Source of the DNA: Pelosinus fermentans DSM 17108
GTDB lineage: Bacteria; Bacillota; Negativicutes; DSM-13327
Reading direction: 5' to 3'
Assembly: GCF_000271485.2 (NCBI RefSeq)
Contig: NZ_AKVN02000001.1
Span: 1,554,001 to 1,618,000 of the forward strand
Length of the DNA stretch: 64,000 bases
The notes beneath the pieces are model-generated. The model had not been told where the DNA came from, did not search any database, and saw only the letters and a list, made by a program, of their open reading frames with translations. How positions within the stretch are numbered: position 1 is the stretch's first letter; each line of letters opens with the position of its first letter. The position numbers were made by a program, and so were the translations under genes. This document shows, piece by piece, positions 1-64,000 of this stretch.

Positions 1-45
1 GGAGGACCCCCCGTTCTTTAGACAGCGAATCCTTCTTGTGATCTA

Positions 46-2244
46 CTATAGATCCACTGTTGCTGACAATAATAAGGTACGTGGTGCGCCAATGGCCAAG
101 GCTCCTCCGGTAGTTCCTGTCCAATGACGCTTATTTAGTACATTGGTTACAGTTGCCCGGATGGTCACTGGTGTGCCAGACTGGTTGAAAGTATAGCGTG
201 CACCGACATCAAAGCGAGTCCAGGGCGAAACTTTAAGCGTGTTGGCGCTATTGAGGTATTGAGAGCCATTGTATACTGCCCTGGCTGTCATTGTCAGTCC
301 AGGCTGGAATGGAACGTCCCATTCAGCGCCTAGCGTAGCGGTCCAGCGCGGTACGCCGACGGGTTCATTGCCGTCATAAGTATCATTGGCCGTCTTGACC
401 ATTTGACCATCCAGCAGCATAAGACCGCCCATCAGGCGGGTTCCCTTGACCGGTTCACCAAACAGACTCAGTTCCAGACCGCGATGACGCTGCTCACCAT
501 TCACGCTGTAGATCAGCGTATCTGGATCGGTCAATCCACTGGGCTTCTTAATTTGAAAAGCACTTAATGTGGTGGCAAAAGTACCAGCATCAATTTTTAT
601 GCCAGCTTCATATTGTTTTGACTTATAGGGGGCGAAAACTTCACCGGCATTGACTGCAGTGCTTGGCGCAGTGGGGCCTTGCTGCAGACCTTCAATATAG
701 TTGCTGTAGAAGGACAGGTTAGGCCTGACCTTCACGACTAACCCCACTGCGGGGGTAGTGGCGCTTTCATCATAACTTGTGGCATTTGACCAAGTGGAAG
801 CAGCATTATCGATTTGCACTTGCTGGCGGCGAACTCCCAGTGTTAGTTGCAGGCGGTCATCCGGAGTGGATAGTGTGTCAGCCAGAACAATACTGGAAAG
901 GATTGTTGAAGATGCTTTTGGTGTCCCTTTTAAAGCTTCCAGGGGGGAGCCGTACACGATGTCGTAGATATTTGACGGAATACCATTGACTGTTCTGAAA
1001 TTTTGATACAAGTCAGCTTCCAGCCGGGTGCCGCTCAACACTAATTGATGACGGACAGCACCAGTGGAAAATTGACCGCGAATTCCCAGTTCTTCGGTCT
1101 GGGAATTCGTCTTACTGGGATAGTTATAAAAATATTGGCTGAAATCGCCCGCAGCATTGTTGATCGTTCCTCGGGAAAATAAATATTCAGTGCGGCTGCG
1201 GCGCATACCGGCAGAGGCGAATGCTGTCCATTGCTGGTTCAGGTCAAATTCACTGTGCAGGACACCAAAAGTATCTTTGCTGCGAGCATAAGCCCAGGGG
1301 GAATCAAAATTGGTTGTATTTTTAGGCACTTTAGGCACAGATACGCCACTGGCCAAATACATGACCGTACTTGGAGCATCAATATCATTTTCCTGATATC
1401 CCAGATCAAGAGAAGTGCGCAGACGGTCCTGCCGGTAATCAAGAGCAAGCGTTGCAGCACTTGTTTTTTGTGATTCGCCGTCAAATCGCATGTCGCCATT
1501 GCGATAAACACCATTAAACCTCACACCGAACTCTTGATTTTCCCCGAAGCGGCGTCCAATATCCAGATGTCCTCCCAGTTGGCTGTCGCCGCTGTAACTG
1601 GTCGTCAGTCTGGTAAGCGGTTCTTCGCCAGCCCGTTTGGGGATAAGATTGATGCTGCCGCCGATACCACCCGTCGGCGACATGCCGTTTAGAAGGGCAC
1701 CAGGACCTTTTAATACTTCAACCCGTTCGACAAATTCCGTACCAGAAGAGTACAAAGGAGCAATGCCATATAAGCCGTTAAAGCCAACATCCTCGTTTAA
1801 TACGGGAAAGCCGCGGATCGTCCACATCCCATAATAAGAAGCATAGGCATTGGAGCGTACCGATGGGTCATTGGTCAGTACATCGGTGAGGTTTTTCGCC
1901 TGCTGGTCTTCCATCAGCTCGGTGGTATAGCTGGTGATAGCAAAGGGGGTATCCAAAAAGTCTTTATTGCCAAGCAGGCCCACCTGGCTGCCGCGTGCTA
2001 TCTTACCACCAGCATAAGCAGGCGGCAAGCCTGTTCTTCGGTCGCGATCTGCCGTCACTTCCAGACCTTCCAGTGTAAATTCACGTTGGTTATCAGCGGT
2101 TTCTGTCACCGATGCTTGCTCAGCATCCGGTTTTTCTGTATCTTCTCCGGCAGCATAGACAATTACTGGCATATGCCAGAACAGGCTGCTGCCAATTAAA
2201 GCGTAAAGCAAGCCGCGGATGGCAGGGGAAACTCTTTTATTCAT
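46..2244 (-). CDS. TonB-dependent siderophore receptor
   Basis: Outer-membrane beta-barrel receptor that imports a ferric siderophore using TonB energy. The 732-residue protein opens with a signal peptide (about residues 1-32, ending near VYAAGED), then a plug domain (about 75-205, with the typical VERVEVLKGPGALLNG segment) and a long barrel of alternating strands up to the last strand at the C terminus. The last residue is Leu instead of the common Phe. Length and the IRGF and LKGP motifs fit the FhuA/FpvA-type siderophore group; the ligand cannot be told. The start follows an AGGGAG ribosome site. A Fur-box-like sequence lies 34 bases upstream and an AraC regulator is divergently encoded, so iron-repressed and possibly siderophore-induced expression is likely. 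Confidence 0.93.
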   Translation of the reverse strand: MNKRVSPAIRGLLYALIGSSLFWHMPVIVYAAGEDTEKPDAEQASVTETADNQREFTLEGLEVTADRDRRTGLPPAYAGGKIARGSQVGLLGNKDFLDTPFAITSYTTELMEDQQAKNLTDVLTNDPSVRSNAYASYYGMWTIRGFPVLNEDVGFNGLYGIAPLYSSGTEFVERVEVLKGPGALLNGMSPTGGIGGSINLIPKRAGEEPLTRLTTSYSGDSQLGGHLDIGRRFGENQEFGVRFNGVYRNGDMRFDGESQKTSAATLALDYRQDRLRTSLDLGYQENDIDAPSTVMYLASGVSVPKVPKNTTNFDSPWAYARSKDTFGVLHSEFDLNQQWTAFASAGMRRSRTEYLFSRGTINNAAGDFSQYFYNYPSKTNSQTEELGIRGQFSTGAVRHQLVLSGTRLEADLYQNFRTVNGIPSNIYDIVYGSPLEALKGTPKASSTILSSIVLADTLSTPDDRLQLTLGVRRQQVQIDNAASTWSNATSYDESATTPAVGLVVKVRPNLSFYSNYIEGLQQGPTAPSTAVNAGEVFAPYKSKQYEAGIKIDAGTFATTLSAFQIKKPSGLTDPDTLIYSVNGEQRHRGLELSLFGEPVKGTRLMGGLMLLDGQMVKTANDTYDGNEPVGVPRWTATLGAEWDVPFQPGLTMTARAVYNGSQYLNSANTLKVSPWTRFDVGARYTFNQSGTPVTIRATVTNVLNKRHWTGTTGGALAIGAPRTLLLSATVDL

Positions 2245-2277
2245 TTTTTCTCGACTCCCTTATATCGTGCATATATC

Positions 2278-2296
2278 GATAAAAATAATCATTATC
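2278..2296 (-). promoter_or_regulatory. Fur box upstream of TonB receptor
   Basis: GATAAAAATAATCATTATC matches 17 of 19 positions of the classical Fur consensus GATAATGATAATCATTATC. It lies just upstream of the receptor start, where a repressor would block transcription of the minus-strand gene. The rest of the roughly 400-base divergent gap up to the AraC gene is AT-rich with a second Fur-like site. Confidence 0.75.
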
Positions 2297-2466
2297 ACTA
2301 TCTTTTGCAATTCATTCTGTTCAGCGATGTAATTAATTAACCACCTTTCTTAACTATGGAATTCAAGCAGCTTGTGGCTCATTATAGCAAGGTGAATCTT
2401 TCTTCGTCAATCACTGCCAGAGGAAGGGAGAGGAGGTATAGAACCTGCCATCAATCAGCTTGTGGC

Positions 2467-2479
2467 GATAATGATTATC
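2467..2479. promoter_or_regulatory. Fur-like palindrome before the AraC gene
   Basis: GATAATGATTATC is a perfect 6-1-6 palindrome matching the core of a Fur site. It lies about 165 bases before the AraC-type regulator, suggesting that the regulator itself is iron-controlled, as for PchR-like regulators of siderophore uptake. Confidence 0.6.
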
Positions 2480-2642
2480 AGGGGTGTCCAATGTTTATTT
2501 AGACCGCAATTTTATAAAAAAGGACCATGCTTATATCAATATGGACTAATTTTGTATTTGTTATCAGATGTAATGCATGTTATCCTGAAAGCAACAAATG
2601 AAAAAGATCAATTCACTTTCCCTCTAAAGAAAGGATGATAAT

Positions 2643-3629
2643 ATGAATACACAGAATGATGACCTGCTGGGAAGCGAGGGACTGGCAGTGCAATTAGGCG
2701 CTAAAAAGAATAATTATAGAAATGGCATTCTATATAAACGGGAGCCAGAAGCTGACAATAACTGGCTTGTTGATATTCATCCTGCGTCAGGGCTGGTTCT
2801 AACCAGAGCTTATTTTAAACCAACTGAGACAATTACTAGAATCTACACCTTTCCAGACAATTGCCTGTGGTTATGTTCTTTCGACTCCGGCAACCTAACC
2901 ATTACTGAAAAAGGCAAAAAGGCTCGGCAGTTACAGCCGGGCATGCATCTCCTTGTTCATCAGGGCCAGCCTGTCAAGGTAACCTTTACCGCTCCTAACC
3001 GGCAGGTTTACACCAGTATTACGATATGTGATCATTTTATTGCCGCGTACTTCAAAGATCGGCCTCAGGAACAGCTCTTTACCGCGAAAGATGCTTTGGC
3101 CTGGAGCCCACTCCAGTATGATACTCCGGAGATTATGTTGATTTTTGACCAATTGAAATGTGCCGTTATAAATGCCCAAATCTCTTTGGTTTATTATGAG
3201 GGTAAAGCAATTGAGCTTCTTTCCATCATTCAGCGTAATCAGGAGCATGAGATAGGTTGGAAGAAATATCTGAAGGGCGAGCGTAAAAATCACCTGAGTT
3301 ATCAAAACCGGAAGTACGTTTGGTTGGTCAAAGCGGAACTGGATCGGAATATCCTTGCACCACCTAAACTTGACAAACTGGCGATTCTGGCAGAAATGAG
3401 CGTGCCCAAACTTTATCGTTGTTTTAAACGGTGGTATGGAATGACCATCGCTGACTATGTACGAGGGGAAAAAATGAAATATGCCATGCGCCTGCTGTGG
3501 AACGATGAGCTTAGTATAAAAAATATTGCCGAAACGGTGGGTTATGAAAGCCATGGTAAGTTTACCGCCGCCTTTAAAAAAGTCCATGGCTTCACTCCCA
3601 GCCAATTTAGGAAATCCTTTAATTTATAG
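2643..3629 (+). CDS. AraC-family regulator (PchR-like)
   Basis: Transcription regulator of 328 residues. Its N-terminal sensing half is about 200 residues, and the C-terminal 100 residues hold both AraC helix-turn-helix units: the first around LAILAEMSVPKLYRCFKRWYG and the second around IKNIAETVGYESHGKFTAAFK, ending in the usual GFTPSQFRKS. Divergent placement beside a TonB siderophore receptor and the Fur-like palindrome upstream suggest a PchR/YbtA-type activator that senses the siderophore; this role is inferred from context. The start follows AAAGGATG. A paralogue with a large internal deletion lies at 4747-5454. It converges on the macAB relic, with a shared terminator between them. Confidence 0.88.
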   Translation: MNTQNDDLLGSEGLAVQLGAKKNNYRNGILYKREPEADNNWLVDIHPASGLVLTRAYFKPTETITRIYTFPDNCLWLCSFDSGNLTITEKGKKARQLQPGMHLLVHQGQPVKVTFTAPNRQVYTSITICDHFIAAYFKDRPQEQLFTAKDALAWSPLQYDTPEIMLIFDQLKCAVINAQISLVYYEGKAIELLSIIQRNQEHEIGWKKYLKGERKNHLSYQNRKYVWLVKAELDRNILAPPKLDKLAILAEMSVPKLYRCFKRWYGMTIADYVRGEKMKYAMRLLWNDELSIKNIAETVGYESHGKFTAAFKKVHGFTPSQFRKSFNL

Positions 3630-3652
3630 TAGCAGCAAGATGTATCGACGCG

Positions 3653-3697
3653 AAAAAGGCAGCACCTTTCCCGAGGGAATGGTGCTGCCTTTTTTTA
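3653..3697. terminator. Bidirectional terminator
   Basis: Arms GGCAGCACC and GGTGCTGCC, flanked by A-run and T-run, separate the converging AraC gene and the macAB relic. The hairpin can serve both strands. Confidence 0.85.
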
Positions 3698-3707
3698 TCA
3701 AAAACAA

Positions 3708-4556
3708 TTACTCATATTTCAACGCATCAATCGGATGTAAACAAGAAGCCTTATACGCAGGGTAATAGCCAAAGCCGATTCCAACAGTTGCCGAGAAGAC
3801 AAATGCCAGAATAATGGATGTAGCAGTAAATAGCGGCGGGGCTTCGGTAAAGGAAGCCAGCATATATCCTGTTAATACTCCCAGCAGAATCCCTAACATA
3901 CCGCCAAGCATGGACAAGACAAATGCCTCCAGCAAAAACTGCAGTCGAATTTCTTTCGCTTTGGCACCGACAGCCATCCGGATTCCGATCTCCCGAGTAC
4001 GCTCTGATACAGATACCAGCATGATATTCATAATGCCGATCCCGCCCACTACAAGAGATATAAAGGCGATAGAGCCAAGCAGCATGGACATGATGGTTGT
4101 TGTCTTGCGCCGCGCCTCCAGGAACTGGCTTATATTTCTTACTGCAAAGTCATCAGCTTCTCCGGCTTTTATCTTATGCCGCTCACGCAGCAATGACTCT
4201 GTCTCATGCTGAATAAACTGCAAGGAGTTCATCGAAACGCCTTTAATGAAGATCATGTCGATACGCCCCGGCGTATTCCAGCGAACCAGCCTGCTTTGGG
4301 TTGCAGTTACAGGTACCAGCACAAAATCATCCTGGTTATTGCCCTTGGTATTTTGCCCCTTGGAGGCAAACATTCCGACAACAGTAAAGGGTACGTTATT
4401 AATTCGTATCGACTTGTCCAGCGGCTCAAGCAACCCTGTTGCCTGTATGACAGAACGGATGCTGCCCCGGGAAGCGCCCATCGTTTTATATTGTATTTCC
4501 TCTCCGCTGATTCTTGCTGTCATATAATATCCGACGCCCAGTAAGACTAACACCAT
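3708..4556 (-). pseudogene. macA-macB fusion relic (ABC efflux permease end)
   Basis: An open frame of 282 codons joins two different proteins. Residues 1-47 (membrane span, then KTMGASRGSIRSVIQATGLL) look like the N terminus of a MacA-type periplasmic adaptor. From about residue 48 (KSIRINNVPFTVVG) it is the C-terminal half of MacB: part of the periplasmic domain and three membrane spans, ending in YYPAYKASCLHPIDALKYE. The rest of MacA and the whole MacB ATPase domain are missing, so it cannot hydrolyse ATP itself. No ribosome site precedes the ATG and an in-frame TAG stands five codons upstream. It is best read as the scar of one large in-frame deletion across a macAB operon, and probably not functional. 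Confidence 0.8.
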
Positions 4557-4626
4557 GGTGAGAACTATCTATAATACAAAAAAGTGATGTCTTCGGTGTT
4601 AATAGTAATAATTGTTCTCAATCCGG

Positions 4627-4663
4627 ATTGTCTCAGTATAACAAGGCAATTTATTGAGACAAT
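4627..4663. promoter_or_regulatory. Inverted repeat upstream of second AraC gene
   Basis: ATTGTCTCA and TGAGACAAT are perfect 9-base inverted arms about 19 bases apart in the gap between the macAB relic and the second AraC gene. It could be an operator for the old efflux operon or for the regulator. Which protein binds is unknown. Confidence 0.45.
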
Positions 4664-4746
4664 TGACGATTTTATCATGTTATAATAAAAAAGTAATTGG
4701 CAGATCGACGTAGGCAGTCTGCGCCTCTTGTGGAAGGATGATGATT

Positions 4747-5454
4747 GTGGAAACCAATGAATACAGGTTAGGCAGTAGTGGACTGGCGAAGCATTTGGGA
4801 TGCAAAGAAACCCGTGACGGCGATGCACATATTTATTGCCTGCCGCCGGCTTATAACGACTATTATACAAGTGACCGCAGCGGAGGTTACCTTTTGGATA
4901 CTCATCCGTCACCAGGCTTGGTGGCCAGTTATGCTCGCTTTATGGTGAAGGAAGTAGTAACGTACAGCTATGGGGTTGTGCCAATGGGCGTGTGGATTTG
5001 TTCCGTAGAACGGGGCAATATTACCGTGATTGAACCAGGGAAAAAAGCCAGGCGGCTGAGGCGGGGCATCCATATACTGGTTCACCGGGGACAGACGGTT
5101 AAGCTGGTTATTGGTGCTGATGAGCCGGTTTGGTGGACAAGTGTGCTGGTATGTGATGACTTTCTTGCAGCCCATGTACGGGGGGATTTGATTGATGGGC
5201 CCTTTCAGCTTGAGGAGGCTTTGCACTGGCAAAGTCAGCACTATAATACACCGGATCTAGTGGTGGTATTTGAGCAGTTAAAGTACGCCCTGCGCGGTGA
5301 AGCGCGGATGCAGGCTGCACGCTTAATGTCACACAGCATGACGATGCAGGAGATTGCCGCCGCGGTGGGCTATGAAAGTGCCGGAAAGTTTGCGATGGTG
5401 TTTAAGAAAACCTATGGAATGACGCCCCGTGAGTTTAAAAAATCCTTATTTTGA
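4747..5454 (+). CDS. AraC-type regulator with internal deletion
   Basis: Paralogue of the regulator at 2643-3629: both share the opening (LGSSGLAKHLG here, LGSEGLAVQLG there), the sensor motifs and the ending GYES.GKF...FKK..G.TP..F.KS. This copy is about 90 residues shorter. After FEQLKYA it jumps to RGEARMQAARLM, so the end of the sensor half, the linker and the first helix-turn-helix are missing while the second remains and the frame stays open. The GTG at 4747 is preferred because GGAAGG lies 9 bases upstream; ATGs at 4738 and 4741 are too close. With one DNA-binding unit it may be non-functional or act as a modulator; it is more likely a relic. Confidence 0.7.
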   Translation: METNEYRLGSSGLAKHLGCKETRDGDAHIYCLPPAYNDYYTSDRSGGYLLDTHPSPGLVASYARFMVKEVVTYSYGVVPMGVWICSVERGNITVIEPGKKARRLRRGIHILVHRGQTVKLVIGADEPVWWTSVLVCDDFLAAHVRGDLIDGPFQLEEALHWQSQHYNTPDLVVVFEQLKYALRGEARMQAARLMSHSMTMQEIAAAVGYESAGKFAMVFKKTYGMTPREFKKSLF

Positions 5455-5633
5455 TGTTGGAAAGGTATTATAAATACTCCGAAATGATATATTTATGCTC
5501 TTTTATATCACGACAATATTTGCGTTACCGTAGTAATACTGCTGGTTATCTTGCTTTTGTAAAGGGGGACAGGTTTGGTTGGAGTCGTTTATACTGGGCT
5601 GGAATACTTGAAGAATGAATGTTATACTAATTA

Positions 5634-5648
5634 AAAGTTGTCAACTTT
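5634..5648. promoter_or_regulatory. Perfect 7-1-7 palindrome
   Basis: AAAGTTGTCAACTTT in the 400-base gap before the PepSY gene. It looks like a dimeric repressor operator but no cognate regulator is evident. The rest of this gap shows only AT-rich promoter-like sequence and the Fur box listed separately. Confidence 0.4.
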
Positions 5649-5713
5649 CAGCTGATTTAGCATGCTGCATAATTGAAAAGGGCTGTGGATGGAAAAATTT
5701 TTAAGCATTTGAT

Positions 5714-5732
5714 GATAATGATAATTATTATT
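5714..5732 (+). promoter_or_regulatory. Fur box upstream of PepSY gene
   Basis: GATAATGATAATTATTATT matches 17 of 19 positions of the Fur consensus and stands 132 bases before the PepSY membrane protein, supporting iron-repressed expression. Confidence 0.7.
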
Positions 5733-5863
5733 GAATGCTTTCTGCATGACGATTGCTTGAGAAAAAAATCGTATCCAGCTGCTGCAAAATTTACGCCGCA
5801 ATACGCTGAACCATTTACATAGGGTCGTTCTGGTAATGTAGGCAGGAGGAGATTTTCTAAACA

Positions 5864-7156
5864 ATGAAATATTGGTATAAAATCCACAAATGGGCGAGTT
5901 TGATCTGTGCACTTTTTCTGTTTAGTATGTGTGCAAGCGCCTTACCCCTGATTTTTGGCCGGGAAATAACGGCGTTTAATCAGGTTAGTGTACCTACGGC
6001 TTCAGAAGCATCCTTAGCGGATGTGACAAAGCTATCTGTGGGCAAGCAGGCGGAAGCAGTGCTGGAAGGTTACCCCGACTACAATCTGCGTGCTGTCTAT
6101 CTGGATCATGAAAAGCATATTAACGGCTTTTCCTTGCGGTCTCAAGATAAGGGCTATGAGTATATTCGTCTAGATTTGAACACAGCCCGATTCATAAAAC
6201 GGTCTAATGAACAAGTGAGGTATGAGGTGATTCCGAAATTCATGGAATTTGCCTATCGGATGCATGTTGATATGTATCTCGGGTCATTCGGCAGGAACTT
6301 GTTCGGAGGAATGTGCGGATTGAGCGTTGTAGCTTTAATCTCAGGCATCTGGCTGTATGCACCCTTTATGAAAAACATCTCCTTTGGGACGATTCGTTCT
6401 TCCCATCGGCGCATCTATTGGATGGACTGGCATAAATTACTGGGGATTGCCACACTTTCCTGGACAGTATTATTAAGTGTAAGCGGCTTTGTTTTTATAT
6501 TTGCAGGTCCGATTCATAATGCTTGGAATGAAAGTATACGCAAAGAATTCTTGATTGAGTATCAAGACAAGCCTTTTTCTGTCCAGCGTATTTCTATTGA
6601 TGAGGCAATCAAAACGGCCCAAGCCGCTTTGCCTGACCGCAGAATAACGGGGATTGAATTGCCCCAGGAAGACGGAAAAATGCGCTGGCATTATACAGTT
6701 CGCACACAGGGGGAAGGTTTGGCTGCACACTTCAATAAGCCTGTCTGGGTTGATGCGTCTACGGGAAAGGTTACTGCCGTCATTCAGCAGCCTTGGTATA
6801 TCCAGACGCTTTCTATGGCTAATCCAATTCACTTTAGCAATCATGACACCTTACCGCTGAAAATCTTATGGTTTATTACGGATGCCTTGACCTGCATTAT
6901 GATCATCACTGGCATTTATGCCTGGTTTGTCAAATTCAGGTCGAACAAAAGCAATGGGGCGAATAAGCAGCAGGCGAAAGCGATTCCTCCAGTACGGCAG
7001 TCGTCCAGGCAAATTTGGCTGCTGCCAGTGGTCATTATAGTGATTACGTTGTTCGGAATTATCGCGCCTCTGGCTGGAAAGGAATGGAGTGCCATATCGG
7101 CTGTTGCTCTGGCAATACCCCTTGTACTCACCGCATATTACTGGCTGCGCAGTTAA
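5864..7156 (+). CDS. PepSY-domain membrane protein (iron-regulated, PiuB-like)
   Basis: Inner-membrane protein of 430 residues of the PepSY-associated TM family, often found beside TonB siderophore receptors and proposed to reduce or release iron from imported siderophores. It has an N-terminal span (about 9-31), an extracytoplasmic PepSY stretch, spans near 145-165 and 190-215 with a typical WMDWHKLLGIATLSW segment, a second PepSY region (ISIDEAIKTAQAALPDRRI), a span near 335-355 and two closing spans. Conserved His residues in the spans (MHVDMYLG, DWHKLLG, PIHFSNHD) may bind haem or metal. The start follows GGAGGAG. A Fur box lies upstream, consistent with the local iron theme. Confidence 0.85.
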   Translation: MKYWYKIHKWASLICALFLFSMCASALPLIFGREITAFNQVSVPTASEASLADVTKLSVGKQAEAVLEGYPDYNLRAVYLDHEKHINGFSLRSQDKGYEYIRLDLNTARFIKRSNEQVRYEVIPKFMEFAYRMHVDMYLGSFGRNLFGGMCGLSVVALISGIWLYAPFMKNISFGTIRSSHRRIYWMDWHKLLGIATLSWTVLLSVSGFVFIFAGPIHNAWNESIRKEFLIEYQDKPFSVQRISIDEAIKTAQAALPDRRITGIELPQEDGKMRWHYTVRTQGEGLAAHFNKPVWVDASTGKVTAVIQQPWYIQTLSMANPIHFSNHDTLPLKILWFITDALTCIMIITGIYAWFVKFRSNKSNGANKQQAKAIPPVRQSSRQIWLLPVVIIVITLFGIIAPLAGKEWSAISAVALAIPLVLTAYYWLRS

Positions 7157-7250
7157 TTACGGGCAAAAAAAAAACTTACTGTACCTTATGATAAAAGGAT
7201 GCGGTAATAGTTCTTTTTTATAAAAAGTATGAGTCGGAGAAGAACGTTAA
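7149..7250. repeat. Direct repeat, left copy
   Basis: About 100 bases, running from CAGTTAATTA at the end of the PepSY gene through GCGGTAATAGTTCTTT and AAGTATGAGT to ACGTTAAAC. A diverged copy lies at 7812-7893. The two copies bracket a repeat element and the toxin cassette. Confidence 0.6.
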
Positions 7251-7425
7251 ACACAGAGGGCGCAAAGATCCACAGAGGACACAGAGAAAGCCAAAAAACA
7301 GTGATGAAATGCGAAGGACGCGAAGGGGTATTATAGATAATCCTTCGTGTTCTTCATATTCTTCGCGTCTTCGCGGTTCAAAAGGTTTTATTTTTTAGAC
7401 GTGTACTTCTTTCTTATAGGCAAAA
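7225..7425. repeat. Long hairpin intergenic repeat, copy 1
   Basis: Begins with a left flank ending AACGTTAAAC, then the left arm (CACAGAGGGCGCAAAG), a second inner pair of arms (GCGAAGGACGCGAAG with CTTCGCGTCTTCGCGG), and a right flank TTTATTTTTTAGACG. It belongs to a family also seen near 18.5, 20.9, 26.0, 26.7, 32.4, 46.5 and 59.3 kb. Copies have similar flanks but different arm sequences. Confidence 0.8.
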
Positions 7426-7519
7426 TTTCTGATCTTTTCATCTGGTAGATTATGCTATAATAATTGTACAGGTTGTATACGGAGCGGTTGGCACTCCCGT
7501 AATAAGGGGGTGATGCTTA

Positions 7520-7594
7520 ATGACTACATATGAGTCCTTAGTTGTGATGATTATGTTTGCTACTTTAGTAGTTTTAGTCATAAAAGGCAAGTAA
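7520..7594 (+). CDS. Holin-like type I toxin peptide
   Basis: A 24-residue peptide beginning MTTYESLVVMIMFATLVVLV and ending IKGK. This is the hallmark of the putative holin-like toxin (Hol_Tox) family of Firmicutes: MTTYE or MSVYE start, one hydrophobic span, short basic tail. AAGGGGGTGATG is a very strong ribosome site typical of the family. Downstream inverted repeats (GTAACCGCT/AGCGGTTAC and CTAACCG/CGGTTAG) and a terminator fit a type I cassette in which an antisense RNA from the other strand would silence the toxin. The antisense promoter was not clearly identified. The peptide would act at the cytoplasmic membrane. Confidence 0.75.
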   Translation: MTTYESLVVMIMFATLVVLVIKGK

Positions 7595-7622
7595 CCGCTC
7601 CTAGCCAAAGGTAAGCGGTTAC
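7591..7622. promoter_or_regulatory. Inverted repeat over toxin stop codon
   Basis: GTAACCGCT and AGCGGTTAC, overlapping the toxin stop codon. It probably structures the toxin mRNA 3' region and, on the other strand, the presumed antitoxin RNA. Confidence 0.5.
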
Positions 7623-7674
7623 TTATTGTAACTAACTCTTTTGGGCTAACCGTTTCCGGTTAGACATCCTGTGG

Positions 7675-7707
7675 GGCTGGCGTGTTTCGAGCACGTCAGT
7701 CCTTTTC
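7675..7707 (+). terminator. Terminator of toxin cassette
   Basis: GGCTGGCGTG pairs with CACGTCAGTCC and is followed by TTTT. A smaller hairpin CTAACCG/CGGTTAG precedes it at 7646-7663. Confidence 0.7.
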
Positions 7708-7811
7708 TTATATTATACCCATTGAAATAAAAATATACAATCGTTTAGGAAAAATCTTTCTTTCAGGATCCATTTACTTGCAGTCACTTTGACATCTCCT
7801 GGGATATTATT

Positions 7812-7893
7812 GACTGGGCAGTTAATTATGGCGTAAAAAGGACGGTAATGGTTCTTTCTAACTTATTAAAAGTATGAGTTGAAAAACGTTAAA
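7812..7893. repeat. Direct repeat, right copy
   Basis: Diverged copy of 7149-7250: shares CAGTTAATTA, CGGTAAT.GTTCTTT, AAAAGTATGAGT and ACGTTAAAC in the same order. Its presence suggests that the intervening repeat and toxin cassette sit between duplicated sequence. Confidence 0.55.
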
Positions 7894-7961
7894 CTGGCTG
7901 CATTTCATTTTCCAATGAGTCAAGTGCCTTCGACTAAGTGAATATGCAGGCTTTAGGTTGT

Positions 7962-7982
7962 ACTTCCACAAGCTGTGGAAGT
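7962..7982. promoter_or_regulatory. Inverted repeat before PTS relic
   Basis: ACTTCCACA, AGC, TGTGGAAGT: perfect 9-base arms upstream of the truncated PTS regulator; a possible operator or RNA hairpin of the former operon. Confidence 0.4.
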
Positions 7983-8047
7983 TTAATGTCTAGGTGGAGC
8001 GTTGAGGTGCTGTTATAATCAAATTGTAGCAAGCGAGGTGTAAGGTA

Positions 8048-8170
8048 TTGGATATTCAGAGCAAAAGGATTTTAAAAATACTGGAACTGTTTGATATTGA
8101 AAAAAAAGTACTTGATAGTGCGAGTATGGCTGCTTTAATTGGTGTAAGCTCAAGGACGATTCGCCATTGA
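8048..8170 (+). pseudogene. Truncated PRD/BglG-type PTS regulator (N-terminal HTH only)
   Basis: TTG-initiated fragment of 40 codons: a helical start (IQSKRILKILELF) followed by a helix-turn-helix (DSASMAALIGVSSRTIRH) and then TGA. This is how MtlR/LicR/BglG-like PTS transcription regulators begin, but those are 500-700 residues long; the PRD and PTS domains are gone. A sensible ribosome site (GCGAGGTG) remains. It directly precedes EIIA and EIIB genes, which supports the reading as the broken regulator of a PTS operon. Confidence 0.6.
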
Positions 8171-8238
8171 TTAAAAATGCCAAATTTGAAGTGTTGATAG
8201 AAAAACTTGGAGAATAGTAGGAAAAGGGGCTAGGGTAG

Positions 8239-8682
8239 ATGTTAAAGGATTTGACCAGTGAGAAGCTGATTCGTTTGAATATTGATGCGAAAGATTGGGA
8301 AGATGCAGTCCGTCAAGCAGCTGATGCCTTGTTGCAAAATGGCAAGATAAAGTCATCGTACATTGAGACGATTATAAAGACGGCTAAAGAGGGGGGGCCT
8401 TATTTCGTTCTAACGAAGCATGTTGCCTTACCTCATGCCAGGCCGGAGGCCGGAGCAATTGAAAGTGCTATCGGTATTGCAACATTAAAAGAGCCGGTTG
8501 TATTTGGAAATAAAGAAAATGATCCGGTGAAATATTTATTTTGTTTGAGTGCTCTAGATAATGAAAGTCATATCAATACTTTGGCAGATTTGACGGGATT
8601 GTTGGAACACAAAAAATTTTACGAGTTCCTGGATCAAGCGAAAGATGCGTCAGAGGTAATGCAGTATATTAAAAATTTATAA
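8239..8682 (+). CDS. PTS EIIA component, ascorbate/galactitol type
   Basis: Cytoplasmic phosphocarrier of 147 residues of the fructose-mannitol-type EIIA superfamily, closest in look to UlaC/SgcA. The phosphorylated His is in the motif HVALPHARPE near residue 68, preceded by VLTKHVA. It would pass phosphate from HPr to the EIIB encoded 16 bases downstream. No EIIC permease is encoded nearby, so the system cannot transport sugar on its own unless it works with a permease elsewhere. The gene is intact but lies between a broken regulator and a broken lyase. Confidence 0.85.
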   Translation: MLKDLTSEKLIRLNIDAKDWEDAVRQAADALLQNGKIKSSYIETIIKTAKEGGPYFVLTKHVALPHARPEAGAIESAIGIATLKEPVVFGNKENDPVKYLFCLSALDNESHINTLADLTGLLEHKKFYEFLDQAKDASEVMQYIKNL

Positions 8683-8698
8683 AAAAGGGGTATACAAA

Positions 8699-8986
8699 AT
8701 GGAATTTAAAGGGTTAGTTGCTTGCCGTGCAGGTGTAGGATCAAGTTTGATGCTAAATATCAAACTCAAACAGGTGATTAGTGAGAATAAGCTTCCCATC
8801 AAGATTGAACATGGTTCGCTGGATGCAGTTGCAGGTTTTAATGGAGCTTTGATTGTTACCTTGAGCGATGTTGCCAAAGAATTGGAATCAAAGAAATTGC
8901 CGCAGAAAATTATTGGTATTGACAATATTATGAACAAAGTCGAAATTCTGACGAAATTAAATGCTTTTCTTGCTGAAGCCAAATAA
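8699..8986 (+). CDS. PTS EIIB component, ascorbate/galactitol type
   Basis: Small EIIB protein of 95 residues. The phosphorylation Cys is in LVACRAGVGSSLML near residue 9, with the phosphate-binding loop GVGSS typical of UlaB/GatB. It is co-directional with EIIA, and the normal third partner (EIIC, about 450 residues) is absent. After the stop codon comes a hairpin (CTCCTATGT/ACATAGGAG at 9027-9051) and then the frameshifted lyase gene. It is intact in sequence but probably a relic of a lost pathway. Confidence 0.83.
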   Translation: MEFKGLVACRAGVGSSLMLNIKLKQVISENKLPIKIEHGSLDAVAGFNGALIVTLSDVAKELESKKLPQKIIGIDNIMNKVEILTKLNAFLAEAK

Positions 8987-9026
8987 AAAGAACAAGATGT
9001 AATGGATGTCAATTTTGGATCTGATG

Positions 9027-9051
9027 CTCCTATGTTAGTGTGACATAGGAG
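9027..9051 (+). terminator. Hairpin after EIIB
   Basis: CTCCTATGT and ACATAGGAG arms with a 7-base loop. T-run is weak (GTTTAAG), so termination is uncertain. Confidence 0.35.
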
Positions 9052-9081
9052 TTTAAGTCCAGCATAACCCAATAAAAACAC

Positions 9082-9945
9082 CAGTCTTATGTGGCGATGG
9101 TCACTCCTTTTGATGAAAATCAAGCAATTGATTTTCAGGCGACAAAACAATTGGTTAACAAATTAATTGCTGAGGTGTTTATGGGATTTTTATTCTTGGG
9201 ACAAATGGTGAATTTCATCTGCTAAACAATCAAGAAAAAGTAGACTTTGCCAAATGTGTTATTGAGGAAGTGGGTAAAAGAGTTCCGGTTTATGTTGGCA
9301 CCGGCGGGAATAGCACTGCGGAAGTGATTGCTTTATCTAAAAAAATGGAACAAATTGGTGCCGACGCATTGTCAGTCATCACCCCATATTTTAGTGCCAT
9401 CCCAGGAAGAACTGCTTTATCATTATAAAGCGGTTGCTGCAGCCGTAACGATTCCGATTATTTTATACAACATTCCTAAAAATACAGGAATTAATATTGC
9501 CGTTGAAACCGTTGCCGAATTAGCAAAAGTTGACAACATTATCGGTATTAAAGACAGCAGTGGTAATATTGACAATATAGAAGGCTATATAAAGGCAACA
9601 AAAAATCAAAAGTTTGCGGTGCTTTCCGGCTCGGATTCCTTGATTTTAAAAGCACTTAAAATTGGTGCCAAAGGGGCTATTGCAGCAACAGCCAATCTTT
9701 TGACGAAGAATGATGTTGCCATCTATGAAAACTTTATGAATAGCCGGTTGGAAGAAGCAGAACAAGCACAGCAGCAGATTGAAATGCTGCGCAGTGTCTT
9801 GAAATTGGCGACGGTTCCCTCTGTACTAAAAAAATCTTTGGTATTATCCAATATGCCTGTTGGCTTATGCCGGTTTCCAGTTAGAGAACCAAAGGCGGAA
9901 ACAATGCCGAAAATAAAGGAAATGCTGACATATTACGGTTTATAA
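9082..9945 (+). pseudogene. Frameshifted dihydrodipicolinate synthase/N-acetylneuraminate lyase family gene
   Basis: Three consecutive frames together spell one DHDPS/NAL-family TIM-barrel aldolase. Frame one gives YVAMVTPFDENQAIDF from about 9088. Near 9173 a base is missing and the next frame continues GIFILGTNGEFHLLNNQEK through VGTGGNSTAEVI to ALSVITPYF. Near 9400 a second shift leads to PSQEELLYHYKAVAAA, ILYNIPKNTG, GIKDSSGN and the catalytic-type lysine in that motif, to the end YYGL. No proper start codon is visible. Members of this family often sit beside PTS genes for sugar acids, so it was probably the catabolic enzyme of the same decayed operon. Confidence 0.85.
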
Positions 9946-10064
9946 AATGCGCTGGTGCAAAAATACAGTTAGAATCGATTTAAACGGTTCTAACTGTATT
10001 TTTTATTTGTTTCTAAGACGACTATTGGCTTTGAAACAAATACCAAGATATTCGAAGACTTTAA

Positions 10065-10093
10065 TTGACAATGATTTTCATTGTCTCTATAAT
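10065..10093 (+). promoter_or_regulatory. Promoter with embedded Fur box
   Basis: TTGACA (10065-10070), 17-base spacer, TATAAT (10088-10093): a near-perfect housekeeping promoter. The spacer contains a Fur-like site at 10067-10085, with inverted halves GACAATGA and TCATTGTC. Binding there would block the polymerase, so the downstream TonB-domain gene should be iron-repressed. Confidence 0.82.
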
Positions 10094-10217
10094 GATAAAG
10101 AAGGCTAAATAGAGACGGTTTTAACTAGGGCGGGCTGATAAGCTTTTGGACTGGCATGGAGCAGGACGAGTGTTCTGATTTCAAAATAGATAAAAAAGGT
10201 AAAGAGGGTGTATTCGT

Positions 10218-10634
10218 GTGAAAAAAATGCAATTTATTGTAGTACTCATGTTATTATTGACAACAGGAATGTCAGTAACTGCTTTCGCTAAAGACAAACC
10301 TCAAGTGACACCTCCCCAGATTATTACGTTGGCGGCGATTTCTTTGCCTCAGGATGTGAAGGAAAAATACGCAGAGCAAACAGTATCTGTGAAGGTTAAG
10401 GCAACGATATCTGTGAATGGAACGGTAGATGGCGAGGTGAAGATCATTACTAGTTCTGGAGATGCTGCCTTTGATACTGCAGTGATTGAATCAATCCAAA
10501 AGTCAGTGTTCAGTCCTGCCTATAGTGATACTACGGCAATTTCGTCTTCTATTATTATTCCCTTGCATGTTAAGGTAGAAAAAATTATACCGGAAGAACA
10601 GGCAAATGGTGAAGCCCAGCCGATTGCAGAATAG
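10218..10634 (+). CDS. TonB C-terminal-domain periplasmic protein
   Basis: A 138-residue protein with a GTG start after AGAGGGTG. Residues 1-25 form a signal peptide or membrane anchor (FIVVLMLLLTTGMSV, then TAFAKDK, a plausible cleavage site). Residues about 50-120 follow the TonB C-terminal pattern: VKVKATISVNGTVDGEVKI, then SSGDAAFDTAVIESIQKSVFSPA. The long proline-rich spacer of true TonB is missing. It may be a short TonB-like energy transducer or a related periplasmic adaptor. The Fur-boxed promoter ties it to iron uptake such as the receptor at 46-2244. No ExbB/ExbD is encoded in this window. Confidence 0.8.
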   Translation: MKKMQFIVVLMLLLTTGMSVTAFAKDKPQVTPPQIITLAAISLPQDVKEKYAEQTVSVKVKATISVNGTVDGEVKIITSSGDAAFDTAVIESIQKSVFSPAYSDTTAISSSIIIPLHVKVEKIIPEEQANGEAQPIAE

Positions 10635-10718
10635 TTTTTCCGTACTGTACTACAGAGGATGAATGATTGTAAGATACATATAAGCAAGGCAATATGTATT
10701 GAACTTTAAATAGGTGTG

Positions 10719-10776
10719 AAATGGAATGAAACCTCTTACAAAGTATCCATGTTTGTAAGAGGTTTCATTCCATTTT
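10719..10776. terminator. Strong bidirectional terminator
   Basis: AATGGAATGAAACCTCTTAC pairs perfectly with its inverse, flanked by A-run and T-run, between the converging TonB-domain and SulP genes. Confidence 0.9.
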
Positions 10777-10778
10777 CA

Positions 10779-12491
10779 TTATTTTCTATCTAACACGCAT
10801 TCATTTCCATTTATTTTTTGACAGGTGTTGCAATGGTTTTTATTAATCTGCTCTAGTGCATAGGCGATTGCATGATTGGTGTGAGGAAAGAAACGGTCTT
10901 GTCCAATCTGATCATAAAGACCAGTTTTTTTCATTTTTTTCTCCGGTTGTTCATTTAAACCAGAAATCAAGACGGTGATGCCCTTTTTCTGGATATTTTC
11001 TACGATCATGCGTAAATGGTTTTCTCCCGTAATGTCCATAATTGGAACTCGGCTCATGCGTAATATAATAATTTTAGGATCATAGTGAATTGTACTCATG
11101 ATGCTTTCTGAAAACATTTGCGCTGCCCCAAAGAATAAAGGGCCTTCAATGCTAAAAATGCTAATTTGGGAACAATCATAGGTATGAAGTGCATTTTGGT
11201 CTGCGATATCAATTAAATGGTTCTCGTGATCGGGTATAACTTGTGTTACGACCATGATTTCACTCATTCGTTTGATGAACAGCATCATCGTAAGTAATAA
11301 ACCAATTTCCACAGCTACCGTTAAGTTTGCAAATACGGTAAGGAAGAAGGTAATAAGTAAGACTCCGGTGCTTAAGGATTTGACTTTTGCGATACTAATA
11401 AAGGCTTGATGCTGACTCATATTATAAGAAACAACCATTAAAACAGGAGCCATGCTTGCTAGTGGAATAAGACCTGCATAGGGCGCAAGAGCGAGCATCG
11501 TAAGGAGTACGAAGATGGCGGAAATTATAACAGAGTATCGTGTTGCCGCGCCAGATTTAATATTGGTTGCCGTACGGGCAATGGCACCTGTAGCCGGGAT
11601 TCCCCCAAATAAGGGAATTACTATATTGGCGATACCTTGTCCTAGTAATTCACGATTGCTGTTATGCTGTGTACCTGTCAGACCATCGGCTACAACGGCA
11701 GATAGTAAAGACTCAATGGCACCTAATATAGCTATTGTAAGAGCTGGCTGAAGCAGCAGCTGTACTTTTTCGAGTGTAATGTCAGGAAATTGCATATGAG
11801 GTAAATCGCTGGGGATTCCACCGAAAGCAGAAGCGATAGTAATTACATCGTTTGGAAAGAATAAAGTTGCGGTCATTGTCGATAGGATGAGTCCAACGAG
11901 AGAACCAGGCACTTTTGGTAGAAATCGAGGTGTTATGAGAATCACTGCTAGGCAAATGACTGCAGTTAATGTACTATAAGGATTAATCGTATCGAAGTGG
12001 GTTATGATTTCCTGCATATTAGATAAAAAGCTTTCATGACGTTCAAGGCCAGTTAAACCAAAGAAGTTAGAAATCTGGCCGGCAAAAATGTTGACAGCAA
12101 TACCGGCTGTAAAACCAATGGTAACAGAGCGGGGAATGAATTTAATCAGAGATCCCATATCTAAAAGTCCCATGACAACCAGTATGATTCCGGATAAGAA
12201 TCCAGCAATCAGAAGGTTCTCAAATCCGTAGGTGAGTACAATGGAAAGCAAGATAGGAATAAAAGCACCGGTAGGACCAGCAACTTGATATCTGCTTCCA
12301 CCAAATAGAGCGACTAGGCAAGCTGCAATAATTGTGGTATAAATACCATTTTCAGGATTTGCGCCAGAAGCAATTGCGAAGGCCATGGCTAAGGGCAGAG
12401 AAATCACACCTACTGTCAGACCTGCTAATAAATCTTTCTTAAAAAATCTAGTAAAATAACGTTTTAGTGGTATTCTAATAGCGCGTGTCAT
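10779..12491 (-). CDS. SulP-family anion transporter with STAS domain
   Basis: Inner-membrane SulP/SLC26 carrier of 570 residues for an inorganic anion such as sulfate or bicarbonate. It has a hydrophobic core of 10-14 spans (about 20-420) with the family segments GLTVGVISLPLAMAFAIASG near the start and FGGIPATGAIARTATN near 300. A cytoplasmic STAS domain follows (about 440-545; ILRMSRVPIMDITG). The end is unusual: CNTCQKINGNECVLDRK, three cysteines that could bind metal or sense redox. An ArsR regulator with two cysteines is divergently encoded 208 bases away and may control it. The substrate cannot be decided from sequence. Confidence 0.9.
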   Translation of the reverse strand: MTRAIRIPLKRYFTRFFKKDLLAGLTVGVISLPLAMAFAIASGANPENGIYTTIIAACLVALFGGSRYQVAGPTGAFIPILLSIVLTYGFENLLIAGFLSGIILVVMGLLDMGSLIKFIPRSVTIGFTAGIAVNIFAGQISNFFGLTGLERHESFLSNMQEIITHFDTINPYSTLTAVICLAVILITPRFLPKVPGSLVGLILSTMTATLFFPNDVITIASAFGGIPSDLPHMQFPDITLEKVQLLLQPALTIAILGAIESLLSAVVADGLTGTQHNSNRELLGQGIANIVIPLFGGIPATGAIARTATNIKSGAATRYSVIISAIFVLLTMLALAPYAGLIPLASMAPVLMVVSYNMSQHQAFISIAKVKSLSTGVLLITFFLTVFANLTVAVEIGLLLTMMLFIKRMSEIMVVTQVIPDHENHLIDIADQNALHTYDCSQISIFSIEGPLFFGAAQMFSESIMSTIHYDPKIIILRMSRVPIMDITGENHLRMIVENIQKKGITVLISGLNEQPEKKMKKTGLYDQIGQDRFFPHTNHAIAYALEQINKNHCNTCQKINGNECVLDRK

Positions 12492-12569
12492 GTAAATCCC
12501 CTTTCAGTCCGAAAAACAATATGCTCATTATTATACACCTCTATGCAAAAAATGTGAAACATTATTATA

Positions 12570-12660
12570 TTGAAATATAGATAGATACATAGTATCATAT
12601 ATTCAATTAATACTATATAGTTATCTTTGAATATGAATTATAAAGTTATCATTATGAAGT
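12570..12660. promoter_or_regulatory. Divergent promoter region with ATATTCAA-type repeats
   Basis: Very AT-rich gap between sulP and arsR. It holds ATATTGAAATAT, ATATTCAA and TTGAATAT, inverted copies of the same octamer, resembling ArsR/SmtB operators. Binding by the adjacent regulator is inferred. Confidence 0.4.
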
Positions 12661-12699
12661 GTGGACAAAAGAGGTTTTGGTGCAGAAGGAGTAGACAGT

Positions 12700-13035
12700 A
12701 TGAATAGAGAAATCCAAGAGTTTAAGGCTGATTTTTTTAAAGCATTATCTCACCCATTGCGAATTAATATTTTAGAGATCCTATGTGATGGCGATAAGAA
12801 CGTCAATGAGCTGCAGTCACTATGTGGTGTTGGAGGGGCCGTTATTTCCCAGCAATTAGCGATTCTTCGCAATAAAAACATTGTTAAAACCCGCAAAGAT
12901 GGAACACGAGTATCGTATTCACTGCAAGATCCCATGATTCAAGAGCTGCTGGTGATAGCACGTCAAATTTTTAATAATCATCTGGTTAATACCATCAGTA
13001 AGTTTGATCGTCTTCAGATGGAATCAAAGCCTTAA
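12700..13035 (+). CDS. ArsR/SmtB-family regulator
   Basis: Winged-helix repressor of 111 residues from the ATG at 12700 (GAAGGAG 8 bases upstream); an upstream GTG at 12661 is less likely. It shows the family order: KALSHPLRINILEILCDGDKNV, recognition helix GAVISQQLAILRNKNIV, wing KTRKDGTRVSYSL. Cysteines 29 and 42 are placed differently from the ArsR CVC motif and from BigR/SqrR, so the ligand (metal, arsenite, sulfide) is open. It is divergent from the SulP transporter and upstream of an MFS carrier; either could be the target. Confidence 0.87.
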   Translation: MNREIQEFKADFFKALSHPLRINILEILCDGDKNVNELQSLCGVGGAVISQQLAILRNKNIVKTRKDGTRVSYSLQDPMIQELLVIARQIFNNHLVNTISKFDRLQMESKP

Positions 13036-13098
13036 CGTTTAAAATTAGTACGTAATAAGGGGTAAGTTCGTTGTATAATAGGAAGCGAGGCAAGAAAG

Positions 13099-13129
13099 AA
13101 TCCTGCAAAGTACTTTACTTTGCGGGATT
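13099..13129 (+). terminator. Terminator after arsR-like gene
   Basis: AATCCTGCAAAG and CTTTGCGGGATT arms; no strong T-run. One of several window terminators using the CCTGCAAAG stem. Confidence 0.6.
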
Positions 13130-13207
13130 GAATATTTCATAGTAAAGAGGGGGCTATCCTTCGTTTTATTTCATATAAGATATCACGTTGACTAAAAGGG
13201 GTTATTC

Positions 13208-14383
13208 ATGGCTAATTCATTTCAGATTTTTAAGAACCAACAATTTCAAAGTATTGCAATTTCTCATTTCAATACCATTCTTGGTACTTCCTTATTGGTT
13301 CCTGTATTACCAGTTTTTTTACACAATAGCGGATTCAGTGAGACGCAAATTGGGATTATTATGGGCGCTACGGCAATGAGTTCTCTCATTATAAGGCCGT
13401 GGATCGGCTTTCAAGTGGATACTAAAGGCAGTCGCCCAGTGATTCTCCTTGGACAAATTGTACTTATTTTATCAACTGTTGGTTACTGGTGGGCGACAAG
13501 TTTTTTGGGCTTTTTTGTTTTACGATTCCTTTACGGTATTGGGCAGGCCTTTTATGGTACAGGAGCAGTTACCTTTGCCAGCAGTATCGGATCAGGGGAA
13601 AGTAATTCCAACTCGATTGCCATGTATACGTTAACTACCATGTGTGGTCTTGGTCTTAGCATGAGCATGGCTCAGGTAGCTTTTGATAATTTTGGATTCT
13701 ATGCACTTGTTGGTATTAGTGTTATTCTAATTGGGATTGCTTTTAATGTGATGAAGTGGCGCTCTCAGCCAATTCAGCTAGCTGCGAGAAATGTTGTTCG
13801 AGCACCATTTATGGATGTACTGAAATCCAATGTTGTTTGTGCGACGACTCTTTCTCAGTTTGCAGCAAGTTTTGCTTTTAGTGCAGCTCTAACCTTTATC
13901 CCACTTGCTTCCATTGATAAGGGTGTTGATTTTTACTCTCTTTTCTTTATTGCTTTTGCCATATCCGTGATTTTTTCCCGTGTTTTTGTACAAAAGATAG
14001 GTCATATCTTAGGGCTCTTAAATGCGACACTATATGCGAGTATTACAATGTTGCTCGGTATCGTATTGCTATTGATTACTATTTCGCCTATGATACTGGT
14101 TCTTTCAGGACTTCTGTTTGGGCTAGGATTTGGTGTTGTTTATCCCACCTTGGTTTTACTTTTAGTAGAGCGAATCCAGCAAACGAATCGAGGTACTGCT
14201 CTAGGTATTATGATTGCAGCTGGTGATATTGGAACGGCTCTTTCTGCCGCCATATTGGGCGGTGTAGCTGAGCATCTGGGATATTTCGTTTTATTTTCAG
14301 CGACAGCGTTACTATTGGCAATATGTACCTACTATTTTTATTCAATATTGGTTAGAAGTGATGACAAGATTAGTGATAATTGA
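13208..14383 (+). CDS. MFS transporter
   Basis: Major facilitator superfamily carrier of 391 residues with 12 predicted spans. The loop between spans 2 and 3 reads GFQVDTKGSRPVILLGQ, the G-x-x-x-D-x-x-G-R-R/K-like MFS signature, and span 5 contains GLGLSMSMAQ. It resembles YfcJ/ArsJ-like and multidrug-type exporters; no substrate can be assigned. The start ATG follows AAAAGGGG. It lies downstream of the ArsR regulator but is separated by a terminator-like hairpin and about 170 bases, so it may be its own transcript. Confidence 0.87.
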   Translation: MANSFQIFKNQQFQSIAISHFNTILGTSLLVPVLPVFLHNSGFSETQIGIIMGATAMSSLIIRPWIGFQVDTKGSRPVILLGQIVLILSTVGYWWATSFLGFFVLRFLYGIGQAFYGTGAVTFASSIGSGESNSNSIAMYTLTTMCGLGLSMSMAQVAFDNFGFYALVGISVILIGIAFNVMKWRSQPIQLAARNVVRAPFMDVLKSNVVCATTLSQFAASFAFSAALTFIPLASIDKGVDFYSLFFIAFAISVIFSRVFVQKIGHILGLLNATLYASITMLLGIVLLLITISPMILVLSGLLFGLGFGVVYPTLVLLLVERIQQTNRGTALGIMIAAGDIGTALSAAILGGVAEHLGYFVLFSATALLLAICTYYFYSILVRSDDKISDN

Positions 14384-14477
14384 TGATAATGTATTATGGA
14401 ATGAATCCTTAAATTAAAATACATAAAGCTTTCATACTACGGGAAAATTAGAATAAGTGCGAGGAGGTGTAATGTAT

Positions 14478-14855
14478 ATGAATTTTTTGAAATTTGGTGC
14501 CAATTTATTCAGCAAAAATTCTCTCTTGTTATTGTTGGCCGGTGGTATTGTTCTAGCTTTGCTGTCGGATCGCCGCAATCTACGGTCTGGTGCAGTGAAG
14601 GTGACTAAAGGGGCTTTAATTGCCAAAGACGAAGTGAAAAATGCAGCAGCAAAAGTGAGTGCCAGAGCTTCTGATTTTGTAGAAGAAGCGCGTCAAGTTC
14701 GAGGTGTTTCACCTTGTCGTGGTGCAGTGGCTAGAGAAAAAGGGCACCGGATAGCCGTTGCTACGACTGCCAAGATATTGACATTGAAAGAAGCGGCACA
14801 AGCTGAATTTAAAAGTATTGTAGATGAGGCGAAAAGACGTCGTGCCATTCGCTAA
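14478..14855 (+). CDS. Single-span helical protein, PacL-like
   Basis: Protein of 125 residues from the ATG at 14478, which is 8 bases after AGGAGGTG; the ATG at 14472 is too close. One membrane span (about 15-29: LLLLLAGGIVLALLS) is followed by a basic, Ala-rich amphipathic helix. Residues 39-72 (AVKVTKGALIAK...DFVEEAR) align without gaps to residues 146-179 of the protein at 16917-17549. The layout, a short membrane anchor then an AVK..KG......E........D.V.EAR helix, resembles the DUF1490/PacL proteins that scaffold mycobacterial P-ATPases. Two P-ATPase genes lie within 4 kb, so a partner role is plausible but inferred. Confidence 0.65.
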   Translation: MNFLKFGANLFSKNSLLLLLAGGIVLALLSDRRNLRSGAVKVTKGALIAKDEVKNAAAKVSARASDFVEEARQVRGVSPCRGAVAREKGHRIAVATTAKILTLKEAAQAEFKSIVDEAKRRRAIR

Positions 14856-14900
14856 AGTAGATCTTATATGTTCTTGAGGGCAGCGAAATAATGAAGTAAC

Positions 14901-14966
14901 TGCAGAAGCACAGAATATGCTGAGAGATTTTTATTTGATCTTTTCTCAGTATTCTGTGCTTCTGCG
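14901..14966. terminator. Long hairpin terminator
   Basis: GCAGAAGCACAGAATA and TATTCTGTGCTTCTGC with inner CTGAGA/TCTCAG arms, between the converging PacL-like and pseudo-ATPase genes. Works for both strands. Confidence 0.8.
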
Positions 14967-14998
14967 TATTTTATTATGTTTTTTATAATCCTAGCGAT

Positions 14999-16513
14999 TC
15001 AAAATGGTTTCTTACCAGACAACGAGCATTTTGAGTTCATAATGATTGCCAATGTACTGATATTCAGCAGTAATCCTGCAGTTATTGGAGTAATGAGTGA
15101 GGCAGCAGCTAGTGCCACACCAGCTATATTGAAGACCGTAGCAAAGGATACATTTTGACGAATGACCTTGTTCATATATCTGCTAAGATAGATGATTTCA
15201 GCCACTTTTCGAGGATCATCATTCGCAATCACGATATCAGCGGTTTCAATTGCCTGAGCTGTTCCCTTTCTGCCCATAGCGATGGCAACATCACTGGCAG
15301 CAAAGGCGGGAGAGTCATTTATCCCGTCTCCGATCATTACAATCTTCTTTCCTAGGGCTTGCAAATCGTTAATCATTTTTACTATATCGTCAGGAAGCAT
15401 AGCATGCCGGTTAGCAGTACGATCGCCCTTTATCACACGAATATCCTTGATACCTAAAGAATGCAGCTGGTCTATTCCTGTATAGCATTCATGTTCAAAT
15501 AATACTGTATCAACGTCTCCTAGACGTTCTAGAACATCAATCTGCTTTATAAAAACTCCTTTCTCCGCTGCTTGTCTGACTGCAGAATGCATTGCTGCGT
15601 CTTTGGATAGGGAAATCGCAGCAGGGCACCCAGCAAGTAATATGGCGAGGCTGCGCATAAAGTTTCTTGTTAGAACAAAGTTAATTCCTGAAATCGCCAA
15701 GGAATACCATATGGTTTTTTCAGTCAATAAAGAGGATGAAGGTTTTTTTTCTTCATTTTTATGAGCGGAGATGTTATTTTTCACTTCTGTATCTTTGGGA
15801 CTGAGGTTCTCTTTTTCTTCATACGGGCTGTTTTGTGCCTGCAGCTGTTTTCTCATAAGAAGATTCGATATGCTTTTATGGGAATTTTCCTGCGCTGCTG
15901 TACCAAGCCAATAGGTTAACTGGACTAGCCAGAGCACGGACAATCCAGTAATACTTTCTCGTATGGTTAGCAGTAGTAAGGTAGGCAGGAACAAAAGCAA
16001 TTCATAGTTCATATTGTGTTTTTTTGCCACTGTTTCAAAACGGTTACGTAAGATGGGGTAGCCAGCGATTAAAGTTGCAAGAGCAGCAAAACTGAAAATT
16101 TGTGGGGAAGAAGACAGGGTAGATTTGCCTGCAAAAAAGCATTTGGTGATTAGTCCTGCTAGAATGAGACCTGTTGCTAAGGCGTAGGTCCCCGGTGATT
16201 TGATAAGTTCTGGAGGATGGTTACAGCTCATTTTTATGCTCTTATGCATAGTGGACTTTTGTATCGAATACCTTTGCTCTATTGCAGAAATCAATGACTG
16301 AATTTCAGTTAGACAAGTATGAGCTGGATTAAAATAAATAAGCGCTCGGCCTGTTAATGGATTTGCTGTTACGGAATAAATATATTTTTCTTTTACTAAT
16401 CTTGTTGCTATATAGTGAGCAAAAGAAGGGCTTTGGAGAAGTGATTTAATGGATATTCGTAACCGTCCTGGCAATAAATTGTATTGGCTTGTTGTAAGAC
16501 TAGCTGCTGCCAA
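14999..16513 (-). CDS. Degenerate heavy-metal P-type ATPase (pseudo-ATPase)
   Basis: 504 residues with the build of a P1B ATPase but without its catalytic parts. Present are an N-terminal HMA_2-like domain (about 1-80, LLPGRLRISIKSLL), membrane spans (about 108-205), and the C-terminal half of the P domain with GDGIND at 395-400 and the last spans. Missing are the actuator domain with its TGE loop, replaced by a 40-residue hydrophilic linker (about 223-262), and the phosphorylation motif DKTGT with the whole nucleotide-binding domain: LGDVDTVLF is followed by EHECYTG and then by the late P-domain IKDIRVIKGD. The metal-site motif CPC is GCPAA (295-299). The frame is fully open with a TTG start after AAAGGAGG. 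It may be a regulatory pseudoenzyme or a slowly decaying gene; it cannot pump. Confidence 0.85.
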   Translation of the reverse strand: MAAASLTTSQYNLLPGRLRISIKSLLQSPSFAHYIATRLVKEKYIYSVTANPLTGRALIYFNPAHTCLTEIQSLISAIEQRYSIQKSTMHKSIKMSCNHPPELIKSPGTYALATGLILAGLITKCFFAGKSTLSSSPQIFSFAALATLIAGYPILRNRFETVAKKHNMNYELLLFLPTLLLLTIRESITGLSVLWLVQLTYWLGTAAQENSHKSISNLLMRKQLQAQNSPYEEKENLSPKDTEVKNNISAHKNEEKKPSSSLLTEKTIWYSLAISGINFVLTRNFMRSLAILLAGCPAAISLSKDAAMHSAVRQAAEKGVFIKQIDVLERLGDVDTVLFEHECYTGIDQLHSLGIKDIRVIKGDRTANRHAMLPDDIVKMINDLQALGKKIVMIGDGINDSPAFAASDVAIAMGRKGTAQAIETADIVIANDDPRKVAEIIYLSRYMNKVIRQNVSFATVFNIAGVALAAASLITPITAGLLLNISTLAIIMNSKCSLSGKKPF

Positions 16514-16603
16514 TGAAAAGCGTCCTCCTTTTGGATTAAAATACTTTTTTGGAAAAACAACCAGTTATAGCCATAAACAGACAAAGGATGATGGAGCGTG
16601 AAA

Positions 16604-16640
16604 GAATCAACAGCAAGGAATGATTCCCTGCTGTTAATGT
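16604..16640 (-). terminator. Hairpin between small gene and pseudo-ATPase
   Basis: AACAGCAAGGAAT and ATTCCCTGCTGTT arms. T-run on the minus strand is weak, so it may be an attenuator or mRNA end barrier inside the operon. Confidence 0.4.
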
Positions 16641-16658
16641 AAATAAATGTGCCGCTGG

Positions 16659-16895
16659 CTAAAAAAGTTTTAGACGTGTCCAGGAGATACCAGCAAGTAA
16701 ATTGTCTTTCGATTCTTTACTTGTTTTCTTGATATAACCGAAAAACTGACCCAGGAATTCTTCCCAAATGGTAACTACTTCTCCCTTTATTTCTGGTGAG
16801 TGTCGTCTTAGTTCAATACTCATATCAATTGCTTCATGCAGTTCACGATTTGCATTTGTGATTTTCTGGCGTAACATTTCAATCGTAATAGCCAC
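16659..16895 (-). CDS. Small helical protein of unknown function
   Basis: 78-residue protein with a GTG start 5 bases after AGGAGGAACAA. No family is recognised. It is mostly helical, with an N-terminal amphipathic helix (TIEMLRQKITNANRELHEAID), a middle acidic part and a basic C terminus (SWTRLKLF). No membrane span is predicted. It follows the ferritin-like/PacL-like gene by 21 bases and precedes the pseudo-ATPase by 145 bases on the same strand, so it belongs to the metal cluster by position only. Confidence 0.55.
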   Translation of the reverse strand: MAITIEMLRQKITNANRELHEAIDMSIELRRHSPEIKGEVVTIWEEFLGQFFGYIKKTSKESKDNLLAGISWTRLKLF

Positions 16896-16916
16896 TTGTT
16901 CCTCCTGATATATGGA

Positions 16917-17549
16917 TTAGTTAGGATCAGCTTTGGTGGTATCGAGTGTTTCTTCACTAGTTTCTTCTAGATCTTCATCGACCTCATCAAGCGAGTCCTT
17001 AAAACGCTCAAATTGAGCTTCGCTTACCAGATCTTCAATGTCTTCCCGTACACCGCTGAAAACTCCCTGTGCCTGCTCTGTTAATCCGATTACACCTTGC
17101 ACTGCTTTCACAGCTAAGGGACGAAGCTTTTCTCTAACACTCGGCATCAAAGCGGCTGCTACAACAACAGCTCCAATCCAAAAGGTTACATTATGCCCAG
17201 TACGCATTTTAATTTCGTGATTAAAGCAGCGTTTTCTTCTAGTTAAGCCATTCATTCCCGGTCCTGTTTCTACTAAGTCTGTTAGTTCTGCCAATTCCAG
17301 CAGTTCTTTACGTTCCTTGCGGATCATCTGCATCAATGCTTTACGTGCATAGGGATCGGTAACTGTGTTTAATTTCTGTTCATATATACGTATGGCGGCT
17401 AATTTCGCCTCAAAGACTTGTTCAAGCCCCAAGGTCGTCTCCTCACAGCAAGTTTCCATAGCTCGCGCACGCAGGAGCTGCCCTCTGCTTTGTTTTACTT
17501 TAGACTTTATTTCATATTCGTTATATGATCCTGTTTCTATATCGGACAT
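16917..17549 (-). CDS. Ferritin-like helix pair fused to PacL-like membrane segment
   Basis: 210-residue protein in three parts. Residues about 38-92 form two helices (LEQVFEAKLAAIRIYEQKL, then DPYARKALMQMIRKERKELLELAEL) resembling a ferritin/rubrerythrin half-domain, though the usual E-x-x-H pair is incomplete. Residues 121-137 are a membrane span. Residues 138-180 (VREKLRPLAVKAVQGV...EDLVSEAQ) match the helix of the 125-residue protein at 14478-14855. The last 25 residues are strongly acidic (DEVDEDLEETSEE), a potential metal-collecting tail. It heads a minus-strand operon that ends in the pseudo-ATPase, and is divergent from a Fur-boxed gene. A metal-handling scaffold is inferred. Confidence 0.65.
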   Translation of the reverse strand: MSDIETGSYNEYEIKSKVKQSRGQLLRARAMETCCEETTLGLEQVFEAKLAAIRIYEQKLNTVTDPYARKALMQMIRKERKELLELAELTDLVETGPGMNGLTRRKRCFNHEIKMRTGHNVTFWIGAVVVAAALMPSVREKLRPLAVKAVQGVIGLTEQAQGVFSGVREDIEDLVSEAQFERFKDSLDEVDEDLEETSEETLDTTKADPN

Positions 17550-17693
17550 TATAACCCTGCCTTTCCAAAATTATGCGATGTAATCATTAGTATTGTTCCC
17601 ATGTTTATCCATGTTATATACGTTTTTTCATAAGATTTTTTTGATATATTATATTGACTGGGTATAATTTTCTGTAGTATAATCAATAATAGT

Positions 17694-17712
17694 GATAATG
17701 ATAATTGCTATC
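17694..17712 (+). promoter_or_regulatory. Fur box before unknown gene
   Basis: GATAATGATAATTGCTATC matches 16 of 19 Fur consensus positions. It overlaps the region just upstream of the AGGAGG site of the next gene and lies in the divergent gap with the minus-strand metal cluster. Confidence 0.6.
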
Positions 17713-17727
17713 ATCAGGAGGCGGATT

Positions 17728-18360
17728 ATGCCTATGTCAATATATATAAAACCAATTGAAGCATTACAGCTTGAATGTGCAAACGATATACGGGGGGAAT
17801 TTTGTCAGATACGTTCACGAATTTCTTCTTTAGAAATTCATAAATTGGCGGATTCTTTGTTTTGCCAAAATTCTCTTGCATGGCCTGCAGTTTTGTTAGA
17901 GCTGCAGAAAGGAAGAATGTTAGATCGGCTCCTTAATAAGCTAAATGGAAAAGTGAAAGCCCATGGTTTTTCATACGAGAGAAATTTAGCATTAAAAGGA
18001 CCTTTTCCCGCCCTTTCTCTCAGGTCATTACTGCCTGCAGTTCATGAACATCGCTCTGCATTACGAGCTACCCGCTGTGTTGAATTCTTGGGCAATAAAG
18101 CTTGCAGTTATTCTTTGAAATCAGTCACGAAAGGTATATTTCCTTTTCAGGTCGATGTAGCAACCTTAGCCATGGAAACCTTAGGGTGCTCCAGCAAACA
18201 GCAAATGAAATCAGCATTGCTTGACCTCTCTGAACGGATTAAGGGATGTATTTTGAATTTCCTCTATGATTGGGAGAACTTAATCATGAAGCAAATTCGT
18301 GAACAGCTGTTAACCGTTAAGCAAAATTCCTATTTGTCGATTACAGAAGCAGCAGTATAA
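17728..18360 (+). CDS. Unknown cysteine-containing protein in metal cluster
   Basis: 210 residues from the ATG at 17728, chosen because CAGGAGGCGG ends a few bases before it; the longer frame from 17692 would run through the Fur box. No family is recognised. It is soluble, basic, mostly helical, with scattered cysteines (LECANDIRGEFC near residue 16-26, LFCQ, RCVEFLGNKACSY, LGCSS, GCIL), several of which could bind metal. The Fur box immediately upstream predicts iron-repressed expression. A terminator follows, so the P-ATPase 330 bases downstream is probably transcribed separately. Confidence 0.65.
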   Translation: MPMSIYIKPIEALQLECANDIRGEFCQIRSRISSLEIHKLADSLFCQNSLAWPAVLLELQKGRMLDRLLNKLNGKVKAHGFSYERNLALKGPFPALSLRSLLPAVHEHRSALRATRCVEFLGNKACSYSLKSVTKGIFPFQVDVATLAMETLGCSSKQQMKSALLDLSERIKGCILNFLYDWENLIMKQIREQLLTVKQNSYLSITEAAV

Positions 18361-18418
18361 TAAAAAGTTGTATTCCATATAATACATTCTAGTGGGTGAT
18401 GATCCTGCTAGACACTCT

Positions 18419-18444
18419 AAAATCCCAGTGTCTGGGATTTTTTT
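18419..18444 (+). terminator. Terminator
   Basis: AAATCCCAG, TGT, CTGGGATTT followed by TTTTT: classic intrinsic terminator after the unknown Fur-boxed gene. Confidence 0.88.
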
Positions 18445-18471
18445 GCGTTTATTAGAGGATCGTTCTTTTCT

Positions 18472-18640
18472 TGTAGTATAAGAATTTATAAGTTTAGGGG
18501 AACGTTAAACACAGAGGGCACAGAGTTCGCAGAGAGCACAGAGATTTTTAACTTTATCTATTTTTTCTCCGTGTTCTCTGCGCCTCTGTGGTTCAGTTTA
18601 CTTTCTATGTTTTAAAATACACGTAATGTTTTTCTTGTGC
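18472..18640. repeat. Long hairpin intergenic repeat, copy 2
   Basis: Left flank ATAAGAATTTATAAGTTTAG, arms ACAGAGGGCACAGAG and CTCTGCGCCTCTGTGG, right flank TTTTAAAATACACGTAATG. Nearly identical over about 120 bases to the copy at 32.4 kb. It fills the gap before the P-ATPase gene. Confidence 0.88.
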
Positions 18641-18689
18641 TGAGAGCGACTTGGTCATCGGATAAATACCTAAAAGGGGGAAACGTTGT

Positions 18690-20909
18690 TTGGCTGCACC
18701 ATATCTGCAAATTGTTCACAAAATACCTGGGCGTATTCGTATATATCATTCTAGAATAAAACAGAATCCTAAGTTTGCGTCACAGCTTGAAGTACTTTTG
18801 AGGAAGCAAAAAGGGATTCAAGAATGTAGCGCAAATCCTAAGTCGGGTAAGATCTTGATTCAATACAATCAGGCTATGACTTCTGAAGGCGTTTTATGGT
18901 CCTTTTTGCAACAGTACATCAAACAGGATTCTAAGCCCCAGATTTTAAAAAGGCAGAAGGCAAAACCTTTTGAAGTAGAGGATGTGTCCATTCCTACCCA
19001 AATTGCTTTAGTGGCTATTGGCGGTTTAACATTGCTTTATCATCTGTTTCGTTATCTGTTTCGTCCAGGACCTCTTTCCGTTAATTTGTTGAGTCTAACC
19101 AGTTTGGTGACATTAATTACGGCTTTTCCCATATTACGCAGTGGTATCGAAAATCTTTTTCTGCGCCGGGTTTTAAATAATGAGATTTTGATTGGAACGG
19201 CCATTATTTTGTCGGTATTGTTAAGAGAAGGGGCTACCGGCTTAGTGGTTGTATGGCTGGTGAACCTCAGCACCTTAATCGAAACCCTTACACTGGATCG
19301 ATCACGCCGTACGATTCGGAGTATGCTGGAAGGCAATCAAAAAGACGCCTGGATTGTTGTAAATGGGCAGGAAGTCATTATACCCATTTCTCAACTAAAG
19401 CAAGAAGACATCGTATCCATAAAACTTGGCAGCAAAATTCCGGTAGACGGAATCGTTATAAACGGTGAGGCGGTAGTCAATCAAGCAGCATTAACAGGAG
19501 AGCCTGTACCTGTGCACAAGCAAGTTGGTGATAGGGTATTGGCTGGTTCCACAATTGAACAGGGGACATTGTATGTTAAGGCAGAGCAAGTGGGGGATCA
19601 AACATCCGTTGCCCGTGTGATACATCTTGTTGAAGAGGCGGCTCATTCTAAAGCTCCCATACAAAAAATGGCAGATGCCTATTCTGCTCGTCTCATCCCA
19701 AGTTCATTTCTTTTGGCATTGCTGGTGTTTCTGCTAACAGGGGATATCAGAAGAACGATGACTATTTTGATTGTTGCTTGCCCCTGCGCGGCAGGACTAG
19801 CAACGCCTACTGCTCTTAGCGCAGCAATTGGGAATGCTGCCAGTCGGGGGATTTTAGTGAAAGGCGGCCGTTATCTAGAGGAAGCAGGAAAAATAAATTT
19901 TTTACTATTTGATAAAACGGGTACGCTGACAGAAGGAAAACCTGCCGTTGCTAACGTCATCCCGATTCATAAAGGATATGATACCAATTCTATTTTAGCC
20001 TTAGCTGCCGGGGCAGAGGCGAATGCAAATCATCCACTGGCAAATGCAATTAAAGAAGCTGCAAAAGAGCAAGGAATTGATTTACCCTGTATTCCTGACA
20101 GTGAAATGGCAATTGGTCGGGGTGTGAGGGCCACGATTGATGGCACGGTTGTTCACGTTGGAAATTTCTCATACTTAAGTCAGATGGGCATAAAAATTCC
20201 TCCACGTATTCCTTTTGCCATGCAAAACAAGGCTGAAAGTGCAACGTTAGTATACGTAGCTAGTGGAATGGCTCTTATTGGAGTCATTGTGATCGTAGAC
20301 TCTCTTCGCCCAAATGCAGAGAAGGCTATTCGCAGTATTAGAGAAGAGGGGATTACAAACATTGGAATTATCTCTGGAGATGCGGATACAGGGGTAAAAG
20401 AGATTGCTGATCTTTTAAGATTGGAGAAGTTTTGGACTAATATGCTCCCACAGGATAAATTTAATATAATAAAATCCTTGCAGGAAGAGGGATATGTAGT
20501 GGGGATGGTCGGAGATGGAATTAATGACTCTCCATCCTTAGCTCTTGCCAATGTTGGCATTGCTATGGGGGTAGGTGGGGCCGATGCGGCGATTGAAACA
20601 GCTGGTATTGTTCTGAGAGAGGATAATCCAGAAAAAATTGTGGAAATCATTCGCCTTGGTAAGAAATCCTTACAGATTATCAGGCAGAATTTTCTTTTTG
20701 CTATTGGGGCAAATATCATTGGATTAGGGCTTGGTTCTGCGAAATTAATTTCACCATTTATCGCAGCTGTTTTGCACAATGCAAGTACCCTGGCAGTTGT
20801 AATGAACTCCACACGGCTTCTTTCCTACTCTCCCCAGCAGCCTGGCCCAGAGACTGTCCTTTCTCCCGCCAATCAGAAAAAGTATGAGCTGCCCTATAAA
20901 AAAGAATAA
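18690..20909 (+). CDS. P1B-type heavy-metal-transporting ATPase
   Basis: Inner-membrane metal efflux pump of 739 residues. Order: HMA_2-like N-terminal domain without CxxC (1-80), spans (about 105-200), actuator domain with TGEPV at 269-273, metal-site CPC at 364-366, phosphorylation motif DKTGT at 408-412, nucleotide-binding domain with HP motif (ANHPLANAI), GDGIND near 608-613 and the last spans. All catalytic parts are intact. The CPC motif with an N-terminal domain lacking CxxC resembles the CtpC-like group for Mn/Zn-type ions rather than copper; this is inference. The TTG start is 9 bases after AAGGGGG; the start MAA and the TTG codon are shared with the pseudo-ATPase at 14999-16513, its clear paralogue. 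Confidence 0.93.
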   Translation: MAAPYLQIVHKIPGRIRIYHSRIKQNPKFASQLEVLLRKQKGIQECSANPKSGKILIQYNQAMTSEGVLWSFLQQYIKQDSKPQILKRQKAKPFEVEDVSIPTQIALVAIGGLTLLYHLFRYLFRPGPLSVNLLSLTSLVTLITAFPILRSGIENLFLRRVLNNEILIGTAIILSVLLREGATGLVVVWLVNLSTLIETLTLDRSRRTIRSMLEGNQKDAWIVVNGQEVIIPISQLKQEDIVSIKLGSKIPVDGIVINGEAVVNQAALTGEPVPVHKQVGDRVLAGSTIEQGTLYVKAEQVGDQTSVARVIHLVEEAAHSKAPIQKMADAYSARLIPSSFLLALLVFLLTGDIRRTMTILIVACPCAAGLATPTALSAAIGNAASRGILVKGGRYLEEAGKINFLLFDKTGTLTEGKPAVANVIPIHKGYDTNSILALAAGAEANANHPLANAIKEAAKEQGIDLPCIPDSEMAIGRGVRATIDGTVVHVGNFSYLSQMGIKIPPRIPFAMQNKAESATLVYVASGMALIGVIVIVDSLRPNAEKAIRSIREEGITNIGIISGDADTGVKEIADLLRLEKFWTNMLPQDKFNIIKSLQEEGYVVGMVGDGINDSPSLALANVGIAMGVGGADAAIETAGIVLREDNPEKIVEIIRLGKKSLQIIRQNFLFAIGANIIGLGLGSAKLISPFIAAVLHNASTLAVVMNSTRLLSYSPQQPGPETVLSPANQKKYELPYKKE

Positions 20910-20911
20910 AA

Positions 20912-21058
20912 AATAATAATGAACCGCGAAGACGCGGAGAATTGCAAAGACACGAAGGAGTATTATAGATTTTCAAACTTCGTGTTCTTCGTAATCTTCG
21001 CGTCTTCGCGGTTCAAATGTTTTATTTTTTAGGATGCATTAGCATTTTTCTTACAATA
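20912..21058. repeat. Long hairpin intergenic repeat, copy 3
   Basis: Arms GAACCGCGAAGACGCGGAG and CTTCGCGTCTTCGCGGTTC, right flank TTTATTTTTTAGGATGCATTAGC. It uses the GCGAAGAC arm variant and starts immediately after the P-ATPase gene, where it may act as a terminator-like structure. Confidence 0.85.
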
Positions 21059-21148
21059 GTACGCGGTTTAGACCATGGGGGAGTTTTGTATTATAATAGG
21101 AAATAGTACAACTTAGGTACGAGTTTAGATGAAAAGGATCATGATAGA

Positions 21149-21571
21149 ATGATAATCGTAAGTGCTTGTTTAGCAGGTGTGGGATGTAGATACAATGGTT
21201 CGTCATACTCAGTTCCGCAAATTATAGAAATGGTAGTACAAGGTAAGGCTATACCGATCTGTCCTGAAATACTTGCTGGGTTGCCGACTCCTCGTCCTCC
21301 AGTAGAGCAATGTGAAGGAAAGATCATCTCTTTAAATGGTGATGATCAGACAGCTCCATATAGGGCGGGTGCCAAAATGGGCTTAGAAATTGCAGTAGTA
21401 AGCGGGTGCCAAAAAGCGATACTGAAATCCAAGTCGCCTACTTGTGGCGCAGGGTGGATCTATGATGGTACATTTTCGGGAAATTTGATTTCTGGTGATG
21501 GTATCTTTGCCAAAATGCTTAAAGATAAAGGCATAGAAGTCTGTACAGAAGAGATATACTGCAAAGGTTAA
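21149..21571 (+). CDS. DUF523 family, TudS-like desulfurase
   Basis: 140-residue member of the DUF523 family, whose characterised member TudS is a [4Fe-4S] thiouracil desulfurase. The opening IIVSACLAGVGCRYNG, then ICPEILAGLPTPRPP, and KSKSPTCGAGWIYDG carry the conserved cysteines that bind the cluster (in SACL, ICPE and PTCG). The length is typical of the single-domain form. It is a single gene with its own promoter-like TATAAT 60 bases upstream. The true substrate in this organism is unknown. Confidence 0.88.
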   Translation: MIIVSACLAGVGCRYNGSSYSVPQIIEMVVQGKAIPICPEILAGLPTPRPPVEQCEGKIISLNGDDQTAPYRAGAKMGLEIAVVSGCQKAILKSKSPTCGAGWIYDGTFSGNLISGDGIFAKMLKDKGIEVCTEEIYCKG

Positions 21572-21613
21572 GATTCATCAATCGAAAATTAGTCTTGGTG
21601 TTTCCAGTAACAG

Positions 21614-22162
21614 TTAGTCATAAAAAGTAGTGCAAAATTCATCTCTGCATGTTTTGAATAATTGTAAATGGTGCTCCTCATCAAGAATAATACGTTCCAG
21701 TAATTCTTGAATAAAAGGATCATCAATGAGATGTTGGTGCCTTCTGTAATTTTGGATTGCATCCATTTCGTGCTTCATATTTGCCGATAATTTATCATAA
21801 ACGGTATCGCCATAGTATACAAAATCGGCATTCCAAAATCGAGTCAATCCATGATCATTGCTATGCATGACTGGATATTTACCAAGTAAGCGAATGGTTT
21901 TACCCAATAAGGCTAAATGATGCATCTCAACGATGGCGATTTGGTGTGCAAGTGTTGCGATCTTGGTATGACAATCTTCCAATGTAAGGTAATGATATAT
22001 ATACTGGTGAATTGCTGTTAATTCTCCAGAAATGCCAGCATAGTCTTCTAATAAAATAGATGCATAGTAGGGGTTTTTACCCATAACTCTGGGAGTCGGA
22101 TAAGGATCAGGCAAGGAATAAAGTTGTTTTGGATGTTGCTCATGATTCATTTGATTTTTCAC
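21614..22162 (-). CDS. Ferritin-like diiron-type protein
   Basis: 182-residue four-helix protein. Helix pairs carry carboxylate/histidine motifs of the ferritin-like superfamily: GELTAIHQYIYHY, IAIVEMHHLALLGKTI, MKHEMDAIQNYRRHQHLIDD and ILDEEHHLQLF. The two E-x-x-H-like motifs (VEMHH and DEEHH) and an additional Glu in each half predict a dinuclear metal site. Such proteins occur in spore-forming Firmicutes, sometimes annotated as bacterioferritin or manganese-catalase-like. A GTG start follows AGGGAG. Function is likely oxidative or metal-storage related. It is divergent from the Gfo/Idh gene. Confidence 0.75.
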   Translation of the reverse strand: MKNQMNHEQHPKQLYSLPDPYPTPRVMGKNPYYASILLEDYAGISGELTAIHQYIYHYLTLEDCHTKIATLAHQIAIVEMHHLALLGKTIRLLGKYPVMHSNDHGLTRFWNADFVYYGDTVYDKLSANMKHEMDAIQNYRRHQHLIDDPFIQELLERIILDEEHHLQLFKTCRDEFCTTFYD

Positions 22163-22246
22163 AGCAAATCACTCCCTGCATAGTAGTAGATGAATCATTT
22201 TATGCCAAAATAGATAGGAGTAGTCCTTTCAACTGTGCTTTCTTAT

Positions 22247-22288
22247 AAAAACTCCTGCAAAGTTGTTCGCTTTGCAGGAGTTTTGCAT
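22247..22288. terminator. Orphan hairpin in divergent gap
   Basis: AAAACTCCTGCAAAG and CTTTGCAGGAGTTTT arms stand between two divergent genes, where no gene needs termination. A TATAAA-like element lies just before it. Same stem family as 13.1, 28.8, 40.2, 46.6 and 63.5 kb. Confidence 0.65.
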
Positions 22289-22380
22289 TGTATTGTGAAA
22301 ATAGTATAAATTGGAAGAATATAAAAGAAGCAGCAATGTGGTAAGAACTTCGTTAGAAAAATCTTTTTTGAGGTGAGGAT

Positions 22381-23349
22381 ATGACTACATTAAAATGGGG
22401 AATTTTAGGTCCTGGGGCAATCGCCTTGGATTTTGCAAAAGCAATCAGGGAAGTGAATGGCAGTATCTATGCAGTAGGCGCAAGAAATCTTGAAAAAGCA
22501 AAGGCCTTTGCAAGTATTTATCATATTGAAAAGGTCTATGGCAATTACGAAGAAATGCTGAATGATCCTGGAATTGATGTAGTTTATATCGCAACGCCTC
22601 ATAGTAATCATTATGAATTTATTATGAAGAGCCTTAATAACAATAAGCATGTATTTTGTGAAAAGGCTATTACAGTGAATAGCAGGCAGTTAAGGGAAAT
22701 TGTTGCTACAGCAGAGCAAAAGAATTTAGTCGTTGCAGAAGCTATGACTGTGTATCACATGCCATTATTTAAAAAGCTGCGTCATATTGTTACCTCAGGG
22801 CAAATTGGCACACTTAAAATGATTCAGGTATCTTTTGGGAGCTGCAAAGAATACGATGTTACCAATCGATTCTTTAGTAAAGAATTGGCAGGGGGCGCAC
22901 TTCTTGATATTGGGACGTATGCTTTGTCTTTTGCTAGATACTTCCTTTCCAGCCAACCTTACGAGGTACTGACTACAGCGAAAAAGTTCGAAACGGGTGT
23001 AGATGAGCAGTCAGGTATCCTGCTTAAAAACGCTAAGGATGAAATGGCAGTGATTTCTCTAACGATGAGGGCAAAAATGCCAAAACGAGGCATTATAGCA
23101 GGAGAATTAGGATTTATTACAATCGATAATTTTCCAAGAGCATCAGAGGCTGAGATACATTATCTAGACGGAAAAGTAGAAGTGATAAAAGCGGGTGAAA
23201 CAGAAAAAGCATTGGTATATGAAGTGGAAGATATGAATCAGTGCATCTTGAACAAAGCTAAAATGGATACCATGGAATTATCCATAGATGTCATGGAAAT
23301 CATGGATGAAGTTCGATCTCGGTGGGGAATACGATATCCCTTTGAATAA
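22381..23349 (+). CDS. Gfo/Idh/MocA-family oxidoreductase
   Basis: NAD(P)-dependent sugar-type dehydrogenase of 322 residues. Its N-terminal Rossmann fold begins WGILGPGAIALDFAKAI, with VYIATPHSNHYEF and the catalytic-type EKAITVN motif near residue 95. The C-terminal domain starts near 125, with GGALLDIGTYALSFARYF around 175-192. It resembles the dihydrodiol dehydrogenase-like branch (trans-1,2-dihydrobenzene-1,2-diol dehydrogenase) but the substrate is not predictable. The start follows GAGGTGAGGAT. It converges with the MarR gene, 16 bases apart. Confidence 0.9.
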   Translation: MTTLKWGILGPGAIALDFAKAIREVNGSIYAVGARNLEKAKAFASIYHIEKVYGNYEEMLNDPGIDVVYIATPHSNHYEFIMKSLNNNKHVFCEKAITVNSRQLREIVATAEQKNLVVAEAMTVYHMPLFKKLRHIVTSGQIGTLKMIQVSFGSCKEYDVTNRFFSKELAGGALLDIGTYALSFARYFLSSQPYEVLTTAKKFETGVDEQSGILLKNAKDEMAVISLTMRAKMPKRGIIAGELGFITIDNFPRASEAEIHYLDGKVEVIKAGETEKALVYEVEDMNQCILNKAKMDTMELSIDVMEIMDEVRSRWGIRYPFE

Positions 23350-23364
23350 AGCAGTTAGTCTTTA

Positions 23365-23805
23365 TTAAGGAACTAATGCCTCTAGTTTTGAAAGTAATTT
23401 AACTAGTACAGCCAGATCGGTTTCTCCCAAATAGTCTTTAATAGAGGCCTGGGCTTTATCCCAGAGCTGGGATGCATTGTTTGTGGTGATTGTTCCTTTG
23501 GGAGTCATCACCACTTGTCTCGTTCTAGGATCTTGACCAGGAGTGATTGTTATCAAGTCATGATCTACTAATGGTTTCATGTTCCGATTCAATGTTGTTC
23601 GATCAATGCGCATGACGTTGGCCAATTCGCTGATCGTGATCGGCTCGACTTGTTTAAGATGCTTTAATAAGGATAATTGACTAATGGTAAGTCCGCTAGG
23701 TTGTAGAATCTTATCATAAAAATGAGTAACGGCTCTGGAGGCTCGCCTAATATTCAAGCAATTACAAGGGCTGGGTTTCTTAAGATGTTCATGATTTTTT
23801 TTCAT
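23365..23805 (-). CDS. MarR-family regulator
   Basis: Winged-helix repressor of 146 residues from the ATG at 23805, which follows AAAGGTG; a longer frame to 23862 lacks a ribosome site and overlaps the probable operator. Core motifs: LSLLKHLKQVEPITISELANVMRIDRTTLNRNMKPLVDHDLI and the wing PGQDPRTRQVVMTPKG. A CxC pair near the N terminus (PSPCNCLNIRR) may sense redox or metal. The divergent side has a strong promoter but no gene, suggesting that the former target was lost. Confidence 0.88.
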   Translation of the reverse strand: MKKNHEHLKKPSPCNCLNIRRASRAVTHFYDKILQPSGLTISQLSLLKHLKQVEPITISELANVMRIDRTTLNRNMKPLVDHDLITITPGQDPRTRQVVMTPKGTITTNNASQLWDKAQASIKDYLGETDLAVLVKLLSKLEALVP

Positions 23806-23852
23806 TGGATAATCACCTTTCTTATGGAATATTGCAGCGTTTAGCCGTATGT

Positions 23853-23864
23853 ATATGCACATAT
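23853..23864. promoter_or_regulatory. Probable MarR operator
   Basis: ATATGCACATAT (arms ATATG/CATAT) about 50 bases upstream of the MarR start, the kind of site such a regulator binds to repress itself. Confidence 0.45.
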
Positions 23865-23921
23865 GATGATTTTATTGTAAAGGGAATGATGCAGCCTGTC
23901 AATAAACAAATAAATTAACTC

Positions 23922-23950
23922 TTGACAAGTAAAAATAAATAGTATATATT
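23922..23950 (+). promoter_or_regulatory. Strong promoter without a gene
   Basis: TTGACA (23922-23927), 17-base spacer, TATATT (23945-23950). Transcription would start near 23957 and run straight into the terminator ending near 24015. Confidence 0.7.
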
Positions 23951-23956
23951 GTAAAA

Positions 23957-24015
23957 AAGCTGATCAAAAAAAATTGAAGGCAAAAAGTTCTAACAGAACT
24001 TTTTGCCTATTTTAT
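23957..24015 (+). ncRNA. Candidate short RNA between promoter and terminator
   Basis: About 60 bases from the predicted start to the T-run. The 3' half is a perfect 13-base hairpin (AGGCAAAAAGTTC, loop TAACA, GAACTTTTTGCCT) followed by ATTTTATTT. No open frame fits. It is either a small RNA or the remains of a deleted MarR-controlled gene. Confidence 0.4.
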
Positions 24016-24100
24016 TTATTATAAGTGTACCTCCTCTGCATTTTTATGAGTTTGATTCGTTTTATTAGTAAAAAAAATGGAAAACTATACCTTTCGGTAG

Positions 24101-24115
24101 AGGTAATCATTCTCA
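24101..24115 (+). promoter_or_regulatory. Fur-like site before small ORF
   Basis: AGGTAATCATTCTCA matches 12 of 14 informative positions of the 7-1-7 Fur pattern TGATAATnATTATCA, with a further AAATGATT next to it. It lies about 70 bases upstream of a 30-residue ORF. Confidence 0.45.
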
Positions 24116-24182
24116 AAATGATTTATGCTAATATTAGGAAGAAATGGAAGGGAAACAAATCAAAAGGAAATTAGGTGATTGA

Positions 24183-24275
24183 ATGAATATTCATGAATTG
24201 CATCAAATTAAAAATGTAGCACTCCTTGTTGGAGTTATATATCTTTTAAAGTTCTTAGGGATTGTAGAAGCATAG
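24183..24275 (+). CDS. Small single-span membrane protein (30 residues)
   Basis: ATG start with a TTAGGTGA site upstream. The peptide starts MNIHELHQIKN and continues with one hydrophobic span (VALLVGVIYLLKFLGIV). A strong terminator follows 16 bases after the stop and a Fur-like site precedes it, so it has the layout of a complete one-gene transcript. No family is recognised. Coding status rests on this layout only; it could be chance. Confidence 0.5.
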   Translation: MNIHELHQIKNVALLVGVIYLLKFLGIVEA

Positions 24276-24290
24276 AAAGGTACTAAAAAA

Positions 24291-24343
24291 ATGCTGCACC
24301 AAGAGTTGCTCTTAAATGGAGCAGCTCTTGGTGCAGCATTTTA
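24291..24343 (+). terminator. Terminator of small ORF
   Basis: ATGCTGCACCAAGAG and CTCTTGGTGCAGCAT arms with inner GCTC/GAGC pairing, then TTTTATAATT. Confidence 0.88.
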
Positions 24344-24449
24344 TAATTCTATCTTAGTATATTTTCTAATCATTATGCGTATAAACATATTAGCGTTGGA
24401 AATTAAACTTCACCTGCAGTAAGATTACTTTAACATAAAGGAGTTACTG

Positions 24450-25154
24450 ATGAAAATACGCAGAGGAATGTTATTTGGGACTTTCTTTTTTTTTGCGGTA
24501 TTGTTAGCTGGAAAGGTAGAAGACCATTTAATTGATATATCCGATGTGATTTGGAAAGTGCCTACTTCTCGCAAGGTCGTTGCATTAACATTTGATGATG
24601 GACCCGTTAATACCACCACTCCGGAAATTTTAAATATATTAAAAGAAAAAAATATAAAGGCGACTTTCTTTGTAGTGGGAGAACAGGTGAAACGGTTTCC
24701 AAATCTTATATCCCAAGAGGTTGCAGACGGACATGAAGTTGGTAACCATACCTACAGTCATCCCATGCTGACGAGTTTACAAGAAGGGATGGTTGAGGAG
24801 GAATTAAGAACTACAGAAAAAGAAATATTAGAAGTGGCACCGAAACCAACGCTCTTTCGACCTCCGGGAGGAATTAGTAATAAGAAAATTATAAAGATTG
24901 CAAGAGAGAGTGAATACAGCACTATTCTTTGGACAATCGATCCGATTGATTGGCGTTCTCCTTCTCCTCCTGTTGGGGAGATTGTAGATTTAGTGGTCAA
25001 AGAGGTTAAACCCGGAAGTATTATTCTTCTCCATGATGGAAAATATCCATCCACGACACCAGAAGCCCTTTGGTTTATTATTGAAAGTCTGGAGTCTCGC
25101 GGCTATGAGTTTGTAACAGTTACGGAATTGCTTCAGTATTATGAAGAGAAATAA
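24450..25154 (+). CDS. Polysaccharide deacetylase (NodB domain)
   Basis: Exported or membrane-anchored carbohydrate esterase family 4 enzyme of 234 residues, removing acetyl groups from peptidoglycan or chitin-like sugars. An N-terminal hydrophobic segment (about 5-22) anchors or exports it. The NodB motifs are complete: TFDDGP (catalytic Asp and metal Asp), HTYSHP (metal histidines), RPPGG, and LLHDGK near the end. The start follows AAAGGAG. Spore-forming Firmicutes carry several such enzymes (PdaA/PdaB-like) for spore cortex or wall modification; the precise role is not evident. Confidence 0.92.
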   Translation: MKIRRGMLFGTFFFFAVLLAGKVEDHLIDISDVIWKVPTSRKVVALTFDDGPVNTTTPEILNILKEKNIKATFFVVGEQVKRFPNLISQEVADGHEVGNHTYSHPMLTSLQEGMVEEELRTTEKEILEVAPKPTLFRPPGGISNKKIIKIARESEYSTILWTIDPIDWRSPSPPVGEIVDLVVKEVKPGSIILLHDGKYPSTTPEALWFIIESLESRGYEFVTVTELLQYYEEK

Positions 25155-25255
25155 CCAGAGGGTCATTGGATAAAATGATTTCAATTATTACCATTCTCCC
25201 TTATAATAGAAATAAAAAATACATATACAAGTCATTTTAAAAGGAGGAATATACT

Positions 25256-26008
25256 ATGAGTACTGCAATAAAGATTTTTATTGTAATGATATATATTCTT
25301 TCTGGAATTTCTCCAATTGCCTTAGCAAAGCAGACAGAATGGAAGGAGAACGCTTACGACTTCACAAAAGTGAAAACAATTCTAATTATGGATACTGAAT
25401 TTATGTATGACGGATTTGATATTAGCGGCAAAAATCAGTTTCATAACTATCCGGATACGCAAATGAAGATCGAGGATATGTTGGCGAGCAGATGGGAAAA
25501 GGTAACTGGATTTCACTATGTCACTTTGCCCTATATAATAGAAAGAATAAAGACTGATCCTAATATTCCAGCAGATGCTGTAATAGGACCTGATATGTCG
25601 GAAGATCTAATTAAAGCAATACCCAAATATGCCGACCTTGTATTATTTACAGAGATTCATGATTTTGGCTGGTTCTATGAACATTATGATTCGTATTATT
25701 CAACAGAGACTGTTATTGACAGAGTTCGATATGGAGGAGTAACTGCAGATGGAAAAGCATATTCTGGCTGGATGGAAGTTCCAAGATCCGTTGTTGTTCA
25801 CTATGATGCCGGTTATCGGATTTACGATAGCGCCGACCTGCGATTTCGAATTGTTGATGCTCGCACTTGGAAAGACGTATGGAAGTATTCTGATAGAAGA
25901 GACCGTATATCCAGCGCTTTTGGAAGAGAATACGATCGTTCTGGCCCGGAATCAGTAATGAAACGTATTTTAAATGTAGCTTTTGATAAACTGCCTTTTA
26001 AAAAATAA
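25256..26008 (+). CDS. Secreted protein of unknown function
   Basis: 250 residues with a signal peptide (about 1-24, ending LALAKQTEW) and an AAAAGGAGG ribosome site. No family is recognised with confidence. The body is rich in aromatic and charged residues; the stretch KTILIMDTEFMYDG and the spacing of ADLVLFTEIHDFG and LRFRIVDARTWKDVWKYSDRR look like an alternating alpha/beta fold seen in periplasmic lipoprotein-like proteins of unknown role (GNA1162/TolB-N style). No catalytic motif is seen. It stands alone and is followed by a repeat element. Confidence 0.65.
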   Translation: MSTAIKIFIVMIYILSGISPIALAKQTEWKENAYDFTKVKTILIMDTEFMYDGFDISGKNQFHNYPDTQMKIEDMLASRWEKVTGFHYVTLPYIIERIKTDPNIPADAVIGPDMSEDLIKAIPKYADLVLFTEIHDFGWFYEHYDSYYSTETVIDRVRYGGVTADGKAYSGWMEVPRSVVVHYDAGYRIYDSADLRFRIVDARTWKDVWKYSDRRDRISSAFGREYDRSGPESVMKRILNVAFDKLPFKK

Positions 26009-26142
26009 AGCATTTTGAACTACAAAGGCACAATGCCGCTAGCGCGGCACACAAAGGAGTGCACAAAAATATAAATAGAACCCTTTGTGTCCTTTGCGTT
26101 TTTGTGGTTCGATTCGTTTTATGTTTTTTAAAATATGTATAA
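26005..26142. repeat. Long hairpin intergenic repeat, copy 4
   Basis: Arms GAACTACAAAGGCACAA and TTGCGTTTTTGTGGTTC, with an inner palindrome CCGCTAGCGCGG in the left arm and a right flank TTTTTTAAAATATG. The inner GC-rich palindrome also occurs in copies 5 and (variant) 7. Confidence 0.75.
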
Positions 26143-26166
26143 TTATGAGTTATATGGAGGCTTACT

Positions 26167-26553
26167 ATGCTGAAAGAATTTACGATTCACACTCCCCGGG
26201 AGGGATTTATTGATATTACTGGTCAGGTGGCAGATCTATTGAGACAACATCAGGGTGAGAAAAATTTGTGCCAAGTTTTTGTCTCTCACACGACGGCAGG
26301 AGTAACGATTAATGAGAATGCTGATCCAGATGTGATAAAGGATATGTTGCTTGCACTTAATCATATGGTACCCGAACTGGATTATCAGCATGGTGAAGGG
26401 AATTCGCGTGCTCATGTGAAAGCGTCTATGATTGGGTCATCCGTCACCATTCCCATAGTGAATGGAAGTCTCTATTTGGGAACTTGGCAGGGGATTTATT
26501 TTTGCGAATTTGATGGTCCGCGAAAACGAAAGGTTTATGTAACGATCTTGTAG
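26167..26553 (+). CDS. YjbQ-family protein (UPF0047)
   Basis: 128-residue member of the YjbQ/UPF0047 family; some members have weak thiamin-phosphate synthase activity. Conserved blocks are visible: VSHTTAGVTINENADPDV, then QHGEGNSRAHVKASMIGSSVTIP and LGTWQGIYFCEFDGPRKRKV. The His in SHTT and the GEGNS.AH block form the proposed active site. The gene is preceded by a repeat element and ends with a terminator, so it is probably a single transcription unit. Confidence 0.92.
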   Translation: MLKEFTIHTPREGFIDITGQVADLLRQHQGEKNLCQVFVSHTTAGVTINENADPDVIKDMLLALNHMVPELDYQHGEGNSRAHVKASMIGSSVTIPIVNGSLYLGTWQGIYFCEFDGPRKRKVYVTIL

Positions 26554-26613
26554 CATAATGTTATTCTATAAGAAGCTTAATTCTTACTTAGGGGTATGCA
26601 TTGAAAATAAAAA

Positions 26614-26660
26614 ACGTCTGCAGGAATTCTCGTATGTAGAATCCTTGCAGGCATTTTTTA
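26614..26660 (+). terminator. Terminator after yjbQ
   Basis: GTCTGCAGGAATTCT pairs with AGAATCCTTGCAGGC (one bulge), then ATTTTTTAT. Confidence 0.75.
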
Positions 26661-26661
26661 T

Positions 26662-26855
26662 AAGATAAGAATGTATAAGTTTTAGATAAAGCATTGTAAC
26701 CGCGAAGACACGAAACCGCTAGCGCGAACACGAAGAACACAAAGAAGAATCGTTATAAGGAAACTTCAAAAACTTCGCATTCTTCGCGTCTTCGTGTTTC
26801 AAAGTGCTTTTTTCTCTATGTCTTATTTAAAGGACGCGAAGCATTTTTCTTATTG
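26662..26855. repeat. Long hairpin intergenic repeat, copy 5
   Basis: Left flank TAAGAATGTATAAGTTTTAG, arms AACCGCGAAGACACGAA and TTCGCGTCTTCGTGTTTC, inner CCGCTAGCGCG, right flank TTATTTAAAGGACGCGAAGC. Flanks match copies 2 and 6 although the arms differ. Confidence 0.85.
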
Positions 26856-26861
26856 CTTTTA

Positions 26862-28262
26862 TTATGCGCATTCAGAGGCTGTAATAACCTTTGAATCCAG
26901 CAGATACGTTAATAAGAAGGTTCCGACACAAGCAATCCATTCCAGATAAATCACATGAGGGAAGATGCGGACGGAAGGAACGGTCTGCCAGAGGATTAGA
27001 ACCACTAAGCTTACCATAATGGTATAAAATGCAGCGTTTCTGCGGCAAAGAGAGGGAGCGAATAAGGTAAAGAGAACAATCACACTAAAGGAAGCCGTTA
27101 AGCTAAGACCAATCATGAGAGTCGTGATAATACCGCTGATGGTCATAGCGAGAATCAGGGTTAATAACCCTAAAATAAGTACAGATGCCTTTGTAACAAC
27201 CAGAAATGTTTTATCGCTGACATCGGGATTAACAAACTTTTTATAAATGTCTTGGGAAAACAAGGTTGCTGAGCTGAGGAGCAGACTACAAGCTGTGGAT
27301 ACGTCAGCTGCCCATAAAGCTGCTAACGTAATCCCTGCCAATACAGGGTTTAATGACATGATAGTCATTGGAAGGGCCATGGCAGGGCTTACATCGGGAA
27401 ACATAGTTTTTGCGATGATGCCTAGCAGTGCACTGACAAATCCAATTGGCAGCATCATCAAGCCGCCAATTACAAAACCACGGCGTGCTGTTTGGACATC
27501 TTTAGCTCCCAACGAGATCTGAATGATGCTCTGCAGAGATAAGTTGACAGTTACTAATACGAGTATCCAGGTGATAATACCAGTGATACCTACACCGTCA
27601 AAGAAGCTGAGATAAGGTACATTTGCAGGCAGCTGAGCTTCAATGTTTTTAAGACCGCCTGCATGTGTTACGCTGACAATGGTAGCTAAGATAATGCCGA
27701 TGTATTTTAATGATACGTTTAAAAGATTGGAAAGACTCGCTGACCACATGCCGCCAGTCATCGTAACACTAATAAATACGACGGCGCTTGTAAGCATGCC
27801 GGTAGTGAGTGTGAAGATTTCAGGCATTAAAGCACAAAGGATACTGCCGCCTGCCAGGTATTGAAGCGACATAACGACTAGTTGAATGAGTATCTGACAG
27901 GCAATACCTGCGATCATCCCTTTTTTATCATAGTATCTGCCTAACAGTTCGGGTATCGTGGTGATATTAAGCTGACGATATTTTTTAGCAACCAACATTC
28001 CCATGGTGATGGCTCCAAGCCCCCAAGCCGTTGTATACCAGCCTGCAGAGAGGCCGACTTTATAAGCTTGTTCTGCCACACCAATGGTTGACGCTCCGCC
28101 AACTGCAAGACCTACAATGGATACGGTAATCAATGGGGTTGTAAGCTGCCTGCCTGCCAGAATATAATTGGTGGCACTGCCAGCAGACCGCCGTTGAGCA
28201 AAATAACTAATAATAAAGAGCAGCAGAATGTATATGCATACAATTAGAAATGGAATATTCAT
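26862..28262 (-). CDS. Sodium:solute symporter (SSS family)
   Basis: Inner-membrane Na+-coupled uptake carrier of 466 residues with about 13 spans. Family features: YILAGRQLTTPLITVSIVGLAVGGASTIGVAEQAYKVGLSAGWY near the start (first spans and Na+ site region) and AALWAADVSTACSLLLSSATLFSQDIYKKF around 330-360, the SSS signature region. The start follows AAGGAGG. A long T-box leader precedes it, so expression should rise when a specific tRNA is uncharged, and the substrate is therefore probably an amino acid; the specifier looks like UUC, which would mean phenylalanine. Substrate is inferred from the leader only. Confidence 0.9.
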   Translation of the reverse strand: MNIPFLIVCIYILLLFIISYFAQRRSAGSATNYILAGRQLTTPLITVSIVGLAVGGASTIGVAEQAYKVGLSAGWYTTAWGLGAITMGMLVAKKYRQLNITTIPELLGRYYDKKGMIAGIACQILIQLVVMSLQYLAGGSILCALMPEIFTLTTGMLTSAVVFISVTMTGGMWSASLSNLLNVSLKYIGIILATIVSVTHAGGLKNIEAQLPANVPYLSFFDGVGITGIITWILVLVTVNLSLQSIIQISLGAKDVQTARRGFVIGGLMMLPIGFVSALLGIIAKTMFPDVSPAMALPMTIMSLNPVLAGITLAALWAADVSTACSLLLSSATLFSQDIYKKFVNPDVSDKTFLVVTKASVLILGLLTLILAMTISGIITTLMIGLSLTASFSVIVLFTLFAPSLCRRNAAFYTIMVSLVVLILWQTVPSVRIFPHVIYLEWIACVGTFLLTYLLDSKVITASECA

Positions 28263-28321
28263 GTGTAAACCTCCTTAAGGTATAGAGTATTTTTCATCTA
28301 TTTTCTTTTATGCCAGCTATA

Positions 28322-28632
28322 AAAGAAAAAACGCCCCTCTATAAAGAGGGACGATAGTGACCGTGGTACCACCCAAATTTGATCATAGACAAAATAAAAA
28401 GCGATACCGTATAAGGGACGAATCACCGCGGTACCACCCTAGTTTGATCATAAGATCAGCTCTATGTCTGTAACGTAGACAATACGGCAAGACCTACTGT
28501 ATTTTTCAGCCTGCAGTTCGGGAAGGAACTTCATTGTGTATTTCAACTAGTTTACACCAGCCACTAGCTCTCTGCATGAAAAAGGCACAATTACTTTTTT
28601 CCGTCATCACCAATATCGTATATAGTATTGTT
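28322..28632 (-). promoter_or_regulatory. T-box leader with duplicated antiterminator
   Basis: On the minus strand the leader has AGAGAG and the GGTGTAAAC segment of stem I, then GAAG-TTC where the specifier is expected (UUC, Phe), then two T-box blocks: AGGGTGGTACCGCGG (28426-28441) and GGGTGGTACCACGG (about 28361-28374), each followed by a CGTCCCT element. The second copy ends in a strong terminator (CCCTCTTTATAGAGGGGCG then TTTTTT). The first copy has lost good terminator pairing but keeps a T-rich end. The two blocks are about 66 bases apart and both start with TATGATCAAA. Confidence 0.88.
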
Positions 28633-28636
28633 TACG

Positions 28637-28665
28637 ATTATAATGTTTTGACATACGATTGTCAA
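28637..28665 (-). promoter_or_regulatory. Promoter of T-box leader
   Basis: On the minus strand: TTGACA (28660-28665), 17-base spacer, TATAAT (28637-28642). Confidence 0.8.
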
Positions 28666-28785
28666 TACCCAATGTACTGCTGTTTTCATATTTTGATGTT
28701 TTTTTAGTATTAACCTTCAAACTGTATCTTTTCATTCGAGAAATCGTAATCGTATTTTATCCTTAGGATTTAATACATTAGGAGA

Positions 28786-28828
28786 AGCTCTTGCAAAATA
28801 ATCTTAACTTTGCAGGAGTTTTGTTATT
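28786..28828. terminator. Weak hairpin of the CCTGCAAA family
   Basis: CTCTTGCAAA and TTTGCAGGAG arms followed by TTTTGTTATTT; lies in the gap between the T-box promoter and the GrpB gene, with no obvious gene to terminate. Confidence 0.5.
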
Positions 28829-28901
28829 TAATGGCAAACATATCATAAAAGGTAATATTTGGTAAAAAGTTAATAATGGCTATCAATTTGGAGGAGATCA
28901 T

Positions 28902-29435
28902 ATGAAAAATGCAATGAAAGTTATGGAATGTGGCTGGGATTGGGGACAAGCTTTTGAGAAAGAAAAAAAGAATATACGGATGATCCTTGGCTCTCATGCA
29001 GTGGCTATTGAGCATGTAGGGAGTACAGCGATTCCTCAGCAGGAAACAAAATCGGTAATTGCTATCTTGATTGGTGTTGTACCTTTTAGAGGATTTGACT
29101 TTTATCAATCGATGTTTAGTTTAAAGGACTATAGCTATATGCAAATCGATATGAATGATCGATACTTATTTAAAAAATATGAGAATGGCATTTGGACACA
29201 TAACTTGCATATTGTTCCTTACGATGATGATTTTTATTTGCGCAATGAATTTTTGCTGCGTGATTATTTGCGTGATCATCCTGAGCTCGCCTTTGAATAT
29301 GGTGAAGTCGAAAAGTGTTTCAATAAAAGGAATGGCGGTAACATTGCAAAATTTACCCGATCAAAAATTGGGTTTATACAAAAGATAATTGACGCTGCCA
29401 GAAGAGAAAAGGGTTTATCCTTACAGCATGTTTGA
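28902..29435 (+). CDS. GrpB family protein (nucleotidyltransferase fold)
   Basis: 177-residue member of the GrpB/UPF0157 family, a minimal nucleotidyltransferase-like fold of unknown role. Typical blocks: IEHVGSTAIPQQETKSVIAILIGV, HNLHIVPYDDDFYLRNEFLLRDYLRDHPELA and the closing KIGFIQKIIDAARREK. In most members the first block reads GSTAVPGLxAKPIIDIxVGV; here the Asp of IIDI is replaced (VIAI), which could remove a metal ligand. The start follows GGAGGAG. It appears to be a single gene. Confidence 0.85.
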   Translation: MKNAMKVMECGWDWGQAFEKEKKNIRMILGSHAVAIEHVGSTAIPQQETKSVIAILIGVVPFRGFDFYQSMFSLKDYSYMQIDMNDRYLFKKYENGIWTHNLHIVPYDDDFYLRNEFLLRDYLRDHPELAFEYGEVEKCFNKRNGGNIAKFTRSKIGFIQKIIDAARREKGLSLQHV

Positions 29436-29510
29436 GTATTTTTGCAGTATAAGGCAGATTTACAATAAATAGGTATATAAAAGGACACTATGATACATAT
29501 AAGTATGTAC

Positions 29511-29554
29511 TTGAGATTTGACGTGATAGTATATATAATTTGTGATACGTATCA
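29511..29554 (+). promoter_or_regulatory. Promoter and palindromic operator of flavin oxidoreductase
   Basis: TTGAGA (29511-29516), 17-base spacer, TATAAT (29534-29539), then a perfect 12-base palindrome TGATACGTATCA at 29543-29554 covering the likely transcription start. A repressor there would shut the oxidoreductase pair. Confidence 0.6.
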
Positions 29555-29576
29555 TATAGAAATGGGGTATGCATGT

Positions 29577-30566
29577 ATGGTCAAAGTTTCCGACGAGATC
29601 ATTATAAGAGGAAAGAAAATAAAAAACCGAATTGTTATGCCGCCGATGGTATGTTTTTCCTTTAAGGGCGATAATGGAGGTATGTATGGTGAGCAGTATG
29701 TTGATCACTATACCAAAAGAGCAAAAGGCGGTACCGGTTTGATCATTGTACAAGCAACTCCTGTTGCAGGTGCGGCAGAGCAGCTTGGAGTTTGGAGTGA
29801 CGAACAGATGAAGCCTCTGGAGAAGATTGCCCAAAACTGCCATAGCTATGGTTCTACTGTAATGATGCAGCTTTCCTGTGGAGATGTGGACATCAATGAA
29901 TTATCACAAGAACAGATTCATAAGATGCAAAGTGACTGTATTGCAGCTGCCGCAAGGGCAATACAAGCAGGATTTGATGGTGTTGAATATCATTTTGTCC
30001 ATGGGTATACATTATGCAGATTTTTAGACCCAACCTTCAACCAAAGGAACGATTGCTATGGTGGTGCTTTAGAGAATCGAATGCGCTTTCTGATGGAGAT
30101 CATGGAGCAGATTCGTGATGCTGTTGGCGAAGAAGCCATTGTTAGCGTTCGTATGGGAGGCAATATTCCTGACGTAGCAGGGGCAATTGATGTTGTCAAG
30201 GCTTTCGAGGAATTAGGGATTGATCTCCTTCATGTTTCCTTTGGTATGAAAGAGCCTGTGGGTGATGTTCCTGCTGAGTTTAAATGCAGTACAATTGTAT
30301 TCAACGGCAGCGAGATTAAAAAGCATGTTACGATTCCCGTTATTGCTGTGTCAGAAATCTTTACTGCAGAGCAGGCAAATTTCTTAATTGAAAATGACTA
30401 TGTGGATTTTGCAGCAGTAGGCAGAGGGATATATGCTGATGAAAACTGGGCAAACAAGGTTCTTGCCAAGGAGCCTATTAGGCAGTGTCGCAACTGCGGA
30501 GGATCAATAAGAAAATGCTTGTGGTTTACGGACCACACCAAATGTCCTGCAAAGAAGATTAGCTGA
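29577..30566 (+). CDS. NADH:flavin oxidoreductase (old yellow enzyme family)
   Basis: FMN-binding TIM-barrel enzyme of 329 residues from the ATG at 29577; the longer frame from 29490 would run through the promoter and operator. Motifs: KNRIVMPPMVCFSF near the start, FDGVEYHFVHGYTLCRFLDPTFNQRNDCYGG around 135-165 (substrate and FMN site), and the C-terminal CRNCGGSIRKCLWFTDHTKCPAKK, a cluster of four cysteines likely to bind an Fe-S cluster as in the 2,4-dienoyl-CoA reductase branch, but without the second half of those enzymes. Usually reduces activated C=C bonds. The flavoprotein gene 33 bases downstream is likely in the same operon. Confidence 0.88.
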   Translation: MVKVSDEIIIRGKKIKNRIVMPPMVCFSFKGDNGGMYGEQYVDHYTKRAKGGTGLIIVQATPVAGAAEQLGVWSDEQMKPLEKIAQNCHSYGSTVMMQLSCGDVDINELSQEQIHKMQSDCIAAAARAIQAGFDGVEYHFVHGYTLCRFLDPTFNQRNDCYGGALENRMRFLMEIMEQIRDAVGEEAIVSVRMGGNIPDVAGAIDVVKAFEELGIDLLHVSFGMKEPVGDVPAEFKCSTIVFNGSEIKKHVTIPVIAVSEIFTAEQANFLIENDYVDFAAVGRGIYADENWANKVLAKEPIRQCRNCGGSIRKCLWFTDHTKCPAKKIS

Positions 30567-30599
30567 TTGATGTAGATATCCAAAGATGGAGGTATACAT

Positions 30600-31160
30600 A
30601 TGGCAAAAATTCTTGTTCTTAATGGCAGTCCGCGTAAGCACGGTTCCACAGCTGCAATGGCAGAAGAAATCAGCAGAGGGGCAAGTGAGCAAGGGGCTGA
30701 GATTAAGTCTTATTACCTTAATGCTATGAATATAACAGGCTGTCAGAGTTGTTACGCCTGTAAAGGAGAAAGCCACCGCTGCATCCTGCAGGATGATATG
30801 CAGGAATTGTACGATGAAATAGCCGGTGCCAACGGCATCATTTTTGCTACGCCCGTATATATGTGGCAGATGACAGCACAATTGAAACAGGTGATTGATC
30901 GTTTGTACCCTTTCATAAAACACGATTATTCCAGTTACTTAGCTCCCGGCAAGAAGGTCTTGCTGGCGATTACACAGGTCAGACCTGATACTTCTATGTT
31001 TCACCACTATTTTGAACATATGGGTAAGAATCTTTCCTTTCTTGGTTTTGGCCTTTACAAAATTCTCATCGCTGGAGGAACACGTAAGCCGGAGGATTTG
31101 CACAAACAAAGGGAAATAATGGCGGAAGCCAGGCGAATGGGTGCCTGGCTTGCTGAATAG
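30600..31160 (+). CDS. NADPH-dependent FMN reductase/iron-sulfur flavoprotein
   Basis: 186-residue flavodoxin-fold protein. FMN-binding start ILVLNGSPRKHGSTAAMAEEI, then GCQSCYACKGESHRCILQDDM, a cysteine group at about 48-62 as in iron-sulfur flavoproteins of anaerobes, and ANGIIFATPVYMWQMTAQLKQVIDRLY. It probably shuttles electrons from NAD(P)H or ferredoxin to a partner, here most likely the old yellow enzyme encoded just upstream. The start follows GGAGGTAT. A terminator ends the two-gene unit. Confidence 0.88.
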   Translation: MAKILVLNGSPRKHGSTAAMAEEISRGASEQGAEIKSYYLNAMNITGCQSCYACKGESHRCILQDDMQELYDEIAGANGIIFATPVYMWQMTAQLKQVIDRLYPFIKHDYSSYLAPGKKVLLAITQVRPDTSMFHHYFEHMGKNLSFLGFGLYKILIAGGTRKPEDLHKQREIMAEARRMGAWLAE

Positions 31161-31198
31161 AAAGAAAGTTAAGCAAAATTTAATAAAAGAGCAAAATT

Positions 31199-31240
31199 GG
31201 ATGGCACCAGGTATCAAAGGATATCTGGTGCCATTTTATG
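31199..31240 (+). terminator. Terminator after flavoprotein gene
   Basis: ATGGCACCAGGTATC and GATATCTGGTGCCAT arms, then TTTATG. Confidence 0.75.
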
Positions 31241-31292
31241 ACTCATTATTTCGTCATTCCGTGGTATGGTTGTAAGTATATAGTAAAATATA

Positions 31293-31322
31293 TTGCCTGG
31301 TATTAATACCAGGTGCTATAAT
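31293..31322 (+). promoter_or_regulatory. Promoter with 18-bp palindromic operator before fabH
   Basis: TTGCCT (31293-31298), 18-base spacer, TATAAT (31317-31322). The spacer region holds the perfect palindrome CCTGGTATTAATACCAGG (31296-31313), so a bound dimer would directly exclude RNA polymerase. The matching regulator is unknown. Confidence 0.75.
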
Positions 31323-31386
31323 AGGGATTAGAAGTGGCATTTTTTAAGAATAACCTAAGAGTTTTAAATAATGGGAGGGCTATGAA

Positions 31387-32379
31387 ATGAATAAAAAATG
31401 CGTTGGCATTATTGGTCTAGGGTCTTATGTGCCTCAACGGATCATGACAAATAAGGACTTGGAAGAAAGAATGGATACCTCTGATCAATGGATTGTTGAG
31501 CGTACAGGGATTCATGAACGGCGTGTTGCGGCAGAGAATGAATCTACGTCAGATTTGGCTGCTAAAGCAGGTCAAAAAGCATTAGAGGATGCTAAAATTT
31601 CCCCAGCGGAAATAGACTTAATTATCGTAGCAACGGCGTCGCCGGATATGGTGTTTCCGGCAACAGCATGTGTAGTGCAGGAGAATATCAAAGCGGTAAA
31701 CGCTGCTGCCTTTGATATTTCTGCAGTTTGTTCCGGTTTTTTATATGCCATGATAACCGGCAGTCAATTTATTAAAGCAGGTACGTATCGTAAAGTCTTG
31801 GTAATTGGTGCAGAAACCCTGTCTCGATTTACGGATTGGAGCGATCGTAATACGGGGATGCTGTTTGGTGATGGAGCAGGAGCTGCTGTTCTAGGTGAGA
31901 CACCAGAAGGCTATGGTATCCTAGGAGTGGATTTAGGGGCAGATGGCGGTGGTGCAGAGCTTTTGAAAATACCGGCCGGTGGTTCACGTCATCCTGCAAC
32001 CATGGAAACGATACTTCAGAAACAGCATTTTATTTATATGAATGGAAATGAGGTTTTTAAATTTGCAGTCAAGGTAATGGGAGAAACTACACTCAAGGCC
32101 TTGAAGAATGCAAACCTTACTGCCAGTGACATCACATATCTTGTGCCTCATCAAGCCAATATTCGCATCATCCAATCAGCAGCGAAAAGGCTTGGTATAC
32201 CAATGGAGAAAGTAGTTGTAAACATTAATAAGTATGGAAACACTTCTGCAGCTTCCATACCAATTGCTCTTGATGAGGCTGTAAAGTCAGGAGCAATTAA
32301 ATCGGGTGATATTGTTGCGTTAGCAGGATTTGGCGGAGGATTAACCTGGGCGTCCAGCATTATGAAATGGTGCAAATAA
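31387..32379 (+). CDS. fabH: Beta-ketoacyl-ACP synthase III
   Basis: Condensing enzyme of 330 residues that starts fatty acid chains by joining acetyl-CoA (or a branched acyl-CoA) with malonyl-ACP. Catalytic triad visible: Cys115 in DISAVCSGFLYA, His in YLVPHQANIRI (about 256), Asn in VNINKYGNTSAASI (about 286). The start follows GGGAGGG. The gene stands alone, apart from a fab operon, and has its own promoter with a palindromic operator, so it may be a secondary FabH used under special conditions. Confidence 0.92.
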   Translation: MNKKCVGIIGLGSYVPQRIMTNKDLEERMDTSDQWIVERTGIHERRVAAENESTSDLAAKAGQKALEDAKISPAEIDLIIVATASPDMVFPATACVVQENIKAVNAAAFDISAVCSGFLYAMITGSQFIKAGTYRKVLVIGAETLSRFTDWSDRNTGMLFGDGAGAAVLGETPEGYGILGVDLGADGGGAELLKIPAGGSRHPATMETILQKQHFIYMNGNEVFKFAVKVMGETTLKALKNANLTASDITYLVPHQANIRIIQSAAKRLGIPMEKVVVNINKYGNTSAASIPIALDEAVKSGAIKSGDIVALAGFGGGLTWASSIMKWCK

Positions 32380-32394
32380 AAATTAGTGGATGCA

Positions 32395-32570
32395 TAGCGT
32401 TTTCCTTATAGTATCAGAATTTATAAGTTTAGGGGAACGTTGAACACAGAGGGCACAGAGTTCGCAGAGAGCACAGAGATTTTAACCGTATCTATTTTTT
32501 CTCAGTGTTCTCTGCGCCTCTGTGGTTCGGTTTCCTTTCTATTTTTTAAAGGACGCATAGCGTTTTTTTC
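32395..32570. repeat. Long hairpin intergenic repeat, copy 6
   Basis: Left flank TCAGAATTTATAAGTTTAG, arms ACAGAGGGCACAGAG and CTCTGCGCCTCTGTGG, right flank TTTTTTAAAGGACGCATAGC. Nearly the same sequence as copy 2 at 18.5 kb, including the loop. Confidence 0.9.
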
Positions 32571-32571
32571 A

Positions 32572-33393
32572 TCACATAAATAGTAATAGACTGACAGCCA
32601 TGAGCATCATCCCTAAGACTAGACCATAAATGGATAAATGATGCTCCCCGTATTCCCGGGCAGTAGGCAATAATTGATCTAATGAAATAAAGACCATGAT
32701 GCCGCCCACACCTGCAAAAACGATACCAAAGAGGGTATCTGTCATAAAAGGCGCTAAAATCAAATATCCAATAATTGCACCAGCAGGTTCTGCTAATCCG
32801 GAAAGAAAAGAGTAATAGAAGGCTTTTTTATGACTGCCTGTTGCGTAATAAAGAGGAATCGATACTGCAATTCCTTCTGGGATATTGTGAATGGCTACAG
32901 CGATAGCGATGCTTACACCTAGAGCAGGATCTTGTAATGATGCAATTAACGTTGCAAATCCCTCTGGAAAATTGTGAATAGCCACGGCTAGAGCTGTAAA
33001 AGTCCCCATGCGAAGCAATTTTTTTTCATTGGTAGGAAGCATTGCTTTTTCTGAGTCGGCAATTTCTTCAACACTATGCATTTCATGTGGATTTTCATGG
33101 GAAGGAATTAGTTTATCAATTGCAGCAATAAACAACATACCCCCAAAAAAGGATATCACGGTAATCCACGATCCCATTTTCTCGCCAAGCCCTAGTATTA
33201 GAGAATCCTGCGCTTTTCTAAATATTTCTATCATGGAAACATAAATCATTACACCTGCTGAAAATCCTAACGCGAGTGAAAGAAATTTTTTATTGGTTCG
33301 TTTTGTCAAAAAGGCCAGTGCACTTCCGATTCCTGTGCATAACCCGGCAAATAGAGTAAGACCAAAAGCTGCCCATAGATTTTCTGTCGCCAT
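32572..33393 (-). CDS. ZIP-family metal transporter (ZupT-like)
   Basis: Inner-membrane importer of Zn2+ or related divalent ions, 273 residues with eight predicted spans. The ZIP signature is clear in two paired motifs: [17 protein letters not shown] in span 4 and [18 protein letters not shown] in span 5, whose His, Asn and Glu form the binuclear metal site. A His/Glu-rich loop ([17 protein letters not shown]) lies before them. The start follows GGGAGG. No Zur or MntR box was recognised upstream. Confidence 0.93.
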
Positions 33394-33499
33394 ATTATAT
33401 GCCTCCCTTTTTTGCTCTTATTCTATTTTTTTCTTTTACTTTCCTGCACTGGAGCCATCTTAGATTGGTGGTAGGGTGTAATCAATTAAACAGAAAATA

Positions 33500-33536
33500 A
33501 GACCGTGCAAAGATCATGAAACCTTGTACGGTCTAT
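33500..33536 (-). terminator. Terminator of coiled-coil gene
   Basis: AGACCGTGCAAAG and CCTTGTACGGTCT arms with a T-rich tract on the minus strand (TTATTTTC). Confidence 0.6.
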
Positions 33537-33540
33537 CCTA

Positions 33541-33864
33541 TTATCTCTTTAATTCATTAATTTGTTTTTGTAATTGCTCAATTTGGTCTTGTAGTTTTTT
33601 TACCTCTAACTCTAATTTTTCAGTGGATTTTTTTTCTTCCTCGTTTTGCTGTGCGCTGATGGCGTCATTAATTAAGACTCTTTGGGCGGCAATGACAAGC
33701 ATCACTTGTGCTGCTTCCAATAAACCATTTGCTAAAAGATTAATTTCATCGATCGTTAAGGACTGTGCCATAATAATGCCTAATAGATAAAAAAGTAGAG
33801 CGATTTCTTCTGGAGTTAAGTCATAAAATAAGGAATCATCTGGTACTTCTTTATACTCTTTCAA
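33541..33864 (-). CDS. Helical protein with C-terminal coiled coil, unknown
   Basis: About 107 residues if started at the TTG at 33864 (GGGGTGC 7 bases upstream); ATGs at 33879 and 33921 extend it but lack a ribosome site. No family is recognised. It has an acidic start (DDSLFYDLTPEEIALLFYLLGIIMAQSL), a hydrophobic helix (LLEAAQVMLVIAAQRVLI) and a charged heptad-like C-terminal coiled coil (about 80 to end, EKLELEVKKLQDQIEQLQKQ). It may dimerise and touch the membrane. The function is unknown. Confidence 0.6.
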   Translation of the reverse strand: MKEYKEVPDDSLFYDLTPEEIALLFYLLGIIMAQSLTIDEINLLANGLLEAAQVMLVIAAQRVLINDAISAQQNEEEKKSTEKLELEVKKLQDQIEQLQKQINELKR

Positions 33865-33921
33865 CAAATTGCACCCCATTAAATGGGAATTTAGTATCAA
33901 TATAGCATGTGAGCCATTCAT

Positions 33922-34350
33922 AAAATTAGACCAGATGCGTGTTAATTTAACGCCATTGCACCTGTAAAGCCAGTACGTCGGGCTGTTCCAATCTCTTGGA
34001 GAAGAAACATATCTAAATCTGAGGTTTTTATATTAGGATAAAAATAAAAGGACAGCGGTACTAGCAGTAGGGTGACGCTATGATTAAATAGTAAGGATTT
34101 CACCCAGAAGAAATTACTGAGTATTTGTTCATCTCTGCAAGAGGTGGTATATATTAGAAGAAGCTATGCTGAACTATATGAAACGTATAATCGAAGCATT
34201 TGTGAATCAGACTAACGAAGAATCATAGAATTGGTTTGTACATAGTGCTCTAGGAACTATTTCCTCGGAAATGGTTATGCAGCTGTTGAGGTGATACTCA
34301 TTCTGATCGCTGTGGGTAATGTAGGATAAAATGGCATATTAACAGGGAAG
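33922..34350. other. Gene-free stretch, possible relic
   Basis: About 430 bases without a supportable gene. On the minus strand near 33943-34021 a short frame ends in IGTARRTGFTGAMALN and then TAA, which could be the tail of a lost gene, and a 20-codon plus-strand frame occurs at 34165. Neither has an upstream ribosome site or a recognisable family. Confidence 0.3.
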
Positions 34351-35175
34351 GTGAGGGGGATAAATAGACTTCTTTTTGGGATATCTGGTCTTCCTATCGG
34401 TAATGGTCATAAATTTAACTATGCGTCCGGGATAACCTATTTGAAAGGGTTTGGTCTTGATGCAATGGAACTTCTTTTTGTCAGGTCTGTCAATGTATCG
34501 GATAAGAACAAAGATGCTATATTGGAAAACAAACTCAAAAATGACTTTTATTTATCGGCTCATGGATCCTATTATATAAATTTAAATGCAGATGAATGGA
34601 AGAAACAAGAGGAATCAATGCAAAGAATCATAAATGCGGCAGAGGCTCTAGCCAAAGTCCAAGGGCGAAGTCTTATTTTCCACCCAGGATTTTATCTGAA
34701 GGATTCTAAAGAGATGACGTATGATACGATACGACAAAATTTATCCAGACTGCCATATAAAGGAATTGATTATCGATTAGAGACTACTGGAAAAGGAACG
34801 CAATTCGGAACACTTGAAGAATTAGTATCTTTGTGTAAAGAAGTCAGTTCGTGCAAACTATGTGTTGATTTTGCTCACATACATGCGAGAAACAACGGCA
34901 GCTTAAAGGGGTATGATGATTTTGCCAAACTACTTCAATATATAGCAGATGAATTAGGGCAGGCTGCTTTACATGATCTTCATATTCATATGGGGGGAAT
35001 TCAGTACAGCGAAAAAGGTGAGAGGCATCACCTTCCCTTAGAGGAAAGTGACTTTAACTTTAAAGCCTGCTTACAAGCACTAAAAGATTTCAATGTGAAG
35101 GGCTGTGTTATATGTGAAGGTCCAAGAGTTGAATACGATGCTTTATTGTTGAAAAAGACATACGAAACATTATAA
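34351..35175 (+). CDS. TIM-barrel endonuclease IV-like protein
   Basis: 274-residue member of the AP endonuclease 2/xylose isomerase-like superfamily. Motifs follow endonuclease IV: AHGSYYINL (metal His), RSLIFHPGFYL, YRLETTGKGTQFGTLEEL (Glu ligand), LCVDFAHIHAR (Asp and His ligands), LHIHMGG and the closing VICEGPRVEYDALLLK (Glu). Most metal ligands for a trinuclear zinc site appear present, so DNA abasic-site cleavage is possible, though divergent members act on sugars. The GTG start is poorly supported, being adjacent to AGGGAAG. Confidence 0.8.
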   Translation: MRGINRLLFGISGLPIGNGHKFNYASGITYLKGFGLDAMELLFVRSVNVSDKNKDAILENKLKNDFYLSAHGSYYINLNADEWKKQEESMQRIINAAEALAKVQGRSLIFHPGFYLKDSKEMTYDTIRQNLSRLPYKGIDYRLETTGKGTQFGTLEELVSLCKEVSSCKLCVDFAHIHARNNGSLKGYDDFAKLLQYIADELGQAALHDLHIHMGGIQYSEKGERHHLPLEESDFNFKACLQALKDFNVKGCVICEGPRVEYDALLLKKTYETL

Positions 35176-35259
35176 TAACAGGAATTACTATTTGGCGGAA
35201 GAAGAGCAATGGAATAATGTCCTCTCGATCTTTTCTCTGCTTTTTTTATTGCATTTTGG

Positions 35260-35284
35260 AAACTAAAATACTATAATAGTTTAT
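35260..35284. promoter_or_regulatory. TetR operator, regulator side
   Basis: AAACTA and TAGTTT inverted arms plus ATAGTTTAT, the same elements as in the 35981 site, just upstream of the tetR-like gene: consistent with autoregulation. Confidence 0.5.
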
Positions 35285-35348
35285 GGGTAGGGAGATTAAT
35301 GGAAAATTTCTTATATCGAAATTCAATAATAAACAGCAGGTGATCATT

Positions 35349-35930
35349 ATGGATGATATAAAAAATAATATTCTTGATAAGGCCAAAGATAGATTGGATC
35401 GTTTTGGCTTTAAGAAAACGACAATGGACGAAATCAGCAGAGATTGTAAAATTTCTAAAAAAACAATTTATGAGCATTTTAAAGATAAAGAAGATCTGTT
35501 TACTTGTTTAATAACAAGGGAATGTCATAAAACTGTGGAGATTTTGTTTTCTCAAGTGTGTGAAATCGCCGATCCATTAGAGCGATTAATTCACCTCATT
35601 AAAAGTGCAATATCTTACTTTAATGAAGATACCTTTGTAACCAGGATACTAAAGAATGATGATGCTTTGTTCTCAGCCTTTTTGAGCCGAAAATATCATA
35701 CACTGATTGATCAAGAAATTATCACTCGGATTGCTGCTATTGTTAATGAAGGAAAACAACAAGGGCTTTTTCGGGAAGTGGATGAAAAGGTGATAGCATA
35801 TGCCGGTTTTAAACTGTTCCAATCTTTTAGTTATATGCGAACGGGCCAATTTCTCGCAAATCAAGATAAACAAGAGTATTATACAGATGTATTAATTGAT
35901 TTTATTGTTCATGCACTTGTGAAGAAATAG
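35349..35930 (+). CDS. TetR/AcrR-family regulator
   Basis: 193 residues from the ATG at 35349 (GCAGGTGA upstream); the longer frame from 35283 overlaps the operator. The DNA-binding domain covers about 8-55: KDRLDRFGFKKTTMDEISRDCKISKKTIYEHFKDKEDLF. The C-terminal ligand domain is unspecific. It lies directly upstream of an RND efflux operon in the same direction. Matching inverted repeats before it and before the RND genes make it the likely repressor of both. Confidence 0.9.
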   Translation: MDDIKNNILDKAKDRLDRFGFKKTTMDEISRDCKISKKTIYEHFKDKEDLFTCLITRECHKTVEILFSQVCEIADPLERLIHLIKSAISYFNEDTFVTRILKNDDALFSAFLSRKYHTLIDQEIITRIAAIVNEGKQQGLFREVDEKVIAYAGFKLFQSFSYMRTGQFLANQDKQEYYTDVLIDFIVHALVKK

Positions 35931-35980
35931 CAGCTGTATGTTTCGTTCATGATTCGTTCAATCATGTTATACTTTACCCT

Positions 35981-36011
35981 CGATAAACTATAACACTAAA
36001 ATAGTTTATCG
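35981..36011. promoter_or_regulatory. TetR operator, efflux side
   Basis: CGATAAACTAT and ATAGTTTATCG, perfect 11-base arms 9 bases apart, 29 bases before the RND adaptor gene. The left copy at 35260 shares ATAGTTTAT. Confidence 0.72.
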
Positions 36012-36039
36012 GTAATAATATAATAGGGAGGTAATCCAC

Positions 36040-37104
36040 GTGAAGAAAAGTATCATAAATACCATTGTAATTTTAAGTATTACATCGTTACTGGTTTCTG
36101 GTTGTTCCAAGGCAGCCACAACGACAGAAGACATACCTCTGGTTCGTTCAGAAACAGTAAAAATAAACAGTTCCGGCCAAAGTGCAAACTACTCTGGTGA
36201 AGTTCGCGGTCGCTATGAAACCCAGCTTGCTTTCCAAGTAAGTGGGAAAATTATAAAAAGAAATGTTGATCTTGGCAGTAAAGTGAGTCCTGGCGATGTA
36301 TTAATGGAAATTGATGCTAAGGATATTCAGCAAAATGTCAATATTTCTTCGGCTCAAGTTTCTTCTGCCCAGTCCCAGCTGCAATTAGCTGCAGCAAATC
36401 TGGAACGTTATCGTACTCTCTTTGAGCAGGGAGCGATCAGTCGTGCCCAATTGGATCAGTATCAAAATAATTATGAGGTTGCTCAGTCTGCTGTTCGTCA
36501 ATCTGCCGCTCAATATACCCAGGGCAGCAACCAGTTAGGTTATAGCACACTAGTTGCTGACAGCGGTGGTGTTGTTTCCAGCATCAGCGTAGAAGCCGGC
36601 CAGGTAGTAAGTGCGGGCCAGGCAGTACTTACCCTGGTTAAGGATGGAGAGAGGGAAATTGAAATTAATGTTCCAGAAAATCGAGTGGATGAGCTGCGTA
36701 AGACTGAGCAAATTCAAGTTGTCTTCTGGGCCTTGCCGAATGTGACGGTCCAAGGAAATATTAGAGAGATTTCACCAATTGCTGATAAGGTATCTAGAAC
36801 TTATAAAGTACGCATTAGTTTAGTCAATCCTCCTGCTGACATCAATTTAGGAATGACAGCCAATGTTATGATTGTCCAAGCCGGCGGTCAGCCGGTTACC
36901 TATATTCCTCTTTCGGCCATTTACCAGACTGGGGACATTCCACATGTATGGGTTATTGTCAATGAAGCGGTAACCTTGCGTCCTATCAAAGTAGGTGCTT
37001 TCGGGGATAATAAGGTTCAAGTACTGGAAGGACTCCAGGATGGAGATGTTATTGTTACGGCAGGAGTGCAAAAGCTGCATGAAGGAGAGAAGGTGCGCAT
37101 ATGA
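36040..37104 (+). CDS. RND efflux periplasmic adaptor (lipoprotein)
   Basis: Membrane fusion protein of 354 residues linking the RND pump to an outer-membrane channel. A lipoprotein signal ends in LLVSGCSK (lipid-modified Cys22). The order is typical: barrel and lipoyl half (YETQLAFQVSGKIIKRNVDLGSKVSPGDVLMEID), a helical hairpin (about 100-165, with ALLEQGAISRAQLDQY-type RYRTLFEQGAIS), second lipoyl half (GVVSSISVEAGQVVSAGQAVLTL), beta-barrel and membrane-proximal domain. GTG start after GGGAGG. The stop overlaps the pump start by 4 bases. No TolC-type channel gene is adjacent. Confidence 0.92.
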   Translation: MKKSIINTIVILSITSLLVSGCSKAATTTEDIPLVRSETVKINSSGQSANYSGEVRGRYETQLAFQVSGKIIKRNVDLGSKVSPGDVLMEIDAKDIQQNVNISSAQVSSAQSQLQLAAANLERYRTLFEQGAISRAQLDQYQNNYEVAQSAVRQSAAQYTQGSNQLGYSTLVADSGGVVSSISVEAGQVVSAGQAVLTLVKDGEREIEINVPENRVDELRKTEQIQVVFWALPNVTVQGNIREISPIADKVSRTYKVRISLVNPPADINLGMTANVMIVQAGGQPVTYIPLSAIYQTGDIPHVWVIVNEAVTLRPIKVGAFGDNKVQVLEGLQDGDVIVTAGVQKLHEGEKVRI

Positions 37105-40100
37105 AGAACCTGAATTTAACCCAGTGGGCACTGAATCACAAACAATTAGTTTATTTCTTGGTAGTAGTGACTTTTATTATGGGGATCTTTTCCTATCAGC
37201 AGCTGGGGAGAATGGAAGATCCTGATTTTGTTATTCGTCAAATGATTGTATCTGTATCCTGGCCTGGAGCCAGCGCTCTTCAAGTAGAAGAACAGGTTAC
37301 TGACAAAATTGAAAAAAAACTGCAGGATGTGCCGGGTATTAACTATTTAAGAAGCTATTCTCAGCCGGGAAAAGCTGTTATTTATGTCACATTAAAAGAT
37401 ACGGTAAATGAAAAAGACGTCCGTCCTACTTGGCTGGAAGTGCGGAATATGGTAAATGACATGAAAAGCACACTGCCTCAGGGGATAGCAGGACCTTCTT
37501 TTAATGACCGCTTTGACGATGTATTCGGCTGCATTTATGCTATTACCTCCGATGGATACAGCTATGAAGAAATGCGGGAAAATGCGGAGCAAGTACGCAG
37601 GACGCTGCTTGGAGTCAAAAGTGTTAAGAAGGCAGATTTAATTGGTGTACAAACGGAAAAAATCTATATTGAGATGGAAAATAGCAAATTGGCCCAGCTT
37701 GGCGTTGACCCCAATTTGATTATTAATGCTGTGAAAACACAAAGTCCTATGGCAGCGTCCGGTATGGTAGAAACCGCAACGGATAATGTGTATTTGCGGG
37801 TTAGCGGGATATTTGAGAATATAGACAATCTTAAGAACCTGCCGATTCGTGCCAATGATCGTACCTTCCGTTTGGAAGATGTAGCAAAGATTCAGCGCAG
37901 TTATACCGAACCGATGGAACCCAGGATGTATTATAACGGTCAGCCGGCAATCGGTATTGCCCTTGCTATGGATAAAGGCGGTAATGTACTTACTTTGGGA
38001 ACAGATCTGGAAAAAACCATAAAGCAAATTAAGCAGGATTTGCCTCTTGGCCTGGAGATTCATCAGGTTTCGAATCAGCCAGAGGTCGTTAAAGAATCCA
38101 TTGGCGAATTTACTAAATCCCTTAAAGAAGCGATTATCATTGTGCTGGTTGTTAGCTTCTTAAGTCTTGGTGTTAGAGCTGGGATCGTTGTGGCCCTATG
38201 CATTCCCTTGGTAATAGCCGGCATTTTTGCATGTATGCAAGTCTTTGGAATTGATCTTCACAAAGTCTCCTTAGGGGCGCTGATCATTGCTTTGGGCCTC
38301 TTGGTTGATGATGCTATTATTGCGGTAGAAATGATGACGGTAAAGCTGGAACAGGGCTGGAGCAAATTCGATGCTGCCTGCTATGCCTATACGGCAACTG
38401 CTTTTCCGATGCTTACGGGGACGTTAATCACTTGTGCAGGTTTCATTCCTATCGGATTTTCGAAAGGGGCTGCATCAGAATTTACCAGCAGTATTTTTAC
38501 GGTAGTAACCATTGCGCTATTAATTTCATGGCTTGTATCGGTTTTAGTAACTCCTTTGCTGGGGTATAAGCTTATTAATCCAAAAGCAAAAGAAGACAAA
38601 GCTCATGATCCATATGATTCGAGATTTTATCGATTCTTTCGCAGGATACTTACTTGGTGCTTGTATCATCGTAAACTAGTACTGGGGATTACCATAGCAT
38701 GTTTTATTAGCTCCCTTGGTCTGCTTACACTTATAAAACAAGAGTTCTTTCCGCCATCTGTACGTCCCGAACTGATTGTAGAGATGACGTTACCGGAAGG
38801 CTCTTCTTTACTTGCTACTCAGCAGGAAGCCCAAAGACTTGCCGAGCAGCTTCAGGATGATCCTAACATTAACAATTACAGTTATTATGTGGGGCAAGGA
38901 GCGCCTCGTTTTGTACTAACTTCTGATCCGAAACTGCCGGCAGCCAACTATGCCCAGTTTGTCATTGTTGCCAAGGATTTAGAGGCACGGGAGGCATTAA
39001 ATACTAAAATTAATACCATTTTTACAGAGGATTTTGCGAATGTGCGGGGACATGTAAAATTCATTCAAACGGGACCGCCTTCTCCTTATCCTGTTATGCT
39101 AAGGGTTAGCGGATATGACCATGAACAGGTGCGAACCATTGCCAAAGAGGTCAGTGATGTGATGCGCGCAAATTCAAATCTGCATAACATTAATTTTGAC
39201 TGGAATGAAAAAAATAAAGTCATGCATTTGTCAGTTGATCAGGATAAGGCAAGGCTGCTAGGGATTAACAGCCAAACCTTAGCCCTTGACTTACAAACGC
39301 AGTTATCAGGAGCATCCATTGCGGAGTTTTACGAACAGGATAAAACGATCGGTATTGTCTTTCGCATGGATTCTCAAAATCGCAAAGATCTTTCTGCCAT
39401 TAAAGATCTTCCCATTCATATTGGCAGTGGCAAATTTGTTCCTCTCGATCAAATTGCCAAAATCAGCTATGATGCGGAAGACGGGATGATTTGGCGGCGT
39501 GATCTCAAACCGACTATCACCGTTCAGGCTGATGTAAGACCAGAAATAACGGGGAATGATGCAACTAAAAAAGTATATGAAGACCTTGCAGCCCTGCGTC
39601 AGAGCCTGCCTCCCGGTTATAGTATTACGATTGGCGGTTCTCTAGAGCGCAGTCAGGAATCCATGGAGTTCTTGCTTAAGCCTGTTCCGGTGATGATACT
39701 CATTATTGTAACTTTGCTGATGATTCAGCTCCAAAAAGTTTCCCTTATGATCCTAGCTGTCCTCACGGCACCTTTAGGCATTATCGGAGTCAGCCTCTCT
39801 ATGCTGCTCACTCAGCGGCCAATGGGATTTGTCGCGGAGCTTGGTATTCTAGCCCTTAGCGGCATGATCATTCGAAACTCAGTTATCTTAATCGATCAGA
39901 TTGAACAGCATATCAAAGCGGGTGAAAGCCCCTGGGATGCTATCATTGACTCTGCTATATTAAGATTTCGTCCCATTATGCTTACAGCAGCAGCTGCCAT
40001 ATTGGGCATGGTTCCTTTGATCCCCAGTACTTTCTGGGGACCCATGGCAGTAGCCATTGCCGGTGGATTGCTGGGCGCGACGATTTTAACATTATTAGTA

Positions 40101-40148
40101 TTGCCCACCATGTATGCTGCCTGGTTTAAGGTGAAATCGAATGACTAA
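37101..40148 (+). CDS. RND efflux pump (AcrB/MdtB-like)
   Basis: Inner-membrane proton-driven exporter of 1015 residues. It has two repeats of six spans and two large periplasmic domains. Visible markers: N-terminal VEEQVTDKIEKKLQDVPGINYLRSYS pore-domain motif, span 4 with LGLLVDDAIIAVEMM (proton-relay Asp pair), LTGTLITCAGFIPIGFSKG, and the second-half ALSGMIIRNSVILIDQIEQ. The ATG overlaps the adaptor stop (ATGA), so the two are translationally coupled. Under likely control of the TetR regulator upstream. Substrates may be drugs, solvents or metals; the sequence does not say. Confidence 0.95.
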   Translation: MKNLNLTQWALNHKQLVYFLVVVTFIMGIFSYQQLGRMEDPDFVIRQMIVSVSWPGASALQVEEQVTDKIEKKLQDVPGINYLRSYSQPGKAVIYVTLKDTVNEKDVRPTWLEVRNMVNDMKSTLPQGIAGPSFNDRFDDVFGCIYAITSDGYSYEEMRENAEQVRRTLLGVKSVKKADLIGVQTEKIYIEMENSKLAQLGVDPNLIINAVKTQSPMAASGMVETATDNVYLRVSGIFENIDNLKNLPIRANDRTFRLEDVAKIQRSYTEPMEPRMYYNGQPAIGIALAMDKGGNVLTLGTDLEKTIKQIKQDLPLGLEIHQVSNQPEVVKESIGEFTKSLKEAIIIVLVVSFLSLGVRAGIVVALCIPLVIAGIFACMQVFGIDLHKVSLGALIIALGLLVDDAIIAVEMMTVKLEQGWSKFDAACYAYTATAFPMLTGTLITCAGFIPIGFSKGAASEFTSSIFTVVTIALLISWLVSVLVTPLLGYKLINPKAKEDKAHDPYDSRFYRFFRRILTWCLYHRKLVLGITIACFISSLGLLTLIKQEFFPPSVRPELIVEMTLPEGSSLLATQQEAQRLAEQLQDDPNINNYSYYVGQGAPRFVLTSDPKLPAANYAQFVIVAKDLEAREALNTKINTIFTEDFANVRGHVKFIQTGPPSPYPVMLRVSGYDHEQVRTIAKEVSDVMRANSNLHNINFDWNEKNKVMHLSVDQDKARLLGINSQTLALDLQTQLSGASIAEFYEQDKTIGIVFRMDSQNRKDLSAIKDLPIHIGSGKFVPLDQIAKISYDAEDGMIWRRDLKPTITVQADVRPEITGNDATKKVYEDLAALRQSLPPGYSITIGGSLERSQESMEFLLKPVPVMILIIVTLLMIQLQKVSLMILAVLTAPLGIIGVSLSMLLTQRPMGFVAELGILALSGMIIRNSVILIDQIEQHIKAGESPWDAIIDSAILRFRPIMLTAAAAILGMVPLIPSTFWGPMAVAIAGGLLGATILTLLVLPTMYAAWFKVKSND

Positions 40149-40172
40149 AAAATGTAAAGATCAATTGTAGAA

Positions 40173-40223
40173 AACAATGAACTCCTGCGAGGCTGTTGAA
40201 GCTTTGCAGGAGTTCATTGTTAT
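40173..40223. terminator. Bidirectional terminator
   Basis: AACAATGAACTCCTGC and GCAGGAGTTCATTGTT arms between the converging RND and response-regulator genes. Confidence 0.85.
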
Positions 40224-40232
40224 AAGCAGGAT

Positions 40233-41171
40233 TTAAGAGAGTAAGTTATTGGCTTTTTTCGCTTCAATAAATAATACTTTCACAAACCTTTTAATATTAA
40301 TACGTGAATTTCCAATAGACGGTTTTATATTACTTTGTAAGTTGAGCATTATTTTTCTAATTTCGGTAAAATCAAAAAACTTCGGAGTATACTCTTCAAA
40401 CGTTGGATTGGTATAATCTATAATGCCAAGAGAGGCTAAATGGGTTATTCCTTGAAAGATTGTTCTGCGTACTCGCTGTTCTATGGCTTTAGCTTCTTTC
40501 TTTATGTCATTTGGATTAGGTGTTTTCATACCTAGTTTTTTCATTGCTACACTAGTAAAAATATCTTTTAATGAAGGGAATTCGTGATTAATCGGTTCTT
40601 CATTTTCAGATATGCATAAATAGTCTAGCATGTCCAGTAAGTCTTTACTGCCGCTTTCCCCGATCATTCCCAGCTGGGCAAGTAAATCTTGTCCTGAGGC
40701 ACTAATAGCATTTCTTTTTGTTGTGATCGGTGTGGATGTATGAATGACTTTTTCAGAATTTAATACATTTAGGTTCTTTTCAATATTGCATATGACATTT
40801 TGCAGTCGAATGTGTTCCATCACATTTTGAATGATGCTGAGCACTTCAAGTCGATTGATGGGTTTCGTAATATAATAATGTACACCAAGAGAATAGGCAT
40901 TGCCGATCATTTCTTTATCTTCTACTTGCGAAAGCATAATAATTCCACCCTTGTAGGTGGGGATCAACTCACGGACAGTTTGAATTCCATCGCGTATCGG
41001 CATTAATAAATCAATAATCAGGATATCAATGGCTTTCACCGTTAATAAGTTGCCGTCAATAGCGGCACCATTTTCTGCTTCTCCAATTACCTCTCCAAGA
41101 TCATAATCCTCAATTATTTCAGCTAGCATAGATCGGATCGCTTCATCATCATCGACAATAAAAAAACGCAT
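40233..41171 (-). CDS. Response regulator, YcbB/GlnL-like
   Basis: 312 residues from the ATG at 41171, 9 bases after GGAAGG; the ATG at 41180 overlaps the kinase stop and is too near the ribosome site. The receiver domain covers 1-120: FIVDDDEAIR acid pocket, phospho-Asp in DILIIDLLMP, and the conserved Thr/Lys ends (HYYITKPI). The C-terminal half (about 150-310) matches the YcbB domain of the Bacillus GlnL regulator, a helical DNA-binding domain. Paired with the kinase upstream; the dicarboxylate carrier and aspartase encoded divergently are the likely targets. Confidence 0.85.
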   Translation of the reverse strand: MRFFIVDDDEAIRSMLAEIIEDYDLGEVIGEAENGAAIDGNLLTVKAIDILIIDLLMPIRDGIQTVRELIPTYKGGIIMLSQVEDKEMIGNAYSLGVHYYITKPINRLEVLSIIQNVMEHIRLQNVICNIEKNLNVLNSEKVIHTSTPITTKRNAISASGQDLLAQLGMIGESGSKDLLDMLDYLCISENEEPINHEFPSLKDIFTSVAMKKLGMKTPNPNDIKKEAKAIEQRVRRTIFQGITHLASLGIIDYTNPTFEEYTPKFFDFTEIRKIMLNLQSNIKPSIGNSRINIKRFVKVLFIEAKKANNLLS

Positions 41172-41176
41172 CGTAA

Positions 41177-42469
41177 TCATCCTTCCTTTATTACACTTTG
41201 CAGTGGCAGTTGTATGATAAACACTGTTTCATCAGTATGAGGAGCGTCTTCCAGGGTAATACTGCCATGTAAGCTAGTTGTTAAATCCTTGATATACGGT
41301 AGGCCCATACCAGTCGAGGGATTACCTGACGGATCAAACTTAGTCGTGTAGCCAGGTTTGAAAATAAGGTTTCTTTTCTTAGGGGGGATTCCTGCTCCAG
41401 TATCGGCTACCCGAAAGGCAATGCATTCACCGATTCGATAAAAAGATATTTTGATGAAGCCAGAATCTTTAATAGACTCCACCCCATTGGATACTAAATT
41501 ATTGACAAGGGATAAAACAGTAGAGACATGTAACGGCGGTAACAAATTATCAATTTGCAAATCAAAGATAATGTTTTTTTCCAAGGAACGCGCATATTTT
41601 TGATGGGATTGCAGGATAATATCCGCCAGTTCTGAAGCAGTCATATAGTCATGTAATTTACCATCTGATATTAACTGGGCGATACTGGCATAGATTCGCT
41701 GATTATCCTTTTTGATTTCATGAACTTGACCGGCGATCCCTAGTATGCTTTGTGCTAAAGTGTTCTTATCAAATGGCAATTGGGAGTTGTGCAGATCTTT
41801 ATATAAGTTATAACAATCCCGGGTAATATTTTCCGCATTTTGTAAAGATTTTCTAAGCTGGATGCCTTCTTTATACAAATCGGAAATCAGCAGGAGCATA
41901 TGCTTATTTTGTTCTCTTTGCTGTTCTACTACGACTTCTGCATGGTGTAAATTTATGATAAAAAAGAAGCTCAGAATAAAGAAATTGCGTATGACGGCAA
42001 TAATTAAGATTTTGCTGATAATGGGGAAAGTAAGGATAACCGCTGCATTTGAAGAGGTCAAAGAGAGCATCAGCTCCACGATACTAGCGATTATTTCTGC
42101 AAGGGTGGATAACAGTCCGATACGCATTGGCTGGTTATATAAATCCTTGGCTTTTGCCAATTGAAAAATAAGGGAATATGTTACGTAATAAAAAAAGGTT
42201 GGGACGCGAAGCATAAAACTAGAGGAGAATGTGCTGTCAATCGTACTTAGATCTAATACTATGCGAAACACTAGAACGGAGAAGCCTACTAATAATCCGG
42301 ATAAGGCAAAAGAAGTGCTGCGTAGCCATAGTAAAAAAAATAAAAAGATTGGTGAGCCAAAGCTAACACGAAAGGAACTGAATTCATGGTCAAAAGGATA
42401 AAATTTGAGTTCGCCAACTAAGGGGACAATTAGGATCATTAACAAAACTGAAAGCCATGTTCTTTTCAT
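41177..42469 (-). CDS. Sensor histidine kinase (GlnK/CitA-like)
   Basis: 430 residues from the ATG at 42469 (GAGG upstream); the longer frame to 42589 lacks support. An N-terminal membrane region (about 5-190) has six or so spans and no large periplasmic domain. Next come a coiled-coil linker, an H-box around HEIKKDNQRIYASIAQLI, N-box NNLVSNGVESI, then DTGAGIPPKKRNLIFKPGYTTK and STGMGLPYIKDL, typical of the DcuS/CitA/GlnK HPK5-type group. It forms an operon with the response regulator and probably senses a C4-dicarboxylate or glutamine-like signal. Confidence 0.87.
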   Translation of the reverse strand: MKRTWLSVLLMILIVPLVGELKFYPFDHEFSSFRVSFGSPIFLFFLLWLRSTSFALSGLLVGFSVLVFRIVLDLSTIDSTFSSSFMLRVPTFFYYVTYSLIFQLAKAKDLYNQPMRIGLLSTLAEIIASIVELMLSLTSSNAAVILTFPIISKILIIAVIRNFFILSFFFIINLHHAEVVVEQQREQNKHMLLLISDLYKEGIQLRKSLQNAENITRDCYNLYKDLHNSQLPFDKNTLAQSILGIAGQVHEIKKDNQRIYASIAQLISDGKLHDYMTASELADIILQSHQKYARSLEKNIIFDLQIDNLLPPLHVSTVLSLVNNLVSNGVESIKDSGFIKISFYRIGECIAFRVADTGAGIPPKKRNLIFKPGYTTKFDPSGNPSTGMGLPYIKDLTTSLHGSITLEDAPHTDETVFIIQLPLQSVIKEG

Positions 42470-42847
42470 TATGATATACCTCATTGGTTTAGAGTCGTAG
42501 TCTGTGCAGTAGCCTATATTGTCGTTGCTTATACATGATACAAAATACATTATACATGATAAAAGAATATTTTGTGATTTCTCAGGCAATTTTAAAATAA
42601 AATTTAAAAAAATATAGGTTTATATTGGATTTTATAGATCGTATGATAGAATCCAATTGTAGCAATTGCCACCTAATTCTGAAAAATCACCATAATACAA
42701 GAACTTGATAAGGAGGAGGATAGTCATAATTTTTTTGTTTAAAAATGTATACAAAATACTGTATTCCTAAATTAACAAGCATATTAAACTCTTGTTAAGC
42801 TATTATCCATGTTTTTCTTATATATAAGATTAAGGAGGTAACGGTGA

Positions 42848-44251
42848 TTGAATTGTAAAATAGTACGAGGTCTAATTTGTATTTTTATTGGACTGGCCAT
42901 TTGGTTTAGTCCCATTCCTGAAGGCATAAAGCCTGCAGCATGGCATTTGTTAGCTGTATTTACAGCAACGATAGCCGCCTTTATTTTACAGCCAGTAGCG
43001 ATTGGCACAGCATCTATCATTGGGTTAACAACAGTGGTTATTACCGGTGTTCTGACTCCTGGACAAGCTCTTGAAGGGTTTAGTAATACGGTCATCTGGC
43101 TCATCGTAGCAGCGTTTATGTTTGCTAAGGGTTTTATTAAGACGGGCCTTGGTCGGCGAATTGCGTATATTTTGATGAGCAAGTTTGGCGATAGTACGTT
43201 AAAGTTAGCTTATACTATGGCTGCAACGGACTTTATTGTTGCACCATTTACCCCATCGAATACTGCCCGAGGAGGAGGCATTATCTATCCGATAACCCGC
43301 AGTTTATGTACAGCGTTTGGCTCTGAACCTGGTCCTACTGCTGGTAAGGTAGGAAAATTCTTAATATTTAGTTCGTATAATAGCGTTATTATTTCAGCAT
43401 CCGTATTTTTGACTGGTGCATCGAATAATGTTGTCGTTATGAAGTTAACCCAAGAATTATTTGGGCAAACCATAACTTGGTCCCAATGGTTTATAGCGTG
43501 TATCTTTCCAGGCATAGTATGTACCATCTTGATACCATATATTTTATATAAGATTTACCCGCCAGAATTGAAGAAAACACCAGAAGCTAAAGAACTGGCA
43601 CGAAAAGAATTGATGAGTATGGGTATTATGAGTCGAGATGAAAAAGTACTTCTGCTAATCTTTGGCGGTGCTCTTGCTCTTTGGTCTACTAGCAGTATTA
43701 CAGGTCTTGATTCAGCCTTTGTTGCTCTTTTAGGTTTATCTTTTATGCTGATCACCGATGTTCTCAATTGGGATGACATCTTGAGTGAAAAGGGTGCTTG
43801 GGACGTTCTCGTCTGGATGGGCGTTTTAGTTAATATGGCAGCCTATCTTGCCAAGCTTGGTCTTATCACTTGGTTTGCTAAGCTTGTAGGAGCACAATTA
43901 GTAGGAATTCCTTGGGTTACAGTGCTTGTTGCACTAAGTATTGTTTATACTTTTATCCATTATGGTTTTGCTAGTAATACGGCGCATGTTATGGCTCTTT
44001 TTAGTGCTTTTGCTACGGTAGCTGTAGCTGCTGGCGCACCAGTACTTCTAACCGCAATTCTCTTAGGGGTATTTGCCAATACTTGTTCAACTTTGACTCA
44101 TTACGCTTGCGGAGTATCGCCGATTTTCTTCGGTTCGAATTATATTACACAAAGTGAGTGGTGGCGACTTGGTTTTATTCTGTCTATACTGCATTTGGTG
44201 ATATGGCTAGGAGTTGGTGTTCCATGGATGAAGGTTATTGGTATTTGGTAA
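42848..44251 (+). CDS. DASS-family dicarboxylate/anion carrier
   Basis: Inner-membrane transporter of 467 residues, about 12 spans, of the divalent anion:Na+ symporter family (SLC13, including CitT, TtdT, SdcS). Motifs: LGRRIAYILMSKFGDSTLKLAYTMAATDFIVAPFTPSNTARGGGIIYPI (first SNT-type substrate motif) and the second near TCSTLTHYACGVSPIFFG. These point to the CitT-like antiporter branch, exchanging a C4-dicarboxylate such as aspartate, fumarate or succinate. A TTG start follows AGGAGGT. The aspartase gene follows by 97 bases, suggesting anaerobic aspartate use. Confidence 0.9.
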   Translation: MNCKIVRGLICIFIGLAIWFSPIPEGIKPAAWHLLAVFTATIAAFILQPVAIGTASIIGLTTVVITGVLTPGQALEGFSNTVIWLIVAAFMFAKGFIKTGLGRRIAYILMSKFGDSTLKLAYTMAATDFIVAPFTPSNTARGGGIIYPITRSLCTAFGSEPGPTAGKVGKFLIFSSYNSVIISASVFLTGASNNVVVMKLTQELFGQTITWSQWFIACIFPGIVCTILIPYILYKIYPPELKKTPEAKELARKELMSMGIMSRDEKVLLLIFGGALALWSTSSITGLDSAFVALLGLSFMLITDVLNWDDILSEKGAWDVLVWMGVLVNMAAYLAKLGLITWFAKLVGAQLVGIPWVTVLVALSIVYTFIHYGFASNTAHVMALFSAFATVAVAAGAPVLLTAILLGVFANTCSTLTHYACGVSPIFFGSNYITQSEWWRLGFILSILHLVIWLGVGVPWMKVIGIW

Positions 44252-44348
44252 AGCGTCATGCAGTGTTTGGCAGTAGAAAAGATAAGTGATAATTAGAACA
44301 AAAGTAGTTTGACTTCTACACACAACAAAATTATAGGGGGAAATAGCG

Positions 44349-45755
44349 ATGCATTTAGAACATGATTTTTTAGGTGAAATGGAAGTTCCAGATAATGTTT
44401 ACTATGGAGTACAAACCCTGCGGGCTATGGAAAATTTTAAGATTACAGGTCAAAAATTAGATTCAGATTTTGTAGATTCTCTGGCGATTGTAAAAAAAGC
44501 GGCGGCAAAAGCTAATATCCTTACAGGTCGTCTGGATAAAATCATTGGAGAAGCAATCATTGCTGCTGCGGATGAAATTATCAGTGGTAAATTACATGAT
44601 CAGTTTTGCGTAGATCCAATTCAAGGCGGTGCTGGAACTTCTGCAAATATGAATATGAATGAAGTTCTTTCGAATCGTGCATTGGAGTTAATTGGTGATA
44701 AAAAGGGTAATTACGAACGTATTTCACCAAATAATCATGCCAATATGGCCCAATCAACGAATGATGCATTTCCGACCGCGATTAAGGTTTGTGCCATTCG
44801 TAAAGGTCGTATTCTCGTTTCATCTCTGCAGAATCTAGCTCTAGCCTTAGATGAAAAGGCAGAAGAGTTTCAAGATGTTCTCAAAATGGGTCGGACTCAT
44901 TTGCAAGATGCAGTACCCATCACCATGGGGCAAGAATTTGCTGCTTATGCTTCATCAGTTAGACGTGGTGCTGAGCGTGTAGAAGATGTTTTACGGCGTT
45001 TATATAAAGTAAATATGGGGGCTACAGCTGTTGGTACGGGGCTCAATGCGGAACCTGAGTATATTCGTGAGGTAGCCAAGCAATTAGCCGAGATGACTCA
45101 AGAACCATTTGTAACGGCTGATAATCTAGTCGATGCTACGAATAATACAGACGTTTTTGCTGATGTATCTGGAGCGATGAAAGTTACCGCGTTGGCTCTG
45201 ATTAAAATAGCAAATGATTTTCGCATGATGGCCTCTGGTCCACGCTGCGGACTTAATGAGCTTGATTTACCAGCACGTCAGCCTGGTTCATCCATCATGC
45301 CTGGTAAAGTGAATCCAGTGATTCCGGAAGTTCTAAACCAGACTTGCTATCAGGTTATTGGCAATGATTTGGCTGTGACGCTAGGTGTTGAGAATGGACA
45401 ATTTGAATTGAATGTAATGGAACCTGTGATGGCATTTAATATCTTCAATTCCATGATGTATTTGACAAATGCCGTTGATGCTTTCAATACATTGTGTGTA
45501 CAAAATGTAAAAGCAAACAAAGAACAATGCGAAGCATGGTTAGAAGGAAGTGTTGGTATTGTTACAGCTCTTCTGCCTCACATTGGATATGAAAACTCCT
45601 CTATGTTGGCTAAAGAGGCTTATAAAACTGGACGTCCAGTAAGGGAACTTATTCTGAAGAAAAGATTATTGACTCAAGAAGCGATGAATATTATTTTATC
45701 TCCAGAGGAAATGACGCAACCTGGTATAGCTGGTAAAAGGTTAGTTAATATGTAA
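44349..45755 (+). CDS. aspA: Aspartate ammonia-lyase
   Basis: Homotetrameric cytoplasmic enzyme of 468 residues, converting L-aspartate to fumarate and ammonia. Family signature GSSIMPGKVNPVIPE (the mobile SS loop containing the catalytic Ser) is present near residue 315, with RTHLQDAVPITMGQEF near 180 and TSANMNMNEVLSNRA near 100. It starts HDFLGEMEVPDNVYYGVQTLRA, as in aspartases rather than fumarases. The carrier upstream would bring in aspartate and export the product, and the two-component system divergently encoded probably induces both under anaerobic conditions. Confidence 0.94.
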   Translation: MHLEHDFLGEMEVPDNVYYGVQTLRAMENFKITGQKLDSDFVDSLAIVKKAAAKANILTGRLDKIIGEAIIAAADEIISGKLHDQFCVDPIQGGAGTSANMNMNEVLSNRALELIGDKKGNYERISPNNHANMAQSTNDAFPTAIKVCAIRKGRILVSSLQNLALALDEKAEEFQDVLKMGRTHLQDAVPITMGQEFAAYASSVRRGAERVEDVLRRLYKVNMGATAVGTGLNAEPEYIREVAKQLAEMTQEPFVTADNLVDATNNTDVFADVSGAMKVTALALIKIANDFRMMASGPRCGLNELDLPARQPGSSIMPGKVNPVIPEVLNQTCYQVIGNDLAVTLGVENGQFELNVMEPVMAFNIFNSMMYLTNAVDAFNTLCVQNVKANKEQCEAWLEGSVGIVTALLPHIGYENSSMLAKEAYKTGRPVRELILKKRLLTQEAMNIILSPEEMTQPGIAGKRLVNM

Positions 45756-45767
45756 TAGAAAAATGAA

Positions 45768-45880
45768 TTGCCCCTGTCAAGTAGACAGATGAAAAAAATG
45801 TTATGCAACTAAGGTCTGATTTCGATACTCTATCGGAGTCAGACCCTTTAATCTGTAATCTTCGTATGAAACTTCTGCAA
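45768..45880 (-). mobile_element. IS3-family element relic (transposase C terminus and end)
   Basis: Read on the minus strand, a short frame gives FFAEVSYEDYRLKGLTPIEY and then RNQTLVA with a stop (TTA at 45801-45803 on the plus strand), the typical end of an IS3/IS150-type transposase. It is followed by TGTCTACTTGACAGGGGCA, which looks like the element's terminal inverted repeat (45770-45788 on this strand). The rest of the element is missing. Only the tail is left, directly after the aspartase gene. Confidence 0.7.
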
Positions 45881-46118
45881 AAAATACATCTAGGATTTAA
45901 TGATTCTCCAGAATCTTTTCATCGGACCATTATCAATACATCTGCTAACGCAGAGCGTATTTTGAGTACTGGTTCGAGTGCGCGTGCACATATCATAAGA
46001 TGTCTTGCAGGAGTTTCTGCTTTTATAATAAAAGAAAAAATGATAATATGGAAAGTAGCAAGGTGTTTGATTTCTAAAAGATCATTACATGGGTAATCCT
46101 ATCCAAAAGGGGGCTAAC

Positions 46119-46490
46119 ATGATACATAGAAAAAGATACTTGTATGTATTCCTGACTGCTTTATTTATGTTGAATGCAGTGCTAGGGATTTGCAGCGCTT
46201 CCGAAAGAATTAGTTCGGATTCAATAAAGTTTCAAAGAACGGGGTGGAATTTTGATTCTAAAGGGGCAAATGTTTTTGTTGGAACGCTGAAGAATGTTTC
46301 CGGGAAAGATATCGAATTCATCGGGCTAAGGTGTGGCTTTTATGATGCCAAAGGAGTACAGCTCGATCATGGTGTTGTCATACTGCGGGACGTTTTAAAG
46401 GACGAATATGCTGCATTCGAGTTCTATCCCTCTGCTCCAGATGGAACAGTTACAGCTACCATATCAAGTGTAGATGTATATATCAAATAA
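46119..46490 (+). CDS. Secreted FxLYD-domain protein
   Basis: 123 residues from the ATG at 46119 (AAAAGGGGG upstream). A signal peptide (about 1-27, ending ICSASER) is followed by a small beta-sandwich of the FxLYD type: VFVGTLKNVSGKDIEFIGLRCGFYDAKGVQLDHGVVILRDVLKDEYAAFEFYPSAP. Such domains are found in extracytoplasmic proteins of Firmicutes with unknown function. A terminator shared with clpP follows. Confidence 0.78.
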   Translation: MIHRKRYLYVFLTALFMLNAVLGICSASERISSDSIKFQRTGWNFDSKGANVFVGTLKNVSGKDIEFIGLRCGFYDAKGVQLDHGVVILRDVLKDEYAAFEFYPSAPDGTVTATISSVDVYIK

Positions 46491-46504
46491 TAAAGCTGAC
46501 ACGT

Positions 46505-46605
46505 TCTTAAAAAATAAAACGATTTTATATATTTTTGTGCTCTCCTTTGTGTGCCGCATCAGCGGCATTGTGCCTTTGTGGTTCATAAAATCTTACGTTT
46601 TTCAC
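46505..46605. repeat. Long hairpin intergenic repeat, copy 7 (partial)
   Basis: Contains the right half: TTTTGTGCTCTCCTTTGTG, the inner palindrome CCGCATCAGCGG, GTGCCTTTGTGGTTC and the right flank. The left arm is missing or eroded, so the hairpin is incomplete. Confidence 0.65.
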
Positions 46606-46617
46606 CTACAATGCATT

Positions 46618-46656
46618 AACCCCTGCAAAACTCAGATGAGAATTTGCAGGGGTTAT
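46618..46656. terminator. Bidirectional terminator
   Basis: AACCCCTGCAAA and TTTGCAGGGGTT arms then ATTTTG; between converging FxLYD and ClpP genes. Confidence 0.85.
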
Positions 46657-46676
46657 TTTGGGTTGTATCTTAGTGA

Positions 46677-47252
46677 TCAGAGATTCTTTAGCTCTGTCGA
46701 TTCGGTAATAATTTGATTTACAATACCGTATTCGATTGCTTCTTGTGCGCCAAGCCAGTAATTTCTTTGCGTGTCTTTTTCTATCTTTTCTAAAGGCTGG
46801 CCAGTGCCATCACTAATTAGTTTGTTGATTCTAGAGCGCATTTTAATAATTTCATCCGCTTCAATTCGAATATCACTGGCTTGACCCTGGACTCCTCCCA
46901 GAGGCTGATGAATCATATAGCGAGTGTTAGGCAGGGAAAAACGATTTTCTTTAGCCGTTGCCAGATAAATGGTGATGCCGGCGCTGGCAACCCAGCCAGT
47001 ACCAATCACGATGACGCGTGGTTTAATAAATTTGATCATATCGTGAATGGTATCGCCAGCCTCAACATGCCCTCCTTGGCTGTTAATAAACAACTTAATT
47101 GGCTGATCTCCCATTTCTTCTAAGATCAATAACTGGGCCATAACTTTTGCTGCTACGGCTTGATTAATTTCACCGGAAATAATAATCGATCGGGTTTTTA
47201 ATATTCTTTCCTGCAGTTTCTCCTGAGAACTTTCTTTTTCATGATGTTCCAC
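46677..47252 (-). CDS. clpP: ClpP-like protease subunit
   Basis: 191 residues from the GTG at 47252 (AAAGGAA 7 bases upstream); a frame extending to 47312 lacks a ribosome site. Serine peptidase of the ClpP family: nucleophile Ser in GTGWVASAGITIYLA, His in RYMIHQPLGG, Asp in KIEKDTQRNYWL. The opening LQERILKTRSIIISGEINQAVAAKVMAQLL matches ClpP helix A. No ClpX or ClpA gene is near and the sequence is divergent around the active Ser (ASAG instead of ASMG), so this is probably an additional ClpP rather than the housekeeping copy. Confidence 0.87.
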   Translation of the reverse strand: MEHHEKESSQEKLQERILKTRSIIISGEINQAVAAKVMAQLLILEEMGDQPIKLFINSQGGHVEAGDTIHDMIKFIKPRVIVIGTGWVASAGITIYLATAKENRFSLPNTRYMIHQPLGGVQGQASDIRIEADEIIKMRSRINKLISDGTGQPLEKIEKDTQRNYWLGAQEAIEYGIVNQIITESTELKNL

Positions 47253-47334
47253 AATATCATTCCTTTCTTTTGAAGTGAGCACCACTTTATGGAAAGAGTG
47301 GTGCTGCTTCATATCTATCTATTTGACCATTGCA

Positions 47335-48177
47335 TTAAAAATTAAAATTGTCAGGATCAGAACCAACACGCTGGTTTTCATTTAAAGCATCGATTTGTTC
47401 CAGATCTTCTTTGGTCAGCTCGAAATCAAACACATTTGAATTTTCAATAATACGGTGTTCCTTTATTGATTTGGGAATGGTTACGACATCATTCTGCAAG
47501 TCCCAGCGTATGATCACCTGAGCTATTGATTTGCCGTATTTGTCAGCAATCCCTTGCAATATAGGATTGTCTAACAGCTTGCCCTGCATCAAGGGAGACC
47601 ATGCTTCAAACTGGATGCCTTGTTCTTTACAAAAGGCCCGCAGTTCTTTTTGTATGAGGCGGGGATGAAATTCCACTTGATTGATCATTGGCTTGATGGT
47701 AGAACCTTGGAATACATCTTTCAGATGATGAACATGGAAATTACTGACGCCGATAGCGCGAACACGTCCTTCATGATAGATGCGTTCTAAGGCTCTCCAT
47801 GTATCTTTATATTTTCCTTTTACTGGCCAGTGAATCAGATATAAATCCAGATAATCTAAATCAAGTTTTATCAGGCTTGTTTGATAAGCTTCTAAGGTGG
47901 AGTCGTATCCTTGATCTGCATTCCAGACTTTTGAGGTTACAAACAGGTCTTCTCTGGCAATACCAGCTTCCTGCAAACCCTCTTTAATACCTTGACCTAC
48001 GCCTTCCTCATTTCCGTAAATAGCTGCTGTATCAATACTTCGATAACCATATTTGATGGCAGTCCTTACCGCGTCAACAACTTCAGAACCTTCTTTTACC
48101 TTAAAGACTCCTAAACCAAGCCAAGGGATTTTTACTCCATTGGCTAATGTGATTGTATCTTGCAGATTCTTTGCCAT
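47335..48177 (-). CDS. Aldo/keto reductase
   Basis: NADPH-dependent carbonyl reductase of 280 residues with the (alpha/beta)8 fold. Tetrad residues are visible in RSIDTAAIYGNEEGVGQGI (Asp, Tyr), LFVTSKVWN (Lys) and YLIHWPV (His). NADPH-binding end: TIPKSIKEHRIIENSNVFDFELTKEDLEQID. It resembles YtbE/YvgN and 2,5-diketo-gluconate reductase, detoxifying methylglyoxal and aldehydes. A single gene with its own AGGAGG start, preceding and co-directional with clpP. Confidence 0.93.
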   Translation of the reverse strand: MAKNLQDTITLANGVKIPWLGLGVFKVKEGSEVVDAVRTAIKYGYRSIDTAAIYGNEEGVGQGIKEGLQEAGIAREDLFVTSKVWNADQGYDSTLEAYQTSLIKLDLDYLDLYLIHWPVKGKYKDTWRALERIYHEGRVRAIGVSNFHVHHLKDVFQGSTIKPMINQVEFHPRLIQKELRAFCKEQGIQFEAWSPLMQGKLLDNPILQGIADKYGKSIAQVIIRWDLQNDVVTIPKSIKEHRIIENSNVFDFELTKEDLEQIDALNENQRVGSDPDNFNF

Positions 48178-48331
48178 AATACGATAACCTCCTACTTTTT
48201 ATTAGTACACGTTACATATCTACTAAAGAATACCATTTATATGTTGAGTATATAGTTGATCTTGAATTTCCACAAGTAGGCACTTTTAGGTGACATGTAT
48301 TGTATCAGCAGCAGGCAAGGGAAGCTCACAT

Positions 48332-48742
48332 TTACAACTTGAGACACAGCCAGGTTGCTTCTAGAACTTTCTTTCCGTCACAGGAAGCAGTTCCGGTTTG
48401 TTTGAGTATTTTATCGGTAATCCTAAGATTCTTCACGATCATGGTAACTGGGATATTGGGCTCAACAGAATCGAAAAAATGAGCAGTTTCGATGGATGCT
48501 AATCCCCATAAGGCTTTAGTAAATAGACCTGTGTCATTGACTCCTGCACCGCCGCATTGCACGATGGATTCAATCAAAATGGAATGAGGCACGATTTTTT
48601 TGCCAGGAAAATACTCCTGAAAATATAGAAAGGTTGCATCATAGGTTTTCTTTCCTATGATCTCATCTCGATTTGCAGAAATAATTTCATCAACAAATAA
48701 AAATGGATAGCGCTGTGGGAGCAATGTTTCAATAGCTTTCAT
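48332..48742 (-). CDS. FabZ-like hot-dog protein, altered active site
   Basis: 136-residue single hot-dog fold protein of the FabZ/FabA group: LLPQRYPFLFVDEIISANRDEIIGKK is the usual FabZ opening. The active-site helix reads EYFPGKKIVPHSILIESIVQ where FabZ has HFPG.P..PG..L.EA.AQ; the catalytic His is replaced by Tyr while the Glu remains. So it is probably not a normal dehydratase; a thioesterase or a non-catalytic binding role is possible. It is downstream of the bioY operon but behind a terminator, with its own AGGAGG site. Confidence 0.75.
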   Translation of the reverse strand: MKAIETLLPQRYPFLFVDEIISANRDEIIGKKTYDATFLYFQEYFPGKKIVPHSILIESIVQCGGAGVNDTGLFTKALWGLASIETAHFFDSVEPNIPVTMIVKNLRITDKILKQTGTASCDGKKVLEATWLCLKL

Positions 48743-48801
48743 GTACGAAGACCTCCTAAAAGAATCTGTCTACTCTATAGGTGACAGTTCATTGGGGAAT
48801 T

Positions 48802-48840
48802 AAAAGGTCAGATTCTCTAGGGAGAGATTCTGACCTTTTT
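48802..48840. terminator. Terminator at end of bioY operon
   Basis: AAAAGGTCAGATTCTCT and AGAGATTCTGACCTTTTT perfect arms overlapping the ligase stop codon. Confidence 0.85.
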
Positions 48841-50161
48841 ATGATGTGTAAATGTTTTGATTCTTTATGTTGATTCTATCAATTTTTCCATTTGAATTCA
48901 ATGGTATTTCATCAAGGAAGATAATTTTTTGAGGACAATAATGGGGACGCAATTTCTTATGACAAAAATCTAGGACATCGCCAGCCGTCAGAGCTGGCTG
49001 ATTTTTAACAATCCATGCACAGACTTTTTGTCCCCGTAATGGATCAGCAATTCCTCCGACAACAACTTGAGCGATTCCAGGGCATTGAAGCAGAGCTGTT
49101 TCTACCTGCTCTGGGATTACTTTGATGCCTCCAGTATTGATGATGCCATGCTTACGTCCCAATAAATATAAATAGTCTTTCTCATCTAAGCGGCCCAAAT
49201 CCTCTACAGATGCTTTTGGTCGGTAGGCGGGAGCGACATAGGGACTTTCGATCCAGATGATATCATCTTCAATTGAGATTGTTACGTGAGGGAATGCCCG
49301 GCCTACGGAATCGGGGCGTTCTAAAAGATCTTTGGTATTGGAGTAACTTACATGACCTAGCTCACTGGCACCATAATATTCAAAGATTTCTGCTGATGGA
49401 AAGTACGCTAGGAGGGCTTGGAGAGTCGGCAGATCCATCTTTGCTCCACAGGTTACTAGTGAGTGCAGCTTTGGCAGTGGAGCTTTCATATTCTTAAGCA
49501 AAATTTTATAGTTTGCAGGCACCATAAAAATAGCACTTATGCAATGCGATTCTATTTCTCGCACCCAGGTGCGAGGCATGTGCGTGCTGGCAAACATAAC
49601 AGTGCCGCCTTCAAACAGAACATGCAGACAGGCATTTAAGTTGGCAGTATATACCAGGGAACTGATTAAATAGAGAGTATCTGCATTTGAAAGTTGAAAA
49701 ACCATGCTTTGACTTGAAAAAGCCCTGGTCCAGCTTTGGTGGTCACGCCATATTAACTTAGGAGTTCCGGTGCTTCCCGAGCTCAAGGCCCCTAAAAAGA
49801 GATCTTCGGGGTGAACCTCTGGCAGTAATGGAGCAGAGGCGGCTGGAAGCTGAAAACTTTCATCGATATACAGTGTTAATTGATGAGTGTCCATAAGAGC
49901 TGCACAGACTTCTTCCGAGGTGGAAGTATCGATGAAGACACAAGCTCCTCCTGCTTTGATGATCCCAAAGAAATAACATAGCTGGGAAAGCGGGTCGGCA
50001 AGTTTAAGCAAAACTTTGTCACCCTTTTTTATTTGCACAGCAAGGTGATGGGCTAGATCATCAACTTGTTGTGCAAATTCCCGATAGGTAAGACGTATTT
50101 TGCCATGTATGAGACAAATTTTATCTTTTGGCTTTGCATGTAAACCACTATAAATCAGCAT
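48839..50161 (-). CDS. AMP-dependent acyl-CoA ligase (YhfT-like)
   Basis: Adenylate-forming enzyme of 440 residues, shorter than the usual 500-550. Core motifs are complete: SSGSTGTPKLIWRD (phosphate loop), YYGASELGH, YRPKASVEDLGRLDEKDYLYLLGRKHGIINTGGIKVIPEQVE (hinge) and NSNGKIDR with the catalytic Lys. It follows a thiolase and BioY in the same order as yhfS and yhfT with yhfU (bioY) in Bacillus subtilis, where the operon is BirA-controlled. It may activate a dicarboxylic or fatty acid used for biotin precursor; this is an inference from synteny. Confidence 0.88.
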   Translation of the reverse strand: MLIYSGLHAKPKDKICLIHGKIRLTYREFAQQVDDLAHHLAVQIKKGDKVLLKLADPLSQLCYFFGIIKAGGACVFIDTSTSEEVCAALMDTHQLTLYIDESFQLPAASAPLLPEVHPEDLFLGALSSGSTGTPKLIWRDHQSWTRAFSSQSMVFQLSNADTLYLISSLVYTANLNACLHVLFEGGTVMFASTHMPRTWVREIESHCISAIFMVPANYKILLKNMKAPLPKLHSLVTCGAKMDLPTLQALLAYFPSAEIFEYYGASELGHVSYSNTKDLLERPDSVGRAFPHVTISIEDDIIWIESPYVAPAYRPKASVEDLGRLDEKDYLYLLGRKHGIINTGGIKVIPEQVETALLQCPGIAQVVVGGIADPLRGQKVCAWIVKNQPALTAGDVLDFCHKKLRPHYCPQKIIFLDEIPLNSNGKIDRINIKNQNIYTS

Positions 50162-50164
50162 TTT

Positions 50165-51319
50165 TTAACACCTTTCAATAAGGGTTGCAATTCCCATGCC
50201 TCCTACGGCTCCAATCGCAGCAATTCCCCGCTGGCCGTTTACTTGCTGCAAGGCTTTTAGTAAATGCAGCAAGATGATTGCTCCGGAGGCTCCATAGGGA
50301 TGACCATAGGCTAAGGCACCTCCCAGAATATTGGTCTTATCCAGACTAAAATTCAATTGACGGCAGCAGGCCAGGATTTTTACGGCAAAAGCCTCATTCA
50401 TTTCAAGGGCATCGATATCCTTTACTTGTAATTTATTTTGCCGCAATAATTTTTGAATGGAGTCAACGGGTCCTAATGGGAAAAGGTTGGGGTCACAGCC
50501 ACAGCTTGCTGTACCAGTGATCATTGCTTGCGGCTTTAAATTATATTTTTTTACCGCATTTGAAGAGGCCAGGAGGATTATGGCGGCTCCATCATGTTTT
50601 AAGCAGGTATTTCCTGCTGTGATTTTACCTTCTGCCTTAAAAACCGGCTGCATTCGCTCTAGGAGTTTCAGACTCATACGGTTTCTGATACATTCATCGG
50701 AATCAATAAGTTTTCCTGCTGTTTGGATAGGAGTGATGATATCATTAAATACATCTTGTTCTTTTGTAATAGAGGCTCTTCTATGACTTTCAAGAGCGAA
50801 TGCATCCATATCTTCTCGAGAAATGGACAGATATTCTGCAAGGTATTCTGCTGCATCCCCGACTTCTGGATCACCGATTGCTGGAGTGGAGAAGGGGGCT
50901 CTTTCATAATATACATGTTCTCCCTGAAAGCGCGGGTCAGCAGGATTAAACTGCCGTCTAGGAGCCAGGCTGGTGCTTTCCACGCCTCCGGCGAGTACTA
51001 GTTCAGCCTGACCCGATTGGATTTGACTAGCGGCCAAGTTAATGGCACTTAATCCGGAACCGCACTGGGTATCAACGGTAATGGCAGGAATACTGTAAGG
51101 CCAGCCTGCTGCAAGCACCGAAACCCTGGCAATATTACCGCCTGGGCCTATAGCATTTCCTAAGATGACTTGATCGATGTCTTTTGGCGATAGGTTATAT
51201 TTATGAATTACTTCATTTAAGATACTAGATGCGAGCTGTTCAGGCAGCAGATCTTTTAAGAATCCGTCCGTTTTTCCTATGGGGGTTCTCAGGCCGCCAA
51301 TCATATATACTGGATTCAT
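50165..51319 (-). CDS. Thiolase-family protein (YhfS-like)
   Basis: 384 residues with the thiolase fold. Nucleophile Cys is in DTQCGSGLSAINLAA (near 89) and the His is in GHPYGASGAIILLH. The third catalytic element, the Cys of C.GGG.G near the C terminus, is replaced: the sequence reads AIGAVGGMGIATLIERC. The enzyme may therefore have unusual or no thiolytic activity. It starts in TGATG overlap with bioY and ends 3 bases before the ligase, so the three are one operon with translational coupling. Confidence 0.88.
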   Translation of the reverse strand: MNPVYMIGGLRTPIGKTDGFLKDLLPEQLASSILNEVIHKYNLSPKDIDQVILGNAIGPGGNIARVSVLAAGWPYSIPAITVDTQCGSGLSAINLAASQIQSGQAELVLAGGVESTSLAPRRQFNPADPRFQGEHVYYERAPFSTPAIGDPEVGDAAEYLAEYLSISREDMDAFALESHRRASITKEQDVFNDIITPIQTAGKLIDSDECIRNRMSLKLLERMQPVFKAEGKITAGNTCLKHDGAAIILLASSNAVKKYNLKPQAMITGTASCGCDPNLFPLGPVDSIQKLLRQNKLQVKDIDALEMNEAFAVKILACCRQLNFSLDKTNILGGALAYGHPYGASGAIILLHLLKALQQVNGQRGIAAIGAVGGMGIATLIERC

Positions 51320-51867
51320 CAGCGTGACCCAGCTTTTTGGAGCTGCCGATTCACAGCTGTGCCTACAACCGTTGCGACAAAGGCTTTAAATAAATCTCCT
51401 GGTATATAGGGAAGAGCACCGACAGTGAAGGCCTTTTCTAATCCCATGCCTGTAACAAAACCTAGCCATAGTACTCCGAAGGTATAAACAATGATGATAC
51501 CGCCTAATACATTTACGAGAGCCAGACGCCATTTGTTGTTGCTTTGTCCTTTTAATAGGGCAATCACAATAGCTCCAGCTAAGAAGCCAAGGAGATATCC
51601 ACCTCTCGGACCGACAATAATGCCAATTCCCCCTGTCATACCTGCAAAGACAGGCACGCCTACGGCACCAAGCAGTAGAAAGGTCAATACGCTGTAAGCA
51701 GCTTGTCTTACTGTTAGTATGCTGCCTGCCAGCATTATGGCCAGAGACTGACCTGTGACAGGAACAGGACTAATTGGCAGTGGTATGGCAACTAGTCCGA
51801 GCACTGCGATTAAAGCTGCGAAAAGTGCTGCATAAACAAAATCAGTTACGTTATTTTTTCTTGACAT
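51319..51867 (-). CDS. bioY: Biotin transporter substrate-binding component
   Basis: 182-residue inner-membrane S-component with six spans; alone or with an ECF module it imports biotin. Typical segments: PLPISPVPVTGQSLAIMLAGSILTVRQAAYSVLTFLLLGAVGVPVFAG and GGIGIIVGPRGGYLLGF, then AYTFG-like IIVYTFGVLWLGFVTGM. The start follows TGGAGG. A BirA-type operator stands 87 bases upstream, so expression should rise under biotin limitation. Confidence 0.93.
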   Translation of the reverse strand: MSRKNNVTDFVYAALFAALIAVLGLVAIPLPISPVPVTGQSLAIMLAGSILTVRQAAYSVLTFLLLGAVGVPVFAGMTGGIGIIVGPRGGYLLGFLAGAIVIALLKGQSNNKWRLALVNVLGGIIIVYTFGVLWLGFVTGMGLEKAFTVGALPYIPGDLFKAFVATVVGTAVNRQLQKAGSR

Positions 51868-51953
51868 TATTTTCCTCCATGATCAGCATAAAACATGTTT
51901 TAGCCGTTCTAATATTCATAACTCAAGAAAAAGTATAAATGAATCAGATCATC

Positions 51954-51985
51954 TAGTCAACCATATGAATAAAAAAGGTTAACTA
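51954..51985 (-). promoter_or_regulatory. BirA operator
   Basis: TAGTCAACC, 14-base spacer, GGTTAACTA: inverted 9-base arms (one mismatch) with the exact architecture of the BirA site (TTGTAAACC-N14/15-GGTTTACAA-like). It lies upstream of bioY and also between it and the divergent aminotransferase. Confidence 0.78.
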
Positions 51986-52124
51986 AAGTTGACTGGGTAA
52001 AACTGCATCATTCTTTCAATTGGAGAATGAGAAGATTTAGAGGGAATAACTGCTAGTATGGAGAATATTTTAATGAATGAATGTGTACAATATGTGCACA
52101 TGTTTTAGATAAGGAGGAGTAGCA

Positions 52125-53537
52125 GTGGAAAGACAAATCAGAGAGGTAATGCCTGAGTTTTTAGGACTTAAGGAAGCGATGGAGTTATCCCGGGAGGAAA
52201 ATCGGGATAACCATCGGAAATTTATCAATCCGGAGTTAGTCAATCTTTTGGGGCTTTTGAATTTTGACAAGTCCTTTGTGAAAGCGCAAGGGGTATCGAT
52301 ATGGGATAGAGAAGGTCATGAATACTTGGATTTTTTAGGGGGATATGGGGCATTGAATTTAGGTCATAATCATCCTGAAATCAATGCAGCCCTTGAAGCA
52401 GTGCAGGAACTTCCCAATTTGCTGCAAGCATCGTTAAATCCTTTAGCAGGAGCATTAGGACGAAATTTAGCCTTATTCACTCCTGGGGCACTGCAGTACT
52501 CATTTTTCTGCAATAGTGGGGCAGAAGCAGTGGAAGGTGCCTTAAAACTAGCTAGAGCGGCGACTGGAAGAATCAAATTTATTTCTTGTGAGAGTTCTTT
52601 TCATGGAAAATCCTTAGGGGCTTTATCGGTAACAGGCCGACAGAAATATAGGAAGCCTTTTGAGCCCTTACTGCCAGGTGTCGACTTTATTCCTTATGGA
52701 GACGCCGAAGCTCTGGAAAGAGCATTGAACCAGCATGATGTAGCGGCTTTTATTGTAGAGCCCATTCAAGGTGAAGCCGGAATTATTGTGCCGCCGGAAG
52801 GCTATTTGAAAAAAGTTCGGGATATTTGCAGCCATTATAATACACTGCTGATTTTGGATGAAATCCAAACCGGGTTTGGACGTACAGGAAAGTTGTTTGC
52901 CTGCGAGGAGGATAACATTGCTCCTGATATTTTATGTCTATCCAAATCATTTGGGGGCGGATCAACGTCATTAGCTGCCTATACCACAACGGAAGAGATA
53001 TGGAAAAAAGCCTATGGCAGCGTTGAAAAGGGAACACTGCATACTTCGACTTTTGGTGGAAATTCCCGGGCGGCAGCAGCCGGAATTGCTACTTTAGAAA
53101 TTCTGTATAGAGATGATTTATCCCGTCAGGCAGCAGAAAAAGGCAAATATCTCATAGAGAAATTGCAGGAGCTGCAGCAGAAATATCCTTTTCTAAAAGA
53201 GGTTCGCGGCAGAGGACTTTTCATTGGACTTGAATTTGCTCAGCCGGAGAAGGGATTGCTCAATCGATTGACAGGGGGAGCCTTAGAAAAATTAGCCAGT
53301 GAATATTTAGGCGCTATGGTAGCAGGAGAACTTTTAAATAAACATCGGATTATTACAGCTTATACGTTGAATAATCCCAATGTAATACGTTTAGAACCGC
53401 CTCTCATTGTATCCTATGAGCAGCTTGATCAATTACTGGCGGCCTTGGAAGAAATCTTCGCAAATAATAAGGGCTTTGGCGATATGGTGATAGCCAGCAG
53501 TAAAACGATATTAAGTTCCTTCGTCAAAAAATTCTAA
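52125..53537 (+). CDS. Class III aminotransferase (putrescine aminotransferase-like)
   Basis: PLP-dependent enzyme of 470 residues. PLP-binding Lys is in LCLSKSFGGGSTSLAAY, the Asp in LLILDEIQTGFGRTGKLFACEE. Other family blocks: FFCNSGAEAVEGALKLARA, FHGKSLGALSVTG and STFGGNSRAAAAGIA. The length and the extended N terminus (VMPEFLGLKEAMELSREENR) resemble YgjG-type putrescine or diamine aminotransferases rather than BioA. GTG start after AAGGAGG. It is divergent from the biotin operon; a link to biotin is possible but not shown. Confidence 0.88.
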   Translation: MERQIREVMPEFLGLKEAMELSREENRDNHRKFINPELVNLLGLLNFDKSFVKAQGVSIWDREGHEYLDFLGGYGALNLGHNHPEINAALEAVQELPNLLQASLNPLAGALGRNLALFTPGALQYSFFCNSGAEAVEGALKLARAATGRIKFISCESSFHGKSLGALSVTGRQKYRKPFEPLLPGVDFIPYGDAEALERALNQHDVAAFIVEPIQGEAGIIVPPEGYLKKVRDICSHYNTLLILDEIQTGFGRTGKLFACEEDNIAPDILCLSKSFGGGSTSLAAYTTTEEIWKKAYGSVEKGTLHTSTFGGNSRAAAAGIATLEILYRDDLSRQAAEKGKYLIEKLQELQQKYPFLKEVRGRGLFIGLEFAQPEKGLLNRLTGGALEKLASEYLGAMVAGELLNKHRIITAYTLNNPNVIRLEPPLIVSYEQLDQLLAALEEIFANNKGFGDMVIASSKTILSSFVKKF

Positions 53538-53564
53538 GGCGATAGATGCTAAAATAAATAAAAG

Positions 53565-53624
53565 AAATGGAGTATAGGGATTGGCTTGCTTTGTATGAAA
53601 GCAGCTTGTTCCTATACTCCATTT
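53565..53624. terminator. Bidirectional terminator
   Basis: AATGGAGTATAGGGA and TTCCTATACTCCATT arms with inner GCTTGCTTT/AAAGCAGC pairing, between converging aminotransferase and MutS-like genes. Confidence 0.85.
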
Positions 53625-53637
53625 TCTGACTCATAAT

Positions 53638-55443
53638 CTATTCGGCATCATACAATTCAATGCCTACCATTCGCATCAAATATTTTGCATTGGTAGTTGT
53701 GCAGCGCCCACTGCGAAGTTTGTAATCAAACTGTATTTCGTTATTTACATAGCTTTCAGTGAAGTGATAATTCACGATTTTATTACCAGCCTCATCTTCT
53801 AAATTGCAGAGTTCAAAATCATGGGTGGAAATGAGTCCAATTACCCATGGCTTATTTAAATTCTTTAATACACTGGTAGCTCCAACTAGTCTATCGATTG
53901 AATTGGTGCCGCGAAAGATTTCATCAATTAAAAAAATCATGTCCTGCTTTTTATGTGAAAAGTCGATGATCATTTTTATGCGCAGCAGTTCGGCGTAGAA
54001 GGTGGATATGCCACTGTTTAAATCATCACTGATTCTCATAGACGTAAAAACATTCATAATGGAACATTCCAGCTTAGCAGCGCAGACAGGGGCTCCGCAA
54101 TAAGCCAAAACCAGATTGATTCCGATTGTCCGTAATAGAGTTGTCTTTCCTGACATATTCGATCCGGTTATGACACAGAGATTATTTTTGATTTCAATAT
54201 TGTTGCGTACACTTTTATCTTCAACGAGTAAGGGATGTCCAATGTCTGCTGCGGAAAATACCAGATCCTGTTCAACGAAATCTGGAAAGTTCCATTGAGG
54301 ATGTATTTGTAAAATGACGCCTAGACTTGCAATGGCTTCAAATTCGCCGATGATCTGAAACCATTTTCGGATCATTTTACCATTTTCTTTCTTCCAAGCT
54401 TCTAATGCAAATACACAATGAAAATCCCACAGTGAAAGAAAGTTCATAAGGCAAAATGAAATGAAATTATAACGAAGCTCGCTTGCAGCAACAATTCTTT
54501 CAAGCTGTCTTATTTGCAGTGAGGCAGATTTTTCAGCGTGATACAATTCTGTTTGCAGGTGCATTAAGTATTCATCCTGAAAGTTTTCTTTTTCAATTAG
54601 CTGAATGAAGTGATGGAACGCTTTAATTTTTTCTTTAAATTGAAACACCGTGTATAAGGTCAATGCATTCTTTGAAAATCCAATGGCTGTAATCACCATT
54701 TGTATAATAATTAGTATTAGCGGTACATAAATCGAAATCGAAAAGCCATTAAAGAATAAAACCATCGTTAGAATTGTTGCTGCAGGTACGATATAAAATA
54801 TAATTTGCAGCAGCTTTGTATATGACGGGGAGGATTCTTCTGCGTAAGCAATTAAAGTATCCGGATCATTCTTAACTTCAGCAGTAAGCATGCCTATGCA
54901 CTGTAATTCTTCTAGGAAGTTGTCCTTTTGTGCCATTTCAGTTACAGAATTCTGACGTTTTTTTATGAGTGGGATATTTTTCTCAGGAGCAGCAAGAAGA
55001 TCTCGTAATTGCTTTCTGCCATGGAAAGTATATGTAACATTCATCCACTGAAATAAGGATTTTGCTCCGAAGAGATCCAGATCACTTGTATAGGGATGGT
55101 TAGGATCTATAAATTCCTGCCCGTTATCTGTGAATTCAATCCAGCTTCCATCCATTCGGCTAAGATGCTTTTCATTTATTTTAATTTTGCAGATGAGCTT
55201 ATTGAGTTCTCTTGTGATCTTTTGATGCTTGAACACAAAATAACAAAAGAGAAGAAGGGATAAAAATAAGGCAGAATAACCATAAAGGGATTCGGTTTTA
55301 AGAAATGCGAAGCCAGTAATTCCTGCACCTATTAAAAACACGAGCATTCGTATATTGCTAGTCCGATTAAATCGCTTGATATGCTTTTCTTTTTGATCTT
55401 GATAATATTGCAAGCGATTTATAAATTTAATATTGGTTGACAT
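53638..55443 (-). CDS. Membrane MutS-like ATPase
   Basis: 601 residues. N-terminal pair of spans (about 30-68) then a second pair near 212-253, so the protein is membrane-bound; then helical lever regions; ATPase domain from about 405: Walker A GSNMSGKTTLLRTIG, Walker B MIFLIDEIFRGTNSIDR and the signal VIGLISTHDFELCNLE. This is the MutS domain V fold without the mismatch-recognition domain. Homologues exist in many bacteria as MutS-family proteins of unknown function; DNA mismatch repair is unlikely. Start after AAGGAGG. Likely a single gene. Confidence 0.87.
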   Translation of the reverse strand: MSTNIKFINRLQYYQDQKEKHIKRFNRTSNIRMLVFLIGAGITGFAFLKTESLYGYSALFLSLLLFCYFVFKHQKITRELNKLICKIKINEKHLSRMDGSWIEFTDNGQEFIDPNHPYTSDLDLFGAKSLFQWMNVTYTFHGRKQLRDLLAAPEKNIPLIKKRQNSVTEMAQKDNFLEELQCIGMLTAEVKNDPDTLIAYAEESSPSYTKLLQIIFYIVPAATILTMVLFFNGFSISIYVPLILIIIQMVITAIGFSKNALTLYTVFQFKEKIKAFHHFIQLIEKENFQDEYLMHLQTELYHAEKSASLQIRQLERIVAASELRYNFISFCLMNFLSLWDFHCVFALEAWKKENGKMIRKWFQIIGEFEAIASLGVILQIHPQWNFPDFVEQDLVFSAADIGHPLLVEDKSVRNNIEIKNNLCVITGSNMSGKTTLLRTIGINLVLAYCGAPVCAAKLECSIMNVFTSMRISDDLNSGISTFYAELLRIKMIIDFSHKKQDMIFLIDEIFRGTNSIDRLVGATSVLKNLNKPWVIGLISTHDFELCNLEDEAGNKIVNYHFTESYVNNEIQFDYKLRSGRCTTTNAKYLMRMVGIELYDAE

Positions 55444-55687
55444 ATGTCCTCCTTAAATAGTGAACAACCTACAGGATGATGTAGATCGTCTATTATTAAT
55501 ATTATTTACCATTGGAGTATAAAATCCTTTAAAGTATCGGTGTAAGTGTAGTATTTTTGCTTAAGGTTTAGTCTTGTGGAAAGTATTGCTAAGTGGTAAA
55601 ATTGGAGATATTACTATTGAAATAGTAATGATCATTATGTTATTGAGTGACTAAATAGTCATTTTATTTAATTTGAGCGGAGGTTTT

Positions 55688-56293
55688 ATGTTGAAATATT
55701 GTAAATGGCTCTTACTTGCCGGTGTTTTATTGTCATATTTCATTACCCCTTATCTGCCTGTTTCGTGGGGGTGGGAAAATAGTCTGTTAGAATGGCTGCA
55801 GGTTGCCATATTAGTGCTTGGTCTGCTTTTAACTTGCACGTGGTGGCAGGAAGCCAGATCGACGGAAGATATTCCTGCTGCGCGCTTTCTGATGTGGGCT
55901 GTACCTTTATGGGTATTGATGATTGGCAGGGAATTAAGCTGGGGGAGAGTATTTTATCCTAGTGGTTTTCATGCGATTGATGGTCCTTCATTTCTTCCGC
56001 TATCCCAATTGCCTTATGGTGCCTTTGTCAATCCGCTGATTGCAGTAATAATAGTAGTGTGGCTATATGGGGTCATAAAATACGGCTTATATAAAGTTCC
56101 CTATACACTAGTGAAAGAACACAAATTTCCCGTTACTGCGCTGGTAATTACAATTTTTGCATTTGTATCTGCAGAGCTGGGCGAAAGGCATTTGCATCTT
56201 CAAAATATGGAAGAATTTGATGAGTGTTTTGCCTATCTAGGTTTAATCTTAACTGCTTATTGCGTGAAAAATGCTTTACGTAAGTCAATATAA
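55688..56293 (+). CDS. Multi-span membrane protein, unknown
   Basis: 201 residues from the ATG at 55688 (GCGGAGG upstream). Six hydrophobic spans are predicted (about 5-25, 33-52, 67-85, 111-130, 150-170, 180-195). Recognisable features are conserved-looking charged residues in the membrane region (IGRELSWGRVF and SAELGERHLHLQNMEEFDECFAYLGL), which could form a buried proton or metal path. No family is recognised with confidence. It is a single gene converging on the histidine kinase relic. Confidence 0.7.
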   Translation: MLKYCKWLLLAGVLLSYFITPYLPVSWGWENSLLEWLQVAILVLGLLLTCTWWQEARSTEDIPAARFLMWAVPLWVLMIGRELSWGRVFYPSGFHAIDGPSFLPLSQLPYGAFVNPLIAVIIVVWLYGVIKYGLYKVPYTLVKEHKFPVTALVITIFAFVSAELGERHLHLQNMEEFDECFAYLGLILTAYCVKNALRKSI

Positions 56294-56297
56294 AGTA

Positions 56298-56340
56298 TTG
56301 AGCCAGTATCTAAAACGTTAGATACTGGCTCAAGTTATTT
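56298..56340. terminator. Bidirectional terminator
   Basis: TTGAGCCAGTATCTAA and TTAGATACTGGCTCAA perfect arms, then TTATTTTT. Confidence 0.9.
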
Positions 56341-56386
56341 TTAGCATTCAGCTTGTCTTAGCTGCTTGCTGTTAAATGTGCAGTAC

Positions 56387-59025
56387 TCATGTTTTGGCAA
56401 CCGGAAATTGAATATAAAAGGTCGTTCCCTCTTCATGGGTATTAACCGTAATTGCAGCATTATGACGTCTTGCGATGTTATAACAAGTGGGAATGCCAAG
56501 CCCGGTTCCGCTAGCCTTAGTACTTAGAAAGGGTGTACCCAGATCTTTTACGATATCAGCAGGGATACCGCAGCCGTTATCTTCAATCGCTAAGACGACT
56601 TGCCCTTCCTCAAGATAGGTTAATATGCTGACCTTGCCGTTAATTCCTGTGGCCTCAAAGCCGTTGCGGACTAAATTTAAGATGAGTTGCCGGATCTCAT
56701 TGGTATTCAATAGAATGTTAGGTAAATTAGGATATAAGTGCGTTCGGAAAGACTTTGCCTGGGAAGCAGCATCAGCTTCCAGCAATGGACTGAGAGTACG
56801 GATGACTTCATTTAAGTCATGGGCAGCTAAAGGTGCTGCTTTATTCTTGGCTAAGGATAGGAATTCGGTAATGATCTGATTGGCCCGGTCTAATTCCTCA
56901 ATCATTAGTTTAAATTTAGACTTTTCCTCGGAGTAATTCTTTTTTTGAGCGAGCAGCTGCAGATAGCCCCGCACAGTCGTCATTGGATTACGAATCTCGT
57001 GAGAAATTCCTGCTGCGATTTGAGATACCAGCTTCATTGTATCTAGTCGGCCTAGTTCTTCCTGTATCTTTTTCTCTTCTGTTATGTCCTTATCGATTTC
57101 AATGATCTCCTGAGAGCCGCCCCTTATATTTTTACGCAGAAGCCAGCAGCTTCTTACTGTTACTTGTTTATGGTCTTTAGTTGTATGGATGAGTTCTCCC
57201 ACCCATTTGCCCTTAGCCACCACTTCTTCATTGATGCTGGCAATTGGTATGGAAATTGGGTTTTGAGTAAGGTATGGGATATCTTAGATAAGGCCTCGTC
57301 TTCTGTCCATCCGTAGCCTCGTGCAGCGCCTTGCCCCCAAAAGCTGATTTTTCCGTTCAGGTCGTGTATAAATGTATAATCGGGGTCCAGGTTTAATAAA
57401 AGAATTTGTTCCTCAAGCAATTTTCGATATTCCAGTTCTTTTTGTTCAATTGCTTTATGCTCTGTTATATCTCGAAAATAGATGGAAAGCCCCTCTGGTG
57501 AAGGATAGGCATGTACCTCTAACCATGCGTCAGTACTGGCTGACTTTGCTTCGAAATGGACGGCAGTATTTTCTTTCTTAGCTTTATGGTACTCATCGTA
57601 ATACGGTTGGACATTCGTAAAGCAATCCCATATTTTTTTGCCCAGCATATCTTGGGAATTGCAAAACCAGAATTTTTCGGCAACGGAATTAATGTAGGTA
57701 TACCGCCATTCATTATCCAATGCGAAAAAACCATCTGTAATACGTTCTAACATTTGGTGTATTTGGTCATAAGCGAAAGCTGCTTTTTTTTGTGCTTCGA
57801 TTCTAACCAGATTTTCTGCGTGAAGCTCATCAATTGTATTTTCCAATTTTTTGTGAACCCACCAGTGGGAGACTGCGGCACCAATTCGTTCCCCCAGCAT
57901 CTCTAAGTAATTGATCATTTCTTTGGTGAATAAATTTTTTCGACTGTCGTTGATTTGTATTAGACCGATGATCTTTTCCTTGATTTTGAGAGGGACGAGC
58001 GCAACGGATTCATAAGCACAACAACGACCTCGCATTTTGCCCTGCAGATTTTCCCGTGGTGTTTGTGCTACAAGTTCTGAGGTACTATTTGACCAGAAAC
58101 TACCGCCTGTTGAGAAAAATGACATCGAAGGGTTTATGCGGCCTCGTATTACATTTCCGCACATGCATTCCAATAAATATTGACCATTCTCACAAAGGAT
58201 GCGATTGTTCATTTCGTCCTTTGCACACAGGCTTTTTTCTTGTAAAATAAACTCTTCTGTAAAACCTTCCCATACAAAGTAGGGATAATCCCCCCCATCC
58301 TCTAATCTCATGGCGATTGCCTGACACTTTGTGATATTGCGTATAGAAGTTATGGCAGCAGAGAGTGCTTTTTTAAAATCCTGCAGACCAATTAGTTCAG
58401 AAAATAGCCTGTGTCCCTCAATTTCTTTGAGCAATTCTTTCGTAAGGGCACGATGGCGTTCTTCATTTTCCCTCATTTCTTCTTCAGCTTGCGTATGTTT
58501 AAAGATATCCAGCGTTTGCTGTGCTAGTAAATCCAACAGTTGAAGGGATTTAGTATCTGGTTGGTGAGGAGTACGGTGATAGGTGGATAAAATCCCCAAC
58601 AATTGACCCGTACGATTGAATATAGGGATGGATTGCATGGAGCGTATACCAGCCGCTAACATGACTTCCAGAGACTGAGAATCAACAAAGGAATTTTGAG
58701 TGATATCTTCAATAATGATATGTTCGCAGCACTTAGGAGTCAAACCGCAGGCAGTTTGACTTTTGTGGGGGCTGTTAAAGTAACTAAGAAAGGAATGATC
58801 AAGACCACGATGAGCAATGATTCGGATAACATCGGAGCTTTCATCAAGAAGTTGAAGGGTACCTCTGTCAGCTTGCATGATCCATATTGCTGTTTCAATG
58901 ATCTCATCGAAAATTTTTTTCATCCCTTCTTTACGCATAACGCATAAGCTGATATTATGCATCTTTTTCATAACGGTTAGCTCAATCGACTGATCTTCTA
59001 GCTTTTCATACATTAATTCGTCCAC
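56387..59025 (-). pseudogene. Multi-domain sensor histidine kinase, split by a frameshift
   Basis: Two frames together form one kinase of about 870 residues. First part (57160-59025): GAF-like domain (WIMQADRGTLQLLDESSD, residues about 25-170), a second GAF, then PAS (DGFFALDNEWRYTYINSVAEKFW) and another PAS start. At about 57257 one base is missing: the reading after KTQFP should continue PIASINEEVVAKGKWVGEL but goes out of frame. The second part (56387-57223) has the PAS end, H-box AAGISHEIRNPMTTVRGYLQLL, N-box NLVRNGFEATG, DNGCGIPADI and GTGLGIPTCYNIARRHN. No partner regulator is adjacent. It could be a sequencing error or a real inactivation. Confidence 0.85.
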
Positions 59026-59317
59026 ACTCCTTAGCAGCTATCTTCAAATAGTAAGAAATTGTCTTTTTCTAGTAGTGTAATTGCTAAATAAAAATTGTAG
59101 ATACGTTCATACCACATTGGAAAAATATACTGTGATACACTTCGTTTTATAGTAGGTCATTTCCTTTTAGATTTACATAATTTTTAATTATGGGAATGTA
59201 AGGAGTCAAAGATCAGCAAGCCGAGGCAATAAAATTTCTTTTTTTGATGACTAAGAAAAGAAGAACCTGCAGATACTCTTACATATCGACAGATATTCTT
59301 TATTGTAAATAAAGAAG

Positions 59318-59350
59318 GGATATTGAACCACAGAGCACACAGAGGGGGGA
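59318..59350. repeat. Half copy of intergenic repeat at ABC gene start
   Basis: GAACCACAGAGCACACAGAG, one arm only of the long hairpin repeat, leads straight into the GGGGGGAG ribosome site of the next gene. The rest of the 330-base gap before it shows only AT-rich sequence. Confidence 0.65.
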
Positions 59351-59356
59351 GTATAG

Positions 59357-61714
59357 GTGGCAGCTGTGTTAGCTAAAACATTTGTGCGTACTTTCTTTTC
59401 CAACTCTTTTAACCGAGATATTGTGATACTCTTGATTGTTAGTATTATCATTGGATCATCCTTGGCGAATCTAATCGCCATGTCAGCAAATACATATTTT
59501 TCTGCAACGATATCTACTCTTGTTGGCGACTACGGAGAATTTGATCTGCTGATTAATGTAAGAGAAGAGATGAAACAAAATGGTCAGGCTCAGATAGAAA
59601 AAGTAATTGAACAAGTTTTTCCTGGAGGAAAGATAAAAGAGGGGCCAACCTTAAATGGGCTGACCAGTTTTTTAGTGGGCTTACCAGCAGAATATAAAAC
59701 AAAACAAACCTATGAAAGCATTGACAGTATTTTTGGCAGTGTTCCAGGCCGATCGGGGATTAGTATTATGACTGAACCACGAGTAACCTTAAAGGCGGTG
59801 CCAGAAGGAGCAAAAAATACAATTATTGAACAAATTATGCAGATTGATGGCGTACTATTTGCTTTTCGCGATGGCGGGTCCGTTACTGTTATTATTCAAT
59901 CCATTAGTAAATCGGCTACGGTCAATGCCGAGATTGAAAAATTACTCAATCAATACCATACAATTGATATTGCATTTCCAGTTGGCAGTGAACCTGAGAA
60001 CTCTATGCGCTTAGGTGAGCAGATTGCCAATGCAATACGAGATGAAAAGGGAGTTGGCTACGCTGAAAGCGTTTCCGTGGACAGCAAAAGCAGCGATATG
60101 GTGTATCTAGTGAGTTCGATGATCGAGCTAAAACGTTTTTTGACTGCTTTTGCTACCAAAGCTGCTATTACTCCAGCAGCTGGAGTTACGTTTATGCTTG
60201 GTGATATCATTGCATTTCAGGGAACGGCTGCCAGTGAGCTTGTTTCTGGTGCACCCCTGGATTCCGCAAATGTGCTAGTAAAGGTAACAATGGTAAAGAG
60301 CGGTGGCTCAGCTGAAGGGATGGTTATACAAGGTGACGGAACCCAAGCGGCCAATGGGCAAGGACATGCTGTTCTTAACAATGTTATTGGAAATCTTGTG
60401 GGAACAGCTATTTTTCATAATCCTCGTACTCAATTAGGAAATGCTTTGAAAGAAACATCGAGCTTGGTTCTTCAAATTCCCAAGATTGCTCAAGATGCTC
60501 AAAATATGACTGGCGTCGCCAATAATGCGCTGAATAGCTACAGCGGCAGTATTACTGCTGTAGAAGAGACATTAAGCAGCTTAGCTAAGGCAGAAACAAC
60601 GATTGAAGCAGCAACAAGCGGTTTAGCAAAGCTCGATACCAGTGCCATTCAGCTGCAATTGACGAATTCTTCACGTGCTATGGGCAGCCTTGTCAGCACT
60701 TTGCAAATCATCCGATTATTAAATCCTGAGGTATCATCTTCTATTAACCAACTGACTGCAACACAGCAAAATCTAGTGACTCTGCAAGATACGCTGAGTG
60801 CAGTTGATAATGTGGCAGCTGATGCCCGCCGGGCACGGGCGGCTATTGATGGGATTGTAGCCAATGGCAATAGTATGGTCACTAATTTACGTACATTTGA
60901 TGTGAATGGAGCTCGCCAAACCCTTAGTGAAACAGGTACTGGCATTACTAGGCTGCAGCAGTTTAACACACCCCTTATTGCAGAGCAGTTACAGTATTTA
61001 GGAGCAGCCGTTCCTAATTTGAAAGATGAGGAAATCACACGATCAGCCAATCTAATGGATCAGTTTATTGCAGGGCAGGTAATACCCAGCCAGCGTATTC
61101 AAATCCTGACAAAAAGCAATATTACGACAGACTTTGCAGGACCTATTATCTATCGGGTAGTGGGGCATAGCAATGTGTCATTATATACTTCTGCTGTGGG
61201 CATCATTGAGCCTGATCCCCGGGCCGAAGTCATGACGATTTTGATGCAGGTGAAAGCGATTTTAGCCGGCATGGTTTCGCTGATTGCTGTGATGATATTC
61301 TTGACTCTTGATCATACAGCCGTTATGACCGTCATTCGACGAAAATGGACAGTTAATCAAGCACCTCGGGCCAAAGGGCTCAGAAGAGTGGTGCAAGGTG
61401 TAAAAAATAGTTTTACTGCACCGGAATGTATCTATGGTATGGGGATTGGTGCACTATTGCTTACGGCAATGTTTGTCTTGTCTGGTGGTGGAATTCCAAA
61501 TTTGCCGTGGATTGGCGTACCATTTTTAGGAGCGGTTATGGGGTTATTACTCGCTAATAATGCAGAAAAAATTAGTCCAATTGCCATTGATGAATTGACT
61601 GCCGGGGAGTCACTTGGACTATCTTTTGATGAGGTAATGCGAGAAATTGTTATACCTAGTGGGCGCCCGGGACTCTTGCAAACCATGAATCGCCGTAAAA
61701 TGAAGTTTAAATAA
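59357..61714 (+). CDS. ABC transporter membrane protein with very large extracytoplasmic domain
   Basis: 785 residues. One span near the N terminus (about 20-45, VILLIVSIIIGSSLANLIAM), then about 580 residues outside, then three spans (about 630-652, 694-711, 714-735) and a short cytoplasmic tail (DELTAGESLGLSFDEVMREI). The outer part starts with alpha/beta-looking segments (about 50-340) and continues with a long Ser/Ala/Thr/Leu-rich helical region (about 385-560, e.g. YSGSITAVEETLSSLAKAETT), likely coiled coil. No family is recognised. The ATPase encoded 15 bases downstream makes a two-gene ABC system. GTG start after GGGGGGAG. An envelope-spanning lipid or polymer transporter is a guess. 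Confidence 0.75.
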   Translation: MAAVLAKTFVRTFFSNSFNRDIVILLIVSIIIGSSLANLIAMSANTYFSATISTLVGDYGEFDLLINVREEMKQNGQAQIEKVIEQVFPGGKIKEGPTLNGLTSFLVGLPAEYKTKQTYESIDSIFGSVPGRSGISIMTEPRVTLKAVPEGAKNTIIEQIMQIDGVLFAFRDGGSVTVIIQSISKSATVNAEIEKLLNQYHTIDIAFPVGSEPENSMRLGEQIANAIRDEKGVGYAESVSVDSKSSDMVYLVSSMIELKRFLTAFATKAAITPAAGVTFMLGDIIAFQGTAASELVSGAPLDSANVLVKVTMVKSGGSAEGMVIQGDGTQAANGQGHAVLNNVIGNLVGTAIFHNPRTQLGNALKETSSLVLQIPKIAQDAQNMTGVANNALNSYSGSITAVEETLSSLAKAETTIEAATSGLAKLDTSAIQLQLTNSSRAMGSLVSTLQIIRLLNPEVSSSINQLTATQQNLVTLQDTLSAVDNVAADARRARAAIDGIVANGNSMVTNLRTFDVNGARQTLSETGTGITRLQQFNTPLIAEQLQYLGAAVPNLKDEEITRSANLMDQFIAGQVIPSQRIQILTKSNITTDFAGPIIYRVVGHSNVSLYTSAVGIIEPDPRAEVMTILMQVKAILAGMVSLIAVMIFLTLDHTAVMTVIRRKWTVNQAPRAKGLRRVVQGVKNSFTAPECIYGMGIGALLLTAMFVLSGGGIPNLPWIGVPFLGAVMGLLLANNAEKISPIAIDELTAGESLGLSFDEVMREIVIPSGRPGLLQTMNRRKMKFK

Positions 61715-61729
61715 GCTGGGTGGATTAAG

Positions 61730-62497
61730 ATGCTTGTTATTCAAAATCTTTATAAACAATTTGGCAGTTTAGTAGCTGTTAATGAATTTAATCTTAGGGT
61801 AAAAACCGGGGAAACCGTCGTACTAATGGGACCATCTGGATGCGGGAAATCAACTGCCATTCGCACAATTAACCGTTTAGTAGAGCCGGATCGCGGCTCT
61901 ATCATGCTAAATGACTCTAATATTCTTGCAATGGACCCGGATGAATTGCGGCAAGCCCGCAAACGCATTGGTTTTGTATTTCAGCATTTTAATCTGATTG
62001 GACGTTTAAGTGCCCTTGAAAATGTTATGTTAGGATTAGTGATGAGCGGCGCAGAACGGGAAAATGCTGAAAGTCGGGCAACAGAGTCGTTGCGTAAGGT
62101 TGGTTTAGATAACCATTTGGATCACAAACCAGATCAGCTGTCAGGCGGGCAGCAGCAGCGTGTGGGAATTGCCAGAGCACTGGCTTATGAGCCGGAGCTT
62201 ATGCTGTGGGATGAGCCTACTGCGTCCCTAGACCCAATTCTAGTACGTGAAGTATTAGTAGTAATGGAAGAGTTAGCCCGCTATCGTGCCAGTACTATGA
62301 TTGTGGTAACTCACGAATTGCCTTTTGCCCTGCGGGTGGCTGATCGAATTATACTTATGGATCATGGAAGCATTGTGGAAGAAGGCAAACCCTCACAAGT
62401 GTTTGTTAGTCCTGTCTCGGATATTGGAAAAAAGTACAAAGAATTGATTGAATACCAGATGAATACCAGTGCACAAAGCTTAGCCGGTAAGCCGTAA
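61730..62497 (+). CDS. ABC transporter ATP-binding protein
   Basis: 255-residue ATPase with complete motifs: Walker A MGPSGCGKSTAIR, Q-loop FVFQHFNLIGRLSALENV, signature LSGGQQQRVGIARALAYEPELML, Walker B LWDEPTASLDP and the switch His in VVTHELPFAL. By sequence it resembles the polar-amino-acid (GlnQ/HisP) type, yet its partner is the unusual permease upstream rather than a HisM-like one, and no solute-binding protein is present. It powers that permease and is translated in the same operon. Confidence 0.92.
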   Translation: MLVIQNLYKQFGSLVAVNEFNLRVKTGETVVLMGPSGCGKSTAIRTINRLVEPDRGSIMLNDSNILAMDPDELRQARKRIGFVFQHFNLIGRLSALENVMLGLVMSGAERENAESRATESLRKVGLDNHLDHKPDQLSGGQQQRVGIARALAYEPELMLWDEPTASLDPILVREVLVVMEELARYRASTMIVVTHELPFALRVADRIILMDHGSIVEEGKPSQVFVSPVSDIGKKYKELIEYQMNTSAQSLAGKP

Positions 62498-62590
62498 GAG
62501 TTTATATGTCTTACTGTCAGTCTTGCCGAAAAAGTTGCTTAATGATAAAATGAAACATGCTTTAATTTATTGTTGAAAGTGGTTTATAAA

Positions 62591-63475
62591 ATGGAATTTA
62601 TACCTGCAAAAACAATTATATCTGGTTATAATACGGGTGATAATTGGTTTGGGAAAAATTATAATATGAATATTTACAAAGGCTGCTGCCATGGGTGTAT
62701 TTACTGCGACAGCCGCAGTAAATGCTATCAAGTGGAAAATTTTGATGAGGTAAGGGCAAAGGAAAATGCTCTTGCTTTAATTTCATCTGAGTTGAAATCA
62801 AAACGCAGGACTGGCGTGGTAGGGACCGGTGCAATGAGCGATCCATACAATCCTTTTGAAAAGAAATATGGTTTAACAAGAGGAGCTATAGAGTTAATTC
62901 ATGCTAACCGCTTTGGTATTTGTATTGCCACCAAAAGTGACTTGATCATAAGAGATATTGACCTATTAAAATCCATAAAAAAGCATTCACCAGTGATTGT
63001 CAAGATTACCATTACCACTGTGAATGATATACTTTGTAAGAAAATAGAGCCGAATGTAGCAAACTCTTCCAGGCGTTTTTCTGTTATTAGACAGCTTGCA
63101 GAAAATGGAATTTTTACAGGAATATTACTTATGCCCGTACTTCCATTTTTAGAGGATAATGAGCATAATATCAGTGAGATGATTCGCCTTGCACATGAAA
63201 ATGGAGCTAAGTTCATATATCCCTTGTTTGGAGTAACCTTAAGGCAGAATCAAAGAGAATGGTATTATCAAAAGCTTGATGAGCACTTTCCCGCTCTTCG
63301 GCAAAAATACATTAGTCAGTTTGGCAACGAATATGAATGCCCTTCGCCAAACGCAAAGCTGCTGTGGCAGTTGTTTCAAAATCAATGTAATCGATTTGGG
63401 ATTCTTTATAAAATGCATGATATTATCAAAAGCTATAAAAAAGGGTATGAGGGTCAGCAGCTTTCATTGTTCTAA
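62591..63475 (+). CDS. Radical SAM protein, spore photoproduct lyase-like
   Basis: 294 residues from the ATG at 62591; the TTG at 62570 is a less likely start. The radical SAM cluster is KGCCHGCIYCDSRSKCY (C-x3-C-x2-C near residue 27-34). Next come VGTGAMSDPYNPFEKKYGLTRGAIELI and KITITTVNDILCKKIEPNVANSSRRFSVIRQLAENGI, as in the SPL-like Rv2578c/COG1533 group. These differ from true spore photoproduct lyase and their substrates are mostly unknown. The end has KMHDIIKSYKKGYEG. Single gene, terminator follows. Confidence 0.9.
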   Translation: MEFIPAKTIISGYNTGDNWFGKNYNMNIYKGCCHGCIYCDSRSKCYQVENFDEVRAKENALALISSELKSKRRTGVVGTGAMSDPYNPFEKKYGLTRGAIELIHANRFGICIATKSDLIIRDIDLLKSIKKHSPVIVKITITTVNDILCKKIEPNVANSSRRFSVIRQLAENGIFTGILLMPVLPFLEDNEHNISEMIRLAHENGAKFIYPLFGVTLRQNQREWYYQKLDEHFPALRQKYISQFGNEYECPSPNAKLLWQLFQNQCNRFGILYKMHDIIKSYKKGYEGQQLSLF

Positions 63476-63490
63476 AAGCTAAAATAGTAT

Positions 63491-63540
63491 AAGTCCTGCA
63501 AGAATTCAAAAAGAGATTCTGCAGGACTTTATTGTTATAT
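63491..63540 (+). terminator. Terminator
   Basis: AAGTCCTGCAAGAATTC and GATTCTGCAGGACTTT arms then ATTGTTATATTTTTTT; CCTGCA-type stem as elsewhere in this window. Confidence 0.8.
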
Positions 63541-63612
63541 TTTTTTCGTCGCAATGAAAGAAAAACTATAAATATTGGGAATCCTATAAAAAAACGAGTA
63601 TGTGAGGTAATC

Positions 63613-63984
63613 ATGTATTGTGATTTTTGTGGTAAAAAACCTTCTTATAATGCAAAATACTGTCGTTACTGTGGTCAGAAATTAAAAGAATATTTAGGTG
63701 ATACGCAGCCATTGCCTGTTATCAATGAAGCAATGATGCATGGTTATAATGCTAAAACGCAAATCATGATTGCTGCACCCGAACCATGGTATAAATCAAT
63801 AATTCCTAAGAAAGCAATAACCAAGCGATCTAAAGCATGGCAATTTGCATATGACTTGTTTGCTTTGGGGGTGCTTGCCGGGCTGGTATATATATTGGCA
63901 ACATTTAAAACGATTCAGGAGTACCAAGGTTTAACAGCACTCTGGGGCGTACTCTGGGCCAGCTACATATGGTGGAAACGTTAA
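63613..63984 (+). CDS. Zinc-ribbon membrane protein
   Basis: 123 residues from the ATG at 63613 (TGTGAGGTAATC upstream). An N-terminal zinc ribbon has CDFCGKKPSYNAKYCRYCGQKL, two C-x2-C knuckles. After a linker of about 60 residues come two hydrophobic segments near the C terminus (about 80-97 and 105-120: FALGVLAGLVYILATF, LTALWGVLWASYIWW). Such zinc_ribbon_2/YfhC-type proteins are common in Firmicutes and have no known activity. Near the end of the window; nothing follows. Confidence 0.75.
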   Translation: MYCDFCGKKPSYNAKYCRYCGQKLKEYLGDTQPLPVINEAMMHGYNAKTQIMIAAPEPWYKSIIPKKAITKRSKAWQFAYDLFALGVLAGLVYILATFKTIQEYQGLTALWGVLWASYIWWKR

Positions 63985-64000
63985 GGCACATTTGGCTTGG

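Follow-up and report, generated by a model that had tools for sequence, protein, structure and literature searches.

The genome of Pelosinus fermentans DSM 17108 (5.0 Mb) codes for a free-standing, catalytically dead P-type ATPase, which lies in a block of conserved genes within the 64,000-nucleotide window that we analyzed (positions 1554001-1618000 of its contig). We propose, with about even confidence, that this locus specifies the Negativicute form of a PacL/CtpC-type platform for metal efflux, one that uses the dead pump as a subunit. Somewhat more tentatively, the clade of pseudo-P-type ATPases to which it belongs could be a derivative of scaffold-partnered CtpC-like pumps that lost all its catalytic domains repeatedly, that serves as the obligate membrane hub of scaffold-organized metal platforms with two PacL-like proteins and a 78-aa protein, and that persists in Pelosinus after the loss of a fused pump. 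Pseudo-enzymes are well known among kinases. A stable, free-standing and catalytically dead P-type ATPase under selection is not described in the papers that we searched. The locus bears on the purpose of the dead N-terminal half in fusions of the FUPA24/CtpH-CtpI type and on whether PacL-type effluxosomes occur beyond Actinobacteria. Moreover, Pelosinus separates the dead half from its usual fused pump, which makes it a half that can be deleted by itself. From left to right, the locus consists of a small scaffold gene (scafA, forward strand), the pseudo-ATPase, a gene for the 78-aa protein and a larger scaffold gene (scafB), all three on the reverse strand, followed on the forward strand by a gene without an assigned role and an intact pump.

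The pseudo-ATPase gene (14999-16513, reverse strand) is an uninterrupted frame of 504 codons with a TTG start. Its product retains an HMA_2-like N-terminal domain (Pfam E 5e-6, under the cut-off), eight predicted membrane helices and a P-domain remnant with the GDGIND motif. The A-domain, TGE, DKTGT and the nucleotide domain are missing, with FEH in place of FDKTGT, and the metal ligands are altered from CPC to GCPAA and, in the last helix, from HN to LN. It hence lacks all three hallmarks of a catalytic P1B ATPase, namely DKTGT, TGE/nucleotide domain and CPx/HN, and the motif and alignment checks agree with the initial annotation, which had described an open-frame pseudo-pump of this make-up. 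The TGE region and the nucleotide-binding domain are also missing in all five Pelosinus orthologs. Without the aspartate, TGE and the nucleotide domain, the protein is, to judge from its sequence, unable to form an aspartyl-phosphate. The structural model (pLDDT 76.7, pTM 0.63) aligns with ZntA (4umv) at Z 22.5 and an rmsd of 4.8 Å across 312 residues, and the predicted fold is the eight-helix P1B membrane fold. The membrane domain and P-domain remnant share this predicted fold with KdpB, ZntA and CopA, but the pseudo-ATPase is without the phosphorylation site, A-domain and nucleotide domain.

After the five orthologs, the next matches fall on the N-terminal halves of proteins that are 1349-1793 aa long and come from other Negativicutes. 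The C-terminal half of these giants is a calcium-type (P2A) ATPase that retains TGE, DKTGT and GDGxND, and that of the G006 protein, from another Pelosinus genome, scores over the cut-off for PMR1-type calcium pumps. At the fusion loci scafB is followed by the giant on the same strand and then by a convergent scafA, the giant taking the same position as the pseudo-ATPase. With a length of roughly 1350-1800 aa, the fused form is the usual state of the degenerate clade. The initial annotation had seen the pseudo-ATPase as a paralog of the neighboring pump: its P1B kinship holds, but it was not gutted beside its own pump and corresponds instead to the N-terminal half of a widespread pseudo-ATPase/P2A fusion, without its P2A half.

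We tabulated the motifs of 27 degenerate halves from 26 Negativicutes genomes. None of the 27 retains CPC or HN; TGE is lost in all except that of G054, and DKTGT in 14. On the membrane-core tree, the DKTGT distribution takes six changes most parsimoniously, at least four of which are forced by well-supported branches. PGRLRI, RESITGL and the N-ST of the last helix are nearly invariant in the degenerate halves. Reduction to HMA_2 plus membrane helices is seen in each of G048, G306, G310/G312 and Pelosinus, and is also counted for G610; in the two Sporomusa genomes, G310 and G312, the pseudo half and the P2A half are separate genes with a 16-base overlap. In terms of these sequences, the pseudo-ATPase was reduced on several independent occasions to one and the same HMA_2-plus-membrane core; this repeated stripping suggests that the shell is a useful building block rather than a dying gene. 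On a wider tree, the degenerate clade nests inside the CtpC-like pumps (support 96/84, with long branches), which is moderate evidence for descent of the family from such pumps. Ordinary ATPases dominated a plasmid search for the giants, and no double-length protein occurs among the matches listed. Among 72,556 plasmids, the N-terminal 241 residues of a degenerate half matched a single protein, the ATPase from a DUF1490-CtpC pair of Pseudonocardia autotrophica.

The nearest relatives of the window protein are a free-standing 438-aa protein from a different family (G306; support 93/87) and a fusion protein (G316), and orthology with the fusions of the congeneric G005 and G006 is rejected (AU p 9e-7). 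G306 has scafA, pseudo-ATPase, scafB, the gene without an assigned role and the pump in the same five-gene order as the window, at 40-65% identity, and in G316 the fusion adjoins scafB, with the latter two genes nearby. These layouts therefore suggest that a fusion with the pump nearby came first and that loss of the P2A half came later; the former was most likely the ancestral arrangement, and the P2A half was most likely lost, once or twice, on the line to Pelosinus and G306. Separate survival of the lost half was considered and rejected, with no ortholog at the locus or elsewhere in the window genome (best match 49%). The genome's P2A proteins, 46-49% identical to the lost half, are not its orthologs, since they are present also in the fusion-carrying congeners.

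These observations bear on what the dead half works with. We infer that the pseudo-ATPase may regulate, scaffold or bind the adjacent pump, although the sequences also fit with its acting on a P2A ATPase or on the scaffolds alone. One alternative is that it works with the scaffolds but serves a stand-alone P2A ATPase in trans and not the P1B pump, much as the fused form would in cis. Three observations favor this idea: in most Negativicutes carriers the half is part of a P2A fusion, in G310 and G312 the two are overlapping separate genes, and the P1B pump stands beside the half in only 8 of the 26 carriers. However, the candidate P2A partners of the window genome are the non-orthologous proteins noted above, and in both lineages where the half stands free and no P2A half is left, the five-gene block contains the P1B pump. 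We regard service to a P2A ATPase in trans as unlikely, though still worth considering.

Open-frame orthologs of the pseudo-ATPase occur in 5 of 8 Pelosinus genomes, with 91, 89, 84 and 80% identity to the window copy, and together with a relative in a different family that shares the gene order, they speak against the recent decay that the initial annotation had named as a possible refutation of its reading. The survey that it had proposed, of conservation beside an active pump, shows the gene kept in the congeners, but the pump adjoins only 8 of 26 family members; the pseudo-ATPase therefore cannot rely on this P1B pump in general. The dN/dS analysis that the initial annotation had called for gave pairwise values of 0.22-0.43 for the pseudo-ATPase; the pump lies at 0.09-0.17 and scafB at 0.02-0.15. 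Although the pseudo-ATPase values exceed those of the pump two- to threefold, the fused N-terminal halves in relatives lie at 0.11-0.25, always above their own C-terminal halves (0.08-0.14), and hence the free-standing protein evolves only mildly faster than functional fusions. By segment, dN/dS is lowest in the membrane helices (0.12 in the last and 0.17 in the first), followed by HMA_2 (0.24) and the A-domain stump (0.51). Among the five genomes dS reaches up to 0.6 with the frames still open. When neutral evolution was simulated, with 0.59 as the total silent length and branch lengths approximated from pairwise dS, a mean of 26 stops accumulated over the five tips, and none of 2000 runs was free of stops. 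Together, the conservation in five genomes, the dN/dS values and the simulation rule out a recent pseudogene.

A slower form of decay, in which a relic of the fusion is still translated but functionless in Pelosinus, could be argued from the loss of the P2A half and the catalytic motifs and from a dN/dS above that of the neighboring genes. The Pelosinus proteins also keep GDGxND, useless as it is for phosphorylation, while the adjoining residues drift, a pattern that is also consistent with slow decay of the P-domain remnant. Against this, the five genomes have zero stops where about 26 are expected neutrally, indels among the orthologs are whole codons, constraint is concentrated in the membrane helices and the same reduction recurs in G306, G310/G312, G048 and G610; we hence consider a relic improbable. 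Equally improbable is an ATP-free metal sensor or passive ion pathway that acts by binding or leak: the HMA_2-like domain and all eight helices that it would use are retained, but the membrane metal ligands, CPC and HN, are lost in 27 of 27 relatives.

The proposed platform includes two small membrane proteins. ScafA (14478-14855, forward strand; 125 aa) has one membrane span and an Ala/Glu/Lys-rich helix; scafB (16917-17549, reverse strand; 210 aa) has an N-terminal helical hairpin, a membrane span, a helix homologous to that of scafA and an acidic tail. The relationship between the two, first noticed as a shared 34-residue block, is confirmed by a wider region of 63 columns (hhalign probability 97%, E 3e-11), and 42 columns of scafB are invariant in 14 sequences. 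The proposed link to DUF1490/PacL survives as a distant kinship only, with no scores above the DUF1490 or DUF5132 cut-offs. DUF1490 matches 8 of 16 scafA members under its cut-off (best E 1.9e-5), the window protein not among them, and DUF5132 matches the C-terminal part of scafB in 10 of 14 members under the gathering cut-off (best E 3e-4). Whole-Pfam scans, in a library whose inclusion of the DUF6110 model is unconfirmed, gave no DUF6110 match to either protein up to E 0.1. The scafA profile aligns over 61 columns with the DUF1490 partner of the Pseudonocardia plasmid ATPase (hhalign E 6e-6, probability 85). Window scafA ends in EAKRRRAIR, without a metal-binding tail, whereas its fusion-associated relatives have acidic/His tails. 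The sequences support a PacL-like relationship and likely function for scafA and scafB, but not their placement in the PacL family itself. On the ferritin-like helices that the initial annotation proposed, the N-terminal part of scafB gives weak sub-threshold DUF2383/bacterioferritin matches, and its model (pLDDT 58), too weak for assigning a fold, finds only generic hairpins; no convincing relatives of scafA or scafB emerged among solved structures. Searches of plasmids yielded no match for scafA and four chance matches for scafB.

Full-length scafB is found in 25 of the 26 carriers of the degenerate half, which span ten families, and in none of 354 other genomes (Fisher p 3e-38, without correction for shared ancestry). 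The larger scaffold gene accompanies the pseudo-ATPase in 25 of 26 Negativicutes genomes, whereas the P1B pump adjoins it in 8 of 26. Outside the Negativicutes, where our map is a sample of 388 Bacillota genomes, scafA/scafB-like genes adjoin intact CtpC-like pumps, in keeping with the suggested link to P-ATPase neighbors elsewhere: they do so in the absence of a fusion in G608, G467, G529, G463 and G673, and together with both an intact CtpC-like pump and a fusion protein in G496 and G577.

Overlooked in the first reading of the sequence, the third conserved component (16659-16895, reverse strand) sits between scafB and the pseudo-ATPase. Its 78-aa product matched no Pfam family; across 16 sequences 19 of its residues are invariant, and its C-terminus has the form WEEFLGQFFGYIKxxSKESKDNLLAGISWxRLKLF. 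Of the 26 Negativicutes genomes that have a degenerate half, 25 contain the gene, as does G303, where a scafB fragment adjoins it. It also occurs at nine sampled loci of other Bacillota, adjoining a pump or a fusion; at several of these it stands beside an intact CtpC-like pump with no fusion protein. In the genomes compared here, inheritance of the pseudo-ATPase coincides almost perfectly with that of scafB and the 78-aa gene.

Two known systems offer parallels. Chan et al. are said to have reported in 2010 a type I/type II fusion in which function was retained only in the type II part. The fusion relatives of the pseudo-ATPase resemble FUPA24 (TCDB 3.A.3.24; mycobacterial CtpH/CtpI) in layout and motif placement, being double-length with a type I-like N-terminal half devoid of functional motifs and a motif-bearing type II C-terminal half. 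One paper reports for FUPA24 that the N-terminal segment is large and that the motifs lie in the C-terminal region (PMC3573892), and another terms CtpH and CtpI uncharacterized (PMC10654040). Double length is seen in G005, G006 and others, but not in the 504-aa window protein, which has no type II half and consists of the dead half by itself; a link of FUPA24 to scaffold genes is also not described in the papers found. The second parallel is the PacL1-CtpC effluxosome of Mycobacterium tuberculosis, in which PacL1 stabilizes CtpC in membrane clusters and binds its N-terminal 85 residues (PMC9374683). The window likewise combines a CtpC-like CPC/HN pump with small single-span scaffolds bearing Ala/Glu-rich helices. 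It differs in having two scaffold paralogs that score under the DUF1490 cut-off, with scafA lacking the metal-binding tail, in adding the 78-aa protein and the pseudo-ATPase, and in a control site that is Fur-like rather than of the zinc type.

In the platform that we favor, the pseudo-ATPase would not pump but would act as a membrane-embedded docking subunit, whose eight helices and HMA_2 domain, the region of mycobacterial CtpC that PacL1 contacts, might hold the scaffold proteins and thereby stabilize or tune the platform's active pump. In most relatives the fused P2A half would be that active partner; in Pelosinus and G306, which have lost this half, it would most likely be the adjacent P1B pump. 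In several lineages independently, hardly anything of the protein is retained beyond the PacL1-contacted domain and the membrane domain; a role in docking and stabilization within a PacL-like platform is the simplest interpretation. Our literature search found no description of dead P-type ATPases and nothing relevant for Pelosinus and P-type ATPases. Within the scope of these searches, four points are new: a dead half that stands alone under selection, the repeated stripping of that half, its origin inside the CtpC-like pumps and its strict co-inheritance with PacL-like genes and the 78-aa gene.

The intact P1B ATPase recognized at the outset (18690-20909, forward strand; 739 aa) has an HMA_2 domain and the full motif set (TGE, CPC, DKTGT, HP, GDGIND and HN) and scores 544 bits against TIGR01525 (cut-off 346). 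With CPC in M4 and HN in M6, its sequence places it among the CtpC-like (P1B6-like) pumps, and it is 36% identical over 718 residues to the Pseudonocardia autotrophica plasmid ATPase, which has the same CPC/HN signature. The pump was detected in 8 of the 26 genomes with a degenerate half, and exactly these eight have the gene upstream of it (17728-18360, forward strand), which starts with ATG at 17728 behind AGGAGG and codes for a protein of about 210 aa without an assigned role. Upstream of this module (17654-17712, forward strand) is a consensus promoter, TTGACT-18-TATAAT, with a perfect Fur-box-like inverted repeat directly behind it (17694-17712), an arrangement kept in all eight module genomes from three families. 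This putative site suggests that the pump is under iron control. The same Fur-box-like motif also precedes two other genes of the window, for a TonB-dependent receptor (46-2244) and a PepSY-type protein (5864-7156), both named from reading their translations.

The usual form of the pseudo-ATPase family in relatives, a degenerate P1B half fused to a C-terminal P2A ATPase, occurs in two Pelosinus genomes (locus L028 7930-13074 in one; L029 1446-6665 in the other). Neither of these fusion proteins is a sister of the window lineage; the ATPase of their cassettes looks as though it was replaced, or came in from a different family. The N-terminal half of the fusion protein in the compared genome G400 retains both CPC and DKTGT, and this genome also codes for a 511-aa protein like scafB, one of the window's two PacL-like scaffold proteins; the G400 genes lie at L136 3047-4582 and 4258-9168, and this arrangement is a possible early-stage form. 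A genome matching Sporomusa malonica has a second pseudo-ATPase copy of 508 aa (L086 5539-7065), which is close to the first copy and gutted differently from it. Another pairing of a pump with a degenerate pump occurs in two further Bacillota genomes: there, a second P1B-like frame of 719-720 aa (L139 1258-3420; L140 4594-6753), in which DKTGT is present and both TGE and CPC are gone, comes after scaffold genes and an intact CtpC-like pump.

Fur-box-like sites at 17694-17712, 2278-2302 and 5714-5732 lie upstream of, respectively, the window's pump module, a TonB-dependent receptor gene and the gene for a PepSY-type protein, and suggest that the pump may be under iron control. The window holds 10 such matches versus 1.8 expected, several of which overlap or represent one site on both strands. 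By reading only, intergenic elements rich in inverted repeats are seen on both sides of the pump gene (18486-18600, 20922-21015; cacagagggcacagag..., gaaccgcgaagacgcggag...). The stretch immediately before the other scaffold gene, scafA, codes for a regulator of the ArsR family and for an MFS transporter (12661-14383), an order common to the other four Pelosinus genomes of the window lineage.
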